Shown piece by piece: positions 1 through 64,000 of a stretch of 64,000 bases of DNA. Position 1 is the first letter of the stretch, and each line of letters starts with the position of its first letter. Both the position numbers and the translations under genes were made by a program. This DNA comes from Pseudoxanthomonas daejeonensis (GTDB lineage Bacteria > Pseudomonadota > Gammaproteobacteria > Xanthomonadales > Xanthomonadaceae). The DNA is taken from positions 1 through 64,000 of the forward strand of contig NZ_PDWN01000012.1 in NCBI RefSeq assembly GCF_010093205.1, written 5' to 3'. The notes under the pieces are model-generated. The model was not told the DNA's origin and did no database searches. It was given only the letters and a program-made list of their open reading frames with translations.

Positions 1-2
1 AC

Positions 3-83
3 TACGTCAGGTTCTACAACCACCAGCGGCTGCATTCGGCGCTGGGGTACCGCTCACCGGTGGAGTTCGAGCAGTGCTGCTAG
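3..83 (+). CDS. IS3-family transposase (OrfB), C-terminal end only
   Basis: The first 26 codons read YNHQRLHSALGYRSPVEFE-like sequence followed by TAG. This is the characteristic C-terminus of the DDE integrase-type transposase (OrfB) of IS3-family elements. The rest of the gene lies outside the window. The following segment, about 91-110 (GTGTCCACTTTTTCGTAGGA), is a plausible right terminal inverted repeat, but its partner is not in view, so the element boundary is inferred. Whether the element is intact cannot be judged here. Confidence 0.75.
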   Translation, partial: YVRFYNHQRLHSALGYRSPVEFEQCC

Positions 84-234
84 AGAGCCGGTGTCCACTT
101 TTTCGTAGGAACTGCCACCCGCTTCGCCGGTCGGCTTACCTCCGGCGTTGGGCAGTGGAAATGCGCGAGGTTGGGGAGCTTCGTATGGAGCGGACAGTTC
201 GCTGTCAGGAAAACCAAGCCATAAGGTGGTTGAG

Positions 235-639
235 ATGATCAAGAATGTCGGCGGCGTTGCCATCCAGCCCAGGCACCGCGCTACGTGTCACTGCGGCGCG
301 GTGGAGCTTGAGCTGGCGTTGCCCAACGGCATCGAGGACCCGCGCCGCTGCGACTGCTCCCTCTGTCGCCGCAAGGGCGCGGTGGTCGCCTCGGTGCCCC
401 TGTCGGGCATCCGCGTGGTCAAGGGCGCGGAGCAGCTGAGGCTCTACCAGTTCAACACCCACACGGCCAGGCACTACTTCTGCGGCAACTGCGGGATCTA
501 CACCCATCACCAGCGGCGCTCCAACCCGGAACAGTACGGGTTCAACGTGGGCTGCCTGGAGGGCATCGATCCGTTCGCCATCCCGGAGGTTCCGGTGAAT
601 GACGGGGTCAATCATCCGGCGGACCGGGTGGCGCCCTGA
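235..639 (+). CDS. GFA (glutathione-dependent formaldehyde-activating) family zinc protein
   Basis: A 134-residue protein with the zinc-ligand pattern of the GFA/CENP-V fold: CHCG near residue 18, CDCSLC near 40 and FCGNCG near 82. The family binds two zinc ions. A few members add glutathione to formaldehyde, but most are uncharacterised, so no substrate is assigned. The ATG at 235 is chosen because AAGGTGG lies just upstream and the alignable domain starts soon after; longer in-frame starts reach 148 without added homology. It stands alone between an IS remnant and the thr leader. Confidence 0.8.
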   Translation: MIKNVGGVAIQPRHRATCHCGAVELELALPNGIEDPRRCDCSLCRRKGAVVASVPLSGIRVVKGAEQLRLYQFNTHTARHYFCGNCGIYTHHQRRSNPEQYGFNVGCLEGIDPFAIPEVPVNDGVNHPADRVAP

Positions 640-753
640 CAGTTCGTCCGGGCTGCATCACCCCTGCCGCGCGGTCGCGCCCGGTATCTCGCCTGCGTCG
701 CTAACTGTTTCTTTCGCAACGTAAAAAAAGCCGCGGATGTGGCATTGCAACAC

Positions 754-783
754 TTGACAGCCCCCCGTGCGGTCGTGTCTCTT
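754..783 (+). promoter_or_regulatory. Candidate thr operon promoter
   Basis: A perfect -35 hexamer TTGACA lies at 754-759. About 17-18 nt further on only a weak -10 is visible (TCTCTT, 778-783). A start site 6-7 nt after that would fall at or next to the leader ATG at 790, so the leader could be translated from a nearly leaderless transcript. The -35 is seen; the -10 and start site are inferred. Confidence 0.4.
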
Positions 784-789
784 GGGGCC

Positions 790-924
790 ATGTCGAAGAT
801 GAATGCCAGCGCCAGCCGCCTTCTGCCCACCGGGCGGACGCAGGCTTGCGCGGCCTCCCTCGGCATTACCACCATTACCGCCACCGGCATTACCCGCCCG
901 GTGCGGTCCGTCGTCTTCGTGTAA
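790..924 (+). CDS. thrL: Threonine operon leader peptide
   Basis: A 44-codon open frame ends 90 nt before thrA. It contains the run GITTITATGIT (codons 865-894), so Thr and Ile codons make up most of an 11-codon stretch. This is the hallmark of ThrL peptides, where charged tRNA-Thr and tRNA-Ile levels set ribosome speed. The N-terminal half shows no feature. Starts at 790 or 799 are both possible; 790 has GGGG 3-7 nt upstream. The amino acid sequence is otherwise unlike enteric ThrL, so the call rests on codon content, position and the downstream hairpins. Confidence 0.7.
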   Translation: MSKMNASASRLLPTGRTQACAASLGITTITATGITRPVRSVVFV

Positions 925-993
925 CCCGCGAAACCACGGCCCCGCACCTGGATCAGGTAGCGGGGCGACCCGCTACCGGATGCGCGCGGGGCC
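900..993 (+). promoter_or_regulatory. thr attenuator: mutually exclusive hairpins
   Basis: Two alternative folds are visible. Fold 1: GGCCCCGC (938-945) pairs with GCGGGGCC (986-993), enclosing a perfect 9-bp hairpin, GGTAGCGGG (956-964) with CCCGCTACC (969-977), closed by a GCGA tetraloop. Fold 2: GGTGCGG (900-906) pairs with CCGCACC (942-948) and destroys the outer stem of fold 1. The 900-906 segment lies just after the Thr/Ile run, so a ribosome stalled early in that run leaves it free and one that reaches the stop codon covers it. No U-tract follows fold 1, so the termination mechanism is unclear. Confidence 0.55.
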
Positions 994-1013
994 TCCCATT
1001 CCAGAGGTCCTTC

Positions 1014-3536
1014 ATGTCGTCGCACGCCGCAGAAGCACACGTCCTTCCCAACGCCGCCGCATCGGCGCGTACCGTCGTGCACAAGTTCGGCGGCACGTCC
1101 GTCGCCGACGCCGACCGCTACCGCCATGTCGCCAGGTTGCTGCTGGCCCGCGAGGAGGACGTGCAGGTCACCGTGGTCTCGGCGATGAAGGGCGTGACCG
1201 ACGCGCTGATCGATCTGGCCAGGCAGGCCGCGGCCTCGCCGGTGGGCCAGGCCACGCCCGAGTGGCGCGAGCGCTGGCACGAGTTGCGTGCGCGCCATCG
1301 CGGCGCGGCCGTGGCGCTGCTGGGCGAACATGCCGGCACCGCGGTCGAGTGGCTGGACCAGCGTTTCGACGAGCTGGCGCAGATACTCGAGGCGCTGAGC
1401 GTGATCGGCGGCCTGCCGGACGAGGTGCTGCAAAGGGTGCAGGGGCAAGGCGAGGTGTACTCGGCCAAGCTGCTCGGCGAGCACATGCGCGCGCTGGGCG
1501 AGGACTGCGCGGTGCTGGATGCCCGCGACGTGCTGGTGGTCAGCCACGGCGAACTGGGCGTGGACGTGGACTGGGACCTCAGCGCGCAGCGGCTGGCGCG
1601 CTGGCGCCAGCTCAATCCGCAGGCGCGGGTGGTGGTGACCGGCTTCGTCGCCCGCGACGCGCAGGACCGGATCACCACGCTTGGCCGCAACGGCAGCGAC
1701 TATTCCGGGGCGATCTTCGCCGCGCTGTTCGATGCCCACGAACTGCACATCTGGACCGACGTGGACGGCGTGCTGTCGGCCGATCCGCGGGTGGTGCCCG
1801 AAGCCGTGCAACTGGAGTCGCTCAGTTACGACGAGGCCTGCGAGCTCGCCTATTTCGGTGCCAAGGTCGTGCATCCGCAGACCATGTCGCCGGCGATCGA
1901 GCGCGGCCTGCCGATCATCATCCGCAACACCTTCCAGCCCGACCACCCGGGTACCCGGATCACCGCCGAGCGCGATTTCAGCGGCCCGGTGAAAGGCCTT
2001 ACCTTGAGTCCGAACCTGGCGCTGGTGAACCTGGAGGGCACGGGGCTGATCGGCGTCCCGGGCACCGCCGAGCGCGTGTTCGCTTCACTGCGCAATGCGA
2101 AGGTCTCGGTGGTGATGATCTCGCAGGGATCCTCCGAGCACTCGATCTGCTGCGTGGTCAAGCAGGAGGATGCCGACCGCGCGCAGGCCTCGCTGGTGAA
2201 TGCTTTCGCCCACGAGCTGACCGTCGGCCAGGTGCAGCGCGTGCAGCAGGTCCCGGGCATCAGCGTGCTGGCCGCGGTCGGCGATGGCATGGCCGGGCAG
2301 CCGGGCGTGGCGGCGCGGCTGTTCGAATCGCTGGGTCGCGCGCAGGTGAACATCCGCGCCATCGCCCAGGGCTCTTCGGAGCGCAACATTTCCGTGGCGA
2401 TCGATACCGACCACGCCACGCGTGCCTTGAGGGCCGCGCACGCAGGCTTCTACCTGTCGCCGCAGACCTTCGCCGTGGGCGTGATCGGTCCTGGCAACGT
2501 GGGCGCGACCCTGCTCGACCAGCTGCTGGCCGCGCGTGGCGGCCTGCTGGAAAGGACCCACCTGGACCTGCGCCTGCGCGCGATCGCCTCGCGCGGGCGC
2601 CAGCTGCTCGACCCGCGCGGGATCGAGGGCGACTGGCGCAGCCGCTTCAAGGCCGCCGCGGAACCGGCCGACCTGGACCGTTTCACGGCCCACCTGCTCG
2701 ATTCGCACCTGCCGCACGTGGTGATCGTCGACTGCAGCGCCAGCCCCGAGGTCGCCGACCGCTATCCGCAATGGCTCGCGGCCGGCATCCACGTGGTCAC
2801 GCCGAACAAGCAGGCCGGCGCGGGCCCGCTGCAGCGCTATGCCGCGATCCGCGAAGCCAGTGCCGCCAGCGGCGCGCGCTTCCGCTACGAGGCCACGGTC
2901 GGCGCCGGCCTGCCGGTGATCTCCACCCTGCGCGACCTGCTCGACACCGGTGACGCGGTGACTTCGATCGAAGGCATCTTCTCCGGCACGCTGGCCTGGC
3001 TGTTCAACAAGTACGACGGCAGCGTCCCGTTCTCGGAGCTGGTCGCGCAGGCGCGCGCGCTGGGCTACACCGAGCCCGACCCGCGCGACGACCTGTCCGG
3101 TACCGACGTGGCGCGAAAGCTGGTGATCCTGGCACGCGAGGCCGGGCGTGGCCTGAGCCTGGAAGACGTACAGGTCGAGAGCCTGGTGCCCGAGTCACTG
3201 CGCCAGGCCAGCGTGGAGGATTTCATGGTGCGGCTGCCGGAGGTGGACGCGGCGTTCGCAGCGCGGCTGGCGGCGGCGCAGGCGGGCGGCAAGGTACTGC
3301 GCTATGTGGCCAGGCTGGACGCGGAGGGTCGCGCGAGCGTCGGCCTGGTCGAACTTCCGCGCACCCATGCCTTCGCCAACCTGCGCCTGACCGACAACAT
3401 CGTCCAGTTCACCACGCGTCGTTACTGCGAGAACCCGTTGATCGTGCAGGGTCCGGGCGCAGGTCCTGAAGTCACCGCGGCCGGCGTGTTCGCCGACCTG
3501 CTGCGGGTGGCGGCCGGTCGTGGGGCGCGCCTGTGA
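1014..3536 (+). CDS. thrA: Bifunctional aspartokinase I / homoserine dehydrogenase I
   Basis: An 840-residue fusion that catalyses the first and third steps from aspartate to threonine. The aspartokinase domain opens with KFGGTSV at residues 24-30. Tandem ACT regulatory domains lie at roughly 310-460. The NAD(P)-binding homoserine dehydrogenase domain begins with VIGPGNVGA near 490 and carries [10 protein letters not shown] further on. The length matches the family (about 820-835). The ATG at 1014 is chosen because AGAGG sits 6 nt upstream and the frame enters kinase sequence at once. Its stop overlaps thrB by 4 nt (GTGA), indicating translational coupling. Expression is probably set by the leader/attenuator just upstream, and the ACT domains suggest threonine feedback. 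Confidence 0.97.
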
Positions 3537-4468
3537 GCCACGGCGCGCCACAGCGACAGGCGACCGCGTTCTCGCCGGCGTCGGTCGGCAATGTCGCGGT
3601 CGGTTTCGACATCCTCGGCCATCCGCTCGCCGGTGTGGGCGACACGGTCACCGCGCGTCGCATCGATGGCGGGGAGATCCGCATCGCCGCGATCCGCGGC
3701 GCACCATTCCCGCTGCCGCTGGAAGCCGCGCGCAATACCGCCGGCGCGGCGCTGCTGGCGATGCGCGAAGCGCTGGCGTTGCCGTTCGGCTTCGAGATCG
3801 AGATCGACAAGGGCATCGCGTTGGGCTCGGGCATGGGCGGCTCGGCTGCGTCCTGCGTCGCCGCGCTGGTGGCGGCCAATGCGCTGCTCGACACGCCCTT
3901 GCCGCGGCAGGCGCTGTATCCGTTCGCGCTGGCCGGCGAGGCGGTGGCCAGCGGCGGCCGCCATGGCGACAACCTGGGGCCGATGCTGCTGGGCGGACTG
4001 GTACTGGCCACGGCCGACCGGCTGGTGCGGATCCCGGTACCGGAGCACTGGCACAGCCTGCTGGTGCACCCGGAGGCGGTACTGGAAACGCGCCGCGCGC
4101 GCGAGGCCCTGGCGGGCAGCTACGAACTGAAGGACTTCGTCGAGCAGAGTGCGAACCTGGCGCTGGTCCTGGCGGGGTGCCATGCCGGCGATGCCACGCT
4201 GGTGCGCGCCGGCCTGCGCGATGTACTGGTCGAACCGCGGCGCGCGCCATTGATCGCCGGATTCGATGCGGCCAAGGCGGCAGCGCTTGATGCCGGGGCG
4301 ATGGGCGCGAGCATTTCCGGCGCGGGGCCGAGCGTGTTCGCATGGTTCGAGTCGCGCGAGCGTGCCGAGGCCGCCGCGCCGGCGGTGCAGGCAGCGTTCG
4401 CCGCGGCGGGACTGGAGAGCCAGTCCTGGGTGTCGGCGATCGACAGTCCGGGCGCAGTGTTGCGGTAA
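3533..4468 (+). CDS. thrB: Homoserine kinase
   Basis: A 311-residue GHMP-family kinase that phosphorylates homoserine with ATP. The glycine-rich phosphate-binding motif [10 protein letters not shown] lies at residues 98-107, and the N-terminal [11 protein letters not shown] motif is typical of ThrB. It starts at a GTG that overlaps the thrA stop in the sequence GTGA, so it is probably translated by reinitiation. It lies between thrA and thrC in the usual order. Confidence 0.96.
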
Positions 4469-4493
4469 GAGACCTGATCAGAACCGGAATCCC

Positions 4494-5783
4494 ATGAACT
4501 TCATCTCCACCCGCAACACCGCCCCCGCCAGCAACCTCAGCGATGCCATCGCTGCCGGGCTTGCGCCCGACGGCGGGCTTTACGTGCCCGAGAAGCTGCC
4601 GGTCGGACGCAACCTCGAAGCCGGCGAAGACCTGGCCGCGACGACGACCGCGCTGCTGGCGCCGTTCTTCGAAAGCGATGCGCTGGCGCCGGACCTGGCC
4701 GCGATCTGTCGCGAGGCGTTCGATTTCCCGGTACCACTCAAGCCGCTGGCCACGCCGGGCGACCACGTGCTCGAGCTGTTCCATGGGCCGACCGCGGCGT
4801 TCAAGGACATCGGCGCGCGCTTCCTCGCTGCCTGCCTGGCACGCATCCGCCGCGGTGCCGCGCAGCCGCTGACCATCCTGGTGGCGACCTCGGGCGACAC
4901 CGGTGCCGCAGTGGCCGCGGCCTTCCACGGACAGCCCGGCCTGCGCGTGGTGGTGCTGTACCCGGACGGGCGCGTGTCGCCGCGGCAGGCGCACCAGCTG
5001 GGCTGCTTCGGCGGCAATGTCATCGCATTGCGGGTGGCAGGCTCGTTCGACGACTGCCAGGCGCTGGTCAAGCGTGCGCTCAACGACGCGCAGTTGCAGG
5101 CGCAGGTGCCGCTCAGCTCGGCCAACAGCATCAGCCTGGGCCGGCTGCTGCCGCAGATGAGTTATTACGCGCACGCCGCATTGGCCCATCGTGGGGCGAC
5201 GGGGCGCGAGCTGAACTTCGTGATTCCGACCGGAAACCTCGGCAATGCGATGGCCGCGATCCTGGCCCGCGCGCAGGGCGTGCCGGTCGGCCGGATCGTG
5301 CTGGCGACCAATGCGAACGCGGTCCTGCCGGAGTACTTCGCCGGCGCCGACTATGCACCGCGCGCCAGCGTGGCCACGCTGGCCAACGCGATGGACGTGG
5401 GCGCGCCGAGCAATTTCGAGCGCCTGCGCTGGCTTTATGCCGGCGACGATGCCGCATTGCGTGCGGCGTTCACCGCCATCGCGGTCGACGACGCCACCAT
5501 CCGCGCCACGATCAAGGCGCGCTGGGAGCGGCATGGCGAAGTGTTCTGCCCGCATACCGCCACCGCGGTGCACGTGTTGGAGTCGCTGCGGGCGGAGGGC
5601 GTCGATGGCGACTGGGCGGTGGCGGCGACCGCGCATCCGGCCAAGTTCGAGTCGGTGGTCGAGCCGCTGGTCGGCCATGCGGTCGCGGTACCTCCGGCGC
5701 TGGCCGACCTGCTGGCCCGGCCGGCCCACGCCGAGCCGTTGCCGCCGGACTACGCCGCGTTGCAGGCTCGGCTGCTGGCTTGA
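4494..5783 (+). CDS. thrC: Threonine synthase
   Basis: A 429-residue PLP enzyme that converts O-phosphohomoserine to threonine. The Schiff-base lysine is K104 in GPTAAFKDIGARF, and the phosphate-binding loop is ATSGDTGAAV near 130. The ATG at 4494 lies 25 nt after the thrB stop; an open frame extends further upstream but runs inside thrB. It is the last gene of the thr operon. No clear terminator follows in the next 185 nt. Confidence 0.96.
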   Translation: MNFISTRNTAPASNLSDAIAAGLAPDGGLYVPEKLPVGRNLEAGEDLAATTTALLAPFFESDALAPDLAAICREAFDFPVPLKPLATPGDHVLELFHGPTAAFKDIGARFLAACLARIRRGAAQPLTILVATSGDTGAAVAAAFHGQPGLRVVVLYPDGRVSPRQAHQLGCFGGNVIALRVAGSFDDCQALVKRALNDAQLQAQVPLSSANSISLGRLLPQMSYYAHAALAHRGATGRELNFVIPTGNLGNAMAAILARAQGVPVGRIVLATNANAVLPEYFAGADYAPRASVATLANAMDVGAPSNFERLRWLYAGDDAALRAAFTAIAVDDATIRATIKARWERHGEVFCPHTATAVHVLESLRAEGVDGDWAVAATAHPAKFESVVEPLVGHAVAVPPALADLLARPAHAEPLPPDYAALQARLLA

Positions 5784-5968
5784 GCCGCCGAGGCCGGGCA
5801 GGAGGGTGAGTCCGGCCCTCCAGGCGACGTGCCGCCGGCCAGGACACCGGCGACAGTCCATGGTCCCATGGCCGCCGTGCAGGCGCCTGCACTAGGATCG
5901 CCCCAGCGACGCCGCCCGCGCACGAGCATCGTGCCGTTCGCGGGGCGGCCAGTACCGGGAGCGTGCGC

Positions 5969-7054
5969 ATGGCGGCAGGCAGGTTCGAATTCTTCCGCAC
6001 GGGTGGTCCGCTGCGTGTGCTCGCACTGCTGGTGACGCTCGCCGCGGCCGGCGCCCTCGCCCAGGACACGCCGCGCGGGCCGCTCGAGCTCAAGCCGGGC
6101 GAATTCCTCTGGCATCCGGAGATCGCGCCGTCCGGTCCGGTGGTGCTGGTGGTCAGCCTCGACGAGCAGCGCGCCTACGTCTACCGCAACGGCATCGCCA
6201 TCGGCGTGTCCACGATCAGTTCGGGCAAACCGGGCAAGGACACGCCGACCGGCGTGTTCACGATCCTGCAGAAGAACAAGGACCACAAGTCCAACCTCTA
6301 CAACAACGCGCCGATGCCCTACATGCAGCGGCTGACCTGGGACGGGATCGCCTTGCACGGCGGTGCTTTGCCGGGCTATCCGGCCTCGCACGGGTGCGTG
6401 CGCCTGCCGCATCCGTTCGCGCAGAAGCTGTTCGGCATCACCCGCAACGGCGACACGGTGGTGGTGTCGGACGCGCGCGCCGCGCCGACCACGCTGGTCT
6501 ATCCGGCGGTGCTGGCGCCGGTATCGGCCACGGGATTGCCGCTGTCGGCGCCGGAGGCCGGGGGCGAGGGCTACCGCTGGGACGACACGGTGGCCCCGGC
6601 CGGGCAGGTGGGCATCGTGGTCAGCCTGGCCGACAAGCGGATCTACGTGCTGCGCAGTGGCGTGCCGATCGGCGAGGCGCCGCTGGAACTGCTCTCGCCG
6701 GAGCTGGCCTTCCACGGCACGACGCTGTTCGTGATGGGCGAGGGGGCTGGCGCCGATGCCAGCGTGCTCGACCCGAGCCGGCCCGGTCATCGCTGGACGG
6801 CCTATCCGATCCTGCAGGACACACGCCCGGGCGCGCCCGGGGCGGACGTGCCGGCAGGCGCGCTGCCCCTGGATCTGCTTGCGCGCCCGAGCCTGCCGGT
6901 CCGCCTGCCGCCGGATTTCGGCCGCCGCCTGTACGATGTGCTGGTCCCGGGCACGACCTTGCTGATCACCGACCTGCCGGCGATGCGCCCGCTGGATGCT
7001 GAACAGCAATCCCAGCCGGTCTTGGAATCGGACGCCGAGGGCCCAGACTCCTGA
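5969..7054 (+). CDS. L,D-transpeptidase (YkuD domain), exported
   Basis: A 361-residue protein with a signal peptide ending near residue 31 (AAAGALA-Q). A YkuD domain follows at about 55-165, with the catalytic motif HGGALPGYPASHGCVR: H130 and nucleophile C143. Such enzymes form 3-3 crosslinks in periplasmic peptidoglycan or attach proteins to it. A second region (about 210-330) begins again with a VGIVVSLADKRIYV segment like the start of a YkuD domain but lacks the Cys motif, so it looks like a degenerate duplicate. The ATG at 5969 is preferred over GTG 5963 because CGGGA is at 5956-5960. Confidence 0.88.
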   Translation: MAAGRFEFFRTGGPLRVLALLVTLAAAGALAQDTPRGPLELKPGEFLWHPEIAPSGPVVLVVSLDEQRAYVYRNGIAIGVSTISSGKPGKDTPTGVFTILQKNKDHKSNLYNNAPMPYMQRLTWDGIALHGGALPGYPASHGCVRLPHPFAQKLFGITRNGDTVVVSDARAAPTTLVYPAVLAPVSATGLPLSAPEAGGEGYRWDDTVAPAGQVGIVVSLADKRIYVLRSGVPIGEAPLELLSPELAFHGTTLFVMGEGAGADASVLDPSRPGHRWTAYPILQDTRPGAPGADVPAGALPLDLLARPSLPVRLPPDFGRRLYDVLVPGTTLLITDLPAMRPLDAEQQSQPVLESDAEGPDS

Positions 7055-7106
7055 GTATGGTCGGGCAGATGCCGGGCCGCTGCCTGTCCCTTTCGAAGGG
7101 CGTCGA

Positions 7107-7919
7107 ATGAAGTCACCCCTGTTTTCAGCCGCCCGCTGGCTGGCCTTGGCGCCGCTGCTGGTGCCCATCGCCGGCAATCCCTCGAGCAACCGCTCGCTGT
7201 TGCCGCCGCCGGCCATGCCGGTGGCGGTGCCGTCGATCGACGCGCTGCCCGGGGGCGAGCTTGCCGTGCAACTGGCCCACGCCGCGCCGGCGGCGAGCCG
7301 CGAGGTCCTGCAGCTGGCGGCACGCGCGATGTCCTGCGCGCTGCGCCATCCCGAATTCGGCGTCGATCCGCAGAGGCTGGGGGTGATCGACTATTCGCGC
7401 CCGTCCACCGAACCGCGGCTCTGGGTATTCGACCTGGCCAGGCAGAAGCTGCTGTTCGAGGAGTGGGTCGCTCACGGCCGCAACAGCGGCGAGAACCTGA
7501 CCGCGCGCTTCTCCAACCGGGACGGCAGCTTCATGACCAGCCTGGGCGGGTTCACCGCCCAGGAAACCTACGTGGGCGGCAATGGCTACTCGCTGCGGCT
7601 GCGCGGCCTGGAGCCGGGCTTCAACGACCGCGCGCGCGACCGCGCCATCGTCATCCACGGGGCGCCCTACGTGAATCCGGCCGCGGCCAGGTTGCAGGGC
7701 CGCCTCGGCCGCAGCCTGGGTTGCCCGGCGGTGCGTCCGGCGGTGGCGCGACAGCTGATCGACTCGATCCGCGATGGCACCTTCGTCTTCGCCTACTATC
7801 CCGACCAGGACTGGCTGCAGCGTTCGCGGCTGCTCAGCGGCGATTGCGGCAGCACGACCTCACCGGCGCTGGCCAAGGCTCCGATGCCGGCTGCGATATC
7901 GGCGCGCGGCGCGCATTGA
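7107..7919 (+). CDS. Murein L,D-transpeptidase catalytic-domain protein (YkuD_2 type)
   Basis: A 270-residue exported protein. After an N-terminal hydrophobic segment (residues 8-23) it carries the YkuD_2-type domain with WVFDLARQKLL at 106-116, IVIHGAPYV (H184) and the nucleophile motif GRSLGCPAV (C206). The family is predicted to act on peptidoglycan. GAAGGG at 7095-7100, 6 nt upstream, supports the ATG. It follows the other L,D-transpeptidase gene by 52 nt in the same direction, so the two may be co-expressed. Substrate is unknown. Confidence 0.85.
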   Translation: MKSPLFSAARWLALAPLLVPIAGNPSSNRSLLPPPAMPVAVPSIDALPGGELAVQLAHAAPAASREVLQLAARAMSCALRHPEFGVDPQRLGVIDYSRPSTEPRLWVFDLARQKLLFEEWVAHGRNSGENLTARFSNRDGSFMTSLGGFTAQETYVGGNGYSLRLRGLEPGFNDRARDRAIVIHGAPYVNPAAARLQGRLGRSLGCPAVRPAVARQLIDSIRDGTFVFAYYPDQDWLQRSRLLSGDCGSTTSPALAKAPMPAAISARGAH

Positions 7920-7934
7920 GCGCGGCTTCCGCGA

Positions 7935-9260
7935 TCACTTCGCCATCAGATGGTTCGCTACCGCTTCGAATGCCGGCAGGGTGGTCGGATCGATCAACGG
8001 ATTCTGCGGTTTCGGGAACGAGGCGAAGCGCACGATGACCATGCGTGCGGCCGGATCGACGTAGATGGTCTGGCCATGCACGCCGCGGGCGGCGAACACT
8101 CCGTGGTCACCCGGGTACACCCACCACATGCTGGTGTAGCTGCCGCCGCGTAGCGCAGGGTAGGCATCGCCGAACTTGGCCGGGTCGCCGCCGCGACGGA
8201 TGCTGCGCGTGACCTCGGCCGGGAACAGCCGCCGGCCATCGATGACGCCTTCGTCGAGCAGCAGTTGCCCCAGCCTTCCCAGGTCGCGCAAGCCAGCGCT
8301 GAGGCCGCCGCCGGCAAACGGCACGCCCTTGCCGTCGACCTGGATGTATGCGTCCTGCTCGGCACCCATCGGCCGCCACAGGCGCTCGGACGCCAGCTCG
8401 GTGACCGCCTTGCCGGTTACGCGCGAGACGATCCAGCCGAGCATGTCGGCGTTGACCGTCTTGTAATGGAATGCCTCGCCATGGCGGCCCTCCGGCCTCA
8501 CCTGCTGCAGGTATTCGAAGTAGCCGACCGGCCCGGTGTAGTTTTCCGGCTTGGGCAGCGGGCTGGCGGCGGCCGAATAGACCCAGATGTCGGCGTTCGG
8601 GTCGGCATAGTCCTCCGAGTAGTGGAGGCCGGTGGTCATGTCCATGACCTGGCGGACGGTGGCGTCGGCGAAGGCGCTGCCCCGGATCTCGGGAACGATG
8701 CTGGAGACCAGCGCGGTGTCGTCGAGGCTGCCTTCCGCGACGAGGATCTCCGCCAGCAGCCCGGTGAGGGACTTGGTCATCGACATCGCGGCGTGTTTCC
8801 CGTCCTCGGCCAGGCAACCGAAGTAGCGTTCGTAGACGACCTGGCCGTCGTGCAGGATCAAGATGCCGTCGGTGTAGTTGGCTTCGAGCGATTCGGCCCA
8901 GGTCATGGGTGCGCCGCCACCGAGCGGGGTGAAACGCAGGGCGTCGATGCTGGCGCGCTCGCGTTCGGGATCAGGCAGGTAGCGCAGGGGAGCCGGCGCA
9001 CCAAGGCCGCGGCTGACCTCTTCGGTGGGCAGCAGTTCGCGCATGTGGCAGACCGACCAGCGCAGCTTGGGAAAACTGAAATAGTTCGAATCGGGCTGGG
9101 TGATGATCCGGTCGGCAGGTGGCGGAAAGCCCTCCATCCAGCCCATCACCCTGGGATCGGACTCGCGCGCGGAAAGCGTGGCGTGGTCGGCCGGGGACGC
9201 AGGAACGGCAATGGCCATGCCGGCGGCAAGGCCGGCCAGTTGGAGTGTGAAGGTCCGCAT
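7935..9260 (-). CDS. Secreted serine hydrolase, class C beta-lactamase fold
   Basis: A 441-residue protein with a signal peptide (about 1-24). The beta-lactamase/esterase-fold nucleophile motif SMTK places S160 and K163 as the catalytic pair. The downstream YKTVNADMLGW segment could supply the tyrosine, and GVHGQTIYVD lies near the position of the third motif. The family includes carboxylesterases, D-aminopeptidases and 6-aminohexanoate oligomer (NylB-like) hydrolases, so the substrate is open. The ATG at 9260 is preferred because the signal peptide starts there. It faces away from the L,D-transpeptidases and lies next to a GntP permease on the same strand. Confidence 0.85.
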   Translation of the reverse strand: MRTFTLQLAGLAAGMAIAVPASPADHATLSARESDPRVMGWMEGFPPPADRIITQPDSNYFSFPKLRWSVCHMRELLPTEEVSRGLGAPAPLRYLPDPERERASIDALRFTPLGGGAPMTWAESLEANYTDGILILHDGQVVYERYFGCLAEDGKHAAMSMTKSLTGLLAEILVAEGSLDDTALVSSIVPEIRGSAFADATVRQVMDMTTGLHYSEDYADPNADIWVYSAAASPLPKPENYTGPVGYFEYLQQVRPEGRHGEAFHYKTVNADMLGWIVSRVTGKAVTELASERLWRPMGAEQDAYIQVDGKGVPFAGGGLSAGLRDLGRLGQLLLDEGVIDGRRLFPAEVTRSIRRGGDPAKFGDAYPALRGGSYTSMWWVYPGDHGVFAARGVHGQTIYVDPAARMVIVRFASFPKPQNPLIDPTTLPAFEAVANHLMAK

Positions 9261-9401
9261 CGGTGGGTCCTCGCGTCGCCGGGGACGACTGCCTGGACGA
9301 TGCCGCACAGGCATGGATTGCGATGGTGCCCTGTCGTCGGTGCGCAGACCGTACACCCGCCGGTGGCGGGTGCCGTGAAGGCGTCGACGGTGCGCTTGCG
9401 C

Positions 9402-10805
9402 TTACACCCAGCCGGTCGCGTAGAACACCGCGATGATGAAGAACACCGCCAGCGTCTTGATGATGGTGATGGCGAAGATGTCCTTGTAGGACTGGCGGTG
9501 GGTCAGGCCGGTCACCGCGAGCAGGGTGATTACCGCGCCGTTGTGCGGCAGGGTGTCCATGCCGCCGGAAGCCATCGACGCCACGCGGTGCAGCACGTCC
9601 ATCGGGATGCCGTAGGCCTGCGCGTTGGCGATGAAGGTGTCGCCCATCGCCGCCAGCGCGATGCTCAGGCCGCCCGAGGCCGAACCGGTGATGCCGGCCA
9701 GCACGGTGATCGACACGGCCTGGTTGACCAGCGGGTTGGGGATCGCGCCGAGCGCGTCGGCCACCACCAGGAAGCCGGGCAGGGCGGCGATGACCGCGCC
9801 GAAGCCGTACTCGGAGGCGGTGTTCATCGAGGCCAGCATCGCGCCGTTGACCGCTGTCTTGGTGCCCTCGGCGAAGCTGGCCGCGATCGGCTTCCAGGCA
9901 AAGGCCAGCACCGTGAGGATGCCGACCAGCAGCGCGCCCTGGACCGCCCAGATCGCCGCGATCTTGGCCACTTCCTGCACGACCGGCGCCGGGGTGCCGA
10001 TCACCGAGGGCACGAATTCGTGCGAGGTGCCGTACCACTGCGGGATCCAGCGGGTGAGCAGGAAATTGGCCACGCCGACCAGCAGCAGTGGCAGCACGGC
10101 GATGAAGGGATGGGCGAGGCGGTCGCCGCGGAACGGCTCCGGTTCGTTGCGCAGCTCCACGCCGCTGGCATAGCCATCGCCGTTGCGCACGGCCACGCGC
10201 CGGCGCCATTCCAGGTAGACCATGCCCAGGACCAGGATGAACACGCCGCCGAGCGTGCCCAGCACCGGCGCCGCCCAGGCGGTGGTGCCGAAGAACGCGG
10301 TCGGGATGATGTTCTGGATCTGCGGCGTGCCCGGCAGCGCGTCCATGGTGAAGGTGAACGCACCCAGCGCGATCGTGCCCGGGATGAGGCGCTTGGGGAT
10401 GTCGTTCTGGCGGAACAGTTCGGCCGCGAACGGGTACACCGCGAACACCACCACGAACAGCGACACGCCGCCGTAGGTGAGCAGCGCACAGACCAGGACG
10501 ATCGACAGCATCGCCCGCTGCGCGCCGACCAGCTTGATCGTCGCGGCCACGATCGACTTGGAGAAGCCCGACATCTCGATCAGCTTGCCGAACACCGCGC
10601 CCAGCAGGAACACGGGGAAGTACAGCTTCAGGAAGCCGACCATCTTCTCCATGAACAGGCCGGTGAACATCGGCGCGACCAGCGACGGATCGGTGAACAG
10701 CACCGCGCCCATCGCCGCGATGGGGGCGAACAGGATCACGCTGTAGCCGCGGTAGGCGACCACCATCAGGAACGCCAGCGCCGCCAGCACGATCAACAAC
10801 GACAT
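9402..10805 (-). CDS. GntP-family permease
   Basis: A 467-residue polytopic membrane protein, hydrophobic almost throughout, with typical GntP/citrate-Mg family segments such as ALPGTPQIQNIIPT, MNTASEYGFGAVIA and GMDTLPHNGAVITLL. Family members import gluconate, other sugar acids or D-3-hydroxybutyrate. The nearby hydroxybutyrate and PHA genes make a hydroxy acid such as 3-hydroxybutyrate plausible, but this is inferred from context. It is divergent from a TonB-dependent receptor across 169 nt and lies upstream of the serine hydrolase in the same direction (141-nt gap). Confidence 0.88.
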   Translation of the reverse strand: MSLLIVLAALAFLMVVAYRGYSVILFAPIAAMGAVLFTDPSLVAPMFTGLFMEKMVGFLKLYFPVFLLGAVFGKLIEMSGFSKSIVAATIKLVGAQRAMLSIVLVCALLTYGGVSLFVVVFAVYPFAAELFRQNDIPKRLIPGTIALGAFTFTMDALPGTPQIQNIIPTAFFGTTAWAAPVLGTLGGVFILVLGMVYLEWRRRVAVRNGDGYASGVELRNEPEPFRGDRLAHPFIAVLPLLLVGVANFLLTRWIPQWYGTSHEFVPSVIGTPAPVVQEVAKIAAIWAVQGALLVGILTVLAFAWKPIAASFAEGTKTAVNGAMLASMNTASEYGFGAVIAALPGFLVVADALGAIPNPLVNQAVSITVLAGITGSASGGLSIALAAMGDTFIANAQAYGIPMDVLHRVASMASGGMDTLPHNGAVITLLAVTGLTHRQSYKDIFAITIIKTLAVFFIIAVFYATGWV

Positions 10806-10974
10806 CGCCCACCCCGCCCGCCTCCCATGGCGGATGCGGGGCAGTATCCGCAGCGGCCCGGGCGCGGCCCACTGTACCAACGGACGATGCCGCTCCCGCG
10901 CAGCTTCCCGCAGGATGCGCAGCATCGGCGGCATGTGCCTGCCGGAACATCGTGTACCTGGGAGGAGGGGACTG

Positions 10975-13185
10975 ATGAAGCGCAAATATCTGAGCCTGGC
11001 GATCGGTTGCGTGCTGGTGTCGCCGGCACTGCCGGCGTTGTCGCAGGAAGCCGCGGAAGCCGTGCAGCCACAGACCCGGGCGGTGCAGCTCGACACCGTG
11101 ACCGTGACCGCGCGCAAGCGCGAGGAAACCCTGCAGGACGTGCCGGTGGCGGTGACCGCATTCACCCCCGAGACGCTCGACACGCTCAACATCAAGGACC
11201 TCGGCGACCTGGACGCGCAGGTGCCGAACCTGACCATCTACGCTGCACGCGGCTCGACCAGCACGGTCACCGCCTACATCCGCGGCATCGGCCAGGCCGA
11301 CCCGCTGTGGGGCGTCGATCCCGGCGTGGGCATCTACCTGGACGACGTCTATATCGCCCGCCCGCAGGGCGCCCTGCTGGACGTGTTCGACGTCGAGCGG
11401 ATCGAGGTGCTGCGCGGGCCGCAGGGCACGCTGTACGGCAAGAACACCATTGGCGGTGCGATCAAGTACGTCTCGCGCGGGCTGCGCGAGGAGACCTCGG
11501 GCTTCGCCTCGGTCACCGTGGGCAATTACAGCCAGCTCGACACCAAGGCCGGCATCGGCGGTTCGATCGGCGACGGCGTGCTGCGCGGCCGCATCGCCAT
11601 GGCCAGCATGAACCGCGACGGCTTCGGCGAGAACCTGAGCAACGGCCAGCCGGTCAGCGACAAGGAGATCAACGCGGTGCGCGCCCAGTTCGGCGCATTC
11701 GCCAGCGAAGACTTCGACGTGCAGTTCTCGCTGGACTGGATGGACGACCAGTCCGGCGTGCGTGGCGCCAAGATGCTGGCGGCCAATCCGCTGGCGCCGG
11801 CGTACCCGCCGCTGGACGACCGTTACGACATCCGCAGCGGCATGGGCAACGTCAACGACACCACGATGAAGGGTGCCTCGATGGCGGTGAACTGGCGCCT
11901 GACCCCGGACTGGGCGCTCAAGTACGTCACCGCGCTGCGCGAGTCCGATACCCACACCATGATCGACTTCGACACCACCCCGCTGAAGCTGGTGGACGTC
12001 GAGGCGTACTACAACGACCGCCAGGTCAGCAACGAGCTGCAGGCCAACTTCGACGCCGGCGGCCGCGCCCGCGGCGTGATGGGCCTGTACCACTTCAACG
12101 GCGACGCCGGTGGCCAGGTGCTGAACTACTTCTGGAACCCGGCGCTGGCGACCTCGCTGACCAACCCGCTGTTCGGCGACACCCAGGGCTACGTCAACAC
12201 CCGCAGTATTGCTGTGTATGCCGACTGGACCTTCGACCTGACCGAGCAGCTGAAGCTCGACGTCGGCGCGCGCTACACCGACGAAGACAAGCATGCGGTC
12301 GCGCTCAACCGCTTCTACACCACGCCGCAGTACACGACCTCGTGGGGTACGGCCGCCAACTTCGACAAGACGGTCAACTTCCAGAACTTCTCGCCCAAGG
12401 CCTCGCTGGACTACCAGTTCACGCCGGAGATCATGGGCTACCTGTCCTTCAGCCGTGGCTTCAAGTCAGGCGGCTACAACATCCGCGCCAACACCACCGC
12501 GGTGCCGCGTTCGGGCGAGCCGTTCCAGGACGAGCAGGTCGACAGCTACGAGATCGGCAGCAAGATGTCGTTCCTGGACCAGCGGATGTTCCTGAACCTG
12601 GCCTACTTCCACAACACGTACGAGGACATCCAGCTGTCGGTGTTCACCTCGTACACCCTGCCCAACGGCAGCCAGAGCTTCTTCGGCGACTTCACCAACG
12701 CCGGCAAGGGCACCGTGCAGGGCGTGGAAGTGGAGTACCAGTTCCTGCCGACCGAGCACTGGCTGATCAGCGGCAACCTGGCCTGGCTGGATGCCGAGTA
12801 CGACGAGTTCATGAGCGGCGGGGTCAACATCGCCGACACCCAGCACTTCACCAACGCCCCGGAGTTTTCCGGTGCGCTGAACGCCGAGTGGCGCACCGCG
12901 CTGGACAATGGCGGCAACCTGTCGGCGCGCCTGACCTACGCCTACCAGAGCGAAGTGTGGCCGACCACCGACCTGAGTCCGGCGATCAAGCAGGACGGCT
13001 ATGGTCTGGTCAACGCGGGCGTGATCTGGAACGTCAACGACGCCTGGACGCTGTCGCTGCAGGGCACCAACCTGGCCGACGAGGAGTACCGGACCACCGG
13101 TTACAACATCGCCGCCTACGGCGTGCTGACCGGCTTCTACGGTCCGCCGCGCCAGTACAGCCTGATGGCGCGTTACGACTTCTGA
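10975..13185 (+). CDS. TonB-dependent outer-membrane receptor
   Basis: A 736-residue receptor. The signal peptide ends near ALSQ-EAAEA (residue 24), followed by a TonB-box-like LDTVTVTARKR (39-49), a plug domain containing VERIEVLRGPQGTLYGKN, and a beta-barrel ending in the outer-membrane signature MARYDF. GGAGGAGGGG lies 4 nt upstream of the ATG. It is of the general FecA/CirA/IroE-like type; the ligand is not evident. It is divergent from the GntP permease, suggesting one uptake route. A strong hairpin follows the stop. Confidence 0.92.
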   Translation: MKRKYLSLAIGCVLVSPALPALSQEAAEAVQPQTRAVQLDTVTVTARKREETLQDVPVAVTAFTPETLDTLNIKDLGDLDAQVPNLTIYAARGSTSTVTAYIRGIGQADPLWGVDPGVGIYLDDVYIARPQGALLDVFDVERIEVLRGPQGTLYGKNTIGGAIKYVSRGLREETSGFASVTVGNYSQLDTKAGIGGSIGDGVLRGRIAMASMNRDGFGENLSNGQPVSDKEINAVRAQFGAFASEDFDVQFSLDWMDDQSGVRGAKMLAANPLAPAYPPLDDRYDIRSGMGNVNDTTMKGASMAVNWRLTPDWALKYVTALRESDTHTMIDFDTTPLKLVDVEAYYNDRQVSNELQANFDAGGRARGVMGLYHFNGDAGGQVLNYFWNPALATSLTNPLFGDTQGYVNTRSIAVYADWTFDLTEQLKLDVGARYTDEDKHAVALNRFYTTPQYTTSWGTAANFDKTVNFQNFSPKASLDYQFTPEIMGYLSFSRGFKSGGYNIRANTTAVPRSGEPFQDEQVDSYEIGSKMSFLDQRMFLNLAYFHNTYEDIQLSVFTSYTLPNGSQSFFGDFTNAGKGTVQGVEVEYQFLPTEHWLISGNLAWLDAEYDEFMSGGVNIADTQHFTNAPEFSGALNAEWRTALDNGGNLSARLTYAYQSEVWPTTDLSPAIKQDGYGLVNAGVIWNVNDAWTLSLQGTNLADEEYRTTGYNIAAYGVLTGFYGPPRQYSLMARYDF

Positions 13186-13215
13186 CCGCGGCGTCCCCTC
13201 TCCGCGGGAGGGCAC

Positions 13216-13239
13216 GGCGGCGGGCTTCGGCCCGCCGCC
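13216..13239 (+). terminator. Hairpin terminator after the TonB receptor
   Basis: GGCGGCGGGC (13216-13225) pairs perfectly with GCCCGCCGCC (13230-13239) across a TTCG tetraloop, 30 nt after the receptor stop. The T-tract that follows is poor, so termination may be partial. Confidence 0.6.
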
Positions 13240-13305
13240 GTCGCGTTATGCTTGGCGCAGGAGTTTTTTGACGGGGAAACCGGTGCATTCGGAAGCTGAG
13301 GCGCG

Positions 13306-16300
13306 ATGCTGAGCCTGGGGCTGGTGGCCGTGGCCGGACTGGCCTGGCTGGCGCTCATGTTCGGCACCGCGTTGTACGGCGAGCGGCATCCGACCCTGTT
13401 CGCGAGGCGCTGGCACCACGTGTACGCGCTGTCGCTGGCCGTGCACTGCACCAGTTGGACGTTCTACGGCACCGTCACCCAGGCCGCGCGCTACGGCTGG
13501 CCGCTGCCGCCGACCTTCGTCGGCGCGATCCTGTTCTACGCGCTGGCGATGTCCTTCATGATGCGGCTGGTGCGGCTGGCGCGCGAGACCAATGCCACCT
13601 CGCTGGCCGACCTGATCGCGACGCGGCTGGGCAAGGACGCGTGGCTTGCCGCCACCGTCACCGCGGTCGCCGCGCTGGGCCTGATCCCGTACATCGCCTT
13701 GCAGCTGAAGGCGGTGACGATGAGCTTCGCCACGCTGACCCGCAGCGCGGCCGAAGGCGGCCCGTTCTGGCGCGATGGCGCGCTCTACGTGGCATTGGCC
13801 ATGGCCCTGTTCGCGATGCTGTTCGGCACGCGCCGGGCCAGCGCGGCCGAACACAACCGCGGCCTGGTGCTGGCGATGGCGTTCGAGTCGCTGTTCAAGC
13901 TCGCCGCGATGCTCGCGCTGGGCGCGTTCGTCTGGTTCGGACTGGATCCCCTGCCGGCGACGGAGGTGCCGCCGCCGCCAGTGGCGTCGCCTGCCGGCGG
14001 CTTCCTGCCACTGGTCCTGCTCGGCGCGCTGGCGATGTTCATCCTGCCGCACCAGTTCCACGTCGGCGTGGTCGAGTGCCGCGACGAACGCGACGTGCGC
14101 ACCGCGCGCTGGCTGTTCCCGCTGTACCTGCTGCTGATCGCGTTGCCGACCCTGCCGCTGGCCCACGCCGGTCGCGCCTGGCTGGGTGACGACGTGCCCT
14201 CGGACATGTATGCGCTGGCTTTGCCGTTCTCGCAGGGGCACGAAGGCGTGGCCCTGTTCGCCTTCCTTGGTGGACTCAGCGCGGCCACCGGCATGGTCGT
14301 GGTCAGCACGCTGACCCTGAGCCTGATGATCGGCAATCACTGGTTCGCGCCGGGCCTGCTGCGCGGCGCATGGGCGCGCGGGGATGGCGGCGACCGCCGC
14401 GGCGACCTGCTGCGCCTGCGCCGCGCCGGCATCGCCGCGATCATGCTGCTGGCGTGGGCGTACAGCCGCCTGGTTGCGGGCAGCGAGGCGCTGGCCGACG
14501 TCGGCGCGCTGTCGTTCTCGGCACTGGCCACGCTGGCGCCGGTGCTGGCCTTCGCGGTGTTCCGGCCACAGACACCGCCGCGCGCGGCGATCCTGGGGGT
14601 CGTCGCCGCGTTCGCCACCTGGGCGTGGGTGCTGCTCGCGCCGACCCTGGCGGCGGCCGGCGGCCTCGACGCGCGATGGCTCGAACACGGGCCGGCCGGA
14701 CAGCGCTGGCTCGCGCCGAACGGCCTGTTCGGACTGACCGGCTGGAGTCCGCTGGGTCGCGCGGTGGGCGCCAGTCTGTTCATGGGCACCGCGGTGACCC
14801 TGCTGGCGATGGCCTGGCGGCGCGACGCGCCCCGGCGCGCCAGCCGCAACCTGGGCGCCGATGCATTGCGCGATGCAGGCCGCCGCTTCCTGCCCGGCGA
14901 GAAGGTGGTGGAGCTGCTGGCGCAGGCGCCGCGCACTGGCCCGGTGCCGGCGGTGATCGAGGCCCAGGTCGAGCGCGAACTGTCGGCGGTGCTGGGTGCC
15001 GCCTCCGCGCGCCTGCTGCTGGATGCGGCGCGGCGCGAGAGCGCCGACCTGGAGACGGTGGCGGCGATCGTGGGCGAGGCCTCGCAGGACCTGCGCTTCA
15101 ACCAGCAGGTGCTGCAGGCGGCGTTGCAGAACATGAGCCAGGGCATCAGCGTGATCGACCGCGAGCAGCGGCTGGTCGCCTGGAACCGCCGCTATGCCGA
15201 ACTGTTCGGCTTCCCGGAGGAACTGCTGCAGGTGGGCCGGCCGATCGCCGACCTGACCCGCTGGTCGCTGCAGCGCATGGACTCCGGGCAGGCCGACGAG
15301 CGATTCCTGGCAAGGGCGATCGATCGACGCCTGGCCTTCATGCGCAGTGGCAACCCGCACCTGACCGAGCGCGTGTTCCCCGATGGCGGCATCGTCGAGA
15401 TCCGCGGCAACCCGATGCCCGGTGGCGGCTTCGTGGCCACGTTCACCGATGTCACTGCGTTCCGCGACGCCGAGCAGGGACTGATCCGCGCCAACGAGAC
15501 GCTCGAACAGCGCGTGGTCGAGCGCACCGCCTTGCTCGAGACCGCCAAGCAGGAAGCCGAGCACGCCAACGACGCCAAGAGCCGCTTCCTGGCCGCGATC
15601 GGCCACGACCTCTTGCAGCCGCTGCATGCGGCGCAGCTGTTCGTCGATTCGCTGTCGCAGCAGCTGGCCACGGCACCGGCGGGTGCGGGCGTACCGCCGC
15701 CACGCGAGACCCTGCGCCAGCTCGGCGGCGCGCTGGATTCCACCACCGACCTGCTGACCGGATTGCTGGACATGTCGCGGCTGGAAGCCGGTGGCCTGGT
15801 TCCGGCGCCGCGCGCCTTTCCGCTGGACGAGGTGCTGGCGCCGCTGGCCGAACAGTTCCGCGCGCTGGCCGGGGAACGCGGCCTGCGCTTCCGCTACCGT
15901 CCCAACGCGGTCTGGATCCACAGCGATCCGCAGCTGTTGCGGCGGGTGCTGCAGAACTTCCTCGCCAACGCGGTGCGCTACACCGCGAGCGGCCGGATCG
16001 TCATCGGCGTGCGGCGGCGGGGCGGGCGCATCTGCGTCGAAGTGCACGACACCGGCCCCGGCATTCCGGAGGCGGCACGCGAGGCGATCTTCGAGGAGTT
16101 CCGTCGTGGCGAGGATGCACCGGGGCAGGGCCTGGGCCTGGGTCTTTCGATCGCCGACCGCATCGCGCGCCTGCTGCAGGCGCCTCTGACGCTGCGCAGC
16201 CGCGAGGGGCACGGCGCGGTGTTCGCGGTCGCGCTGGAGCGGGTGCTACCGCCCCAGGCGGTGGCCGGGCGTGCGGCTCCGGGTGGCCCGTCGCGTGGAT

Positions 16301-16674
16301 TGGCCGGTCGCAGGATCCTGCTGGTGGACAACGATGCCGATGCGCTCGCAGCGCTCGCGCAGTTGCTGGCGGGGTGGGGATGCGAGGTGGCGACCGCGGC
16401 CGATGGCGATGCGGCCGCGATGGCGCTGGCTGCGCGACCGGCCGACCTGTGGCTGTTCGACTACCACCTCGACCATGGCGATACCGGCGTGATGCTGGCC
16501 GCGCGCCTGCGCGCCGGCGGCGACGCCACGCCGTGCCTGATCCTTTCGGCCGATGCCAGCGAGGCCACGCGCACGGCGGTGCAGGACGCCGAACTGACCC
16601 TGCTGGCCAAGCCGGTCCGGCCGCTGGCGTTGAAGTCGGTGCTCGACCGCATGCTGGCGGCCACCCGCCTGTAG
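13306..16674 (+). CDS. CrbS-like hybrid sensor kinase (SLC5 transporter-like, PAS, kinase, receiver)
   Basis: An 1122-residue membrane sensor. About residues 1-520 form a sodium:solute symporter (SLC5)-like multi-span domain. Then come a PAS domain (about 600-720, ISVIDREQRLVAWNRRYAEL), a HisKA domain with phospho-acceptor H767 in IGHDLLQPLHAAQLF, an HATPase domain ending in GLGLGLSIADRIA, and a C-terminal receiver with D1052 in LFDYHLD. This layout matches the CrbS/MxtR/CbrA group, which control acetate and overflow-carbon metabolism in Vibrio and Pseudomonas. A LuxR-type response regulator of the matching CrbR/ErdR type lies 1 kb away beside bdhA. The TAG stop lies inside a REP repeat. Confidence 0.88.
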   Translation: MLSLGLVAVAGLAWLALMFGTALYGERHPTLFARRWHHVYALSLAVHCTSWTFYGTVTQAARYGWPLPPTFVGAILFYALAMSFMMRLVRLARETNATSLADLIATRLGKDAWLAATVTAVAALGLIPYIALQLKAVTMSFATLTRSAAEGGPFWRDGALYVALAMALFAMLFGTRRASAAEHNRGLVLAMAFESLFKLAAMLALGAFVWFGLDPLPATEVPPPPVASPAGGFLPLVLLGALAMFILPHQFHVGVVECRDERDVRTARWLFPLYLLLIALPTLPLAHAGRAWLGDDVPSDMYALALPFSQGHEGVALFAFLGGLSAATGMVVVSTLTLSLMIGNHWFAPGLLRGAWARGDGGDRRGDLLRLRRAGIAAIMLLAWAYSRLVAGSEALADVGALSFSALATLAPVLAFAVFRPQTPPRAAILGVVAAFATWAWVLLAPTLAAAGGLDARWLEHGPAGQRWLAPNGLFGLTGWSPLGRAVGASLFMGTAVTLLAMAWRRDAPRRASRNLGADALRDAGRRFLPGEKVVELLAQAPRTGPVPAVIEAQVERELSAVLGAASARLLLDAARRESADLETVAAIVGEASQDLRFNQQVLQAALQNMSQGISVIDREQRLVAWNRRYAELFGFPEELLQVGRPIADLTRWSLQRMDSGQADERFLARAIDRRLAFMRSGNPHLTERVFPDGGIVEIRGNPMPGGGFVATFTDVTAFRDAEQGLIRANETLEQRVVERTALLETAKQEAEHANDAKSRFLAAIGHDLLQPLHAAQLFVDSLSQQLATAPAGAGVPPPRETLRQLGGALDSTTDLLTGLLDMSRLEAGGLVPAPRAFPLDEVLAPLAEQFRALAGERGLRFRYRPNAVWIHSDPQLLRRVLQNFLANAVRYTASGRIVIGVRRRGGRICVEVHDTGPGIPEAAREAIFEEFRRGEDAPGQGLGLGLSIADRIARLLQAPLTLRSREGHGAVFAVALERVLPPQAVAGRAAPGGPSRGLAGRRILLVDNDADALAALAQLLAGWGCEVATAADGDAAAMALAARPADLWLFDYHLDHGDTGVMLAARLRAGGDATPCLILSADASEATRTAVQDAELTLLAKPVRPLALKSVLDRMLAATRL

Positions 16675-16808
16675 GCGCGGGCATGCCCGCGACACCGGCG
16701 CCGCTGGAGTGGCGGCGGCGTCCTGATTCCGATGTCTTGGCCGCCAGCACGGGCGAGGCCCTCGTAGTTCCGACGTCCACGGTGTCGCGGTCATGCCCGC
16801 TCCTACAA
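16671..16808 (+). repeat. REP-type inverted repeat, copy 1
   Basis: Two arms related to GTAGGAGCGGGCATGACCGC...GACACCG face each other: the left arm at 16671-16697 (degenerate) and the right arm at about 16780-16807. The same element occurs at 21141-21238. The left arm contains the stop codon of the sensor kinase (16672-16674), and the right arm plus two bases gives TACAAT (16804-16809), a -10-like hexamer before the NUDIX gene. Confidence 0.8.
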
Positions 16809-16839
16809 TGGGCCATCCTGTCGGCTCGTGGAAACGTCC

Positions 16840-17328
16840 ATGCCTTACACCCCCATCGTCGCCACCCTTGGCTACGTGCTGTCGCCCGATCGCAAGCGGG
16901 TGCTGATGATCCATCGCAACGCGCGGCCGGGCGACCTGCACCTGGGCAAGTACAACGGCCTGGGCGGCAAGATCGAACGCGACGAGGACGTGGTCGCCTG
17001 CATGCGCCGCGAGATCCGCGAGGAAGCCGGGATCGAGTGCGAATCGATGCAGCTGCGCGGCACGATCAGCTGGCCGGGCTTCGGCAAGAACGGCGAGGAC
17101 TGGCTCGGCTTCATCTTCGTCATCGACGCCTTCAGCGGCACGCCGCTGGAGCGCAACCCGGAGGGCACGCTGGAATGGGTCGAGGCCGACCGGATCCTCG
17201 AGCTGCCGCTGTGGGATGGCGACCGGCAGTTTTTGCCGCTGGTCTTCGACGCCGACCCGCGCGCCTTCCACGGGGTGATGCCTTACCGGGACGGCCGGAT
17301 GCAGTCCTGGAACTGGTCGCGGATCTGA
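16840..17328 (+). CDS. NUDIX hydrolase (MutT-like)
   Basis: A 162-residue protein with a complete Nudix box, GGKIERDEDVVACMRREIRE followed by EAGIE (residues 42-65), which binds the metal that activates water for pyrophosphate cleavage. The sequence resembles 8-oxo-dGTP diphosphatases of the MTH1/YtkD kind, so a nucleotide-cleansing role is likely but substrate is unproven. The ATG at 16840 is used; a GTG at 16828 in the same frame is possible. It is probably transcribed alone. Confidence 0.85.
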   Translation: MPYTPIVATLGYVLSPDRKRVLMIHRNARPGDLHLGKYNGLGGKIERDEDVVACMRREIREEAGIECESMQLRGTISWPGFGKNGEDWLGFIFVIDAFSGTPLERNPEGTLEWVEADRILELPLWDGDRQFLPLVFDADPRAFHGVMPYRDGRMQSWNWSRI

Positions 17329-17381
17329 CGCCGCGGCCGCGCCGGCGCACGCGTTCGCGGAATGTTCCACGACCCGGGCGC

Positions 17382-17611
17382 TTGTCCACACCGGGTGTGG
17401 ACAGTTCGTGGAAAGGGATGTGGATAACCACGGCGCCGGCTTGCGCGGCAACGCTGTCAAGATGTGTGGCGAATTTTTGACCAGCCGGTGTCGGACCGGT
17501 GTCCGTGTTCTCCACACCTGTTGTGGATGGTTCGCCGGCAACCATGTGGATAACCGTCAGCGCGCCTTGCGTGGCGGGCGAGTCAAGAGGGGTGGCGAAG
17601 AAATGACCAGC
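17382..17611. repeat. Two 104-bp repeats carrying DnaA boxes
   Basis: Two units of exactly 104 bp (17382-17485 and 17508-17611) align without gaps at roughly three quarters identity. Each holds a perfect DnaA box TGTGGATAA at the same offset (17419-17427 and 17545-17553). Each also holds two near matches: TTGTCCACA/TTCTCCACA at the unit start and TGTGGACAG/TGTGGATGG 14 nt on. Each ends in a conserved GTCAAG..G.GTGGCGAA...TGACCAGC block. No convincing gene is seen in the 339-nt gap (17329-17667). It could be a DnaA-titration or replication-control site, or a local regulatory element. Confidence 0.7.
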
Positions 17612-17667
17612 GTCTCGACCCGCAGCGAATGGCGTCGGCGCCGCGTCGTCGAGGTTCCACGGGCTAC

Positions 17668-18333
17668 TCAGTTCGCGAGCACGCGGCTCGGGTCGCTCAG
17701 TTCCAGCTCGCGCAGGACCACGCCGGCCTGGGTGCGGTTGCGCACGCCCAGCCGCTCGAAGATCGCCGACAGGTGCGCCTTGACCGTGCGTTCCTGCACG
17801 TCCAGGCGGTCGGCGATCTGCTTGTTGAGCAGTCCCTGCGCGACCAGGCTGAGCACGCGGAACTGCTGCGGCGACAGGCTGGCCAGGCGCGCGGCCAGCT
17901 CGGTGTCCTGGTGCGAGGACTGGGCGCGCGATACCGACGCGCGCAGCGAGGCTGGCAGCCATTGTTCGCAGGCCAGCACTTGGCGGATCGCTTCGCGCAG
18001 TTCGTCCAGGCCCGAACTCTTGGGCAGGTAGCCGGCGGCGCCATGGTCGAGCGCGCGGCGGACCACGCGCGGATCGTCGTTGGCCGAGACCACCACCACT
18101 GCTACCGCGGGGAACTGCGCGCGGATCGCGGCCAGTCCGGCCAGGCCGTGGTTGCCCGGCATGTGCAGGTCGAGCAGGACCAGGTCGACATCGGCGCACG
18201 CGTCCAGGGCCGCGAGCACGCCGTCCAGCGATTCGGCCTCGAGCACGTCGAGCTGGGCCACGGCATCGGCGGCCGCACCGCGCAGGGCGGCGCGGAACAG
18301 CGGATGGTCGTCGGCGATCAGCAGGGTCGGCAT
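17668..18333 (-). CDS. LuxR/NarL-type response regulator, CrbR/ErdR-like
   Basis: A 221-residue two-domain regulator. The receiver has the acidic pocket at D8-D9, phospho-acceptor D55 in LVLLDLHMPG and K105 in GYLPKS. The LuxR-type helix-turn-helix lies at about 152-210 (LSPQQFRVLSLVAQGLLNKQIA). It is probably activated by the nearby hybrid kinase (13306-16674). It follows bdhA by 21 nt on the same strand, so the two are likely co-transcribed. In Vibrio and Pseudomonas related regulators control acs and overflow carbon use; here hydroxybutyrate/PHA genes are a likely regulon by context. Confidence 0.88.
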   Translation of the reverse strand: MPTLLIADDHPLFRAALRGAAADAVAQLDVLEAESLDGVLAALDACADVDLVLLDLHMPGNHGLAGLAAIRAQFPAVAVVVVSANDDPRVVRRALDHGAAGYLPKSSGLDELREAIRQVLACEQWLPASLRASVSRAQSSHQDTELAARLASLSPQQFRVLSLVAQGLLNKQIADRLDVQERTVKAHLSAIFERLGVRNRTQAGVVLRELELSDPSRVLAN

Positions 18334-18354
18334 GGAGGCGGCGCCGGCGTCGGG

Positions 18355-19113
18355 TTACTGCACGGTCCAGCCGCCATCCAGGACCAGGGTCTGCCCGGTC
18401 ATGTTGCGCGCTGCGGAGGAGGCCAGGAAGGCGGTGGTGCCGGCGAGTTCATCCATTTCGATGAACACGCCCTTGGGCATCGGCTTGAGCATGACCTGGC
18501 TGACCACGTCGGCCTCGGAGATGCCGCGGGTGCGCGCCTGGTCGGCGATCTGCCTGTCGACCAGCGGGGTTTTCACGTAGCTCGGGCAGATCGTGTTGAT
18601 GGTGATGTCGGTGTCGGCGGTCTCCAGCGCGACCACCTTGGAGAATCCGACCAGGCCATGCTTGGCGGCCACGTAGGCGCTCTTGTACGGACTGGCGACC
18701 AGCGCGTGGATGCTGCCGATGTTGATGATCCGACCGAAGCCGCGCTCGCGCATGCCCGGCAGCACCGCGCGGGTCAGTCGCGCCACGCCGACCAGCATCA
18801 CCTGGACCAGGAAGTCCCACTTGGCCAGCGGGAAGTCTTCCAGCGGCGAGACGTGCTGCAGGCCTGCGTTGTTGACCAGCACGTCGACCGGGCGCGAGAT
18901 CGCGGCCAGCGCGGCGGCGACGCTGTCGTCGGAAGTCACGTCCAGCGCGACCGCTTCGGCCGAACCGCCCTGGCCGCGGATGTCGGTGGCGACCGCTTCG
19001 GCGCCCTCCAGCGACAGGTCGCTGACGATGACGTGGTCGCCGGCCTTGGCCAGTGCATGGGCGATGCCGGCACCGATGCCGCTGGCCGCGCCGGTGATGA
19101 GGATGCTGCGCAT
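18355..19113 (-). CDS. bdhA: 3-hydroxybutyrate dehydrogenase (SDR family)
   Basis: A 252-residue short-chain dehydrogenase with the NAD-binding motif TGAASGIG (7-14), NNAG (81-84), S134, and catalytic Y147 and K151. Sequences such as LVNNAGLQHVSPLEDFP and PSYVKTPLVDRQIADQA are characteristic of D-3-hydroxybutyrate dehydrogenase, which oxidises 3-hydroxybutyrate to acetoacetate. It is divergent from the 3-hydroxybutyrate-oligomer hydrolase across about 150 nt and is followed by the LuxR-type regulator. Together with phaE-phaC nearby this supports PHB turnover. Confidence 0.94.
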   Translation of the reverse strand: MRSILITGAASGIGAGIAHALAKAGDHVIVSDLSLEGAEAVATDIRGQGGSAEAVALDVTSDDSVAAALAAISRPVDVLVNNAGLQHVSPLEDFPLAKWDFLVQVMLVGVARLTRAVLPGMRERGFGRIINIGSIHALVASPYKSAYVAAKHGLVGFSKVVALETADTDITINTICPSYVKTPLVDRQIADQARTRGISEADVVSQVMLKPMPKGVFIEMDELAGTTAFLASSAARNMTGQTLVLDGGWTVQ

Positions 19114-19262
19114 GGGGGTCCGGGTCTCTGCAAGTCGCCTTCGGCCAGCTTATCAAGCCATGCCGGCACGGGCGTGGTACCAAAGTACGATGACGCTGCG
19201 CGGCCGGCGCCGGTAGCGTGCGAGCATCCCTCATGCCGGCCCAGGCCATGCCCCGTCCTGAC

Positions 19263-21119
19263 ATGCACCGACTGAAGTTCCCGTTGCTCCTGCCCGCTGT
19301 TTGCCTGTTGGGTGCCGGCCTGCTCGGCGCCTGCGCGGGTACCCCGAATCGCGAACGCACCGGATACGAGCCGTCCGCCATGATCCAACCGCAGCGCGTC
19401 ACCGAGCACCGCGGCAGCGATGACCTGCTGACCGCCGGCCTGGGCCTGGATGGCCTTCGCGCGATGGCACCCCCGGCCTTCGCCGATGCCGCCAACCCGG
19501 ATGCGGCGGAGCTGCGCCGGCGCGCGATCTGGAGCAACTGGCGGGGCATCGCCGACCTGTCGCCCACCGGCGGCTACGGCACGGTGTACGGCAGCGTCGT
19601 CGCGGTTCCGGGGCGCGAGTACTCGGCGCTGGCCACGGTGCCCGGTGCGAAGCAGCCGCACCGCGTGCTGGTGCAGGTGCCGGACGACTTCGACCAGAAG
19701 CGACGCTGCGTGGTGGTCGCGCCGGCCTCGGGCTCGCGCGGCGTCTACGGCGCGATCGCCGTGGCCGGCCCGTGGGCTTTGCCGAAGGGCTGCGCGGTGG
19801 CCTACACCGACAAGGGCGCCGGCAGCGACTACGTCGACCTGGACGCCGGCATCGGCGTGCGCCTGGATGGCACGCCCGGGCGGATCGGCGAAGCCACCGA
19901 CCTGGCGTTCGTACCGGAGATTCCGGCCGGCGCAACGGGCGTGGCGTTCAAGCACGCCCATTCGCAGGACAACCCGGAGGCCGACTGGGGCCGGCACGTG
20001 AAGCAGGCGGCGGAATTCGCGCTGTCGGCGCTCGGCCAGGCGTTCCCGCAGTCGGCACCGTTCACCTTCGACAACACCCGCGTCATCGCGGTCGGCATTT
20101 CCAACGGCGGCGGCGCGGTGCTGCGCGCGGCCGAACTGGAGGGCGACTGGCTGGACGCGGTCGTGGCCGGCGAGCCGAACGTGTTCGTCGAAGGCCACGG
20201 CGGCCGGCCGCTGTACGACTTCGGCACCGAAGCCGCACTGCTGATGCCCTGCGCGCTGCTGCACCTGCCGGCCGATGCGCTGCCGCAGCCGCCGCTGCGT
20301 GCCCAGGTCGAACCGCTGTGGAAGCTGCGGTGCGCCACGCTGCAGGCCGGTGGCCTCATCGAAGGTGCCGACAGCATCGCGCAGGCGCGCTCGGCCTACG
20401 AACGCATGCGTGCGACGGGCTGGACCGACGAGGCCTTGCAGGCGGGCGCGCTCAGCGTGGGCTTCGACCTGTGGCGCTCGGTCGCCGTCACCTACGCCTC
20501 GGCGTACGGCCGCCACGGCATCGGCGCGCATCCGTGCGGTTTCGCCTTCGCGGCGCAGAACCCGGACTTCAGTCCACGCTCGGCGACCGCGGCCGAACGT
20601 GGCACGTGGTGGTCCGATGCGGCCGGCATCCCGCCGGGCAATGGGGTCGGCATCCTCGACGCGAAACTTGCGCCACCGGATTTCACCTTGGCCGGCGCGC
20701 AGTGCCTGCGTGACCTCTACACCGGGAAGGGCGAGCCCGCCAACGGCGTGCGCGCGGGCATCGCCGCCACGCGTGCGTCGATGCCGCGCGCCGGCCTGCC
20801 GGTGCTGGTCGTGCACGGTACCGACGACGGACTGGTGCCGCCGGTGTTCACCAGCGCGCCTTACGTGGCCGCCGCGCGCGAGGCCGGTCGCACGCAGGTG
20901 GGCTACTGGCAGGTGCGCAACGGCGAGCACTTCGACGCCTTCCTTGCGCTGCCGGCCTACGGCGCGCGCTACGCGCCGATGCTGCCCTACATGTACGCCG
21001 CGCTGGACCGGGTGAGCGCGCACCTGGACGGGCAGGGCGCGTTGCCGGCGGATGCGGTGATCCAGGCCCGCGGCCGTGGCGCGGGCGCGGTGGACGCGGC
21101 GCAGCTGCCGATGCCGTAA
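19263..21119 (+). CDS. D-(-)-3-hydroxybutyrate oligomer hydrolase, lipoprotein
   Basis: A 618-residue protein of the 3HBOH family (about 600-700 residues), which cleaves 3-hydroxybutyrate oligomers to monomers. A serine-hydrolase nucleophile motif GISNGGG centres on S280; PASGSRGVYG and LVVHGTDDGLVPP (Asp-bearing) also fit an alpha/beta hydrolase. The N-terminus is a lipoprotein signal with LGAC (C24). In-frame ATGs at 19233, 19248 and 19263 all precede the signal and no Shine-Dalgarno decides between them. Its product feeds BdhA, encoded divergently next to it. Confidence 0.9.
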   Translation: MHRLKFPLLLPAVCLLGAGLLGACAGTPNRERTGYEPSAMIQPQRVTEHRGSDDLLTAGLGLDGLRAMAPPAFADAANPDAAELRRRAIWSNWRGIADLSPTGGYGTVYGSVVAVPGREYSALATVPGAKQPHRVLVQVPDDFDQKRRCVVVAPASGSRGVYGAIAVAGPWALPKGCAVAYTDKGAGSDYVDLDAGIGVRLDGTPGRIGEATDLAFVPEIPAGATGVAFKHAHSQDNPEADWGRHVKQAAEFALSALGQAFPQSAPFTFDNTRVIAVGISNGGGAVLRAAELEGDWLDAVVAGEPNVFVEGHGGRPLYDFGTEAALLMPCALLHLPADALPQPPLRAQVEPLWKLRCATLQAGGLIEGADSIAQARSAYERMRATGWTDEALQAGALSVGFDLWRSVAVTYASAYGRHGIGAHPCGFAFAAQNPDFSPRSATAAERGTWWSDAAGIPPGNGVGILDAKLAPPDFTLAGAQCLRDLYTGKGEPANGVRAGIAATRASMPRAGLPVLVVHGTDDGLVPPVFTSAPYVAAAREAGRTQVGYWQVRNGEHFDAFLALPAYGARYAPMLPYMYAALDRVSAHLDGQGALPADAVIQARGRGAGAVDAAQLPMP

Positions 21120-21140
21120 GCCGCCGCCGACAGACTCCCC

Positions 21141-21238
21141 TGTAGGAGCGGGCATGACCGCGACACCGACGCCGGTGGCCCAGGTCGCGCCTCCGTGGTT
21201 TCGACGCCCCCGGTGTCGCGGTCATGCCCGCTCCTACA
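21141..21238 (+). repeat. REP-type inverted repeat, copy 2
   Basis: A 98-bp element. The first 28 bp, starting TGTAGGAGCGGGCATGACCG, are perfectly inverted at the last 28 bp, ending CATGCCCGCTCCTACA. It is the clean version of the element at 16671-16808 and could form a long stem in RNA. It lies 21 nt after the oligomer-hydrolase stop and may shield that mRNA 3' end. Confidence 0.88.
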
Positions 21239-21389
21239 GAAATGCGCCTCGCCAGGCTGGCGGGAGCCGCTGCCGCTCGGGGGGCATTCCCCAGCGGCGC
21301 CGCGCAGTCCAGGTGGCACCCCCCGTCGCCACGCGGCCCATACGCCGGTCGCGGTTATGCTGGCCGCATCCCTGACTGCGACCTTACGC

Positions 21390-22004
21390 ATGGCCCGCCA
21401 CTTCTCGATGCTGCGCGACTTCCATCTGGCCGACTGGTTCACCCTGGCCAATGCGTTCTGCGGCACCGGCGCGATCTTCGCCGCGATGCGCTTCCTGCAG
21501 GAGGGCCGGGTCGGCGACCTGCTGCTGGGCATGGCGCTGATCCCGCTGGCTTTCATCTTCGACGCACTGGACGGCCGCATCGCGCGCTGGCGCAAGTCGT
21601 CCTCGACCCTGGGCCGTGAGCTGGACTCGCTGGCCGACGTGATCTCCTTCGGCGTCGCCCCGGCGGCACTGGCCTACGCGTGCGGCATGCAGGGCGGCTG
21701 GGACTGGCTGGTGCTGTCGTGGTTCGTGTGCTGCGGCGTCAGCCGCCTGGCCCGCTACAACGTCACCGCCGAACAGCTCTCCGAAGGCGAGGACAAGGTG
21801 AAGTATTTCGAGGGCACGCCGATCCCGACCAGCCTGGTCCTGGTCGTGCTGATGGCCATCGCCGCCGCGCTGGGCCGGATCGGCGAGGACCTGTGGTGGG
21901 GTTACTGGCAGCTGGGTCCGTGGCGCCTGCATCCGCTGGTGCTGCTGTTCGCGGTATCCGGCTCGATGATGATCAGCAAGACCCTGCGCATCCCCAAGCC
22001 CTGA
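21390..22004 (+). CDS. CDP-alcohol phosphatidyltransferase family membrane protein
   Basis: A 204-residue polytopic protein with the complete CDP-alcohol phosphotransferase motif: D58-x2-D61-G62-x2-A65-R66-x8-G75-x3-D79-x3-D83. It resembles phosphatidylserine synthase of the PssA type II group (NAFCGTGAIF...), which joins CDP-diacylglycerol with serine. It is shorter than usual PssA proteins, so the alcohol acceptor is not certain. The ATG at 21390 is chosen because the conserved part begins there; 21357 is an alternative. It lies 59 nt upstream of phaE on the same strand, so a transcript may continue into the PHA genes. Confidence 0.82.
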   Translation: MARHFSMLRDFHLADWFTLANAFCGTGAIFAAMRFLQEGRVGDLLLGMALIPLAFIFDALDGRIARWRKSSSTLGRELDSLADVISFGVAPAALAYACGMQGGWDWLVLSWFVCCGVSRLARYNVTAEQLSEGEDKVKYFEGTPIPTSLVLVVLMAIAAALGRIGEDLWWGYWQLGPWRLHPLVLLFAVSGSMMISKTLRIPKP

Positions 22005-22063
22005 ACGGCAGGCGCGCCGCTGTCACCGGACGGCGCTAGAATCCTTCACGTACGGGAGGATTC

Positions 22064-23713
22064 ATGGCCAACGCACCCTTCGCGCAGTTTCCGGGCGACT
22101 TCGAATCGCTGGCGCGGCAGTACTGGAATACCTGGAACGAGCTGCTCGGTCGCGGCGGGATGACCGACGGTTTTGGTCTGGGCGGTGGCCTCGGTGGCCT
22201 CGGTGGCCTGGGCGGGCTCGGCGGCCTGGGTGGCCTGCCACCGGGCCTGGGCGGCATGGGCATGGGGACCGGCACCTACGACTGGTACCAGCGCATGCAG
22301 CGCCTGGCTGCCGACTTCAGTGGCGGCGGCAATGCGTCCGATGTCGCCCGCGCCTGGCGCGAGATGCTGGGCGGGCAGGGGGGAGATCCCTTCGCCGGCC
22401 TGCTGCGTTCGATGCACGGCAACCTCTCCGGCGGTGAATGGCTGGAGCAGATGCGCCCGATGCTGGACATGCTGTTGCGGCCGCTGCGCCAGCAGGGTGC
22501 CGAGTGGCTGCAACGTCCGGCCTTTGGTCCGGCCCGCGAACACCAGGAACGGCTGCAGGCCCTGGCGCTGGCCTGGCAGGAATGGGAGCAGCGCAACGAG
22601 GCCTTCAATGCCGTGCTCGCGCAGGCGACGCAAGGTGCCTACGAGCGCTTCGAACGGATGCTCGGAGAGCGCGATGCGCCGGGCAAGCGCCTGGAATCGG
22701 CGCGCGCGTTGTTCGACCTGTGGATCGACGCGGCCGAGGAGGCCTGGGCCGAGATCGCGCTGTCGGACGAGTATCGCCACGCCTACGCCGGGATGACCAA
22801 CGCGCTGATGCGGCTGCGGCTGGGCCTGCAGCGCGAGGTCGAACAGTTCGGTTCGATGCTGGGCATGCCGGGACGCGGCGAAGTGGATGCGCTGCACCGC
22901 AAGGTCGCCGACCTGGAGCGCGCACTGCACGTGGCGCGGCGCGGCGCAACGGCACAGCGCCAGGCGCCGGCTGCGCCAAGGGCTCGCCCTGCGGCGGTGG
23001 CCCCGGCGCCCTCGCCGGAAGTCGCGGAGGCGGCGGTGGCGCCGGCAGTGCCGAAGAAGATGAAGGCGGTGTCGCGCAAGCGCGCCAGCAAGAAGACGCC
23101 CGGCAAGCCGAAGACCCAGACGGTGCGCGCGGCGAAGCGGACCGCGGCGGCCCGGCCTGCCGTAGCGGTGCGCAAGAAGGCACCGCGTCGCGCCACCCGT
23201 GCCACGGCCGCGACTGCGTCGGTGAAGGCGGCAGTGACGAAGCCCGCTGCGGCGAAGACCGCAGGCAAGGCCGCGATCGGGAAATCGAAATCCATGGCAT
23301 CACGCCCTGCGACGAAGGTCGTGCCGCCTCCCGCGCACGATACGCGGATGAAGCCGAAAGCCGTCACGCGCACGCCGGCGGCCGCCGCGCCGGTGTCGGC
23401 TTCCAGCCGCAAGGCCGTGGTCGCGCCCAGGGCAGGGCTGGCCACCGCGACCACGAAACAGGTCGCGAGCAAGCCAGCGCGTACCCCCCAGGCTTCAGCG
23501 GCCAGCGGCCGCAAGGCAAAGACGGTCCCCGCCAGCGGGACGCGCGCGCCGGCCAGGTCCGTCGACCTCGCGCCGACCACGGCCAAGGTCGTGTCGATGA
23601 AGGACTGGGTCAGCCGCAACATGGCCGCGGCGGCGCCTGATGCCACCATCGACACCACCGGCCGCAAGCCCGGCCGCAAGCCGGGCGGCAAGCGGGGAGG
23701 ACGCGGTCGATGA
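22064..23713 (+). CDS. phaE: PHA synthase subunit PhaE with a long histone-H1-like tail
   Basis: A 549-residue protein. Residues 1-300 match the class III PHA synthase partner PhaE: helical, Trp-rich, with LSGGEWLEQMRPMLD and DLWIDAAEEAWAEIA, and a closing heptad helix about 275-293. A Gly-Gly-Leu repeat occupies residues 39-64. Residues 300-549 are an unusual tail rich in Ala, Lys, Arg, Pro and Thr (KKMKAVSRKRASKK, VTKPAAAKTAGKAA), like histone H1 or the DNA-binding half of the phasin PhaF. It ends in a short less biased segment (VVSMKDWVSRNM) and the AT-hook-like GRKPGRKPGGKRGGRGR. GGGAGGA precedes the ATG, and TAGAAT at 22037-22042 could be a -10. It overlaps phaC by 4 nt. Confidence 0.9.
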   Translation: MANAPFAQFPGDFESLARQYWNTWNELLGRGGMTDGFGLGGGLGGLGGLGGLGGLGGLPPGLGGMGMGTGTYDWYQRMQRLAADFSGGGNASDVARAWREMLGGQGGDPFAGLLRSMHGNLSGGEWLEQMRPMLDMLLRPLRQQGAEWLQRPAFGPAREHQERLQALALAWQEWEQRNEAFNAVLAQATQGAYERFERMLGERDAPGKRLESARALFDLWIDAAEEAWAEIALSDEYRHAYAGMTNALMRLRLGLQREVEQFGSMLGMPGRGEVDALHRKVADLERALHVARRGATAQRQAPAAPRARPAAVAPAPSPEVAEAAVAPAVPKKMKAVSRKRASKKTPGKPKTQTVRAAKRTAAARPAVAVRKKAPRRATRATAATASVKAAVTKPAAAKTAGKAAIGKSKSMASRPATKVVPPPAHDTRMKPKAVTRTPAAAAPVSASSRKAVVAPRAGLATATTKQVASKPARTPQASAASGRKAKTVPASGTRAPARSVDLAPTTAKVVSMKDWVSRNMAAAAPDATIDTTGRKPGRKPGGKRGGRGR

Positions 23714-24789
23714 AAGCCGGATCGATGGGCCCGCTGCAGTTCAACCCGCTGGACCTGGCGCAGGAAGCCTGGGAGTTCCAGAAGCACCTGGCCGATGGCG
23801 CGCGCGTGCTCGGCCAGGTCGAGGATGTCGAGTACGGCGCCACCGCGCGCGAGGAAGTGTGGCGCGACGGCAAGACCGTGCTGTACCGCTTCGTGGGCGA
23901 GACGCCCGCGAAAGGGCCCCCGCTGCTGATCGTCTACGCACTGGTCAACCGCCCGTACATGGTCGACCTGCAGCACGACCGCTCGCTGGTGAAGGGGCTG
24001 CTCGCGCTGGGCCTGGACGTGTACGTGATCGACTGGGGCTACCCGGACCGGTCGGATCGTTACCTGACCCTGGACGACTACATCAACCGCTACATCGACG
24101 GCGCCATCGACCACCTGGTCGAGTCCCGCGGCGGGCCGGTCAACCTGCTCGGCGTGTGCCAGGGCGGTTCGTTCTCGCTGTGCTACGCGTCGCTGCATCC
24201 GGAGAAGGTGCGCAACCTGGTCACGATGGTGACCCCGGTCGACTTCCAGACCCCGGACAACATGCTCTCCAGCTGGGTGCGCGAACTGGACGTGGACCTG
24301 TTCGTCGATGCGATGGGGAATGTCCCTGCCGACCTGATGAATGCCAGCTACCTGATGCTCAAGCCGTTCCGGCTGAACCTGCAGAAGTACGTGGGCCTGG
24401 TCGACATCCTCGACAACCCGAAGGCGGTCGAGGACTTCCTGCGCATGGAGAAATGGATCTTCGACTCGCCCGACCAGGCCGGCGAAGCGTTCCGCGACTT
24501 CATCAAGCAGTTCTACCAGGGCAACGCCTTCGTCCAGGGCACCGCGAACATCGGCGGGAACAAGGTGGACCTGGGTTTCGTCGACATGCCGGTGCTCAAC
24601 ATCTATGCCGAGCAGGACCACCTGGTGCCGCCGGACGCCTCGCGCGCGCTGGCCGGGCTGGTCGGTACCGCCGACTACACCGAACTGGGCTTCAAGGGCG
24701 GCCACATCGGCATCTACGTCTCCAGCCGGGCACAGCGCGAAGTACCCGCGGCGATCCATCGCTGGCTGGCGGCGAGGCAGGGTGCCTGA
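23710..24789 (+). CDS. phaC: Class III PHA synthase catalytic subunit
   Basis: A 359-residue alpha/beta-hydrolase-fold polymerase joining 3-hydroxyacyl-CoA units into polyhydroxyalkanoate on the granule. The lipase-like box is GVCQGG with nucleophile C150. D303 (YAEQDHLVPP) and H332 (KGGHIGIY) complete the triad at the spacing of Allochromatium PhaC (C149/D302/H331). The length of about 360 marks the class III form that works with PhaE. Its ATG overlaps the phaE stop (ATGA), so the two subunits are translationally coupled. Confidence 0.96.
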   Translation: MKAGSMGPLQFNPLDLAQEAWEFQKHLADGARVLGQVEDVEYGATAREEVWRDGKTVLYRFVGETPAKGPPLLIVYALVNRPYMVDLQHDRSLVKGLLALGLDVYVIDWGYPDRSDRYLTLDDYINRYIDGAIDHLVESRGGPVNLLGVCQGGSFSLCYASLHPEKVRNLVTMVTPVDFQTPDNMLSSWVRELDVDLFVDAMGNVPADLMNASYLMLKPFRLNLQKYVGLVDILDNPKAVEDFLRMEKWIFDSPDQAGEAFRDFIKQFYQGNAFVQGTANIGGNKVDLGFVDMPVLNIYAEQDHLVPPDASRALAGLVGTADYTELGFKGGHIGIYVSSRAQREVPAAIHRWLAARQGA

Positions 24790-24869
24790 GCGTGACGGCG
24801 CGGCGTGCACGCGCCAGGCCGGAAGCGGGCGCAGCGCGGCAAGCTCCGCCTTGCCGGAATATCCCCGAC

Positions 24870-25274
24870 ATGCCTTCGCAACATGTCGTGCGTAGAGCGG
24901 GGCTCGCCCCGCTGCTGGTCTGCCTAGCGGCCCTGGCGTCGTTACCGGCGCCGTCCATGGCGCAGGAATCCGCCTCAGACTCCGAAATCCGGGCGCTGAT
25001 CGCCCGCCTGGGCGACTCGAGTTGCCGCTTCCAGCGCAACGGCCGCTGGTACGACGCGGCCGCCGCGCAGGCGCACCTGCAGCGCAAGTACGACTGGGCG
25101 CGCAAGCGCGGCATGTCGGGCGACGCGGAGAGCTTCATCGCACAGGCGGCGACCCGCAGCAGCTTCAGCGGACGTGCCTACCGGGTCGACTGTCCCGGAC
25201 AGGCGCAGGCCGAGGCGGCGCCGTGGTTCACGGCGCAGTTGGCCGAACTGCGCACGTCCGCGCCACCGCGCTAG
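24870..25274 (+). CDS. DUF5329-like small secreted protein
   Basis: A 134-residue protein with a signal peptide ending PSMA-Q (residue 31). The mature part, SEIRALIARLGDSSCRFQRN-GRWY and RKYDWARKRG, with two cysteines (about 52 and 110), resembles DUF5329. Function is unknown. The signal-peptide codons at 24892-24914 are themselves a REP-like palindrome (AGCGGGGCTCGCCCCGCT). GTG at 24888 is an alternative start. It follows phaC by 80 nt on the same strand. Confidence 0.7.
   Translation: MPSQHVVRRAGLAPLLVCLAALASLPAPSMAQESASDSEIRALIARLGDSSCRFQRNGRWYDAAAAQAHLQRKYDWARKRGMSGDAESFIAQAATRSSFSGRAYRVDCPGQAQAEAAPWFTAQLAELRTSAPPR
24892..24914 (+). repeat. REP-like palindrome inside a signal-peptide coding region
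   Basis: GTAGAGCGGGGCTCGCCCCG followed by CTGC matches the GTAGAGCGGGGC-type REP seen at 59781-59812 and 58863-58955. The loop is TC. The palindrome is read through as protein (RRAGLAPLL) in the DUF5329-like gene. Confidence 0.6.
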
Positions 25275-25305
25275 ACTGTTCGTGCCCGCCCGACGGAGCC
25301 AGCGC

Positions 25306-25515
25306 ATGAACGCCAGCAACGCCAGTCACGGCCTGTCCCGTTCCCTGAACGACCGGATGATCGCCGGGGTGATCGGCGGCATCGCGCATCGCTACGGGTG
25401 GAACTCCACCTGGTTGCGCATCCTCTACGTGATCGCTTCGCTGCTGTCGGCGGCGTTCCCCGGCATGCTCGTCTACCTGATCCTGTGGCTGCTGATCCCG
25501 AACGAGGCGGACTGA
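25306..25515 (+). CDS. PspC-domain small membrane protein
   Basis: A 69-residue protein consisting of a single PspC domain: LNDRMIAGVIGGIAHRYGWN, then WLRILYVIASLL and a second hydrophobic stretch (LVYLILWLLIP). PspC domains occur in envelope-stress (phage-shock) membrane proteins. CGGAG about 9 nt upstream supports the ATG at 25306. Its stop is part of CTGA, the possible start of the next gene. No pspA or pspF is in view. Confidence 0.8.
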   Translation: MNASNASHGLSRSLNDRMIAGVIGGIAHRYGWNSTWLRILYVIASLLSAAFPGMLVYLILWLLIPNEAD

Positions 25516-25994
25516 ACGCCCCTCCGCCCGAGCACGCTGCGTGGCCGGCCTGGCTGCGCGGGCTCGCGCTGGCCCTGGGTGCGATCTGGGCGTCGCCCTG
25601 GACGCTGGTCGGCCTGCTGGCCGGCATCGCCGGCCTGCCGGTCGGAGCCTCGCTCCGCTTCAGCCGCCGCGATCGCGCGCTGGTGTTCCTGCGCTGGCCG
25701 TGGGGCCCGGGCGGCGCGATGACCCTGGGCAACGTGATCCTCGCCACCGGCAAGGACCTGGACGTCACGTGCGTCACCTACGAACACCGTGCCGGCCGCT
25801 GTTCGCATCCGTCGGTGCGCCTGGGCGACCATGAGCGCGCGCACGTGTACCAGTACATGCTGCTCGGGCCGTTGTTCGTTCCGGTGTACTTCCTCTGCGG
25901 CGGAATCTCGGTGCGCAATCCGTTCGAGCGCGCGGCCGACCATTACGCGATGCATGGCCATGGCTGGTGGCCGGCAACGAAACCCCGGCGGTGA
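25512..25994 (+). CDS. Small membrane-associated protein with HExxH zincin-like motif
   Basis: About 160 residues. Two hydrophobic segments (LALALGAIWASPWTLVGLLAG and LLGPLFVPVYFL) flank a conserved-looking core. The motif DHERAHVYQ (His about 107, Glu 108, His 111) is HExxH, and NPFERAADHYA follows about 20 residues later, as in gluzincin-like proteases that add a downstream Glu/Asp ligand. The start is uncertain: no ATG/GTG/TTG lies between the pspC stop and the conserved part, so CTG at 25512 overlapping that stop (CTGA) after CGAGGCGG is proposed. An ATG at 25398 inside pspC is the alternative. Function is unknown. Confidence 0.6.
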   Translation: MNAPPPEHAAWPAWLRGLALALGAIWASPWTLVGLLAGIAGLPVGASLRFSRRDRALVFLRWPWGPGGAMTLGNVILATGKDLDVTCVTYEHRAGRCSHPSVRLGDHERAHVYQYMLLGPLFVPVYFLCGGISVRNPFERAADHYAMHGHGWWPATKPRR

Positions 25995-26147
25995 TTGCAT
26001 CACCTGATCTGCGCATGAACCGAAATGCGCGCGTCAGCGCGCGGAAACATGCGTCCTCTAACTTCGGTTGCACGCGATCCTAACGGCGTGTCGCGCACAC
26101 TTCTCGGCATCGACCGAAAGGCAACACAGAAGAAGAGGAACGGCCGA

Positions 26148-26378
26148 ATGAGCATTGTCCTTTACGTGGGTGGCAGCAAGGACGGCACCCGCGGATTCAT
26201 CCCCCACGGCTTCACCAAGACGATGCGCGAAACCGTCGAGTACGGACGCGAGATCTATGTCGAGCACATGGTCCGCCTGGCCCGCTATGGCACGGTCCGG
26301 ATCATGGCGCTGGAAACCCTGTGCGAGGAACTGATCGCCAGCCTGGTGTCGCGCCATTACGAGGCAGCGACCGCTTGA
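26148..26378 (+). CDS. Hypothetical 76-residue protein
   Basis: A small soluble protein, MSIVLYVGGSKDGTRGF... ending ...SRHYEAATA. GAAGAGGA lies 8-10 nt before the ATG. Composition and high third-position GC look coding. I do not recognise a family. The sequence is amphipathic with no signal peptide, membrane span or metal motif. It stands alone between the zincin-like gene and the convergent isochorismatase-like gene. Confidence 0.6.
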   Translation: MSIVLYVGGSKDGTRGFIPHGFTKTMRETVEYGREIYVEHMVRLARYGTVRIMALETLCEELIASLVSRHYEAATA

Positions 26379-26400
26379 ATGCACGGCCGCGATGCGGCCG

Positions 26401-26949
26401 TCACCGCTGCGCCAACCTGATCGCACGCGATGCGCGGATATCGATCCCGAACGCATCGCGCATCACCGCCAGTGCGCGATCTCGACGCGGAATGCTCTGC
26501 GCCGCCACACAGTCGCGCGGGACCTGGACCTCGAAGCCGCGCATGTGCGCGTCATGGGCGGTGACCAGGATGCAGGCATCGGCGGCGATCCCGCACACCG
26601 CGACCCGGCGCACGTGCAGCTGGTGCAGCAGCAGTTCCAGCGGCGAATCCAGGAAGCCGGAATGCCGCGGCTTGAGCATGAAGCGGTCGTCAGGCCCCGG
26701 TGCCAGCAGTGCGACGATCGTGGCACCCGGCATGCCGTCGCGACCGCAGCAGGCGACCAGGTCGGCGAAGCCGCCCTTCCAGTCCAGGAAATTGTCGTTG
26801 ACGTAGTCCACCGCGTGACCGGCTTCGGCAAAGCGCCGACGCAGTGCCGCGATGCGTTTCGCCGCCGGCAACGCGGCACGCAGCAGCGCCGCGCCACCCG
26901 GGAAGTCGAAGTGGTTGATCATGTCGACGATCAGCAGGGCCTGACGCAT
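26401..26949 (-). CDS. Isochorismatase-like cysteine hydrolase
   Basis: A 182-residue Rossmann-like hydrolase with the family triad: D9 in LLIVDMINHF, K93 in MLKPRHSGF and nucleophile C126 in CGIAADACILVTAHDA, the last preceded by the cis-peptide motif. The family includes nicotinamidases, ureidoacrylate hydrolases and isochorismatases; the substrate cannot be fixed from this. It is downstream of the DUF3247 gene by 24 nt on the same strand, so the two may be co-transcribed. Confidence 0.85.
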   Translation of the reverse strand: MRQALLIVDMINHFDFPGGAALLRAALPAAKRIAALRRRFAEAGHAVDYVNDNFLDWKGGFADLVACCGRDGMPGATIVALLAPGPDDRFMLKPRHSGFLDSPLELLLHQLHVRRVAVCGIAADACILVTAHDAHMRGFEVQVPRDCVAAQSIPRRDRALAVMRDAFGIDIRASRAIRLAQR

Positions 26950-26973
26950 GCCGAGTACCGCGTGCAGCCCGGC

Positions 26974-27261
26974 TCAGGAACTGCCGAGCCGGGTTACTTC
27001 GACGATGCGGTCCAGCCACAGGTAATGGGGGCGGGTATCGCCGGCCAAGGGTTCCAGCCGCAGCAGCGCGTTGGAGCCTTCGCGGCCATCCACCTCGCGG
27101 AAGAACTGCATGCTTGGACGCGCGGCCACCACGCCTTCCACGCGGCTGCCGTCGTCCAGTACCAGCCGTACCTGTTCCTCGTCGTCCAGCGCCTTGACCA
27201 GCCCCACCAGCCGCTCGATGTCGGCGGACGTGGCAAGCAGTCGTTCGGGTCTCTCGTTCAT
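26974..27261 (-). CDS. DUF3247 family protein
   Basis: A 95-residue protein, MNERPERLLATSADIERLVG... with VRLVLDDGSRVEGVVAARPS and LWLDRIVEVTRLGSS, matching the Xanthomonadaceae-specific DUF3247 small beta-barrel (SH3/Sm-like) family of unknown function. The ATG at 27261 starts the conserved part; the longer frame upstream runs into the terminator and tRNA. It is followed by the isochorismatase-like gene. Confidence 0.8.
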   Translation of the reverse strand: MNERPERLLATSADIERLVGLVKALDDEEQVRLVLDDGSRVEGVVAARPSMQFFREVDGREGSNALLRLEPLAGDTRPHYLWLDRIVEVTRLGSS

Positions 27262-27331
27262 CTCCGGACTCCGCGTAAGGGCGGAAGCGAGGATGCATTC
27301 GCCGGCGCGACCACGACGTGACGGCAGAAAA

Positions 27332-27359
27332 GAAAAGGCCCGCACGCTGGCGGGCCTTT
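27332..27359 (-). terminator. Rho-independent terminator of tRNA-Leu
   Basis: A perfect 11-bp stem: on the plus strand AAAAGGCCCGC (27332-27342) pairs with GCGGGCCTTTT (27349-27359) around a 6-nt loop. Read on the minus strand it is followed by a T-rich tract (TTTTCTTTTC including the arm), so it terminates the tRNA transcript. Confidence 0.9.
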
Positions 27360-27365
27360 GTCTTA

Positions 27366-27451
27366 TGGTGCCGAAGGTGGGACTCGAACCCACACGGTTT
27401 TAAGGCCGGCGGATTTTGAGTCCGCTGCGTCTACCATTCCGCCACTTCGGC
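27366..27451 (-). tRNA. tRNA-Leu (anticodon CAA)
   Basis: On the minus strand, the acceptor stem GCCGAAG pairs with CTTCGGC and is followed by an encoded A-CCA. The anticodon stem-loop is GCGGA-CTCAAAA-TCCGC, giving anticodon CAA for UUG. A long variable arm (CCGGCCTTAAAACCG) marks a class II tRNA, and the T arm is GTGGG-TTCGAGT-CCCAC. The total of 86 nt fits tRNA-Leu. Confidence 0.96.
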
Positions 27452-27486
27452 AAGGCGCGCAGTATAGCGGCCGCGCCGGAAGGCGG

Positions 27487-28080
27487 CTATCCGGCCGCGT
27501 CGGTGGCGAGCAGGCGTTCCTCGCGGCGCAGCCAGCCGTCGGTGCCTGGATCGTCCTCGGCGTCGGGCACGAACACGTGGCAGCGCATCAGCGGGCGCTG
27601 GTAGACGTGGAGCGAGACAGCGATGTCGTCCGGGCTCGGATTGCGGATGGCATGGTATTCGTGCGGCGGGATCAGGCTGCCGGCGGTACCGGGGCCGGCC
27701 TCGATATCGCCCATGCGGGTGAAGCGCCAGCGCCCGCCTTCCTCGTCGCGCGCGTGCGGCTCGTACTGGGTGATCGCCAGCCGGCCGTGCCAGACGCCTT
27801 CCACGCACCACGCGCCATCGTGGTCGTGGATGCGCGTGCCCTGGCCGGGCCCCCAGGTCATGGCGATCACGCTGTAGCCCAGTTCGGGGCTGACATGCAG
27901 TTCGCGCCGGGCGTAGTGATCGACGATGGGCTGCAGCACGCTGCGCGGCAGGCCGACCTCGCGGTCGGCGAACAGCGCCACCAGCGCCGCGCGCAGCGCC
28001 TCGGTGATGGCGGTTTCGTCTTCGAGCCGGACCGCCGCGTCGAGTGCGGCGATCAGCTTGTCCTTGCCTGCGAAGTGCAC
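27487..28080 (-). CDS. Cysteine dioxygenase type I
   Basis: A 197-residue cupin. Iron ligands fit H85 and H87 in TRIHDHDGAWC and a third His in IPPHEYHAIRN (140 or 143); C92 lies where the Cys of the Cys-Tyr crosslink occurs in mammalian enzymes. The family oxidises cysteine to cysteine sulfinate; bacterial relatives include 3-mercaptopropionate dioxygenases, so thiol specificity is inferred. It lies 73 nt downstream of the MetX-family gene on the same strand, placing two sulfur-metabolism genes together. Confidence 0.85.
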   Translation of the reverse strand: MHFAGKDKLIAALDAAVRLEDETAITEALRAALVALFADREVGLPRSVLQPIVDHYARRELHVSPELGYSVIAMTWGPGQGTRIHDHDGAWCVEGVWHGRLAITQYEPHARDEEGGRWRFTRMGDIEAGPGTAGSLIPPHEYHAIRNPSPDDIAVSLHVYQRPLMRCHVFVPDAEDDPGTDGWLRREERLLATDAAG

Positions 28081-28153
28081 GGGAGGGATCCGGTGGGTCT
28101 GGCCGGCAGGTTAACGCCCGGCCCGTTAGCAGAATGTTTCCCGTGCAACCGTA

Positions 28154-29296
28154 TCAGAGGCGGTCGAGGAATCCGCGCACCGCGGGGCCGAAGCGGTCGA
28201 AATCGACCAGGAACGCATCGTGTCCCTGCGGCGAGTCCATGCCGATGAACTCCGCCTGCGCGCCACCGCGGGCCAGGCCCTCGGCCACTTCTTCCTGCTG
28301 CTGGACCGGGAACAGGATGTCGGTGCTGGCCCCGATGGCGACGGCGCGTTCGACCCTGATCTTCGCCAGTCCGGCCAGCACATCGCCACCGGCGTGCTCG
28401 GCCAGGTCGAACCAGTCCATCGAGCGGCTCAGGTACAGGTAGCAGTTGGGATCGAAGCGACGCACGAAGCGCCGCGCATGGCCTTCCAGGTAGCTCTCCA
28501 CCTGGAACTCCAGGCCGAACGGGTCCTCGCCACCCCCATCGCCGAGCACATGCGACTCGTCCAGGCGCACGCGGCCGAAGCGGCCATCCCACTCCAGCGC
28601 CGAACGGTAGGTGATCACGCCCAGCTTGCGCGCGATGCGCATGCCCGATTCTGGGTACGTGGCGTCGTCGTAGTCGCCGTGGTTCCAGTTCGGGTCAAGC
28701 CGGATCGCCTCGCGCTGCAGCGAGCGCACGGCGATCGAGAACGGCAGCGCGCGGGCGCTGCCGGAAATATTGATGTGCGAACGGGCGATGCCCGGATGGC
28801 GCGACAGCAGGGCCAGCGCGGTCATCCCGCCCATCGAGTTGCCGATCACGCACGCCAGCCGCTCGATGCCCAGCCCGCGCACCACTTCGGCCGCCGCATC
28901 GGCGATGTCCTCGATCGAGACCTCGGGGAAGGACAGGCGGTACGGCGCGCCGGTAGCAGGATCGACCGAGGCCGGGCCGGTGGAACCCTTGCAGCTTCCG
29001 AGTGAGTTGACGCAGATGACGAACCAGCGGTCGCTGTCGATCGGCTTGCCGGGGCCGAGCATGGCCTCCCACCAGCCGGGCAGCGGATCGGCGGCGCTGG
29101 CGGCGGCATGCGCATCGGGCGACAGCCCGGTGACGATCAGGACCGCGTTGCCGCGTTGCGCGTCCAGCGCGCCCCAGGTCTCGTAGGCGACGCGGGCCCC
29201 GTGCAGCGCGCCGCCTCGCTTCATCGGGAACGGCGAGGGCAGCGCGTGGAAGCGGCTGCCGGGCGGAATGAATTCGTGGGTCTGGTCGGAAGCCAT
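28154..29296 (-). CDS. metX: MetX-family O-acyltransferase (homoserine/serine O-acetyl- or succinyltransferase)
   Basis: A 380-residue alpha/beta-hydrolase-fold acyltransferase. The nucleophile is S154 in VIGNSMGGMTALAL, the oxyanion region is VNSLGSCKGSTGP, and Asp (GASTDILFP) and His (PQGHDAFL) complete the triad. The family activates homoserine (methionine synthesis) or serine (cysteine synthesis) with acetyl- or succinyl-CoA. Xanthomonad members have been described as succinyltransferases acting on homoserine or serine, so the exact substrate is left open. A structured RNA leader lies just upstream. Confidence 0.85.
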   Translation of the reverse strand: MASDQTHEFIPPGSRFHALPSPFPMKRGGALHGARVAYETWGALDAQRGNAVLIVTGLSPDAHAAASAADPLPGWWEAMLGPGKPIDSDRWFVICVNSLGSCKGSTGPASVDPATGAPYRLSFPEVSIEDIADAAAEVVRGLGIERLACVIGNSMGGMTALALLSRHPGIARSHINISGSARALPFSIAVRSLQREAIRLDPNWNHGDYDDATYPESGMRIARKLGVITYRSALEWDGRFGRVRLDESHVLGDGGGEDPFGLEFQVESYLEGHARRFVRRFDPNCYLYLSRSMDWFDLAEHAGGDVLAGLAKIRVERAVAIGASTDILFPVQQQEEVAEGLARGGAQAEFIGMDSPQGHDAFLVDFDRFGPAVRGFLDRL

Positions 29297-29326
29297 AGGG
29301 GCCGGAGTTTACCGGCATCGACCGGC

Positions 29327-29378
29327 GGTGTTGTCGAACGCCCGGCGAAAGCTGCGTTTCAGCCGCGGGCGCAACACC
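29327..29378 (-). promoter_or_regulatory. Structured 5' leader upstream of metX
   Basis: In the 30-80 nt before the metX start, GGTGTTG (29327-29333) pairs with CAACACC (29372-29378), and inside it CGCCCG (29339-29344) pairs with CGGGCG (29366-29371). An apical GCTG/CAGC hairpin lies within. A further GCCTGC/GCAGGC pairing is possible at about 29391-29422. It does not match a riboswitch I know for MetX genes (SAM-II consensus not seen). It could be a regulatory leader or a terminator-like attenuator. Confidence 0.45.
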
Positions 29379-29546
29379 GTCTTTGAGCGGGCCTGCCTTG
29401 CGTACCTTCTCCGAAGCAGGCAATCGGGCAAGGGCAGCAGGCGAGCGTCACTCCCCGTGCAGGTGCTGGCGGACTGCGACGTCGGGTCATGGCAGAGGAC
29501 GCAGTGGAGGCGGCTGGGCGGGCCTCCACGAACGGCGTCGGACGGC

Positions 29547-30581
29547 TCAGGGTGCTGGAGCGCCGATCACCAGCTCCACCGGCGCCGTCGACGGCAGCGT
29601 CACCCGCACCGGCACCGATTCCAGGTCGCCGTCGCCGCGGTCAGCGCTGCCGCTGGCCGACAGCCGTGCGAACACCTCGACCTCCTGCAACGTGGACAGG
29701 GTCTGGGTCGGCATCGGGCTGTCGCCGTCGTCGAGCACCACTTCCAGGGGCAGGTCCTGCAGCGCGTGGCGTTCCACCGCCACCGGCATCGGCGGGCCGC
29801 CCGGCACGCGTGCGATGACGAACACGCTGGCATCGCCGCGCAGGCGCACGCGCGCGGCGAAATCCGGATCCAGCGCTACCCTGACCGTCAGCGCATTGGC
29901 GGTGGCCGGCGCAACGGTTGCGGCGGGCGCGGCAGGCAGCGGTGCCAGGCCGGCTTCGGCGCGGGCCTCGTCGATCTGCACGCGCAGGCTGCGCGCGGTG
30001 GCCGCGTCAACGGAGCCGAGCAGCGACTCCCAGGTCTTCGCCGCTTCGGCGGGCTGCTTCGACTGGCGCTGGGAGACGCCCAGGAACCAGGTCGCACGCG
30101 GATGCCCGGGATGCAGGGCGATGGCCTTCTGCAGCCATTCCACCGCCTGTTCGTCGAAGCGGCGCTGGGGATCGGCCAAGGCACGCGATTCGGCCGCGTC
30201 GATCAGCAGCGCCGGTTCGTCCGGCGCCAGCTCCACGGCACGGGCATAGGACTGGCGCGCGCCGGCCGCATCGCCGAGCGCCGCCTGCGAGCGGGCGAGC
30301 AGGGCCCAGCCTTCCGGTTGCGCCGGATTGCGTTCCAGTTCGGCCTGCAGCTGGGCGATCGCCTGTTCCAGGCTTTCCGGCGCCGCGCGCGCGGTCTCCT
30401 GCAGCGCGGCCGGCGTGCCAGTCAGCCGGTACAGCGCCAGCACGCCCACGCCCAGTACGAGCACCACGGCCACCCACGGCCCGATGCGCTGGCGGCGCAG
30501 CGGCCACAGCACCCACATCAGCACGGCGAGCGTGATCGCGGTTGCGAACGCGGCGAACACCGCGGTGGTCGGGATCACCAT
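29547..30581 (-). CDS. ccmI: Cytochrome c maturation protein CcmI (TPR)
   Basis: A 344-residue protein with two N-terminal membrane helices (5-30 and 36-52), then TPR units (about 70-200; PEGWALLARSQAALGDAAGARQSYARAVELAP) and a C-terminal beta-rich periplasmic domain. CcmI/CycH captures apocytochrome c and hands it to CcmF-CcmH for heme attachment. It overlaps the ccmH stop by 7 nt and ends the ccm operon. Confidence 0.93.
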   Translation of the reverse strand: MVIPTTAVFAAFATAITLAVLMWVLWPLRRQRIGPWVAVVLVLGVGVLALYRLTGTPAALQETARAAPESLEQAIAQLQAELERNPAQPEGWALLARSQAALGDAAGARQSYARAVELAPDEPALLIDAAESRALADPQRRFDEQAVEWLQKAIALHPGHPRATWFLGVSQRQSKQPAEAAKTWESLLGSVDAATARSLRVQIDEARAEAGLAPLPAAPAATVAPATANALTVRVALDPDFAARVRLRGDASVFVIARVPGGPPMPVAVERHALQDLPLEVVLDDGDSPMPTQTLSTLQEVEVFARLSASGSADRGDGDLESVPVRVTLPSTAPVELVIGAPAP

Positions 30582-31072
30582 TCCTGCTCCTCATCGGGAT
30601 CGGCCCTGTGGGCGTCGTCCGCCTTGTCGCTGCGCACGGCTGGCGCTGCGTTGGCGCGGCGGCGGACGATCCAGGTCACGGCCGCGGCGCCGCCCAGCAG
30701 GAACAGGCCCGGTCCGAACCACAGCAGCCAGGTGTGTGCGCCGACCTCGGGCCGGTACAGCACGAACTCGCCGTAGCGATCGACCAGGAACTGCTTGACC
30801 TGCGCGTCGGATTTTCCCTCGCGCATCAACGCCAGCACTTCGCGGCGCATGTCCTGGGCGATCTGCGCATTGGAGTCGGCCAGCGACTGGTTCTGGCACA
30901 TCACGCAGCGCAGCTCGGCGGTGAGCGCGTGGAAGCGGGTTTCCTCGGCGATGTCGCTGAACTGCAGCGGCGCGGCGCTGCCGGCCGGCTGTACCTGCGC
31001 ATGCGCCACGGCCATGCCCAGCGCCGTCGCCACCAACATTGCAAGCAAGGGCGCGCGCAGGCGATCCATCAC
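30575..31072 (-). CDS. ccmH: Cytochrome c maturation protein CcmH
   Basis: A 165-residue protein with a signal peptide ending AHA-Q (about 25). The redox motif RCVMCQNQSLADS reduces the apocytochrome CxxCH thiols. One membrane helix follows (TWLLWFGPGLFLLGGAAAV), with a charged cytoplasmic tail. It is the short CcmH/CycL form; the TPR part is the separate CcmI. Its start overlaps the ccmG/dsbE stop by 4 nt. Confidence 0.95.
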   Translation of the reverse strand: MMDRLRAPLLAMLVATALGMAVAHAQVQPAGSAAPLQFSDIAEETRFHALTAELRCVMCQNQSLADSNAQIAQDMRREVLALMREGKSDAQVKQFLVDRYGEFVLYRPEVGAHTWLLWFGPGLFLLGGAAAVTWIVRRRANAAPAVRSDKADDAHRADPDEEQEW

Positions 31073-31656
31073 CGCGCCTGCTCCACCTGTTCCAGCGCCG
31101 GCAGCAGCTGGGAGGCCACGACCTCGTCGGTCAGCGGGCCGGTGTATTTCCAGCGCACGATCCCCTGGCCGTCAACGAGGAAGGTCTCCGGCGCGCCGGC
31201 CACGCCCCAGTCCAGGGCGTAGCGGCCCTCCTGGTCGGCGAGTACGACGAAGAACGGATTGCCGAACTGTTCCAGCCAGCGCAGCGCATCGGCCGGCTCG
31301 TCCTTCCAGTTGTAGCCGACCACGCGCACGCGGCGGCTCTCGGCGAACTTGGTCAGCACCGGGTGTTCGTCGCGGCAGGCCGCGCACCAGCTGCCCCAGA
31401 CATTGAGCAGGTAGGGCGCGCCGCGCAGCCGTGCCGCGTCCACGGTCACCGTGGGGTCGTGCAGGATCGGCAGGACGAAATCCGGGGCCGGCTTGCCGAT
31501 CAGGGCCGAAGGCAGCACCTCGCGGTCGGCATCGCCCGAGCGCACCACGCCGTACAGCATCAGCCCGACCAGGCCGATGAAGAACAGCGCGCCGATCACC
31601 ACGGCGACGACGGGCAGGCCCTGCGCCTTGGCGGGGGTGTTCTGCGGAGCGTTCAT
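31069..31656 (-). CDS. ccmG: Thiol:disulfide interchange protein CcmG/DsbE
   Basis: A 195-residue membrane-anchored thioredoxin-fold protein. One N-terminal helix (VVAVVIGALFFIGLVGLMLYG), then active site WGSWCAACRDEHP and the GVAGAPETFLVD cis-Pro region. It keeps CcmH and apocytochromes reduced in the periplasm. It overlaps both neighbours by 4 nt, indicating tight translational coupling. Confidence 0.95.
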   Translation of the reverse strand: MNAPQNTPAKAQGLPVVAVVIGALFFIGLVGLMLYGVVRSGDADREVLPSALIGKPAPDFVLPILHDPTVTVDAARLRGAPYLLNVWGSWCAACRDEHPVLTKFAESRRVRVVGYNWKDEPADALRWLEQFGNPFFVVLADQEGRYALDWGVAGAPETFLVDGQGIVRWKYTGPLTDEVVASQLLPALEQVEQAR

Positions 31657-33575
31657 GTGGATTTCTCCTCCGGAAGTCGGCGGAAGCGGCGGTCGGCCGC
31701 GGTGACCAGGCCGCCCAGCGCCATCAGCAAGGCGCCCGCCCAGATCCAGCGGATGAAGGGTTTGATGTGGACGCGCACCGCCCAGGCGTCGTCGCCCAGC
31801 GCCTCGCCCAGGGCCACGAAGACATCGCCGGTGAATCCCGGGAGGATGCCGGCTTCGGTCAGGACCTGGCCGCCGCTCGCGTAGGAGCGCTTCTCGGGAT
31901 GCAGCAGCGCCAGCTCACGGCCGCCGCGCAGCACCTGCACGTGGCCGCGGTCGGAGAGGTAATTCGGGCCCTGTTTCTCGTCCACGCCCTGGAACACGAA
32001 GGTGTATCCGGCGACCTGAAGCGACTGGCCGGGCTTGAGCGCGACTTCGCGCTGCACGTTCTGCGCCTCCACCAGCAGCACGCCGGCCAGGAAGACGGCG
32101 ATGCCCAGGTGGGCCAGGGTCATGCCCCACATCTCGGCGGTCATGCGCCCGCTGTTGCGCAGGCGGCTCCAGACGAAGCGCAGGGTGCCCAGTGCGACCC
32201 AGGCCGCACCGCCCACGCCGAGCGCGGTCTTCCATGCGCCCTGCGGCGCGGTGAAGTACGCGGCCACGCCCAGGCCCAGGGCGACGCCCAGCCACGGCAG
32301 CAGCAGCGCGACCACCCGCGAAGGCTGGTCGCGCTGCCAGCGGGTCAGCGGTCCGAACGGCACCAGCGCCACCAGCGGTGCCATCAACACGAAGAACAGC
32401 AGGCCGAAGTAGGGCGGTCCGACCGAGATCTTGCCCATGTCCAGCGCATCGGCGATCAGCGGATACAGCGTGCCCAGCAGGATCATCGCGCAGGCGCTGG
32501 CCAGCAGCAGGTTGTTGAGCAGCAGGAGGGTCTCGCGCGAGGCCGGCTGGAAGCCGGCGCCGGCCTGCAACCGTCCGGCGCGCAGCGCGTACAGCAGCAG
32601 CGAACCGCCGATCACGAGGCTGAGGAAGACCAGGATGAACAGGCCGCGCGAAGGATCGGCGGCGAACGCGTGCACGCTGGTCAGCACGCCCGAACGCACC
32701 AGGAAGGTGCCCATCAGCGACAGCGAGAACGCGGCGATCGCCAGCAGCAACGTCCAGCCGGCGAAGCTGCCGCGCTTCTCGGTCACCGCCTGCGAATGGA
32801 TCAGCGCGGCGCCGACCAGCCACGGCATGAACGCGGCGTTCTCAACCGGATCCCAGAACCACCAGCCGCCCCAGCCCAGCTCGTAGTACGCCCACCAGCT
32901 GCCCAGGCCGATGCCGACGGTCAGGAATGCCCAGGCGACATTGGTCCAAGGGCGCGTCCAGCGCAGCCAGCGCGCATCGACGTGCCCGTCCAGCAGGGCT
33001 GCGATGGCGAATGCGAACGGCACCGAGAAACCCGCCCAGCCGATGTACTGCATCGGCGGGTGGATGATCATTCCCGGGTCCTGCAGCAACGGATTGAGGT
33101 CCTGGCCTTCGATCGGCGCCGGCAGCAGGCGGACGAAGGGATTGGAGGTGAAGATCAGGAACGCGAGGAAGCCGAATCCGACGATGCCCAGCACGCCCAG
33201 CACGCGCGCCACCACCGGCTGCGGCAACCGTTGCGAGAACGCCGCCAGCGCGCCGTTCCAGCCCGCCAGGATCAGCGTCCACAGCAGCAGGGAGCCTTCG
33301 TGCGAGCCCCACACCGCGGTGTAGCGGTAGACCATCGGCAGCAGCGTGTTGGAGTTGATGGCCACGTAGCGGACGGAAAAGTCCTGGGCGACGAACGCCC
33401 AGGTCAGGACGGCGTATGCACCGCCCACCAGCAGCAGCTGCGCGTACGCAGCCGGGCGCGCGATGGACATCCACGCCGTGTTCCCGCGCTGGGCACCGGC
33501 CAGCGGCAGCGCCGCCTGCAGCGCCGCCACGAGCAGTGCCAGGAGCAACAGGACCAGGCCAAGTTCAGGCAGCAT
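31653..33575 (-). CDS. ccmF: Cytochrome c maturation heme lyase CcmF
   Basis: A 640-residue polytopic protein with the heme-handling WWD motif WGGWWFWDPVENAAFMPWL and conserved periplasmic His-bearing loops (VWGSHEGSLLLW, GMIIHPPMQYIGWAG). It forms the heme ligase with CcmH/I. The ATG at 33575 is chosen for its Shine-Dalgarno GGGAGG 5 nt upstream. The frame is open to 33632, where the sequence reads MLPGTPWAA-MLPVIPWEAA-MLPELG, a threefold repeat of the start region. Confidence 0.95.
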   Translation of the reverse strand: MLPELGLVLLLLALLVAALQAALPLAGAQRGNTAWMSIARPAAYAQLLLVGGAYAVLTWAFVAQDFSVRYVAINSNTLLPMVYRYTAVWGSHEGSLLLWTLILAGWNGALAAFSQRLPQPVVARVLGVLGIVGFGFLAFLIFTSNPFVRLLPAPIEGQDLNPLLQDPGMIIHPPMQYIGWAGFSVPFAFAIAALLDGHVDARWLRWTRPWTNVAWAFLTVGIGLGSWWAYYELGWGGWWFWDPVENAAFMPWLVGAALIHSQAVTEKRGSFAGWTLLLAIAAFSLSLMGTFLVRSGVLTSVHAFAADPSRGLFILVFLSLVIGGSLLLYALRAGRLQAGAGFQPASRETLLLLNNLLLASACAMILLGTLYPLIADALDMGKISVGPPYFGLLFFVLMAPLVALVPFGPLTRWQRDQPSRVVALLLPWLGVALGLGVAAYFTAPQGAWKTALGVGGAAWVALGTLRFVWSRLRNSGRMTAEMWGMTLAHLGIAVFLAGVLLVEAQNVQREVALKPGQSLQVAGYTFVFQGVDEKQGPNYLSDRGHVQVLRGGRELALLHPEKRSYASGGQVLTEAGILPGFTGDVFVALGEALGDDAWAVRVHIKPFIRWIWAGALLMALGGLVTAADRRFRRLPEEKST

Positions 33576-33674
33576 CGCTGCCTCCCATGGAATGACAGGC
33601 AGCATCGCTGCCCATGGCGTGCCAGGAAGCATGTGGACCGCTTCGGCGCACAGCGGCGACCCGCGGCGACGCCA

Positions 33675-34139
33675 TCAAGGTGTCGCCTCCGCCGCCGGCA
33701 CCTGCACGTCGTGCTTCTGGTGGGCCATGCCCATCTTGTCGGCGACTTCCTTCGGCATGTAGGTCTCGTCGTGCTTGGCCAGCACGTTCTCGGCGATGAA
33801 CACGCCGTTCTCCATGCGCCCGGTGGCGACCACCGCCTGGCCCTCGCGGAACAGGTCCGGGAGGATGCCGGTGTAGACCACCGGTAGCTGCGCGTCGCCG
33901 TCGGTGACGCGGAAGTGCGCGTCCATCGAACCGGTTGGGCGCCTGAACGACGCTTTTTCGACCATGCCGCCAAGGCGGAAGCGGGCGTGCTCGCCGGCTT
34001 CGCCGCGCAGCACTTCGGCCGGCGTGTACAGGTAGGCGACGTTGCGCTGCAGGGCCATCGCCACCAGCGCGGTGGCTACGCCGGACGCCAGTACCAGCAA
34101 CAGCACGAATACCAGGCGACGCTTGCGGGTCGGATTCAA
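33675..34139 (-). CDS. ccmE: Cytochrome c maturation heme chaperone CcmE
   Basis: A 154-residue protein: start [20 protein letters not shown] (anchor), OB-fold domain, and heme-binding His in [11 protein letters not shown]. CcmE carries heme covalently from CcmABCD to CcmF. The start is a TTG at 34139, which overlaps the ccmD stop in TTGA; N-terminal (M)NPTRKRRL is exactly the usual CcmE start, so TTG is well supported. The His-rich tail [15 protein letters not shown] is short. Confidence 0.94.
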
Positions 34140-34303
34140 CGGCTCAGCTCCACCGCCGGATCGACCGGCTTTCGTTCGCGCGCGGCGCGCAGGCGCGCGG
34201 CACGCAGTTCGCGTCGCACCTGCAGGCGCGGCGCCAGGAAATCCCACAGGAACACGGCGACGAACAGCGCATAGGCGCCGATCACGTACGGCAGGTAGCT
34301 CAT
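34136..34303 (-). CDS. ccmD: Cytochrome c maturation protein CcmD
   Basis: A 55-residue gene between ccmC and ccmE. Translation gives [20 protein letters not shown] then [20 protein letters not shown] and ends VDPAVELSR. One membrane helix followed by an Arg-rich cytoplasmic segment is typical of CcmD, which releases holo-CcmE from CcmABC. Its ATG overlaps the ccmC stop by 4 nt (ATGA) and its stop overlaps the ccmE TTG start (TTGA). Confidence 0.92.
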
Positions 34304-35049
34304 GCCGGATCCTCCGCCAGCTTGCGCACCCAGTCCTTGCCCGATTCACGGCGCAGGTTGTCGGCGCGCGCGCGCGCCAGGAGGGAGCCGGCGAACCAGA
34401 ACTTGGTGCCGATCACCATCCACCACAGCGGCGCCATCATGCTCGGGTCCAGGCTGGATTCGCCGAATACGCGGATGGTCTGGCCCTGGTGCAGCGAATC
34501 CCACCATTCCACCGAATAGCGGATCACCGGCAGCAGGGCCACGCCGACGATCGCCAGCAGGCCGGCCATGCGCGCCGAGGCGCGGCGGTCGTCGCCGGCG
34601 TGGTACAGGCCGATCACGCCCAGGTACAGGAACAGCAGGATCAGCTCGGTGGTCAGGCGCGGGTCCCAGTCCCACCAGGTGCCCCACATCGGCTTGCCCC
34701 AGATCGATCCGGTGGCCAGGGTGATCACGGTGAAGGCCGCGCCGACCGGGGCGCAGGCCATGGCCAGGATCTCGCACAGCTTGATCCGCCAGACCAGGGC
34801 GATGGCCGCGTACACCGCCATCAGCCCGAACACGAACATGCTCATCCAGGCCGCCGGCACATGGATGTACAGGATCCGCGCGCTGTCGCCCTGCTGGTAA
34901 TCGGCCGGGACCACGAACAGCGCCTGCCACAGGCCCACGCCCATCAGCAGCACCGCGGCCAGCCAGCACCACGGCGCCCAGCGCGCGGCGAAGCGGTCGA
35001 AGTACGGCGGCGAGCCGAGGAGGTGGAACCAGCGGATCACCGGGTTCAT
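34300..35049 (-). CDS. ccmC: Heme exporter protein CcmC
   Basis: A 249-residue six-helix protein with the WWD heme motif [19 protein letters not shown] and conserved His in [13 protein letters not shown]. It loads heme on CcmE. The ATG at 35049 gives the usual [14 protein letters not shown] start. Downstream it overlaps ccmD by 4 nt; upstream it is separated from ccmB by an unusual 395-nt gap. Confidence 0.95.
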
Positions 35050-35444
35050 GGAGGAAATCGCATCGCTCGCGGGTTGGCGCCGGCGGGTCGTGGGATGACC
35101 GCGCCGGACAGGCTCGAAGTGCTTTCGGGGCATTTTTCCAGACTCGGCGCCCGGGGCCAAGCAAAGTAGTGGGTCAAAGTGTCCAACCCGTTCAGGGCGG
35201 CGGGGGCGGGCGGGCCCGCTCGCCCGTTACGGACATGCTGGGATAACGGGCGGACAGGCGCCTTGATCGTGCGCAAACGCAGTCCGGGCCAGGCCTGGTC
35301 GTGGCAAAGGGGCTGCCGGGTGGGTTCGGCTGCACGGACGTCGCTGCGGTGTGTCGCAGCGCCCGGTTCGCCCGGCTGGACTCCGCGATCCCGGCGGGGA
35401 GCGCCTGGGCGCCGGGTGACTCCGGGCTTGCGCAGTCGCCGCAT
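35050..35444 (-). other. 395-nt gap between ccmB and ccmC holding a doubtful ORF
   Basis: No recognised gene. A 132-codon minus-strand frame (35444-35046) begins directly after the ccmB stop (TGAATG) and its TGA overlaps the ccmC start (ATGA), as a true operon member would. The product is Arg/Pro-rich without family resemblance, and by my hand count only about three quarters of its third positions are G/C. I lean to spacer, perhaps with an internal promoter, but the exact fit is noted. No clear sigma-70 promoter or terminator is seen. Confidence 0.4.
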
Positions 35445-36134
35445 TCAGCCCTGCGCGATCCGGATCGCGGCGGCGGCGGCCAACGGCGCCAGCACTCCGG
35501 AAGCCACCAGCATGGCCGCCATCAGCAGCAACGCTCCGCTCGCGTCCAGGCCCTGCGCGCTGGCCGCGACGCTGCCGGCACCGAAGACCAGCACCGGTAC
35601 GTACAACGGCAGCGCCAGCAGCGCGACGAGGATGCCGGAGCGCTTCAGGCCCACGGTGAGCGCGGCGACCACCGCGCCGAGCAGGCTCAGTACCGGCGTG
35701 CCCAGCAGCAGGGTCAGCATCAGCATGGGCAGCTGCGCACGTGGCAGGTACAAGAATTCGCCCAGCACCGGCACCACCAGAAGCAGCGGCACCGCCGTGG
35801 TGAGCCAGTGGCCGAAGGTGCGCACCGCCACCAGCCAGGCCAGCGGCACGGGTGCCAGGATCCATTGCTCCAGCGAGCCGTCCTCGGCGTCGCCGCGGAA
35901 CAGGCTGTCCAGCGAAAGCAGGCCGGCCAGCAGCACCGCCACCCAGACCGCATAAGGCGCGACGAAATCGCGCAGGATCTGCCGCCCGCCGCCCAGCGCC
36001 AGGGCGAACATCACCACTACCAGCAACGCGAACAGGGCCGGCTGCAGCGCATCGCCGCGCCGTCGCCAGACCAGGCGCAGGTCGCGCAGGAGCAGGGCGC
36101 GACCGGCCTGCAGCAGCGAGGGCGCGGCGCTCAA
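35445..36134 (-). CDS. ccmB: Heme exporter protein CcmB
   Basis: A 229-residue six-helix ABC membrane subunit: cytoplasmic RDLRLVWRRRGDALQPALFA, then helices, including EDGSLEQWILAPVPLAWLV characteristic of CcmB. It pairs with CcmA and CcmC to release holo-CcmE. The start is a TTG at 36134 with GGAG about 8 nt upstream; no ATG is available before the first helix, and 229 residues matches the family (about 220). Confidence 0.9.
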   Translation of the reverse strand: MSAAPSLLQAGRALLLRDLRLVWRRRGDALQPALFALLVVVMFALALGGGRQILRDFVAPYAVWVAVLLAGLLSLDSLFRGDAEDGSLEQWILAPVPLAWLVAVRTFGHWLTTAVPLLLVVPVLGEFLYLPRAQLPMLMLTLLLGTPVLSLLGAVVAALTVGLKRSGILVALLALPLYVPVLVFGAGSVAASAQGLDASGALLLMAAMLVASGVLAPLAAAAAIRIAQG

Positions 36135-36204
36135 ACCGGCATCTCCAGCCGGGCACGCGAGCGCGTGCCGGAGGTGCCGGACCGAGAGGGGCAGCAGGTA
36201 GTGC

Positions 36205-36208
<4 letters not shown>
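36131..36208 (-). CDS. Possible 25-residue coupling ORF between ccmA and ccmB
   Basis: An ATG overlaps the ccmA stop (ATGA) and, 25 codons later, a TGA overlaps the ccmB TTG start (TTGA). The peptide is Ser/Arg/Cys-rich ([14 protein letters not shown]...) with no family. If translated it would carry ribosomes from ccmA to ccmB across the 70-nt spacer. It may equally be chance. Confidence 0.3.
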
Positions 36209-36855
<647 letters not shown>

Positions 36856-36973
36856 CGGCGCGCATTGTACCGGCGTGCCGCGGCCGCACTGCGTCCGCCT
36901 TTCGCCCATAGCCGGCGGGGTTGTCTTCCGGCGCCGGGCCGCGATCGGGTTTCCCGGCCGGCGCTGCGGCTGG

Positions 36974-37423
36974 TCAGGCCTGCCTGGGCTGTTGGCGCGT
37001 CACCAGTTCCACCACGGCAAGGATCAGGCCGTGACCCGCCATCCCCACCGTCCACCAGATCGTCGGCCACTTCATGATGCTGGCATCTCCCATGCCCAGG
37101 CCGATGCCGGCGAACACCAGCATCCCGAACAGGTAGCCAGCGAGATGGATCAGCACGGACAGGCGCAGGGCGGCGATTTCCTTCGCTTTTCCCGTCTGCT
37201 CGGCTTTCGCGGCCTGGGCCTCGGTATCGACCGTCAACGCCGCGACGTCGACGCCGAAGGCGGCCGCCAGTGCCATCACCGATTCGCGCGCGGCCTTCTC
37301 GCCGTTCTCGATCCTCTGGACCGTCCTCAGGCCGATGCCGGCCACTTCGGCCAGGTGTTCCTGGGACCAGCCGCGACTGTCGCGCCAGCGCCTGACCTGT
37401 GCCCCGTCCGCGTGGATCTGCAT
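36974..37423 (-). CDS. XRE-family regulator fused to a 2TM membrane domain
   Basis: A 149-residue protein. Residues 7-62 are an XRE helix-turn-helix ([20 protein letters not shown] then [16 protein letters not shown]). A short charged linker leads to a 2TM domain ([20 protein letters not shown] and [19 protein letters not shown]). The architecture suggests a membrane-tethered DNA-binding protein; its target is unknown. GGAGA 7-8 nt upstream supports the ATG. It is upstream of ccmA on the same strand. Confidence 0.8.
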
Positions 37424-37595
37424 CGTTGTCTCTCCCCATGGGCCGCCGACTTGCGGCCGGCCACCAGAGTGCCGCATGGCTGCCGGTTTGCAACGCCAGT
37501 GGCGCGCCACCTGACCGCCAGCAGGCCGCCAGTCGCCTGCCATGCCGCCATCGTGGCGATGAAGGCTGGCCGCATGCCACTGGCCACGGCAGCCG

Positions 37596-38114
37596 CTACG
37601 GCGATTCCGGAGCCATCCAGTCCACCCAGCGGATGTCGCCAAGCGTGCCGCCTGGCATTGGCCGTGCCCGGTACATCCGCAGTCGCACCGGTTCCCGGGC
37701 ATCCCAGTGCAGCAGGCCCGCCTGGTCGTAGCGACGGGCCAGGACATCGGCGGTGGCGGCGTCCAGTCCTTCCACCAGCCAGCCGCGCTCCTCCCAGCCG
37801 CCGTCGGCATCGGCAGCGGCGGCGCGCAGGGTGGGCCGGCCGAGGGCGTCCAGTTCCGCGCGCAGGGCGGCGTCGGCGGCGGCATTGGCACTCGCCGACC
37901 GTACGAGCGACTGCGGGTTCCACGCGGTGATCAGGGTCAGGCGCGAAGCGGATCCGGGAGACAGCGCCTGCACCAGTTCCGCCGGTATGTGCCGTCCGAT
38001 CGCCACTGCCAGCCAGTGGCCGTCGTCCAGGCGCACGCGGTAGCGGGCGGCGAGGTAGGCGTGCAGCAGCGTATCCGTTGCCGGTGCAGCGCCGGGGATG
38101 CTGTTTTCCGCCAT
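37596..38114 (-). CDS. DUF3293 family protein
   Basis: A 172-residue protein whose core LTLITAWNPQSLVRSASANA and WEERGWLVEGLD match DUF3293, a cytoplasmic family of unknown function. No signal or membrane segment. It is divergent from the aminotransferase gene across 65 nt, so the two may share a promoter region. Confidence 0.78.
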   Translation of the reverse strand: MAENSIPGAAPATDTLLHAYLAARYRVRLDDGHWLAVAIGRHIPAELVQALSPGSASRLTLITAWNPQSLVRSASANAAADAALRAELDALGRPTLRAAAADADGGWEERGWLVEGLDAATADVLARRYDQAGLLHWDAREPVRLRMYRARPMPGGTLGDIRWVDWMAPESP

Positions 38115-38179
38115 GGCCCATCTTCGCCGGCCGCCGCCTTTGCGTACACTCCCGGCTCCCGACCCCCGCCGGAACCGCG

Positions 38180-39337
38180 ATGCCGCTGCAGATCCCGCCG
38201 ACCAAGCTGCCCAGGGTGGGCACCACCATCTTCACCGTGATGTCGCAGCTGGCCGCCGAGCACGGCGCGGTGAACCTGGGCCAGGGCTTTCCCGACTTCC
38301 CGGTGCCGCAACGGCTGGTGGACGAACTGGACGCCGCGATGCGCGCCGGCCACAACCAGTACGCGCCGATGACCGGCGTGCCGGTGCTGCGCCAGGCCAT
38401 CGCGGGCAAAGCAGGGCGCTGCTACGGCGCGCAGGTCGACGCGGACACCGAAGTCACCGTGACCAGCGGCGCCACCGAGGCGATCTTCAACGCGATCCAC
38501 GCGGTGGTGCGCCCGGGCGAGGAGGTCGTCGTCCTCGACCCGGCCTACGACTGCTACGAGCCGGCGATCGACCTGGCCGGCGCGCGCGCGGTGCACGTGC
38601 CGCTGGATCCGCTGACCTTCGCCGTGGACTGGGACCGCGTGCGCGCCGCGATCACCCCGAAGACGCGGATGCTGATGATCAACAGCCCGCACAATCCGTC
38701 CGGGGCGATGTTCTCGGCCGACGACATGCGCGCGCTGGCCGACCTGCTGCGCGGCACCGACATCCTCCTCATCTCAGACGAGGTCTACGAACACATCGTG
38801 TTCGACGGACGCCGGCACGAATCGGTGCTGCGCTGGCCGGAACTGCGCGAGCGCGCGTTCGTGGTATCCAGCTTCGGCAAGACCTACCACTGCACCGGCT
38901 GGAAGATCGGTTACGCGATCGCGCCGCCCGCCCTGACCGCCGAGTTCCGCAAGGTCCACCAGTACAACGTGTTCTGCACCTTCGCCCCGGCCCAGCACGC
39001 GTTCGCCGCGATGATCCGCGACGAGCCCGAACACGACGAGCAGCTCGGCGCGTTCTACCAGGCCAAGCGCGACCGCTTCCGCGAGCAGCTGCTGGGCACG
39101 CGGCTCAAGCCGCTGCCGGTGCCGGGCGGCTATTTCCAGCTGGTCGACTATTCGGCGGTCAGCGACCTGCCGGACCACGAGTTCGCGAAGTGGCTGACGG
39201 TTGAGAAGGGCGTGGCCGCGATCCCGCTGTCGCCGTTCTACGAGAGCCCGCCGCCGGGCCAGCGCCTGGCGCGACTGTGCTTCGCCAAGAACGAAGCGAC
39301 GCTGGATGCGGCGATCGAGCGGTTGCGGATGCTCTGA
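38180..39337 (+). CDS. Methionine/glutamine-type aminotransferase (YbdL-like)
   Basis: A 385-residue fold-type I PLP aminotransferase. PLP lysine K234 lies in SSFGKTYHCTGWKIGY, with NSPHNPSG and SDEVYEHIVFD as cofactor motifs and a C-terminal Arg in ARLCFAKNE. The closest group is the YbdL/kynurenine-glutamine transaminase class, which uses glutamine to re-aminate ketomethiobutyrate. The omega-amidase gene 86 nt downstream removes the 2-oxoglutaramate by-product, which supports this reading. Confidence 0.88.
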   Translation: MPLQIPPTKLPRVGTTIFTVMSQLAAEHGAVNLGQGFPDFPVPQRLVDELDAAMRAGHNQYAPMTGVPVLRQAIAGKAGRCYGAQVDADTEVTVTSGATEAIFNAIHAVVRPGEEVVVLDPAYDCYEPAIDLAGARAVHVPLDPLTFAVDWDRVRAAITPKTRMLMINSPHNPSGAMFSADDMRALADLLRGTDILLISDEVYEHIVFDGRRHESVLRWPELRERAFVVSSFGKTYHCTGWKIGYAIAPPALTAEFRKVHQYNVFCTFAPAQHAFAAMIRDEPEHDEQLGAFYQAKRDRFREQLLGTRLKPLPVPGGYFQLVDYSAVSDLPDHEFAKWLTVEKGVAAIPLSPFYESPPPGQRLARLCFAKNEATLDAAIERLRML

Positions 39338-39423
39338 GGCGCGTGGACCGGCACCGCATGGGAGCCTGAGATGAAGCTCCTCGTTCCTTACCTGCCTTCC
39401 GAAAGTCCGATCCGGGAAATTCC

Positions 39424-40221
39424 ATGAACGACCTCCGCATTTCCCTCGTCCAGGGCGATACCCGCTGGCACGATCCGGCGGCCAACCGCGACTACTACGG
39501 CGCGCTGGTCGCGCCGCTGGCCGGCGCGACGGACCTTGTGGTGTTGCCGGAGACCTTCACCAGCGGCTTCTCCAACGATGCCATCGACAAGGCCGAGGGC
39601 ATGGAAGGGCCGACCGTGGCCTGGATCCGCGAGCAGGCCCGCGTGCTGGACGCGGCGGTGACCGGCAGCGTGCAGCTGCGCACGGCGGAGGGGGTATTCA
39701 ACCGCCTGCTGTGGGCCACGCCCGATGGCGCGCTGGCGCATTACGACAAGCGCCACCTGTTCCGCTACGCCGGCGAGCACAAGCGCTACGCGGCCGGTCG
39801 CGAGCGGCTGGGCGTGGAGCTGAAGGGCTGGCGGATCAATCCGCAGGTCTGCTACGACCTGCGCTTCCCGGTGTTCTGCCGCAACCGCTACGACGTCGAA
39901 CGCCCGGGGCAGCTGGACTTCGACCTGCAGATCTTCGTCGCCAACTGGCCTTCGCCGCGGGCCTACGCCTGGAAGACGCTGCTGCGTGCCCGGGCGATCG
40001 AGAACCTGTGCTACGTGGCCGCGGTCAACCGGGTAGGCCGCGACGGCAACGACCTGTCCTACGACGGCGACAGCGCGGTGATCGACTTCCTCGGCCAGCC
40101 GCAGGTCGAAGCGCATGGCCGCGAGCAGGTGCTGACCACGACGCTGTCGGCGGCGGCGCTGGCCGCGCACCGCGAGCGCTTCCCGGCCATGCTCGACGCC
40201 GACGCTTTCGAGTTGCGTTGA
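39424..40221 (+). CDS. Omega-amidase / nitrilase-superfamily amidohydrolase (YafV-like)
   Basis: A 265-residue nitrilase-fold enzyme with catalytic triad E43 (LPETFTSGF), K109 (YDKRHLF) and C143 (QVCYDLRFPV). YafV/Nit2-type enzymes hydrolyse 2-oxoglutaramate and 2-oxosuccinamate. It lies just downstream of the glutamine-type aminotransferase, forming the transaminase/omega-amidase pair that closes methionine salvage. The ATG at 39424 follows GGGAAATTCC, a weak ribosome site. Confidence 0.88.
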   Translation: MNDLRISLVQGDTRWHDPAANRDYYGALVAPLAGATDLVVLPETFTSGFSNDAIDKAEGMEGPTVAWIREQARVLDAAVTGSVQLRTAEGVFNRLLWATPDGALAHYDKRHLFRYAGEHKRYAAGRERLGVELKGWRINPQVCYDLRFPVFCRNRYDVERPGQLDFDLQIFVANWPSPRAYAWKTLLRARAIENLCYVAAVNRVGRDGNDLSYDGDSAVIDFLGQPQVEAHGREQVLTTTLSAAALAAHRERFPAMLDADAFELR

Positions 40222-40300
40222 CGCCACCACCGCACCCGGCGTTATGGTGGGTGCGTCGACAGCCGGGATGAACTCGAGCCCGGAGGGTAGGAGGACGTGC

Positions 40301-40753
40301 ATGGCCAGCGACGCTCTGCAGCTTGCGTGCCCCGCGTGCGGCGCACTGAACCGGGTTCCCGCCGCGCGGCTCGGCGACTGCCCGGTATGCGGTCGTTGCC
40401 GGGCGCAGCTGTTCCCGGGCCAGCCCTTCGTGCTTGGCGCATCGACATTCGACGCGCACGCGCAGCGTTCGGACCTGCCTTTGCTGGTCGACTTCTGGGC
40501 GCCCTGGTGCGGGCCATGCCGGACGATGGCGCCGGCCTACGCGCAGGCGGCCGCGCTGCTGGAACCGCAGGTGCGCCTGGCCAAGGTCGACACCGAAGCA
40601 GAACCGGCGCTGGGTGCCCGATTCGGCATCCGCAGCATCCCGACGCTGGCGCTGTTCCTGCATGGTCGCGAGCTGGCGCGACAGGCCGGTGCGATGCCGC
40701 TGCAGTCGATCGTGCAGTGGACCCGCCAGCACCTGCCGCCGCGCGCGGCCTGA
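40301..40753 (+). CDS. trxC: Thioredoxin 2 (zinc-ribbon thioredoxin)
   Basis: A 150-residue protein with an N-terminal zinc ribbon (C10, C13, C27, C30; an extra C33) and a thioredoxin domain with active site FWAPWCGPC (C70, C73) and cis-Pro in IRSIPTLALF. TrxC is a cytoplasmic disulfide reductase often induced by oxidative stress. GGAGG lies 7-11 nt before the ATG. It precedes an OsmC-family gene by 15 nt, so the two probably form an oxidative-stress operon. Confidence 0.93.
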   Translation: MASDALQLACPACGALNRVPAARLGDCPVCGRCRAQLFPGQPFVLGASTFDAHAQRSDLPLLVDFWAPWCGPCRTMAPAYAQAAALLEPQVRLAKVDTEAEPALGARFGIRSIPTLALFLHGRELARQAGAMPLQSIVQWTRQHLPPRAA

Positions 40754-40768
40754 ACCGGAGGAACGGCG

Positions 40769-41254
40769 ATGGAAGAAACCCGCCAGGTCGGCGTCACCCT
40801 GCACCAGGAAGCGGCCGATGCGTCGGGCTACGCTTTCCGGGTCGCCTTCGACGACAGCACGATCCCGGAACTGTCGACCGACGAATCGCCGCCGCTGGGC
40901 CTGGGCGGCGGTCCCGACCCGTCGCGGCTGCTGGTGGCTGCGGTGGCGAACTGCCTCAGTGCCAGCCTGCTGTTCGCGCTGCGCAAGTTCCATAACGCGC
41001 CCGGTCCGTTGACCACTCACGCTACCGCGACGCTGTCGCGCAACGCCGCCGGTCGCTGGCGCGTGACCCATATCCATGCGCAGCTGCGGCTGGCCGAGGC
41101 GGCCGCCGACCATCGGCAACTGGAGCGACTGTTGGCCCAGTTCGAGGATTTCTGCATCGTCACCGAAAGCGTCCGCCAGGGCGTGCCGGTCAGCGTCGGG
41201 GTCGCCGACGCGCAGGGCGCGCATCTGCATGGAGCCGTGGCGCCGGCGGGTTAG
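40769..41254 (+). CDS. OsmC-family protein
   Basis: A 161-residue protein with the two peroxidatic cysteines of the OsmC/Ohr fold: C62 in AVANCLSASLLFAL and C129 in FEDFCIVTESVRQGV. The family reduces organic hydroperoxides; this member is of the less-studied OsmC-like branch, so its substrate is unknown. CGGAGGAACGGCG lies just before the ATG, and it is coupled to trxC, a possible electron donor (inference). Confidence 0.85.
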   Translation: MEETRQVGVTLHQEAADASGYAFRVAFDDSTIPELSTDESPPLGLGGGPDPSRLLVAAVANCLSASLLFALRKFHNAPGPLTTHATATLSRNAAGRWRVTHIHAQLRLAEAAADHRQLERLLAQFEDFCIVTESVRQGVPVSVGVADAQGAHLHGAVAPAG

Positions 41255-41347
41255 GGCTGGAGTGCGGTCGTGCACGGGTTGGCAACGCCACCCTGCTATA
41301 TGCTCGGCCAAGCCCCACATCGTCCGCACATCCGAACGGAGACCGTC

Positions 41348-41785
41348 ATGACCCGTACCCCGTCCCTCGTGCTCGCTGTTGCGCTCGTCCTCGCCGGCAT
41401 GTCCACCGCCCATGCGGCCGGCAATGTCGACTGCAAGCTGCACTTCAACCTGTCCGGCTGGTCGGCGTTCTACAAGACCGCCAAGGGCAACGGCACCATC
41501 ACCTGCGACGACGGCAGCAGCCTGCCGGTCAGCATCAGCGCCAAGGGCGGTGGCGTGACCTTCGGCAAGTCGACGATCGAGAACGGCACCGGCGAGTTTT
41601 CCGGCGTGGCCAACATCCGCGAGACGCTGGGCACCTACGCGGCGGCCGAAGCCCACGCCGGCGCGGTCAAGTCGAGCAAGGCCCAGGTGATGACCAAGGG
41701 CGAGGTCTCGCTGGCCCTGGCCGGTACGGGCAAGGGCTGGGACCTGGGCGTGGCCTTCGGCAACTTCGTGATCTCGCCGCGCTGA
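41348..41785 (+). CDS. Small exported protein of unknown function
   Basis: A 145-residue protein with a clear signal peptide (LVLAVALVLAGMSTAHA-AG, cut near 25). The mature part is Gly/Ser/Ala-rich beta-type sequence with two cysteines (CKLHFNL and TITCDDG) and a motif GVANIRETLGTYAAAEAHAG. I do not recognise the family with confidence. The ATG at 41348 fits the signal. It lies 93 nt after the OsmC gene and may have its own promoter. Confidence 0.75.
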   Translation: MTRTPSLVLAVALVLAGMSTAHAAGNVDCKLHFNLSGWSAFYKTAKGNGTITCDDGSSLPVSISAKGGGVTFGKSTIENGTGEFSGVANIRETLGTYAAAEAHAGAVKSSKAQVMTKGEVSLALAGTGKGWDLGVAFGNFVISPR

Positions 41786-42066
41786 GGCGCATAGCACGCC
41801 GCATCTGCAGGGAGTGTCCGCGCCTCGCGCTGGTGGGGTAGGGCTTCCGCGCCACGCACCACGCGCGGGTCCCGGCGCGGAGGTCTCGGAATCCCGAGGC
41901 TCCCGGTGTCGCGTCCGTTCCCGCGCCTGCGAGGGCGGTCATTGGCATTCCACGGACGGGCCTGAAGTCGCGACGCGGGTGCCGTCAGGTTGGCAGCGCT
42001 GATCCATGCAGCCGGGCGAGCCCGGCTCGACATGCGGGCGGTGTGACTGCGCCGCCTGTGGTTCGC
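41786..42066. other. Intergenic region with a degenerate REP copy
   Basis: No gene seen. At about 41903-41934 the sequence CCGGTGTCGCGTCCGTTCCC then GCGCCTGCG resembles one arm of the 16671/21141 repeat with several changes. The rest separates two convergent genes; no strong terminator is visible. Confidence 0.4.
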
Positions 42067-43713
42067 TCAGCCGTGGCCGCCACCGCGTGGCCCGCGGTTG
42101 CCACCGCGCGGCGCACCGCCCGGACGCCCACCCGGGCCTCCCGGACCACCGGGACGCCCACCGCCGCCCGGGCGACCGGCACCGCCGGGACGACCGGCGC
42201 CACCTGGCCGTGCCGCACCTGCTGCTCCCGGGCCACCGGGACGTCCACCGCCGCCGGGCCGGGCGTTGCCGCCGCCGGGTCGCGCATGGCCCGCCGGACC
42301 ACGGTTGCCATAAGGGCTGCTGCTGCCCGGGGTTGCGTGGTCGGACGGGAAGTGCGGTGCATTGCCCGGATGCCCGTACGGACGCGGCTTGCGCGCACCC
42401 GCACCGGCACCCTGGCCTTGTCCCTGTCCCTGTCCACCGCCGGCATAACCGCCGCCGGGCTTGCCGCCCGGCTTGCCATAGCGTGGCTTGCCGCCAGGGC
42501 CACCGGGACCGGCGTTGCGATGACCGCTCGGGCCGGTGTCCACGCCTTCGGGCACGTACCAGGAGCGGAACGCAGCCGGATTGCCATCGGGCAGCGGCTT
42601 GGGACCCTTGTTGGGGCGCTGCTTGAACGGCTTCTGCGACTGCTTGGCCGCCATCTCGCCGCTCACGGTCAGGCCGCCGTGCGGCTTCTTGTTCCCGCCG
42701 CGGCCGCCGCGGCGATCCTCGCGCACGTGGTCGAAGCGGCGCAGCTCGCGGCCTTCGTCGGCCGTGTTGTGGCCGTTGACGTACGCCTGGCCCGGACCAC
42801 GCTCGCGGCCGACGTGCACGGTCGACTTGGCCGCGCGGCGCTGGCCGATCACCGGCTGCAGGGTCAGGGTCGAGGCCGAGCTGTCCTCGAGCTTGAGCTC
42901 GCGCTGCAGGGCTTCGACCTGCGCCGCCGGCAGTTCCTGCGACTGGCCGCGCAGCAGTTCGCGCGGCAGCGAGACGTTGCCGTAGCGCACGCGCTTGAGC
43001 CGGCTGACCTGGCAGCCTTGCGATTCCCACAGGCGGCGGACTTCGCGGTTGCGGCCTTCCTTGACCACGACGCTGAACCAGTCGTGCGAGTCGGTGCCGC
43101 CGATGCGTTCGATCTTGTCGAACTTGGCCGGGCCGTCCTCCAGCGCCACGCCGCGGGCGAGGCGGTCGATGATGGCGTCGGAGACGTTCTCCTGGCCTTC
43201 CGGCGCACGCACGCGCACCACGTATTCGCGCTCGACCTCGTAGGACGGATGCATCATCGCGTTGGCGATCTCGCCGTCGGTGGTCAGCAGCAGCAGGCCG
43301 GTGGTGTTGATGTCGAGGCGGCCGATCGCGATCCAGCGCGCGCCCTTCAGGCGCGGCAGCGCCTCGAAGATGGTGGGGCGGCCTTCGGGATCGTCGCGGG
43401 TGGTCACCTCGCCTTCGGGCTTGTTGTAGACCAGCACGCGCGCCGGCTCGGTCAGGGCGGAGGCGACGAAGGCCTTGCCGTCCAGTTCGACCTTGTCGCC
43501 GCTGCGGATGCTCTGGCCGACCTGGGCGACCTCGCCGTTGACCTTGACCAGGCCGTCGGCGATGCGCTGCTCGAGCGCGCGGCGCGAGCCCAGTCCGGCC
43601 TGGGCCAGGACCTTGTGCAGGCGCTCTTCGGCCTTGGGCTGCGCGGGCGCGGCTTCTTCGCCGCGCTTGAGCGACAGCTTGCCGAGGGGCTTGCGGGGGG
43701 TGGAATCATTCAT
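42067..43713 (-). CDS. rluB: 23S rRNA pseudouridine synthase RluB-like with a long Gly/Arg-rich tail
   Basis: A 548-residue protein. An S4 RNA-binding domain (about 29-80, ERLHKVLAQAGLGSRRALEQ) precedes the RsuA/RluB catalytic domain with D134 in GRLDINTTGLLLL and KEGRNREVRRLWE. The catalytic part ends near 275, matching E. coli RluB. Residues 281-548 are a low-complexity extension, first charged (RRGGRGGNKK), then Gly/Pro/Arg/Gln repeats (RPGGAGRPGGAGRPGGGG). The family modifies U2605 of 23S rRNA. Its start overlaps the scpB stop by 1 nt (TGATG). Confidence 0.9.
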   Translation of the reverse strand: MNDSTPRKPLGKLSLKRGEEAAPAQPKAEERLHKVLAQAGLGSRRALEQRIADGLVKVNGEVAQVGQSIRSGDKVELDGKAFVASALTEPARVLVYNKPEGEVTTRDDPEGRPTIFEALPRLKGARWIAIGRLDINTTGLLLLTTDGEIANAMMHPSYEVEREYVVRVRAPEGQENVSDAIIDRLARGVALEDGPAKFDKIERIGGTDSHDWFSVVVKEGRNREVRRLWESQGCQVSRLKRVRYGNVSLPRELLRGQSQELPAAQVEALQRELKLEDSSASTLTLQPVIGQRRAAKSTVHVGRERGPGQAYVNGHNTADEGRELRRFDHVREDRRGGRGGNKKPHGGLTVSGEMAAKQSQKPFKQRPNKGPKPLPDGNPAAFRSWYVPEGVDTGPSGHRNAGPGGPGGKPRYGKPGGKPGGGYAGGGQGQGQGQGAGAGARKPRPYGHPGNAPHFPSDHATPGSSSPYGNRGPAGHARPGGGNARPGGGGRPGGPGAAGAARPGGAGRPGGAGRPGGGGRPGGPGGPGGRPGGAPRGGNRGPRGGGHG

Positions 43714-44570
43714 CAGTTGGTGCTCCGGCCGTCGGTGTCTTCTTCGGCCTGGGTTTCGGAATCGCCTGCGGCCTCGTCGGCCTGGGGCGGGGTAGGGGTG
43801 TCGTTCGTGTCGCCATCCGTCGATGCATCGGCGTGGGGATCGCCGATCTCGTCGGAGGTGGAGGAATCGTTCGCCGCGTCGTCGAGCCCGCCATCGGCGG
43901 CGTCGCTGTCGTCGGAACCGGTTTCGTCGTCGTTTACGTCGCCGGGCTGCGCGTCGTCATCCTGGAGACCATTGCCGGGGCCCGTGATGCCAGCCCTCGC
44001 CGGCGCCATCTCCGGATCCAGCGGCAGCTGCGGCTCCAGTTCGCCGATGTCCTTCAGCTCGGACAGCGGCGGCAGTTCATCCAGGCGCTTGAGGCCGAAA
44101 TAGTCCAGGAAGCCGCGGGTGGTGCCGAACAGCGCCGGCTTGCCGGGCACGTCGCGATGGCCGACCACGCGGATCCACTCGCGCTCTTCCAGCGCCTGGA
44201 TGATGTTGGTGCTGACCGCCACGCCTCGGACCTGTTCGATCTCGCCGCGGGTGATCGGCTGGCGGTAGGCGATCAGGGCCAGTGTTTCCAGCGTGGCGCG
44301 GGTGTACTTGGTCTTGCGCTCGGTCCACAGGCGCGCGACCCAGCCATGCACGTCGGCCTTGACCTGGTAGCGGAAGCCGGAGGCTACCTCGACCAGTTCC
44401 ACGCCACGGTCGGCGCAGGCGTCGCGCAACTGCTCCAGCGCCGCCTCGACGCTGCCCGGCGGCGCCGGGGCATCTTCCGGGAACAGCGCATGCAACTGGG
44501 CCAGCGCCAGCGGCTGGTTGGCCGCCAGGAGCGCGGCCTCGACGATACGGTTGATCAGCGCCTGGTCCAT
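43713..44570 (-). CDS. scpB: Segregation and condensation protein B
   Basis: A 285-residue protein. Residues 1-185 are the two winged-helix domains of ScpB (NRIVEAALLAANQPLALAQL, TRATLETLALIAYRQPITRG, GKPALFGTTRGFLDYFGL). With ScpA and SMC it forms the condensin-type complex. A strongly acidic, disordered tail of about 85 residues (DDETGSDDSDAADGGLDD...) follows. It sits 38 nt after scpA and is coupled to rluB. Confidence 0.94.
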   Translation of the reverse strand: MDQALINRIVEAALLAANQPLALAQLHALFPEDAPAPPGSVEAALEQLRDACADRGVELVEVASGFRYQVKADVHGWVARLWTERKTKYTRATLETLALIAYRQPITRGEIEQVRGVAVSTNIIQALEEREWIRVVGHRDVPGKPALFGTTRGFLDYFGLKRLDELPPLSELKDIGELEPQLPLDPEMAPARAGITGPGNGLQDDDAQPGDVNDDETGSDDSDAADGGLDDAANDSSTSDEIGDPHADASTDGDTNDTPTPPQADEAAGDSETQAEEDTDGRSTN

Positions 44571-44608
44571 GTATCCCGCAGGGTCTGGTGGAAAGGGGGC
44601 ATCGGGTG

Positions 44609-45520
44609 TCAGCCCGCGGCCGGTTCGTTGGCGGCGTCGCCGTCGTCGAACTCGCTGTGGAACTGCAGCGGTTCGTTGGTATTGCCGATCGCCAGCGACT
44701 TCACGTAGATCGGGGCCAGCGGGGCATCCTGGACGATGTCCAGCAGCTGCTCCTTGGCCAGTTCGAGCAGCGAGAGGAAGGTCACCAGCACGCCGAGCTT
44801 GCCTTCCTCGGCGGTGAACAGCGTCTCGAAGCGGTGGAAGCGGCCGTCGTCCAGCCGCTGCAGCACTTCGCCCATGCGCTGGCGAACGCTGAGCGCCTCG
44901 CGCTTGATGTGGTGGCCGGTGAACAGTTCGGCGCGCTTGAGCACGTCGTACAGGGCCAGCAGCATCTCGCGCAGGTCCACCGGCGGCGGCAGGCGGACCA
45001 CCGCCCGGTCCGGCACGAAGGCCTGCACCGGCGTGGTGTCGCGATCCTGCCGGGGGAGGGTGTCGATGTCCTCGGCTGCCTGCTTGAAGCGCTCGTACTC
45101 CTGCAGCCGGCGGACCAGCTCGGCGCGCGGGTCGGCCTCGTCGCCATCCTCGCTGACCGGTCGCGGCAGCAGCATCCGCGACTTGATCTCGGCCAGGATC
45201 GCGGCCATCAGCAGGTACTCGGCCGCCAGTTCGAAGCGCAGGTCCTGCATCACGTTGATGTAGTCGACGTACTGCCGGGTGATCTCGGCGACCGGGATGT
45301 CGAGGATGTCCAGGTTCTGCCGTCGGATCAGGTACAGCAGCAGGTCCAGCGGGCCTTCGAAGGCATCGAGGATGACTTCCAGTGCATCCGGCGGGATGTA
45401 CAGGTCTTGCGGGATCTGCAGCAACGGCTGCCCATGGACCACCGCCAGCGGCATTTCCTGCTGCTGCGGGGACAGGGGCGGCATTGTCGGAGTCGCGTCT
45501 TGCGCGGGTTCGGAACTCAT
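44609..45520 (-). CDS. scpA: Segregation and condensation protein A (kleisin)
   Basis: A 303-residue kleisin: FEGPLDLLLYLIRRQNLDIL, AEYLLMAAILAEIKSRMLLP, and a C-terminal winged helix (LGVLVTFLSLLELAKEQLLD). It bridges SMC heads. The ATG at 45520 is preferred to 45553, which precedes it without extra homology. It is the first gene of scpA-scpB-rluB and is divergent from the lacI-type gene across a 580-nt gap. Confidence 0.93.
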   Translation of the reverse strand: MSSEPAQDATPTMPPLSPQQQEMPLAVVHGQPLLQIPQDLYIPPDALEVILDAFEGPLDLLLYLIRRQNLDILDIPVAEITRQYVDYINVMQDLRFELAAEYLLMAAILAEIKSRMLLPRPVSEDGDEADPRAELVRRLQEYERFKQAAEDIDTLPRQDRDTTPVQAFVPDRAVVRLPPPVDLREMLLALYDVLKRAELFTGHHIKREALSVRQRMGEVLQRLDDGRFHRFETLFTAEEGKLGVLVTFLSLLELAKEQLLDIVQDAPLAPIYVKSLAIGNTNEPLQFHSEFDDGDAANEPAAG

Positions 45521-46100
45521 CTGCTCGAAAGCCAGGCCCGGTAGGGGGCGCACGGCGACGCTCCATGGATCGGGCGTGCCGCACTGCGATGGCGGCCGTC
45601 GCCGGAACTGGCCAGGACGGGCGCCGCTACATGCACATCAATACTGGCCAGGCGCCGCAAGGGAGGCGGCGGCCGACAGCCGGGAGGTGGTCTGCGTGTG
45701 GCGGGAGGGGGCAGCGATCGGTTGCCGGGAGTGGCAGGCACCCCCTGGGGGCGTGTTCTGTGCTGTTCCCTTGCCGGCGGGCCGCTGCTTCCGGCCAACG
45801 TGTGAAGCTAGGGTAAGCGCTGGCGCACGGCCGTGTCCAGCGGCCCGCGGGCCACCATGGCGTCATCCCGCGGAGCCAGGCAGGCCGGCGCCGGCCGGAC
45901 GCGAGGGGATGTCGGGCGGAGCGGCGGGCTGTCAGCCCGGCTCCCGGACAGCGAGCGCAGCTGCTGCGATGCAGTATGTGAAACTGGGAGTATCCTGTTG
46001 TTTGTTACGGGAAACCGGCCCCTTCATCAGGCTTTCAATGGGGCCTGAAAACGGTTACAGTGCCGCCGCCGGCCGCCTTCGTGTCCGGACGGGAGAAGCG
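45521..46100. other. 580-nt divergent intergenic region
   Basis: No credible gene on either strand. It must contain promoters for scpA (minus) and the lacI locus (plus). The last 150 nt are less GC-rich (AAACTGGGAGTATCCTGTTG...) and contain the operator-like site at 46046-46059. No consensus -35/-10 pair stands out. Confidence 0.5.
46046..46059 (+). promoter_or_regulatory. Candidate LacI-family operator
   Basis: TGAAAACGGTTACA is an imperfect palindrome centred on CG, as in LacI/GalR operators, 42 nt before the lacI start. The regulator probably binds here and controls itself and the downstream glucan genes. I see no second copy before the TonB receptor or glycoamylase gene. Confidence 0.5.
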
Positions 46101-47144
46101 ATGGGGCGCCAGGCGGTCACGATCCGCGATGTCGCACGCGAGGCGAATGTCTCCGTCGCCACCGTGTCCCGCGCCCTGAACGGACACAGCAATGTCGCCG
46201 AACCGGTGCGCCGGCTGGTGGTGGAAGTGGCCAACCGGATGCGTTACAGCCCGCATGCGGCCGCGCGCAGCCTCAGCAGTCGCAGCACCCAGACCATCGG
46301 CGTGGTCCTGCCCGACCTGCACGGCGAATTCTTTTCCGAACTGATCCGTGGCATCGACTCGCTGGCGCGCACTGCCGGACGGCACCTTCTGCTGTCCAGC
46401 TACCACGGCGATCCCGATGAGCAGGCCGCGGCCCTGCGTGCGATGCGCGGGCGCGTGGACGGGCTGCTGGTGATGTCGCCCTATGCCGAGCGCCCCGGCT
46501 TCCTGGCCGAAAACCTCCCGCAGCCATTGCCGGTGGTGCTGATCAGCACGCGCCAGGACGAACCGGCCTGGCCGGTCTTCGAGATCGACAACCATGCCGG
46601 CGCCGTGGCGATGACCCGCCACCTGCTTTCGCTTGGCCACCGGCACCTGGCCTTCATCGGCGGGCCGGTGCACAACCACGACGCCCGCGAGCGGCTGCGC
46701 GGGTTCCGCGACGCCATCGCCGAGCAGGGCGATGCGCACGGCAGCGAGTTCGGCGGCGATTTCGACGAGGCCTCGGGCCATCGCGCCGGTCTCCAGATCC
46801 TGGCCGCGGACGCCCGTCCCGATGCCGTGTTCGCCGCCAACGACATGATGGCGCTCGGTTGCCTGTACGCCTTTGCCCAGGCAGGGCTGCAGGTGCCACG
46901 CGATGTCGCGCTCGCCGGCTTCGACGACATTCCACTCGCGCGCTTCGTTCACCCGTCGTTGACCACGATGCGGGTGAGTATCGCGGAGCTCGGTGCGAAC
47001 GCACTCAAGCGCCTGCTCGCGCAGATCGATGCCAGCGAGCCGGCAGCGGTCGAACACCACGTGCTGCTGCCCGAGCTGGTGGTCCGCCAGTCCAGCGGCG
47101 GATCCGAGCAGGCCGGCACGGCGAAGCGGGCAAAGCGGAAATAA
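46101..47144 (+). CDS. LacI/GalR-family transcriptional regulator
   Basis: A 347-residue regulator. The N-terminal helix-turn-helix and hinge helix (VTIRDVAREANVSVATVSRA, MRYSPHAAARSLSSRSTQTI) precede a periplasmic-binding-protein-like effector domain (GLLVMSP, VFAANDMMALG, DVALAGFDDIPLARFVHPSL). GGGAG lies 5-9 nt before the ATG. It heads a colinear block with a 39-nt gap to a TonB receptor, so it is likely the local repressor, responding to a sugar released from the imported glucan. Confidence 0.93.
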   Translation: MGRQAVTIRDVAREANVSVATVSRALNGHSNVAEPVRRLVVEVANRMRYSPHAAARSLSSRSTQTIGVVLPDLHGEFFSELIRGIDSLARTAGRHLLLSSYHGDPDEQAAALRAMRGRVDGLLVMSPYAERPGFLAENLPQPLPVVLISTRQDEPAWPVFEIDNHAGAVAMTRHLLSLGHRHLAFIGGPVHNHDARERLRGFRDAIAEQGDAHGSEFGGDFDEASGHRAGLQILAADARPDAVFAANDMMALGCLYAFAQAGLQVPRDVALAGFDDIPLARFVHPSLTTMRVSIAELGANALKRLLAQIDASEPAAVEHHVLLPELVVRQSSGGSEQAGTAKRAKRK

Positions 47145-47183
47145 GAAGGCAACCACACGGCATCATCCTGGGAGGGAAGATCG

Positions 47184-50150
47184 ATGAACGGAAAATGCGC
47201 TAGCAGACCCGTACGCAAGCTCCTCACCGTGGCGATGGCCACCTGCCTGGCACTGGGTGCCGCGCCGCTGATGGCGCAGAGCACCGGCGCCACCATCCGT
47301 GGCCAGGTCATGGCCGACTCGGCCCCGGCGGCCAGCGCCCAGATCGTCGTCATCAACACCACGACCGGCTTCCGTCGCAGCGCCCAGGCCGGCGCCGATG
47401 GCAGCTACAGCGTGGGTGGTTTGCCGCCCGGGACCTACCGCATCGAAGTACAGGCCGCGGGCCAGAGCACCTCGCGCGAGCTCGTGGTGCAGGTCGGCCA
47501 GACCGCGACGCTCAACCTCGGCGTGGGTGGCGTGGCGGAGACCGCCGATGCCGGCGCCGCGACCACCCTGGACGCGGTCCAGGTCGTCGGCACCGCGGTG
47601 GAGACGCGCACCTCGGAAGTAGCGACCTACATCAGCAACAAGCAGATCGAAGCGCTGCCGCAGAACAGCCGCAATTTCCTCGCCTTCGCCGACACCGTGC
47701 CGGGCATGCAGTTCATCACCGACGCCAGCGGCAACACCCGCTTGCGTTCGGGCGCGCAGAGCGCCAACGCGGTCAACGTGTTCATCGATGGCGTCGGCCA
47801 GAAGAACTACGTCACCACCGGTGGCGTCAGCGGCCAGGACACCAGCCGCGGCAACCCGTTCCCGCAGTCGGCGATCGGCGAGTACAAGGTCATCACCCAG
47901 AACTACAAGGCCGAGTACGACCAGCTGAGCAGCGCGGCGGTGGTGGCCTCCACGCGTTCCGGTGGCAACGAGTTCCAGGGCAGCTTCTTCTGGGACTACA
48001 CGATGACCGACTGGCGCTCGGCGACCGACTTCGAGCGGCGCCCGGGCGCGACCAAGGCCGAGAGCAAGCAGGAACAGTACGGCGTCTCGTTCGGCGGCCC
48101 GATCGTGCAGGACCGGGCGCACTTCTTCATCGCCTACGAGGCCAAGGAGTTCAGCAGTCCCCGCACTTTCAGCCTGGGGCGCGGCTATACCGTCGACCAG
48201 CTGCCGCCCGAGCTGCAGAGCCAATTCGGCAACGGCACCTTCACCTCGCCGTTCAAGGAAGACCTGTACTTCGGCAAGATCGACTGGGCGGTCGGCGAGA
48301 ACCATTACTTCGAGTTGACCGCCAAGTACCGCGACGAAAGCGAGACCATCCAGGTCGAGGGCCAGCGCCTGCCGCCGGCGGCCACGCTCAACACCAATGA
48401 CGAGACCCGGGTGGACCTGCGCTACCAGTGGACCTCGGGCGACTGGCTCAACGACGCGCACATCACCTACGAGGACGCGTTCTGGAGCCCGCAGCCGGCC
48501 AACTTCACCAACGGCTACTTCCTGAGCGATGGCAACTGGTGGGAGACCATCGTCCGCAGCGGCGGCGGTGACAACTACCAGGACAAGGGCCAGAAGGGCT
48601 GGTCTTTCCAGGACGACCTGACCTTCACCGGCTTCGGCGGCCACACCATCAAGGCGGGCATCAAGTACAAGCGCATCGACCTGGATACGCTCGAACAGAA
48701 CAAGTACAACCCGCAGTTCTACTACGACATCAACGAAAGCCTGACGGTTCCGACCCACGTTGAATTCGGAGCGCCGGTCGCGGGCTACGGAGACGGTACG
48801 GTCAGTTCGGGCAACACCCAGTTCGGCATCTACATCCAGGACGACTGGGAGGTCAACGAGCACCTGACCCTGAACATGGGCGTGCGCTGGGATGTCGAGA
48901 CGACGCCGAGCTACGAGGATTTCGTCACGCCCGGCGACGTGGTCACCGCGCTGCAGAACTCCAATACCAACCTGCCCAACTCGGGCGTGGACATCGACGA
49001 CTACATCAGCACCGGCGGCAACCGCGATCCGGACCGGAACAACTGGGCGCCGCGCTTCGGTTTCTCCTACGACCTCAACGCGGACCAGCGCCACGTGATC
49101 TTCGGCGGCGCCGGACGTTCCTATGACCGCAACCTGTTCGACTACCTGCAGAACGAGGTGTCGAAGGGCAGCTGGGGCCAGTACGTCTACAACTTCAACA
49201 CGCCGATGCACCCGTGCGCGGTGGGAACCGATGCGACCTGCCGCAACTGGGATCCGGGTTACCTGGATCCGGAGTTCCTGCGCGCTTCCTCGATCGCAGG
49301 TGGCGGGCGCGAGCTGTACCTGATGAACAACGACCTGGTCGTCCCGTACTCCGACCAGTTCGGCCTGGGCATGCGCAACACCTTCGAGGTATGGGGCCGG
49401 GACTGGAACACCGAGGTGATGTACTCCTATGTCAGGAGCCACGACGGCATCGCGTTCCTGCTCGGAAACCGTCGTCCCGACGGCCTGTTCTTCCCGCCGA
49501 CCCCGCCGGATGCGACCGATCCTCCGCCGTGGGGGCAGGGCTTCGCGCCGTTCTCCAACCTGATCCTGGGACAGAACGCACTGGAGACCAAGACCAGCGC
49601 GATCTACATCAAGCTCGAGAAGCCGTACACGAGCAGCTCGGGTTGGGGCGCCACGTTCGCGTACACCTATACGGACTCCGAGCAGAACAGCCCGGTCGAC
49701 GGGTTCCCGGGCGCGTTCAACGCCGCGTCCATCGGGGACTATGGCTGGTTCCCGGGCAAGGTGCCCGAGAACCGCATCGTCGCCAGCGGCATCTGGGACG
49801 GTCCCTGGGGCTTGACCTTCTCGGGCAAGGGCGTGTGGTCGGACGCGACGCCGCGCTACTACCAGAACTGCAACGTCTCGGCCTGGGCGTACTGCCACTT
49901 CGACAGCTACACCCCGGACGATGACTTCAAGCAGGTCGACCTGGCGATGCAGAAGGTGTTCGATACCGGCAGCAACGTCATGCTCCGGCTGCGCTTCGAC
50001 GTGCTGAACGTGTTCGACTGGACCAACTACTCCGGCTACGAGGACTGGCGTGGTGGCGCTGGCGAGGTCCAGAATCCACTCTGGGGCACGCCGAACGCGA
50101 TCGCATTGCCGACACGCACGTTCAAGCTGTCGATCGGCATCGACTGGTGA
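47184..50150 (+). CDS. Oar-like TonB-dependent receptor
   Basis: A 988-residue outer-membrane receptor. The signal peptide ends PLMAQ (about 32); a carboxypeptidase-regulatory-like beta-sandwich follows (GATIRGQVMADSAPAASAQI to about 110), then plug and barrel. The C-terminus TFKLSIGIDW is a barrel end. Such large receptors import oligosaccharides in Xanthomonadaceae. GGGAGGGAAGATCG precedes the ATG. Its place between a LacI regulator and glycan-degrading lipoproteins makes it the outer-membrane entry step of this locus. Confidence 0.92.
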   Translation: MNGKCASRPVRKLLTVAMATCLALGAAPLMAQSTGATIRGQVMADSAPAASAQIVVINTTTGFRRSAQAGADGSYSVGGLPPGTYRIEVQAAGQSTSRELVVQVGQTATLNLGVGGVAETADAGAATTLDAVQVVGTAVETRTSEVATYISNKQIEALPQNSRNFLAFADTVPGMQFITDASGNTRLRSGAQSANAVNVFIDGVGQKNYVTTGGVSGQDTSRGNPFPQSAIGEYKVITQNYKAEYDQLSSAAVVASTRSGGNEFQGSFFWDYTMTDWRSATDFERRPGATKAESKQEQYGVSFGGPIVQDRAHFFIAYEAKEFSSPRTFSLGRGYTVDQLPPELQSQFGNGTFTSPFKEDLYFGKIDWAVGENHYFELTAKYRDESETIQVEGQRLPPAATLNTNDETRVDLRYQWTSGDWLNDAHITYEDAFWSPQPANFTNGYFLSDGNWWETIVRSGGGDNYQDKGQKGWSFQDDLTFTGFGGHTIKAGIKYKRIDLDTLEQNKYNPQFYYDINESLTVPTHVEFGAPVAGYGDGTVSSGNTQFGIYIQDDWEVNEHLTLNMGVRWDVETTPSYEDFVTPGDVVTALQNSNTNLPNSGVDIDDYISTGGNRDPDRNNWAPRFGFSYDLNADQRHVIFGGAGRSYDRNLFDYLQNEVSKGSWGQYVYNFNTPMHPCAVGTDATCRNWDPGYLDPEFLRASSIAGGGRELYLMNNDLVVPYSDQFGLGMRNTFEVWGRDWNTEVMYSYVRSHDGIAFLLGNRRPDGLFFPPTPPDATDPPPWGQGFAPFSNLILGQNALETKTSAIYIKLEKPYTSSSGWGATFAYTYTDSEQNSPVDGFPGAFNAASIGDYGWFPGKVPENRIVASGIWDGPWGLTFSGKGVWSDATPRYYQNCNVSAWAYCHFDSYTPDDDFKQVDLAMQKVFDTGSNVMLRLRFDVLNVFDWTNYSGYEDWRGGAGEVQNPLWGTPNAIALPTRTFKLSIGIDW

Positions 50151-50163
50151 GGTCGCGGCGGCC

Positions 50164-50189
50164 ACCCCGGCCACCTCTCCCGCCGGGGT
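50164..50189 (+). terminator. Intergenic hairpin between TonB receptor and glycoamylase gene
   Basis: ACCCCGGC (50164-50171) pairs with GCCGGGGT (50182-50189), 14 nt after the receptor stop, with no U-tract. It may reduce read-through or protect the receptor mRNA end, lowering downstream expression relative to the receptor. Confidence 0.4.
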
Positions 50190-50291
50190 CGGTCGTCGCA
50201 CTCCACTTCGCCCGCGCGCCGGATGGTGCCGGGCGGCGCGGGGCCGGTTGATGGAAGCGGGATCAGGAACTCGATACGAAGGGGGGCAGGC

Positions 50292-51923
50292 GTGAAGTGG
50301 CGGCAAGTGCGAATCGGAATGATGGTGGCCGCGGGTGCTTGGCTCGTGGCCGCGTGTGGCCGTGAGCCGCCGCCGCCGCCGGCACAGCCGGCGCCGCCCA
50401 GGCCCGACGTGGTCCTGATCGAGCCGGTGTTGCCCGAGCGCCCACCGCGGCCGGAACTGCCGCCGCTGTTCCGGGACATCGAGAAGCGCACGTTCCAGTT
50501 CTTCTGGGACACCACCAACGAACAGAACGGGATGACGCCGGACCGCTATCCGTCGCGTCCGTTCGCGAGCATCGCATCGGTGGGCTACGCGCTCACTGCC
50601 TATCCGATCGGCATCGAGAACGGCTGGGTGAGCCGTACCCAGGCGGTGGACCGCACCCTGCTCACGTTGCGTTTCCTGCGCGACATCCCGCAGGGCCCGC
50701 AGCGCACCGGCAAGGGCGCCTACAAGGGTTTCTACTACCACTTCCTCGACATGCAGCAGGGCCATCGCTACGACAGCTGGGTCGAGCTGTCCAGCGTGGA
50801 CACCGCGCTGATGATGATGGGCGTGCTGTTCGCCCAGGCTTACTACGATGGCGACGACCCGCGCGAGCAGGAGATCCGCAGGCTCGCCGACCAGCTGTAC
50901 CGCAAGGTCGACTGGACCTGGCTGCAGCAGCGCGAGCCGCTGGTGTCGATGGGCTGGTTCCCCGAGAGCGGCTTCATCGTCCACGACTGGATGGGCTACA
51001 ACGAGGCGATGCTGCTCTACGTCCTCGCCCTGGGTTCCCCGACCCATCCGGTGAGCCCGGATGCGTGGACGGTATGGACCCGCACCTACGACCACGACTG
51101 GGGCGTGTACTACGGCCAGGAGTACCTGTCGTTCGGGCCGATGTTCGGGCACCAGTACAGCCATGTCTGGATCGACTACCGCGACATCCAGGACCAGTAC
51201 ATGCGCGAACGCGGGATCGATTACTTCCTCAACAGCCGGCGCGCGGCGCTGGCCCACAGGGAGTACGCGATCGCCAATCCGATGAAGTGGAAGGACTACG
51301 GCGAGAACGTGTGGGGCCTGACCGCCAGCGACGGGCCGCAGAACACCCGCCAGATGTACCGCGGCGAGGAGCGGGAATTCCGCCACTATTCCTCGCGCGG
51401 CGCCGGCCTGCGCGAGAACTTCGACGACGGCACCATCGCCCCGACCGCGGCGATCTCCTCGATCGTCTTCGCACCGGAGGTGGTGATCCCGGCGACCGAG
51501 GAACTCCATCGCCGCTACGGCGACTACATCTATTCGAGCTACGGTTTCCTGGATTCGTTCAATCCCAGCTTCGATTTCGACATCCCGCTCAAGACCGGCC
51601 GGCTGGTACCGGGCAGGGGCTGGGTGGCGAGCGACTACATCGGCATCGACCAGGGGCCGATCCTGGCCATGATCGCCAACTACCGCAACGAGTTCGTCTG
51701 GACGGTGATGAAGAAGAGCCCGTACATCCGCACCGGGCTGGAGCGGGCCGGATTCCGCGGCGGCTGGCTGACCCCGGAAGACGAGGTGCCCGAACCGCAA
51801 CAGTCCGATCCCGGCGCCGCGGCAGCGCGCGCGCTGGGCATGGCCGAGTCGCGTGCCGCGGCGGCCGAGGCGCAGACGAAACAGGACCAGCCCGCCAACA
51901 ACCGGGCACAGCCGCCACCGTGA
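50292..51923 (+). CDS. Glycoamylase-domain lipoprotein, GH144-like glucanase
   Basis: A 543-residue lipoprotein (lipobox LVAAC near residue 22) with a Pro-rich linker (PPPPPAQPAPPRP). The rest is the glycoamylase-type (alpha/alpha)6 domain: LFRDIEKRTFQFFWDTTNEQ, PFASIASVGYALTAYPIGIE, FPESGFIVHDWMGYNEAM, and GIDQGPILAMIANYRNE. This domain defines GH144, whose founding member is an endo-beta-1,2-glucanase; family membership is from motif memory, so specificity is inferred. The start is a GTG at 50292 after GGGGGGCAGGC. Its stop overlaps the solute-binding protein gene (GTGA). Confidence 0.85.
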   Translation: MKWRQVRIGMMVAAGAWLVAACGREPPPPPAQPAPPRPDVVLIEPVLPERPPRPELPPLFRDIEKRTFQFFWDTTNEQNGMTPDRYPSRPFASIASVGYALTAYPIGIENGWVSRTQAVDRTLLTLRFLRDIPQGPQRTGKGAYKGFYYHFLDMQQGHRYDSWVELSSVDTALMMMGVLFAQAYYDGDDPREQEIRRLADQLYRKVDWTWLQQREPLVSMGWFPESGFIVHDWMGYNEAMLLYVLALGSPTHPVSPDAWTVWTRTYDHDWGVYYGQEYLSFGPMFGHQYSHVWIDYRDIQDQYMRERGIDYFLNSRRAALAHREYAIANPMKWKDYGENVWGLTASDGPQNTRQMYRGEEREFRHYSSRGAGLRENFDDGTIAPTAAISSIVFAPEVVIPATEELHRRYGDYIYSSYGFLDSFNPSFDFDIPLKTGRLVPGRGWVASDYIGIDQGPILAMIANYRNEFVWTVMKKSPYIRTGLERAGFRGGWLTPEDEVPEPQQSDPGAAAARALGMAESRAAAAEAQTKQDQPANNRAQPPP

Positions 51924-53227
51924 GCGCGATCGGTGGTGCCTGGCGCAGGGCGTCGTGTTGCGTGGCTGCGTGCCTGTTCCTGCTGCTGTCCGCCTGCGCG
52001 CGCAACGAACCCGAACCGGTCCGCTTCTGGGCGATGGGCCGCGAAGCGGAGGTGGTGGCCGAGCTCATTCCCGAGTTCGAGCGCGAGACCGGGATCGAGG
52101 TCGAAATCCAGCAGATTCCCTGGACCGCCGCACACGAAAAGCTGCTGACCGCGTTCGCGGCCGAGGCGCTGCCCGACGTATGCCAGCTCGGCAATACCTG
52201 GCTGCCCGAGTTCGCCGCGCTTGGCGTGCTGGAACCGCTGCAACCCTTCGTCGACGCGTCGGCCGTGGTCGACCAGGACGACTTCTTCCCGGGCATCTGG
52301 GACACCAGCGTGATCGACGGTCAGCTGCTCGGCATTCCCTGGTACGTGGACACGCGGCTGCTGTTCTACCGCAAGGACATCCTGCGCGAAGCCGGTGTCG
52401 CCACGCCGCCGCGGACCTGGGCCGAATGGGAACAGGCGATGGCCGCGGTCAAGGCGCACGTCGGCCCGGATCGCTACGCGATCCTGATGCCGGTCAACGA
52501 ATTCGAGCAGTTGCTGTCGTTCGGCCTGCAGCAGGACGACCCGCTGTTGCGCGGCCATGACGGCCGCGGCAACTTCCAGAGCCCGGGCTTCCGCCGCGCG
52601 CTGGCGTTCTACGCCAACATGTTCGAGCAGGGCTGGGCGCCGAAGATGTCGGAGACGCAGATCTCCAATGTCTGGGACGAGTTCTTCAACGGCTTCTACA
52701 CGTTCTACCTGTCCGGGCCATGGAACATCCGCGAGTTCCGCAAGCGCCAGCCGGCGCACCTGGAAGGGCAGTGGGGAACCATGCCGTTGCCGGGACCCGA
52801 CGGTCCGGGCGCGGGCATCGCCGGCGGGACCAGCCTGGTGCTGTTCCGCGACTCCCCGCGGCAGCAGCAGGCGTGGAAGCTGATCGAATTCCTGTCGCGG
52901 CCCGACATCCAGCAGCGTTTCCACGCGATGATCGGCGACCTGCCGCCGCGACGCAGCACCTGGGAACATCCGTCGCTGGCGCAGGACGAGCTGTCGCATG
53001 CGTTCCGCGACCAGCTCGAGCGGGTCGAGGCGACGCCGAAGGTGCTGGAATGGGAGCGGATCGTGCAGGAGATGCGGATCGCCAGCGAGCGGGTCGTACG
53101 CGGTGGGCAGTCGCAGGACCAGGCATTGCGCGAGCTGGACCAGCGCGTGGACGGCATCCTCGCCAAGCGGCGCTGGATGTACGACCGCGACCATGCGGGC
53201 GCTGCCGCCGCGGAGCCCACGCCATGA
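51920..53227 (+). CDS. ABC sugar transporter solute-binding lipoprotein
   Basis: A 435-residue family-1-type extracellular solute-binding protein (WAMGREAEVVAELIPEFERE, GIPWYVDTRLLFYRKDILRE, AGIAGGTSLVLFRDS). A lipobox LLLSAC puts the lipidated Cys at 26. The start is a GTG overlapping the previous stop by 4 nt. It delivers oligosaccharide to the two permeases encoded next. Confidence 0.93.
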   Translation: MSAIGGAWRRASCCVAACLFLLLSACARNEPEPVRFWAMGREAEVVAELIPEFERETGIEVEIQQIPWTAAHEKLLTAFAAEALPDVCQLGNTWLPEFAALGVLEPLQPFVDASAVVDQDDFFPGIWDTSVIDGQLLGIPWYVDTRLLFYRKDILREAGVATPPRTWAEWEQAMAAVKAHVGPDRYAILMPVNEFEQLLSFGLQQDDPLLRGHDGRGNFQSPGFRRALAFYANMFEQGWAPKMSETQISNVWDEFFNGFYTFYLSGPWNIREFRKRQPAHLEGQWGTMPLPGPDGPGAGIAGGTSLVLFRDSPRQQQAWKLIEFLSRPDIQQRFHAMIGDLPPRRSTWEHPSLAQDELSHAFRDQLERVEATPKVLEWERIVQEMRIASERVVRGGQSQDQALRELDQRVDGILAKRRWMYDRDHAGAAAAEPTP

Positions 53228-54102
53228 GGCGCTCGCTCGCCGGCTGGCTGTTCGCCGGTCCCGCTTTGCTGGTGATCGGCGTGTTCTTCGGGCTGCCGGT
53301 CCTGTCGGCGCTGGCGTTAAGCCTGACCGACTTCGACCTGTACGCGCTGGCCGACCGCAGCAACCTGCGGTTCGTCGGCCTGGCCAACTACCTGGACCTG
53401 CTGCGCACGCCGATGTTCTGGAAGTCGTTGTGGAACACGACCTACTTCGTCGTGGTCGGCGTGCCGCTGTCGGTCGCCGTCTCGCTGGGCGCCGCGCTGC
53501 TGCTCAACGCGCCGGTCGCGCGGTTCAAGGCCCTGTTCCGCACCGCCCTGTTCGCGCCGGTGGTGACCACGCTGGTGGCCGTGGCGGTGATCTGGCGCTA
53601 CCTGTTCCACACCAGCTATGGCCTGGTGAACTGGGCGCTGGGGCACATCGGCGTCGCGCCCGTGGACTGGCTGGGCGACCCGCGCTGGGCGATGCCGACG
53701 ATCATCCTGTTCGCGGTGTGGAAGAACTTCGGCTACAACATGGTGATCTTCCTCGCCGGCCTGCAGGCGATCCCGCAGGACCTGTACGAGGCCGCGCGCA
53801 TCGACGGGGCCTCGCGCTGGCAGCAGTTCCTGCACATCACCCTGCCGCAGCTGGGCCCGGTCCTGCTGGTGGTCGGCGTGATCACCGTGTCCGGCTACTT
53901 CCAGCTGTTCGCCGAGCCGTACGTGATGACCCGTGGCGATCCGCTGCAGAGCACGGTCAGCGTGCTGTACTTCATGTTCGAGGAGGGCTTCAAGTGGTGG
54001 AACCTCGGCCGGGCGTCGGCGGTGGCGTTCCTGCTGTTCCTGATCATCCTGGGCGTGACTACCGTGATGCTGCGCCTGGGCCGTCGCAAGGAACTCGTAT
54101 GA
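53224..54102 (+). CDS. ABC sugar transporter permease (MalF/UgpA type)
   Basis: A 292-residue six-helix permease with the EAA loop EAARIDGASRWQQFLHITLP that docks on the ATPase. N-terminal AGWLFAGPALLVIGVFFGLP is typical of CUT1 permeases. It overlaps the binding-protein gene by 4 nt (ATGA). Confidence 0.94.
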   Translation: MRRSLAGWLFAGPALLVIGVFFGLPVLSALALSLTDFDLYALADRSNLRFVGLANYLDLLRTPMFWKSLWNTTYFVVVGVPLSVAVSLGAALLLNAPVARFKALFRTALFAPVVTTLVAVAVIWRYLFHTSYGLVNWALGHIGVAPVDWLGDPRWAMPTIILFAVWKNFGYNMVIFLAGLQAIPQDLYEAARIDGASRWQQFLHITLPQLGPVLLVVGVITVSGYFQLFAEPYVMTRGDPLQSTVSVLYFMFEEGFKWWNLGRASAVAFLLFLIILGVTTVMLRLGRRKELV

Positions 54103-54124
54103 CGGTGCGCGCGGGGAGCATCCG

Positions 54125-54961
54125 ATGAGCGCCGAGGTCGGCCAGTCGCGCTGGCACGCGGTGATGGTCAACGGCGCCTTGCTGGTGCTGGCAATGGTCA
54201 GCCTGGCGCCGCTGCTGTGGATGGTGTCGGTCTCGTTCATGCCGGCCGGCGAGGCCAGCCGCTTCCCGCCACCGCTGCTGCCTTCGGCGACGACGCTGGA
54301 CAATTACCACGAGATGTTCGGCCGCACCGGCATGGCGCGAAATTTCGCCAACAGCGTGCTGGTTTCGGTGGCGATCACCCTGGGTTCGCTGCTGGTCAAT
54401 ACCCTGGCCGGATACGCCTTCGCCAAGCTGCGCTTCGCCGGGCGCGAGCGCATCTTCCAGTTGCTGCTGGCCGCGCTGGTGATTCCCGCGCAGGTGGCGA
54501 TGCTGCCGCTGTTCCTGCTGATGAAGCAGCTGGGACTGGTCAACAGCTATGGCGGGGTGATCGTGCCCGCGCTGGCCGGCGTGTTCGGCATCTTCCTGGT
54601 GCGGCAGTACGCGCGCTCGATCCCGGACGAGCTGCTGGAGGCCGCGCGCATCGACGGGGCAGGGGAGTGGCGGATCTTCTTCCAGATCGTGCTGCCGATG
54701 CTCAAGCCGGTGCTGGTGACGTTGGCGATCTTCACCTTCATGGCGGCTTGGAACGACTTCATGTGGCCGCTGATCGTGCTGACCGACCAGGAGCACTACA
54801 CGTTGCCGGTGGCGCTGGCCTCGTTGTCGCGCGAACACATCATGGACGTGGAGATGATGATGGCCGGCGCGGTGGTCACGGTACTGCCGGTGCTGTTGCT
54901 GTTCCTGCTGCTGCAGCGCTATTACATCCAGGGGTTGCTGCTGGGAAGCGTCAAGGGATGA
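54125..54961 (+). CDS. ABC sugar transporter permease (MalG/UgpE type)
   Basis: A 278-residue six-helix permease with EAA loop EAARIDGAGEWRIFFQIVLP and FTFMAAWNDFMWPLIVL typical of MalG-type CUT1 subunits. It follows the MalF-type gene by 22 nt. No ATPase gene accompanies the pair in this window, so a shared MsmX/UgpC-type ATPase encoded elsewhere is likely. Confidence 0.94.
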   Translation: MSAEVGQSRWHAVMVNGALLVLAMVSLAPLLWMVSVSFMPAGEASRFPPPLLPSATTLDNYHEMFGRTGMARNFANSVLVSVAITLGSLLVNTLAGYAFAKLRFAGRERIFQLLLAALVIPAQVAMLPLFLLMKQLGLVNSYGGVIVPALAGVFGIFLVRQYARSIPDELLEAARIDGAGEWRIFFQIVLPMLKPVLVTLAIFTFMAAWNDFMWPLIVLTDQEHYTLPVALASLSREHIMDVEMMMAGAVVTVLPVLLLFLLLQRYYIQGLLLGSVKG

Positions 54962-54971
54962 GGGGTTGCTG

Positions 54972-57900
54972 ATGCCGGGTGTGCTGTCGGGTTGGAATCT
55001 GCGTGCGGTGTCTTGCATCGCCGTGGCACTTCTATCGCTGGATGCGGCGCCAGCGGGCGCGCAGGTGCGGGTGCTGGACGCATTCGAGGACGCCGCGCCA
55101 TGGCGCGTGGTCACTTCCAACCAGGTCAGCGGCAGCCTGCGCGAGGTGGAGGGCGTGGAGGGCAAGGCCCTGTGCCTTGACTACGACTTCAACGGCGTGT
55201 CCGGCTACGCGGGGATCCAGCGCGACCTGCCGCTGGAGTTCCCGGCTAACTACCGGTTCGCCTTCCAGCTTCGCGGCGAGTCTCCGGCCAACGACCTCCA
55301 GTTCAAGCTGGTCGACGCCAGCGGCGACAACGTGTGGTGGGTGAACCGGCCGAAGTTCGCGTTCCCTGACGAATGGACCGGAATCGTGTACCGCCAGCGC
55401 CACATTTCCAAGGCATGGGGCCCTGATCCGGACAAGGTCCTGCGGCGCAGCGCGAAGATCGAATTCACCATCTACAACAACGCCGGCGGCGCCGGCTCGG
55501 TCTGCTTCGACGAACTGACGTTCGAGCCGCTGCCCATCGATCCTCCGACGCCACCCACTGCAGTGTCGGCCCAGGCAACGACGTCGCCGGAAACCGCGGC
55601 GCTTGCGATCGACGGCGACCTGGTCACGGCCTGGCAGGCGCGCGGTAAGCAGCGGCTGGTGCTGGACCTGGGCCAGGTGCGGGAATTCGGCGGCATGCGC
55701 CTGCACTGGTCCGCGGCCGACAAGCGCGCGGCACGGTATGTCGTGTCGCTGGAAGATGCGCACGGCAGCTGGAGGGAAGTGCGCCGCGTGGACCAGGGGC
55801 GCGGCGAAACCGACTGGCTCGCGCTGCCGGAGGCCGAGTCGCAACGTATCGCACTGGATTTCGAGGGGCGGCGCTATGCGTTGGCAGAAGCACAGGTGCA
55901 GCCGCTGGAATTTTCCTCGCATCCGAACGAATTCATCAAGGCCGTCGCGGCCGACCTTCCACGTGGCTGGCTGCCGCGCGGCTTCAGTGGCGAGCAGCCC
56001 TACTGGACCATCCTCGGCATCGACGGCGGCCACGAACAGGGGTTGATCGGCGAGGACGGTGCGGTGGAGGTCGCGCGTGGCGGCTTCAGCATCGAACCGT
56101 TCCTGCTCGAAGGCGGCCAGCTGCGCAGCTGGGCGGACGTTCACGTGGTGCAGGGCCTGCGCCCCGGTGGAATGCCGATGCCGAACGTGACCTGGCGATC
56201 GAAGAATGCGGGCGGTGCGCAGGATGACCTGCTGGAGGTGCTCGCCTTCGCCCAGGGCACGCCGGGCGATTCGCAGCTGGTGACGCGTTACCGCCTGACC
56301 AACCCGCATGACCGGCCACGCGAGGTCACCCTCACGCTCGCCGTGCGGCCGCTGCAGGTCAATCCGCCCAGCCAGTTCCTCAATACCGTCGGCGGCGTGA
56401 GCCGGATCGAGCGGCTGGCGCTGGCGGGCGGCCAGGTGGTCGTGGATGGCAGGCCGCGCGTGTTCGCCAGCGCGAAGCCGGATGCGGCGTTCGCCACGCC
56501 CTTCGATGCCGGACTGGAGGTGATGCGCCTGGCGGATGGCGATGTTCCGGCGACGGCCGAGGTCGAGGATCCGACCGGGCTGGCCTCGGGCATGCTGCTG
56601 TACCACTGGCGCCTGGCGCCGGGCGAGACCCGCGAGGTGGCGCTGGTCGCACCACTCGACGGTCCGGCGCGGATGCCGGATGGGTTCGATTTGGCGGCGT
56701 CCGTCCAGCGTGCCGAAGGGCATTGGCGGGACCTGCTCGGCCAGGTCCGGCTGCGCCTGCCGCCGCAGGGACAGGCGTTCGCCGACACCGTGCACACCGC
56801 GTTGGCGCACATGCTGGTCTCCCGCATCGGTCCGAGGCTGCAGCCCGGCACGCGTTCGTATTCGCGCAGCTGGATCCGCGATGGCGCGATGATTTCCGAA
56901 GGCCTGCTGCGGCTTGGGCGGCCGGAAGTCGTGCGCGACTACCTGGAGTGGTACGCGCCGTACCAGTTCGACAATGGCAAGGTTCCGTGCTGCGTGGACG
57001 ACCGCGGCAGCGACCCGGTACCCGAGAACGACAGCCACGGCGAACTGATCTTCAACATCGCCGAGTACTGGCGCTACACCGGCGACCGCGCGTTCCTGGA
57101 GAAGATGTGGCCGCATGTCGCCGGCGCGTTCGACTACATGGAACAGCTGCGCGCCAGCGAGCGCACCGACGCGAACCGCAGGCTGGACCCGGCGTTCTAC
57201 GGAATGATGCCGGCATCCATCAGCCACGAAGGCTACTCGGCCAAGCCGATGCACTCGTACTGGGACAACTTCTGGGCCCTGCGCGGCTACAAGGATGCGG
57301 TGGAGATCGCGCGGGCGCTGGGCAGGGACGACGAGGCGAAGCGGATGGCCAGGGCGCGCGACCAGTTCCGCGCGGACCTGGCAGCATCGCTGCGCGCGGC
57401 GACCACGCGCCACGGCATCGACTACCTGCCCGGTGCCGCCGAGCTGGGCGACTTCGACCCGACCTCGACCACGATCGCGCTGGCGCCGGGCGGCGAGCAG
57501 GACTGGCTGCCGCGCGACCTGCTTGAGAACACGTTCGAGCGTTACTGGCACGAGTTCGTCCAGCGCCGCGACGGCCAGCGCGAGTGGAAGGACTACACGC
57601 CGTACGAGTGGCGCAACGTGGCCGCGTTCGTACGCCTGGGTTGGCGCGAGCGCGCCTGGGAGGCGACCGGGTACTTCTTCCGGGACCGTGCCCCGGTCGA
57701 ATGGAACCAGTGGGCCGAGGTGGTCTCGCGCACCCCGCGCACGCCGTTCTTCGTCGGCGACCTGCCGCATGCCTGGGTGGCGTCGGACTTCCTGCGCTCG
57801 GCGCTGGACATGTTCGCCTACAGCCGCGAGCGCGACGACAGCCTCGTGCTGGCGGCGGGCGTACCGGTGGACTGGCTGGACGGCGAGGGGATCGCGATCG

Positions 57901-58133
57901 AAGGCCTGTATACGCCCCATGGCCGCCTCGGCTACACGCTGCGCCATGCCGACGGAGAACTGCGGCTGGACCTGGCCGCGGACGCGGGCCTGCCGCCCGG
58001 CGGCCTGGTGCTGCCCTGGCCGTATGCGGGAACGCCGGGAGCGACCACCATCGATGGATCGGCGACGCAGTGGCAGGACGGCGAGTTGCGAATCACCCGA
58101 CCTGGCGCGCGGGTGCGCATCGCGATGCCCTGA
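54972..58133 (+). CDS. Large multidomain glycoside hydrolase with (alpha/alpha)6 barrel and discoidin domain
   Basis: A 1053-residue secreted protein (signal about 1-30, ending PAGAQ). Residues 31-190 look like a beta-sandwich carbohydrate-binding module (VLDAFEDAAPWRVVTSNQVS). About 200-305 is an F5/8-type C (discoidin/CBM32) domain (LVTAWQARGKQRLVLDLGQV). A beta-rich linker domain follows, and about 600-960 is an (alpha/alpha)6 barrel (RSYSRSWIRDGAMISEGLLR, HGELIFNIAEYWRYTGDRAF, VEWNQWAEVVSRTPRTPFFV). I cannot place it in a defined GH family. GAGGGG lies 6 nt before the ATG. By context it finishes glucan breakdown in the periplasm. Confidence 0.8.
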   Translation: MPGVLSGWNLRAVSCIAVALLSLDAAPAGAQVRVLDAFEDAAPWRVVTSNQVSGSLREVEGVEGKALCLDYDFNGVSGYAGIQRDLPLEFPANYRFAFQLRGESPANDLQFKLVDASGDNVWWVNRPKFAFPDEWTGIVYRQRHISKAWGPDPDKVLRRSAKIEFTIYNNAGGAGSVCFDELTFEPLPIDPPTPPTAVSAQATTSPETAALAIDGDLVTAWQARGKQRLVLDLGQVREFGGMRLHWSAADKRAARYVVSLEDAHGSWREVRRVDQGRGETDWLALPEAESQRIALDFEGRRYALAEAQVQPLEFSSHPNEFIKAVAADLPRGWLPRGFSGEQPYWTILGIDGGHEQGLIGEDGAVEVARGGFSIEPFLLEGGQLRSWADVHVVQGLRPGGMPMPNVTWRSKNAGGAQDDLLEVLAFAQGTPGDSQLVTRYRLTNPHDRPREVTLTLAVRPLQVNPPSQFLNTVGGVSRIERLALAGGQVVVDGRPRVFASAKPDAAFATPFDAGLEVMRLADGDVPATAEVEDPTGLASGMLLYHWRLAPGETREVALVAPLDGPARMPDGFDLAASVQRAEGHWRDLLGQVRLRLPPQGQAFADTVHTALAHMLVSRIGPRLQPGTRSYSRSWIRDGAMISEGLLRLGRPEVVRDYLEWYAPYQFDNGKVPCCVDDRGSDPVPENDSHGELIFNIAEYWRYTGDRAFLEKMWPHVAGAFDYMEQLRASERTDANRRLDPAFYGMMPASISHEGYSAKPMHSYWDNFWALRGYKDAVEIARALGRDDEAKRMARARDQFRADLAASLRAATTRHGIDYLPGAAELGDFDPTSTTIALAPGGEQDWLPRDLLENTFERYWHEFVQRRDGQREWKDYTPYEWRNVAAFVRLGWRERAWEATGYFFRDRAPVEWNQWAEVVSRTPRTPFFVGDLPHAWVASDFLRSALDMFAYSRERDDSLVLAAGVPVDWLDGEGIAIEGLYTPHGRLGYTLRHADGELRLDLAADAGLPPGGLVLPWPYAGTPGATTIDGSATQWQDGELRITRPGARVRIAMP

Positions 58134-58186
58134 GAGCCGGGCGCAGACGCGAGCCCACAACCTGGGATCACTGGCGGAGACCTGCC

Positions 58187-58867
58187 ATGTCGCGCAGCAC
58201 TGTTCCCTTATGGATCTTTCCGCTGGCCATCGCGCTGGTGATGCTGGCGTCCGCGCACCTGGCCTGGTGGCTGTCGCTGCGGGCCGGCTACATCGAGCCC
58301 TGCAACCCGTACTGGGACGGCTGCACCTCGATCAGTCGCGCCGCCCGGCATGGGTTGGGAAACCACCTGTTCCGCCTGATGATGCTTCCCTGCGCATTGC
58401 TGGTGGCGATCCACTGGTGGCTGGCTGGGCGCTGGCTCGGCGCGGGTCGCAAGCCGGCACGCGCCTTTGCCGTGCTCGGAATGGCCTGCGCGGTGGCGCT
58501 GGGTGTGTACGCGACCTTCCTGGGCACCGAGGGCGCCGCCTATGGCTTCCTGCGCCGGTATGGCATCACTGTGTTCTTCGGCTGCGGTTTCCTGGCCCAG
58601 CTGGTGTTCCTGCGGCGATGGAATGGCGATACGACGACGGGCGCAGCGCGGCCGCAGTGGCGGATGATGGCCGCGGTCTGCGTGGCGATGCTGCTGCTGG
58701 GCGTCGGCAACGTGCTCGGAGATGCGTTGCTGCAGGACCGTGCACGCCAGGACCGGCTGGAGAACGCGCTGGAATGGCAGCTGGGCCTGCTGTTGGCCAC
58801 CTGGTATCTGCTGCAGGCGTGGTGCTGGCGTCACGAGCGCCTGCATCTTTCCTTCAATGATCCGTAG
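58187..58867 (+). CDS. Six-span membrane protein, possibly Frag1/DRAM-like
   Basis: A 226-residue membrane protein with about six hydrophobic helices. The first is followed by a Cys-bearing periplasmic loop (GYIEPCNPYWDGCTSISRAA), resembling the Frag1/DRAM/Sfk1 pattern. Function is unknown. The ATG at 58187 lies 53 nt after the large hydrolase gene on the same strand, so it may be the last gene of the glucan block. Its stop codon overlaps the start of a REP pair (GTAGAACGC...). Confidence 0.65.
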   Translation: MSRSTVPLWIFPLAIALVMLASAHLAWWLSLRAGYIEPCNPYWDGCTSISRAARHGLGNHLFRLMMLPCALLVAIHWWLAGRWLGAGRKPARAFAVLGMACAVALGVYATFLGTEGAAYGFLRRYGITVFFGCGFLAQLVFLRRWNGDTTTGAARPQWRMMAAVCVAMLLLGVGNVLGDALLQDRARQDRLENALEWQLGLLLATWYLLQAWCWRHERLHLSFNDP

Positions 58868-58955
58868 AACGCGGCTTGCCCCGCTGCTGCGGCCTGCGAA
58901 TTCGACGCGACGCCGCGTAAACGGGGCGACGGAAGCAGGGCAAGCCCTGCTCTAC
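58863..58955. repeat. Inverted REP pair (REPIN-like)
   Basis: Two REPs of the GTAGAGCGGGGC type face each other: GTAGAACGCGGCTTGCCCCG at the left and AGCAGGGCAAGCCCTGCTC with TAC at the right end, each internally palindromic. It lies between the convergent glucan locus and Entner-Doudoroff operon. A related copy lies at 59781-59812. No RAYT transposase is in this window. Confidence 0.75.
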
Positions 58956-59021
58956 AAATCCATCGTGCGACGGCAGCGGGGCTGGCTCCACTCTACGTAC
59001 AGCCAAGCGGCGGTGCATGGG

Positions 59022-59681
59022 TCAGCGGGCGCGCACACCTGCCACGATCGCCGCGGCCTTCGCCGCACTGGCCTCGACCTTGTCCCACTCGCCGGCCTTG
59101 AGCCAGTTCTTCGGCACCATCCACGAGCCGCCAATACAGACCACGTTGGGCTGCGAGAGGAAGTCGGCCGCAGTGTCTTCGGTGATGCCGCCGGTAGGGC
59201 AGATCTTCAGGTCGGCCATCGGGCCGGCCAGGCCCTTGAGCATGGCCAGGCCGCCGACCGCGGTGGCGGGGAACAGCTTGCACACGCGGAAACCGCGTGC
59301 CATCAGCGACAGGAACTCGGTCGGGGTGGCGCCGCCGGGGACCACCGGGATCGGCGCCTTGGCCAGTGCGTCGGCCAGCTCCGGCGGAGTGCCCGGGGTG
59401 ACCAGGAAATCCGCACCGAGTTCGATGCACTTCTGCATCTGCTCGATGGTCAGCACCGTACCCATGCCCACCGCGATGCCGGGCAGCTCCTTCTTCAGCG
59501 CGACCAGCGCGTCCAGCGCGGCCGGCGTGCGCAGGGTCAGCTCGATCGCGGTCAGTCCGCCCTTGAGCAGCGCCGCGGACAGCTTGCGCGCTTCGTCCAC
59601 GCTGTCGGCGGTGACCACCGGCAGGATGCCGGACTTGCGCAACAGCTGTTCGGCCTGGGCCTGGGTGGCGGCGATGCTCAT
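59022..59681 (-). CDS. eda: 2-keto-3-deoxy-6-phosphogluconate aldolase
   Basis: A 219-residue class I aldolase that splits KDPG to pyruvate and glyceraldehyde-3-phosphate. The Schiff-base lysine is K135 in FRVCKLFPAT; E47 and R51 lie in AIELTLRT. Length and motifs match Eda. It is the last gene of the Entner-Doudoroff cluster, 175 nt after edd, the gap holding a REP. Confidence 0.96.
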   Translation of the reverse strand: MSIAATQAQAEQLLRKSGILPVVTADSVDEARKLSAALLKGGLTAIELTLRTPAALDALVALKKELPGIAVGMGTVLTIEQMQKCIELGADFLVTPGTPPELADALAKAPIPVVPGGATPTEFLSLMARGFRVCKLFPATAVGGLAMLKGLAGPMADLKICPTGGITEDTAADFLSQPNVVCIGGSWMVPKNWLKAGEWDKVEASAAKAAAIVAGVRAR

Positions 59682-59780
59682 GGGGTGCGTATTCCGTGCG
59701 TATTCGTGCGGACGCCGATTCTAACCGAGGCCCCGGGCATCCACGCTTCGGTTGCAGTTGCATCCAATGGGTTAGGCCAT

Positions 59781-59812
59781 GGCGTAGAGCGGGGCAAGCC
59801 CGGCGCTACGCC
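59781..59812. repeat. Single REP between edd and eda
   Basis: GGCGTAG at the left pairs with CTACGCC at the right, and GGGC/GCCC pairs inside around AA. It is the same family as 58863-58955 and 24892-24914. In the edd-eda transcript it would form a hairpin that could shield edd mRNA and set the edd:eda ratio. Confidence 0.75.
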
Positions 59813-59856
59813 ACCCGGTATTGGTGCCGCGTGGCCCGCGTGATGCCACCGCGGGC

Positions 59857-61770
59857 TCAGGCGTCCTTGGCCTCGTGTGGTGCGAGCGCGGCTTCGGCGT
59901 CGCAGCCCAGTTCGTACTCGGCGTCGTAATCCCAGGCACCACCGTCGTGTGCCGGCGGGCCGCAGGAAATCGACAAAGCACCCTGGTCGGCAGGCCCGAC
60001 CAGCGCCCGGCTGTTGGCGAACAGGTTGCGACCCATGTCGTGCAGCGCAGGGCTGGTGTTGGCAGCCACCTCGCGTGCGTTGAACTCGGCCGCGTCGACC
60101 AGGATCTGCAGCGTGCCGGCCTCGCTGTCCAGGCGCACGAGGTCGCCGTCGCGGACCTTGCCGATCGCGCCACCGCGCGCCGCTTCCGGGGTGACGTGGA
60201 TCGCCGCCGGGATCTTGCCCGAGGCACCGGACAGGCGGCCGTCGGTGACCAGCGCGACCTTGCGGCCCTGGTTCTGCAGCATGCCCAGCAACGGCGCCAG
60301 CGAGTGCAGTTCCGGCATGCCATTCGCGCGCGGGCCCTGGTACGTCACCACGGCGACGAAGTCGCGGGGCAGCACGCCGGCGGCATGCAGCTTGTTGAGC
60401 TTCTGCGGCGCATCGACCACCACCGCCTGCGCCTCGACGTAGCGGTGCTCGGGCTTCACCGCGGAAAGCTTGATCAGGCCGCGCCCGATATTGCCGCGCA
60501 GCAGGCGCAGCCCACCCTGCGCTTCGAACGGCTCGGCCACGGTGCGCACCACCGATGCGTCGGCGGAGAGCGCCGCGGCAGGCGCCGAGGACAGCGTGCC
60601 GCCGTCAAGGCGCGGCTCGCGGGTGAAGGCGCGCATGCCCTCGGGCACGACGGTCACCAGGTCATGCATCAGGCCCGCGTCGAGCAGTTCGCGGAACACG
60701 AAGGGCACGCCGCCGGCGGCCTGGAAGCGGTTCACGTCGGCCTCGCCATTGGGATAGACGCGCGCCAGCAGCGGCACGACCTGCGAGATCTCGTCCATGT
60801 CATCCCAGGTGAGGACGACTCCGGCGGCGCGTGCGACCGCGATCCAGTGGATGGTGTGGTTGGTCGAACCGCCGGTGGCCATCAGCGCGACCACCGCGTT
60901 GACGATCGCGCGTTCGTCAATCAGCCGGCCCAGCGGCCGGTAGTCGTCGCCCAATGCGCTCATCGCCAGTACGCGGCGTACCGCTTCATCGTCCAAAGCC
61001 TCGCGCAGCGGCGTGCCCGGATTGATGAACGAACTGCCCGGCAGCTGGACGCCCATCGCCTCCAGCAGGACCTGGTTGGAATTGGCGGTGCCGTAGAAGG
61101 TGCAGGTACCGGGCGCGTGGTAGGACTGCGCCTCGACCTCGAGCAGCTCCTCGCGCGAGGCTTCGCCGGCGGCGTAGCGCTCGCGTACTTCGGCCTTCTT
61201 CTTGTTCGGGATGCCCGCCGGCATCGGCCCGGCTGGCACGAACAGCGCCGGCAGGTGGCCGAACGCGAGCGCGCCGATCAGCAGGCCCGGCACGATCTTG
61301 TCGCAGATGCCCAGGTACAGCGTCGCGTCGAAGGCGTCGTGGCTCAGGCCGATCGCCGCGGCCTGGGCGATGACGTCGCGCGAGAACAGCGACAGCTCCA
61401 TGCCGCCGCGGCCCTGGGTCACGCCATCGCACATCGCCGGCACGCCTCCGGCGACCTGCGCGGTCGCGCCGAGGCTGCGGGCGAGGGCGCGGATGCGCTC
61501 GGGATAGTGCTCGTACGGCTGGTGCGCCGAGAGCATGTCGTTGTACGCGGTGATGATGCCCAGGTTGGGCGTGGCCCCGCCGCGCAGCCGCGACTTGTCG
61601 GTGGTGTCGCAGGCGGCGAACACGTGCGCCAGGTTGGCGCAGCTCAAGGGCTTGCGGTTGGGGCCGTTGCGCACGGCTTCGTCGATGCCCGCCAGGTAGG
61701 CGGCGCGCGAGGCGGCGCTGCGCTTGCGGATGCGCTCGGTGATGGCTTCGATCTTGGGATGCAGGCTCAT
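59857..61770 (-). CDS. edd: Phosphogluconate dehydratase
   Basis: A 637-residue member of the IlvD/Edd family that dehydrates 6-phosphogluconate to KDPG. Iron-sulfur cysteine motifs are visible as PAMCDGVTQG (C114) and LGICDKIVPG (C156). ATGGSTNHTIHW and LVTDGRLSGASGK are family signatures. The ATG at 61770 (MSLHPKIEAI) is used; the longer frame to 61851 has no homology. It is followed by eda. Confidence 0.96.
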   Translation of the reverse strand: MSLHPKIEAITERIRKRSAASRAAYLAGIDEAVRNGPNRKPLSCANLAHVFAACDTTDKSRLRGGATPNLGIITAYNDMLSAHQPYEHYPERIRALARSLGATAQVAGGVPAMCDGVTQGRGGMELSLFSRDVIAQAAAIGLSHDAFDATLYLGICDKIVPGLLIGALAFGHLPALFVPAGPMPAGIPNKKKAEVRERYAAGEASREELLEVEAQSYHAPGTCTFYGTANSNQVLLEAMGVQLPGSSFINPGTPLREALDDEAVRRVLAMSALGDDYRPLGRLIDERAIVNAVVALMATGGSTNHTIHWIAVARAAGVVLTWDDMDEISQVVPLLARVYPNGEADVNRFQAAGGVPFVFRELLDAGLMHDLVTVVPEGMRAFTREPRLDGGTLSSAPAAALSADASVVRTVAEPFEAQGGLRLLRGNIGRGLIKLSAVKPEHRYVEAQAVVVDAPQKLNKLHAAGVLPRDFVAVVTYQGPRANGMPELHSLAPLLGMLQNQGRKVALVTDGRLSGASGKIPAAIHVTPEAARGGAIGKVRDGDLVRLDSEAGTLQILVDAAEFNAREVAANTSPALHDMGRNLFANSRALVGPADQGALSISCGPPAHDGGAWDYDAEYELGCDAEAALAPHEAKDA

Positions 61771-61881
61771 TGGCGTGGGGGCTACCTGAGTCGGGGGGAG
61801 GCGCCTGGCGGAATCATCCAGCGCCATGCTCTTCGTTGAATCCCCGCACATGGACGTGCGGGGTCTTGCGAGGGACTCGCA

Positions 61882-62610
61882 TCAAGCACACCAGTGCACG
61901 CGCATCGGCTCGATCCCGATGCCGATCGCGGCCCGGATCGGCAGTTCGCGGACATCGTCGCCGTCGAGCGCGCGCAGGAATACCTCGCGCTTGGTTTCAC
62001 CGCGCAGCAGCAGCAGCCGGTGGCGGGTGCGCGCCAGTCCGGCAGGCGTCAGGGTGATGCGCAGCGGCCAGTCACCGGCCACCGCGCAGCCGCTGGCATC
62101 CAGCGCCGCGTAGGGCTGGTCGCTCGCGAGCACGCGGTCCAGGTCGATCGAGCCGGGGAACAGCGACGCCGTATGCCCGTCGTTGCCCATGCCCAGCACC
62201 GCCACGCAGGCCTCGTCGGCATGGCGTGCCTCGACGTTTGCGGCATGGACCGACTCGGCCAGGGTCAGGCCTTCCCGGACCAGCGGCTCGAAGCGTCCGA
62301 CTTCGGCGTGGTCGAGCAGGCTCTCGCGGATCAGGCGGGAATTGCTCGCGCTGTCGTGCGGCGAGAGCCAGCGTTCGTCGACCAGGCCGACCGTGATCCT
62401 GGACCAGTCCAGCGGCGCCACCGCCACCTGCGCGTATGCCGGCGCCGGCGTGGTGCCACCGGAGAGCAGCATCCGCGCGCGGCCGCGGATCGCCAGCTCC
62501 ACGGCGAGCATGCGCTCCATGTCGCGGGCGATGCCATGTACCCAGGATTCCGGATCGCGGTGCTCGATCCACTCTATGCGCGAGTCGCGCTTCATCGGTG
62601 CGGGTTTCAT
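61882..62610 (-). CDS. pgl: 6-phosphogluconolactonase
   Basis: A 242-residue DevB/SOL-type lactonase: LLSGGTTPAPAYAQV, VGLVDERWLSPHDSASN and VLGMGNDGHTASLFPGS. It hydrolyses the lactone made by Zwf. The ATG at 62610 overlaps the glk stop (ATGA) and has GGGAGG 4 nt upstream; ATG at 62595 is an alternative. Confidence 0.94.
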   Translation of the reverse strand: MKPAPMKRDSRIEWIEHRDPESWVHGIARDMERMLAVELAIRGRARMLLSGGTTPAPAYAQVAVAPLDWSRITVGLVDERWLSPHDSASNSRLIRESLLDHAEVGRFEPLVREGLTLAESVHAANVEARHADEACVAVLGMGNDGHTASLFPGSIDLDRVLASDQPYAALDASGCAVAGDWPLRITLTPAGLARTRHRLLLLRGETKREVFLRALDGDDVRELPIRAAIGIGIEPMRVHWCA

Positions 62611-63596
62611 TGGGCCTCCCGGCGCAGCAGGTCGACCGCGTAGGCGGCCGCGCCGAGCAGGCCGGCGCGCGGATGCATCACCGCCAGCGACGGGACCCGC
62701 GACATGTTGGGCGAGAACCGGCCCTTGTATTCGAAGCGCTGGCGGAAACCGGAGTGGCGCAGCGAGTCGAGCATCTTGGGCACCAGCCCGCCGGTGAGGA
62801 ACACCCCGTCCCATGCGCCCAGGGTCAGCACCAGGTCGCCGGCGATGGCGCCGAACACCGCGCAGAACACATCGACCGCGCGCATGCCCAGCGCATCGCC
62901 CTGCGCGGCGCGCGCGGTGATGTCCTTGGGCTCGAGCAGGCCCGGGTCGACCCCGGCGATCTCGCACAGCGCGCGGTGGATGTTGACCAGGCCCGGGCCG
63001 CAGATCAGGCGCTCGTTGGACACGCGGCCGAACTGGGCCGACAGGATTTCCAGGATCCGGATCTCCTCCGGCGTGCCCGGCGGGAAGCTGACATGGCCGC
63101 CCTCGGTCTCCAGCGGATAGCAGCGGCCGTCGCGGACCACCAGCCCACCCACGCCCAGGCCGGTGCCCGGGCCGAGCACGGCGTAGGTGCGCGGCTGGTC
63201 CGGTGCGGCCGGGATCCAGCCCGCGCCGCCGATCTGGACCACGTCCTCGGGCCGGTACAGGCTGATCGCCATCGCCTGCGCGGCGAAATCGTTGAGCAGG
63301 TGGACCTGGTCGAAGCCGAGCATCTCGCAGGTCCGGCTGCGCGAGATCACCCAGGGATGGTTGGTGATCCGCGCCTCGTCGCCGTCGACCCGCCCGGCGA
63401 CCGCGAACACGCCGCGGCTGGCGTGCGCGCCGACCTGCTCGAGGTAGTGGCGCGCGGCATCGGCCAGCGACGGGAAATCGGCGACGGCGAACTCGCGCAC
63501 GCTGTCGTCCAGCAAGGGCACCGCGGCGTGCGGGTCGGCCAGGGCGAAGCGGGCGTTGGTCCCGCCGATGTCGGCGATCAGCAGCGTTCCGGACAT
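62607..63596 (-). CDS. glk: Glucokinase (ROK-independent Glk family)
   Basis: A 329-residue glucokinase of the E. coli Glk type: ATP-binding LLIADIGGTNARFALAD (5-21), catalytic Asp in VHLLNDFAAQAM, GPGTGLGVG, and LETEGGHVSFPP. It phosphorylates glucose at the entry of the Entner-Doudoroff pathway. It starts 2 nt after the zwf stop and overlaps pgl by 4 nt. Confidence 0.95.
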   Translation of the reverse strand: MSGTLLIADIGGTNARFALADPHAAVPLLDDSVREFAVADFPSLADAARHYLEQVGAHASRGVFAVAGRVDGDEARITNHPWVISRSRTCEMLGFDQVHLLNDFAAQAMAISLYRPEDVVQIGGAGWIPAAPDQPRTYAVLGPGTGLGVGGLVVRDGRCYPLETEGGHVSFPPGTPEEIRILEILSAQFGRVSNERLICGPGLVNIHRALCEIAGVDPGLLEPKDITARAAQGDALGMRAVDVFCAVFGAIAGDLVLTLGAWDGVFLTGGLVPKMLDSLRHSGFRQRFEYKGRFSPNMSRVPSLAVMHPRAGLLGAAAYAVDLLRREAQ

Positions 63597-63598
63597 GC

Positions 63599-64000
63599 TC
63601 AGGACCCGCGCTGCGCCGGGCGACCGACCGCGTCGAACTGCGCGGGCAGGTAGGCGGTGGCTTCATGGGGTCCCGAGGTCCCGGCCGGGTAGTAGCGCAG
63701 CGGCACGTCACCGGCCTTCCAGCCTTCGACCACCGAGTCGATCCACGCCCAGGCGGCCTCGACCTCGTCGTTGCGCACGAACAGCGCGTGGCTGCCGTGC
63801 AGCGCGTCCAGGAACAGGCGCTCGTAGGCGATGCGACGGTTCTTGCCGGTTTCCGAGGAAAGCTCCAGCTCCAGCGGCTGCAGCTCCAGCGTGCCCCATT
63901 CCGGTCCGGCCAGGCTGCTCATCAGGCCCAGCTCGATGTCCTCCTGCGGCTGCAGGCGGAAGGTCAGGCGATTGGGCGCGGCGTGCGCGCCGTCCGGGCG
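63599..64000 (-). CDS. zwf: Glucose-6-phosphate 1-dehydrogenase, C-terminal part (cut by window edge)
   Basis: The visible 133 codons match the C-terminus of Zwf: NRLTFRLQPQEDIELGL, then NRRIAYERLFLDALHGSHAL, DEVEAAWAWIDSVVEGW and YPAGTSGP. The start lies beyond position 64000. It is the first gene of zwf-glk-pgl-edd-eda as far as can be seen, oxidising glucose-6-phosphate to the lactone. Confidence 0.95.
   Translation of the reverse strand, partial: RPDGAHAAPNRLTFRLQPQEDIELGLMSSLAGPEWGTLELQPLELELSSETGKNRRIAYERLFLDALHGSHALFVRNDEVEAAWAWIDSVVEGWKAGDVPLRYYPAGTSGPHEATAYLPAQFDAVGRPAQRGS

Follow-up and report, generated by a model that had tools for sequence, protein, structure and literature searches.

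The window, a 64,000-nucleotide stretch of Pseudoxanthomonas daejeonensis DNA, contains a class III PHA synthase locus in which the product of phaE ends in a long basic tail. The genes and features that concern us are the following.

22064..23713, + strand: phaE, class III PHA synthase subunit, 549 aa (PF09712, E 6.9e-49; TIGR01834, 151.0 bits)
22054..22059, + strand: GGGAGG, ribosome-binding-like, 5' of the phaE ATG (sequence reading)
22064..22930, + strand: PhaE core, residues 1-289 (profile boundary; helical in AlphaFold, ten-residue block pLDDT 80-94 for residues 161-300)
22175..22261, + strand: Gly/Leu-rich low-complexity insert in the core, residues ~38-66 (sequence; low pLDDT at 31-59)
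22799..22939, + strand: terminal coiled-coil module, residues 246-292, similar to the zipper of PhaF-type phasins (weak TIGR01837 match; profile-profile comparison)
22931..23710, + strand: basic, predicted disordered PhaE tail, residues 290-549, net charge +52 (composition; AlphaFold)
23588..23623, + strand: conserved tail motif VVSMKDWVSRNM, residues 509-520, with a predicted helix at 512-520 (conservation; AlphaFold)
23660..23710, + strand: basic Gly/Arg-rich PhaE C-terminus GRKPGRKPGGKRGGRGR, residues 533-549 (sequence comparison)
23710..24789, + strand: phaC, class III PHA synthase catalytic subunit (TIGR01836, E 9.4e-159)
19218..21119, + strand: 3HB-oligomer hydrolase, PHB mobilisation neighbour (PF10605, E 2.9e-138)
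18355..19113, - strand: 3-hydroxybutyrate dehydrogenase, PHB mobilisation neighbour (TIGR01963, E 1.7e-107)

The phaC start overlaps the phaE stop (ATGA at 23710), and a pssA-like gene lies upstream of phaE along with the genes for the hydrolase and the dehydrogenase. In the Pfam search, PF09712 (PHA_synth_III_E) matched PhaE residues 123-289 with 167.2 bits against a cut-off of 25.7, and in the NCBIfam search TIGR01834 reached 151.0 bits, just below its cut-off of 154.95. The protein was filed as PhaE despite this near miss, because both PF09712 and the neighbouring class III phaC (TIGR01836, 528 bits versus a cut-off of 365.3) score clearly above threshold. The Gly/Leu insert (GGLGGLGGLGG...) in the N-terminal half of PhaE may be the reason for the near miss.

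The end of the core is related to phasins over a short stretch. When compared by a single profile-profile alignment, it matched the zipper of the family's PhaF-type phasins over 40 columns (probability 87, E 4e-6), and therefore both proteins carry their tails on the same kind of coiled coil. Classification of PhaE as a full PhaF-type phasin was rejected, since TIGR01837 gave only a weak match confined to residues 246-292 (E 0.0033; 17.5 bits against a cut-off of 94.7) and PF05597 was not reported at E <= 1 in the Pfam search. Searches of the PDB with PhaE returned no structural neighbour with E <= 0.001, and a best E of 3.9 by sequence.

The first-pass annotation had placed the end of normal PhaE sequence near residue 300, followed by about 250 residues of histone H1-like sequence. 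This was borne out: the core runs to about residue 290, and the remaining 260 residues (290-549) comprise 69 Ala (26.5%), 30 Lys (11.5%), 29 Arg (11.2%) and 29 Pro (11.2%), with only 7 acidic residues and a net charge of +52. AlphaFold, run on 37 sequences, predicted a helical core and a disordered tail in which a helix at 512-520 is the sole fold after residue 299. The tail thus has what marks an H1-like tail in composition, being long, rich in Lys, Ala and Pro, poor in acidic residues and predicted to be disordered. Its description as H1/PhaF-like agrees with both composition and predicted disorder, and with its position directly behind a coiled coil resembling the phasin zipper. Such stretches, defined as 60 residues with K >= 9, A >= 12 and a net charge of at least +12, occurred in 3 of 2710 open reading frames (at least 90 codons, spurious ones included) within 484 kb, or 13.6%, of the organism's own genome. 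PhaE was the strongest of the three; the other two resemble, by eye, ribosomal protein L35 and an HU-like protein, both of nucleic-acid binder types as far as these names hold. The HU-like protein (L341, about 3632-4300, - strand) has a Lys/Ala-rich N-terminal extension, KKPAAKKAAPKAAKAAPKK.

An AT-hook is defined by an RGRP/GRP core. The AT-hook-like ending proposed for the tail held in part: GRKPGRKPGG is present at residues 533-542, but the tail contains no RGRP/GRP core and GRKPGRKP is absent from every other PhaE read. RGRP is likewise absent from the PhaE tails of the genus, and the assignment as an AT-hook was rejected on the lack of the core in the window's tail and the uniqueness of GRKPGRKP. 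What recurs in many relatives of the genus is a GKRGGRGR-like C-terminal end, without the GRKPGRKP part. Alternative frames across the tail DNA are open on both strands in many relatives, as expected for GC-rich DNA, and among the 13 relatives compared, only the phaE frame extends across the entire tail in every one.

We then compared PhaE lengths across the Xanthomonadaceae, as the first-pass annotation had proposed. PF09712 was found in 265 of 297 family genomes and in 17/17 of the window's Pseudoxanthomonas-type genus, which groups with the named relatives Pseudoxanthomonas kaohsiungensis, suwonensis and broegbernensis. The set used for the tree was a selection rather than a random sample (the top-scoring matches, with most genera represented by one genome or more). 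It held 125 family genomes, 123 of them with a complete tail; two tails are cut by contig ends, and the frameshifted genome G282 had been dropped earlier. In these 123 proteins from 51 genera, the tail ranges from 34 to 285 aa (median 94) and its net charge from +3 to +52 (median +19), with a charge of at least +6 in 122. Tails of at least 180 aa number 18, of which 13 belong to the window's genus, four to a second Pseudoxanthomonas-like genus (g16) and one to genus g35. Within the window's genus, where three of the 17 genomes were unusable for the tail (two cut, one frameshifted), 13 of 14 complete tails measure 182-285 aa. The exception, G113, has a PhaE tail of 80 aa that lacks the motif described below, and a tail-less phasin.

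Beyond the family, 47 genomes of the class matched PF09712, and 20 of the 30 read have a tail of at least +6 (21 when counted by hand with an earlier core boundary). In the rest of the phylum such tails were seen in only 4 of 26 PhaE proteins, from few families; the best 30 of 54 matching genomes were read there, and four that belong to the family or order were set aside. Among the sequences compared, a basic PhaE tail is common in the class, less so elsewhere, and enlarged in this genus. The idea of a fusion as an unusual event therefore had to be given up in favour of expansion, since nearly all PhaE of the family and 20 of 30 elsewhere in the class carry a basic tail. The long tail itself recurs in close relatives, and its origin from a frameshift or sequencing error was rejected because the 13 long tails of the genus keep both the frame and the motif. 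In G282 (L047/L048) phaE is frameshifted inside the core, not the tail; with an assembly that is only 57% complete, an error in it is the likely cause.

The tip of the tail contains a conserved element. VVS[MI]KDWV[AS]R[NY], with rare variants, occurs in the tails of 34 distinct PhaE proteins, its eighth residue lying 13-33 residues short of the C-terminus. All 34 agree at positions 2, 3, 6, 7 and 8, and synonymous codon changes were seen at every one of them except Trp, which has one codon. Within the tree set the motif is confined to the genus, where 13 of the 14 complete PhaE carry it, and to g16, where all 15 do; four further PhaE with tails of at least 140 aa are without it. The g16 type of the motif is also seen in P. 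mexicana and P. japonensis. When a degenerate DNA pattern for VS[MI]KDWV was used, 24 of 247 family genomes gave one match each, 23 of these sites lying inside a reading frame with a PhaE core (from 12 of the 13 sampled genomes of the genus and 11 of the 12 sampled from g16) and the remaining one in a 122-codon frame without such a core. The reversed-pattern control appeared 0 times among the matches listed, and KDWV coding DNA in the organism's own genome occurs at three places besides PhaE, none with the full motif. In the AlphaFold model the motif forms the sole helix of the tail, in a block of moderate pLDDT (65) flanked by blocks of 44 and 40. An argument for an amphipathic helix was not supported by the hydrophobic moment, which ranked 66 of 249 windows. 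The near-invariant VVS[MI]KDWV[AS]RN in the long tails of this genus and the neighbouring one is, in the sequences at hand, a new observation. Other short motifs were seen near PhaE tail ends: an APTNGFSSxIPxPxAPLP-like or NGF[SA]S-type motif in Luteimonas (6/80 loci: L165, L188, L189, L193, L195 and L221), an AI..MPEP-type motif (6/80 loci, several of them Lysobacter-type), and a shared GMIELKF end behind a Lys-rich tail at L320 and L321, from one family of the class.

Substitution patterns bear on whether the tail is under constraint. One possibility is that it serves as a spacer or brush without specificity, or is low-complexity sequence under weak constraint, lengthening by slippage in GC-rich genomes, with no ligand for its charge. 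The span of tail lengths in the family, from 34 to 285 aa, would suit this, as would dN, which is higher for the tail than for the core in each of the 26 close pairs listed. In those pairs, tail dN/dS was 0.20-0.69, lower than that of the core in some and higher in most, values that are rough because low-complexity sequence is hard to align. However, among 203 single-step nonsynonymous changes in the tails of eight pairs, 36 altered the charge against 68.7 expected, about half, and 4 gained or lost an acidic residue against 17.4 expected, about a quarter; since sequences are shared between the pairs, the corresponding p-values (5e-7 and 1e-4) lie on the optimistic side. The core likewise avoids charge changes (25 observed, 50.2 expected). 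By this count, charge changes in the PhaE tail are selected against. The Lys content in a GC-rich gene, the rarity of such stretches in the genome sample, and a 12-residue motif that stays near-invariant while its codons change synonymously at most positions also speak against a spacer, which we regard as quite unlikely.

The first-pass annotation had further suggested that the synthase subunit ensures granule segregation without a phasin, none being seen nearby. The window indeed contains no phasin gene; elsewhere in the genome, however, there are two genes of phasin families, one of the PF05597/TIGR01837 type on contig C31 and one of the PF09361 type on contig C22. In the genus, the PhaF-type phasin has only 13-39 residues past the zipper, with a net charge of -2 to +6, in all 14 genomes where it was found; one match lies just under the family cut-off (G010) and one contains a stop (G203), and the three other genomes gave no phasin-like match beyond a weak one or PhaE itself. 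These phasins (L139, 1502-2404, - strand; relatives L140-L143 and L250-L258) are without the Lys/Ala-rich tail typical of most family phasins read. PhaE is therefore the only one with a long basic tail among PhaC, PhaE and the two phasin-family proteins found in the organism's own genome.

Across the family, the two tails do not trade off. A phasin tail of +6 or less was present in 24 of 87 paired genomes, and the PhaE tail there was at +7 to +52 in all 24. An inverse relation between the charges of the two tails was not found (the Spearman coefficient was -0.04 across 87 genomes and +0.30 across the means of 42 genera), and a general trade-off was rejected. In g16 both tails are present, together with the motif; all 15 genomes in which both proteins were read have a phasin tail with a net charge of +13 to +18. 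No comparable expansion is seen in other genera whose phasin tail is not basic (g17, g29, g43, g44 and g53), where the PhaE tail has only +7 to +26. A swap thus fits this genus and is no rule. On a tree of the PhaE core and PhaC, a quick one with a midpoint root and 44 of 122 inner branches drawn open, the motif required two changes and the basic phasin tail four; for this reason, loss of the phasin tail in the genus appears likelier than its primary absence.

Granule positioning has been described for a few proteins, namely PhaM, PhaF and PhaH, and the tailed PhaE has points in common with each. In PhaF, the nucleoid-associated phasin of Pseudomonas putida, a coiled coil or zipper is likewise followed by a disordered basic tail in a granule context (PMC3574117), and PhaF-type phasins of the family share a similar 40-column module with PhaE at the tail junction. 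PhaF is a phasin, whereas PhaE is a synthase subunit that resembles TIGR01837 only in its zipper-like residues 246-292; the last 35 aa of PhaF are described as random coil without basic residues (PMC3574117), in contrast to the conserved helix motif of PhaE. PhaM, the activator and tether of Cupriavidus necator, is also an accessory protein of a synthase; it has a histone-like C-terminus and joins the granule to the nucleoid (PMC9049629, PMC3556143), and it sets a precedent for DNA-binding tails on synthase activators (PMC9049629). It differs in being a separate activator of a class I synthase with PAKKA motifs (PMC9049629), while PhaE is a subunit of a class III synthase. PAKKA occurs 0 times in the window's PhaE tail; by eye, some of the family's other PhaE, L118 among them, do contain it. 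The C-terminal tail of AlgP and histone H1 is, like that of PhaE, rich in Lys, Ala and Pro, predicted to be disordered and of high net charge (PMC9239181). Unlike AlgP, the PhaE tail has no regular KPAA repeat array, only two [KR]P[AV]A matches, and sits on a synthase subunit.

The main rival to a tether follows from the acidity of its partners, since PhaC (about -14) and the PhaE core (about -8) could both be bound by a tail of +52. The tail could neutralise its own complex in this way, which counts against a tether. It would then be an electrostatic scaffold for the acidic PhaC and PhaE cores, or for RNA, ribosomes or polyphosphate, and concentrate the synthase at granule initiation. AlgP, with the same kind of tail, is described as a polyphosphate-granule protein (PMC9239181), and the Arg/Gly-rich end of PhaE is not DNA-specific. 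At equal subunit numbers, however, the charge of the tail exceeds that of core and PhaC combined, and tails of the PhaF and PhaM types, which share this functional context, are reported to bind DNA (PMC13052382, PMC3574117, PMC9049629). A further argument against the scaffold came from another family of the class. There, one PhaE among those read (L317, 438-1739, - strand) carries a helix-hairpin-helix domain at the position of the tail (PF14520, 31.1 bits against a cut-off of 27). On balance, we consider the scaffold unlikely.

The helix-hairpin-helix is the DNA-binding type of PhaH, the PHB-granule tether of Caulobacter (PMC13052382), and has also been reported at the C-terminus of haloarchaeal PhaC (PMC12028471). 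These are cases of a DNA-binding domain on a PHA-granule protein or on the synthase itself, as may hold for the PhaE of the window, which has a basic tail in place of the helix-hairpin-helix. The occurrence of two unlike modules of DNA-binding type at the same place in PhaE provides the best argument, an indirect one, for tethering. Alternatively, the tail could make PhaE a promoter-binding regulator rather than a tether, a role that has been proposed in the literature for PhaF and PhaM. Neither Pfam nor NCBIfam showed a sequence-specific DNA-binding domain in the window's PhaE, and a review ties this type of tail to nonspecific binding (PMC13052382); we hold a regulatory role to be very improbable.

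From these comparisons we infer a putative nucleic-acid-binding and tethering role for the PhaE tail. With slightly more confidence than doubt, we favour the reading that it is a nucleoid tether built into the synthase subunit, PhaF- or PhaM-like in action and a member of neither family; the interpretation of the first-pass annotation is to that extent partly supported. The long, basic, disordered tail would bind the nucleoid nonspecifically, as the tails of PhaF and PhaM do, and would thereby keep the PhaEC complex and the growing PHB granule on the chromosome, so that granules held there would be shared out at division. The VVS[MI]KDWV[AS]RN helix near the tip would presumably dock on a partner, which may be PhaC, the phasin or a nucleoid protein. 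A wider proposal, which is tentative and in our estimate somewhat doubtful as a whole, is that PhaE serves as the general granule-to-nucleoid tether in Gammaproteobacteria with class III (PhaEC) synthases, using a basic tail or, for one lineage at least, a helix-hairpin-helix. In Pseudoxanthomonas-type bacteria the tether function would then have moved wholly from the phasin to PhaE, the new helical tip would hook a partner, and synthesis would start only at chromosome-bound sites.

In its available parts, a 2025 review of organelle positioning names no tether built into a synthase subunit (PMC13052382), and a DNA-binding PhaE tail is not named in the titles and abstract openings of the literature on the PhaE tail, DNA binding, structure, Pseudoxanthomonas PHA and known tethers. 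If PhaE is a tether, class III producers would couple the birth of a granule to the chromosome via the enzyme itself, and the tail would offer a simple handle on the number, size and inheritance of granules in strains used for bioplastic. The conserved motif at the tip provides a sharp, testable way in to a partner.
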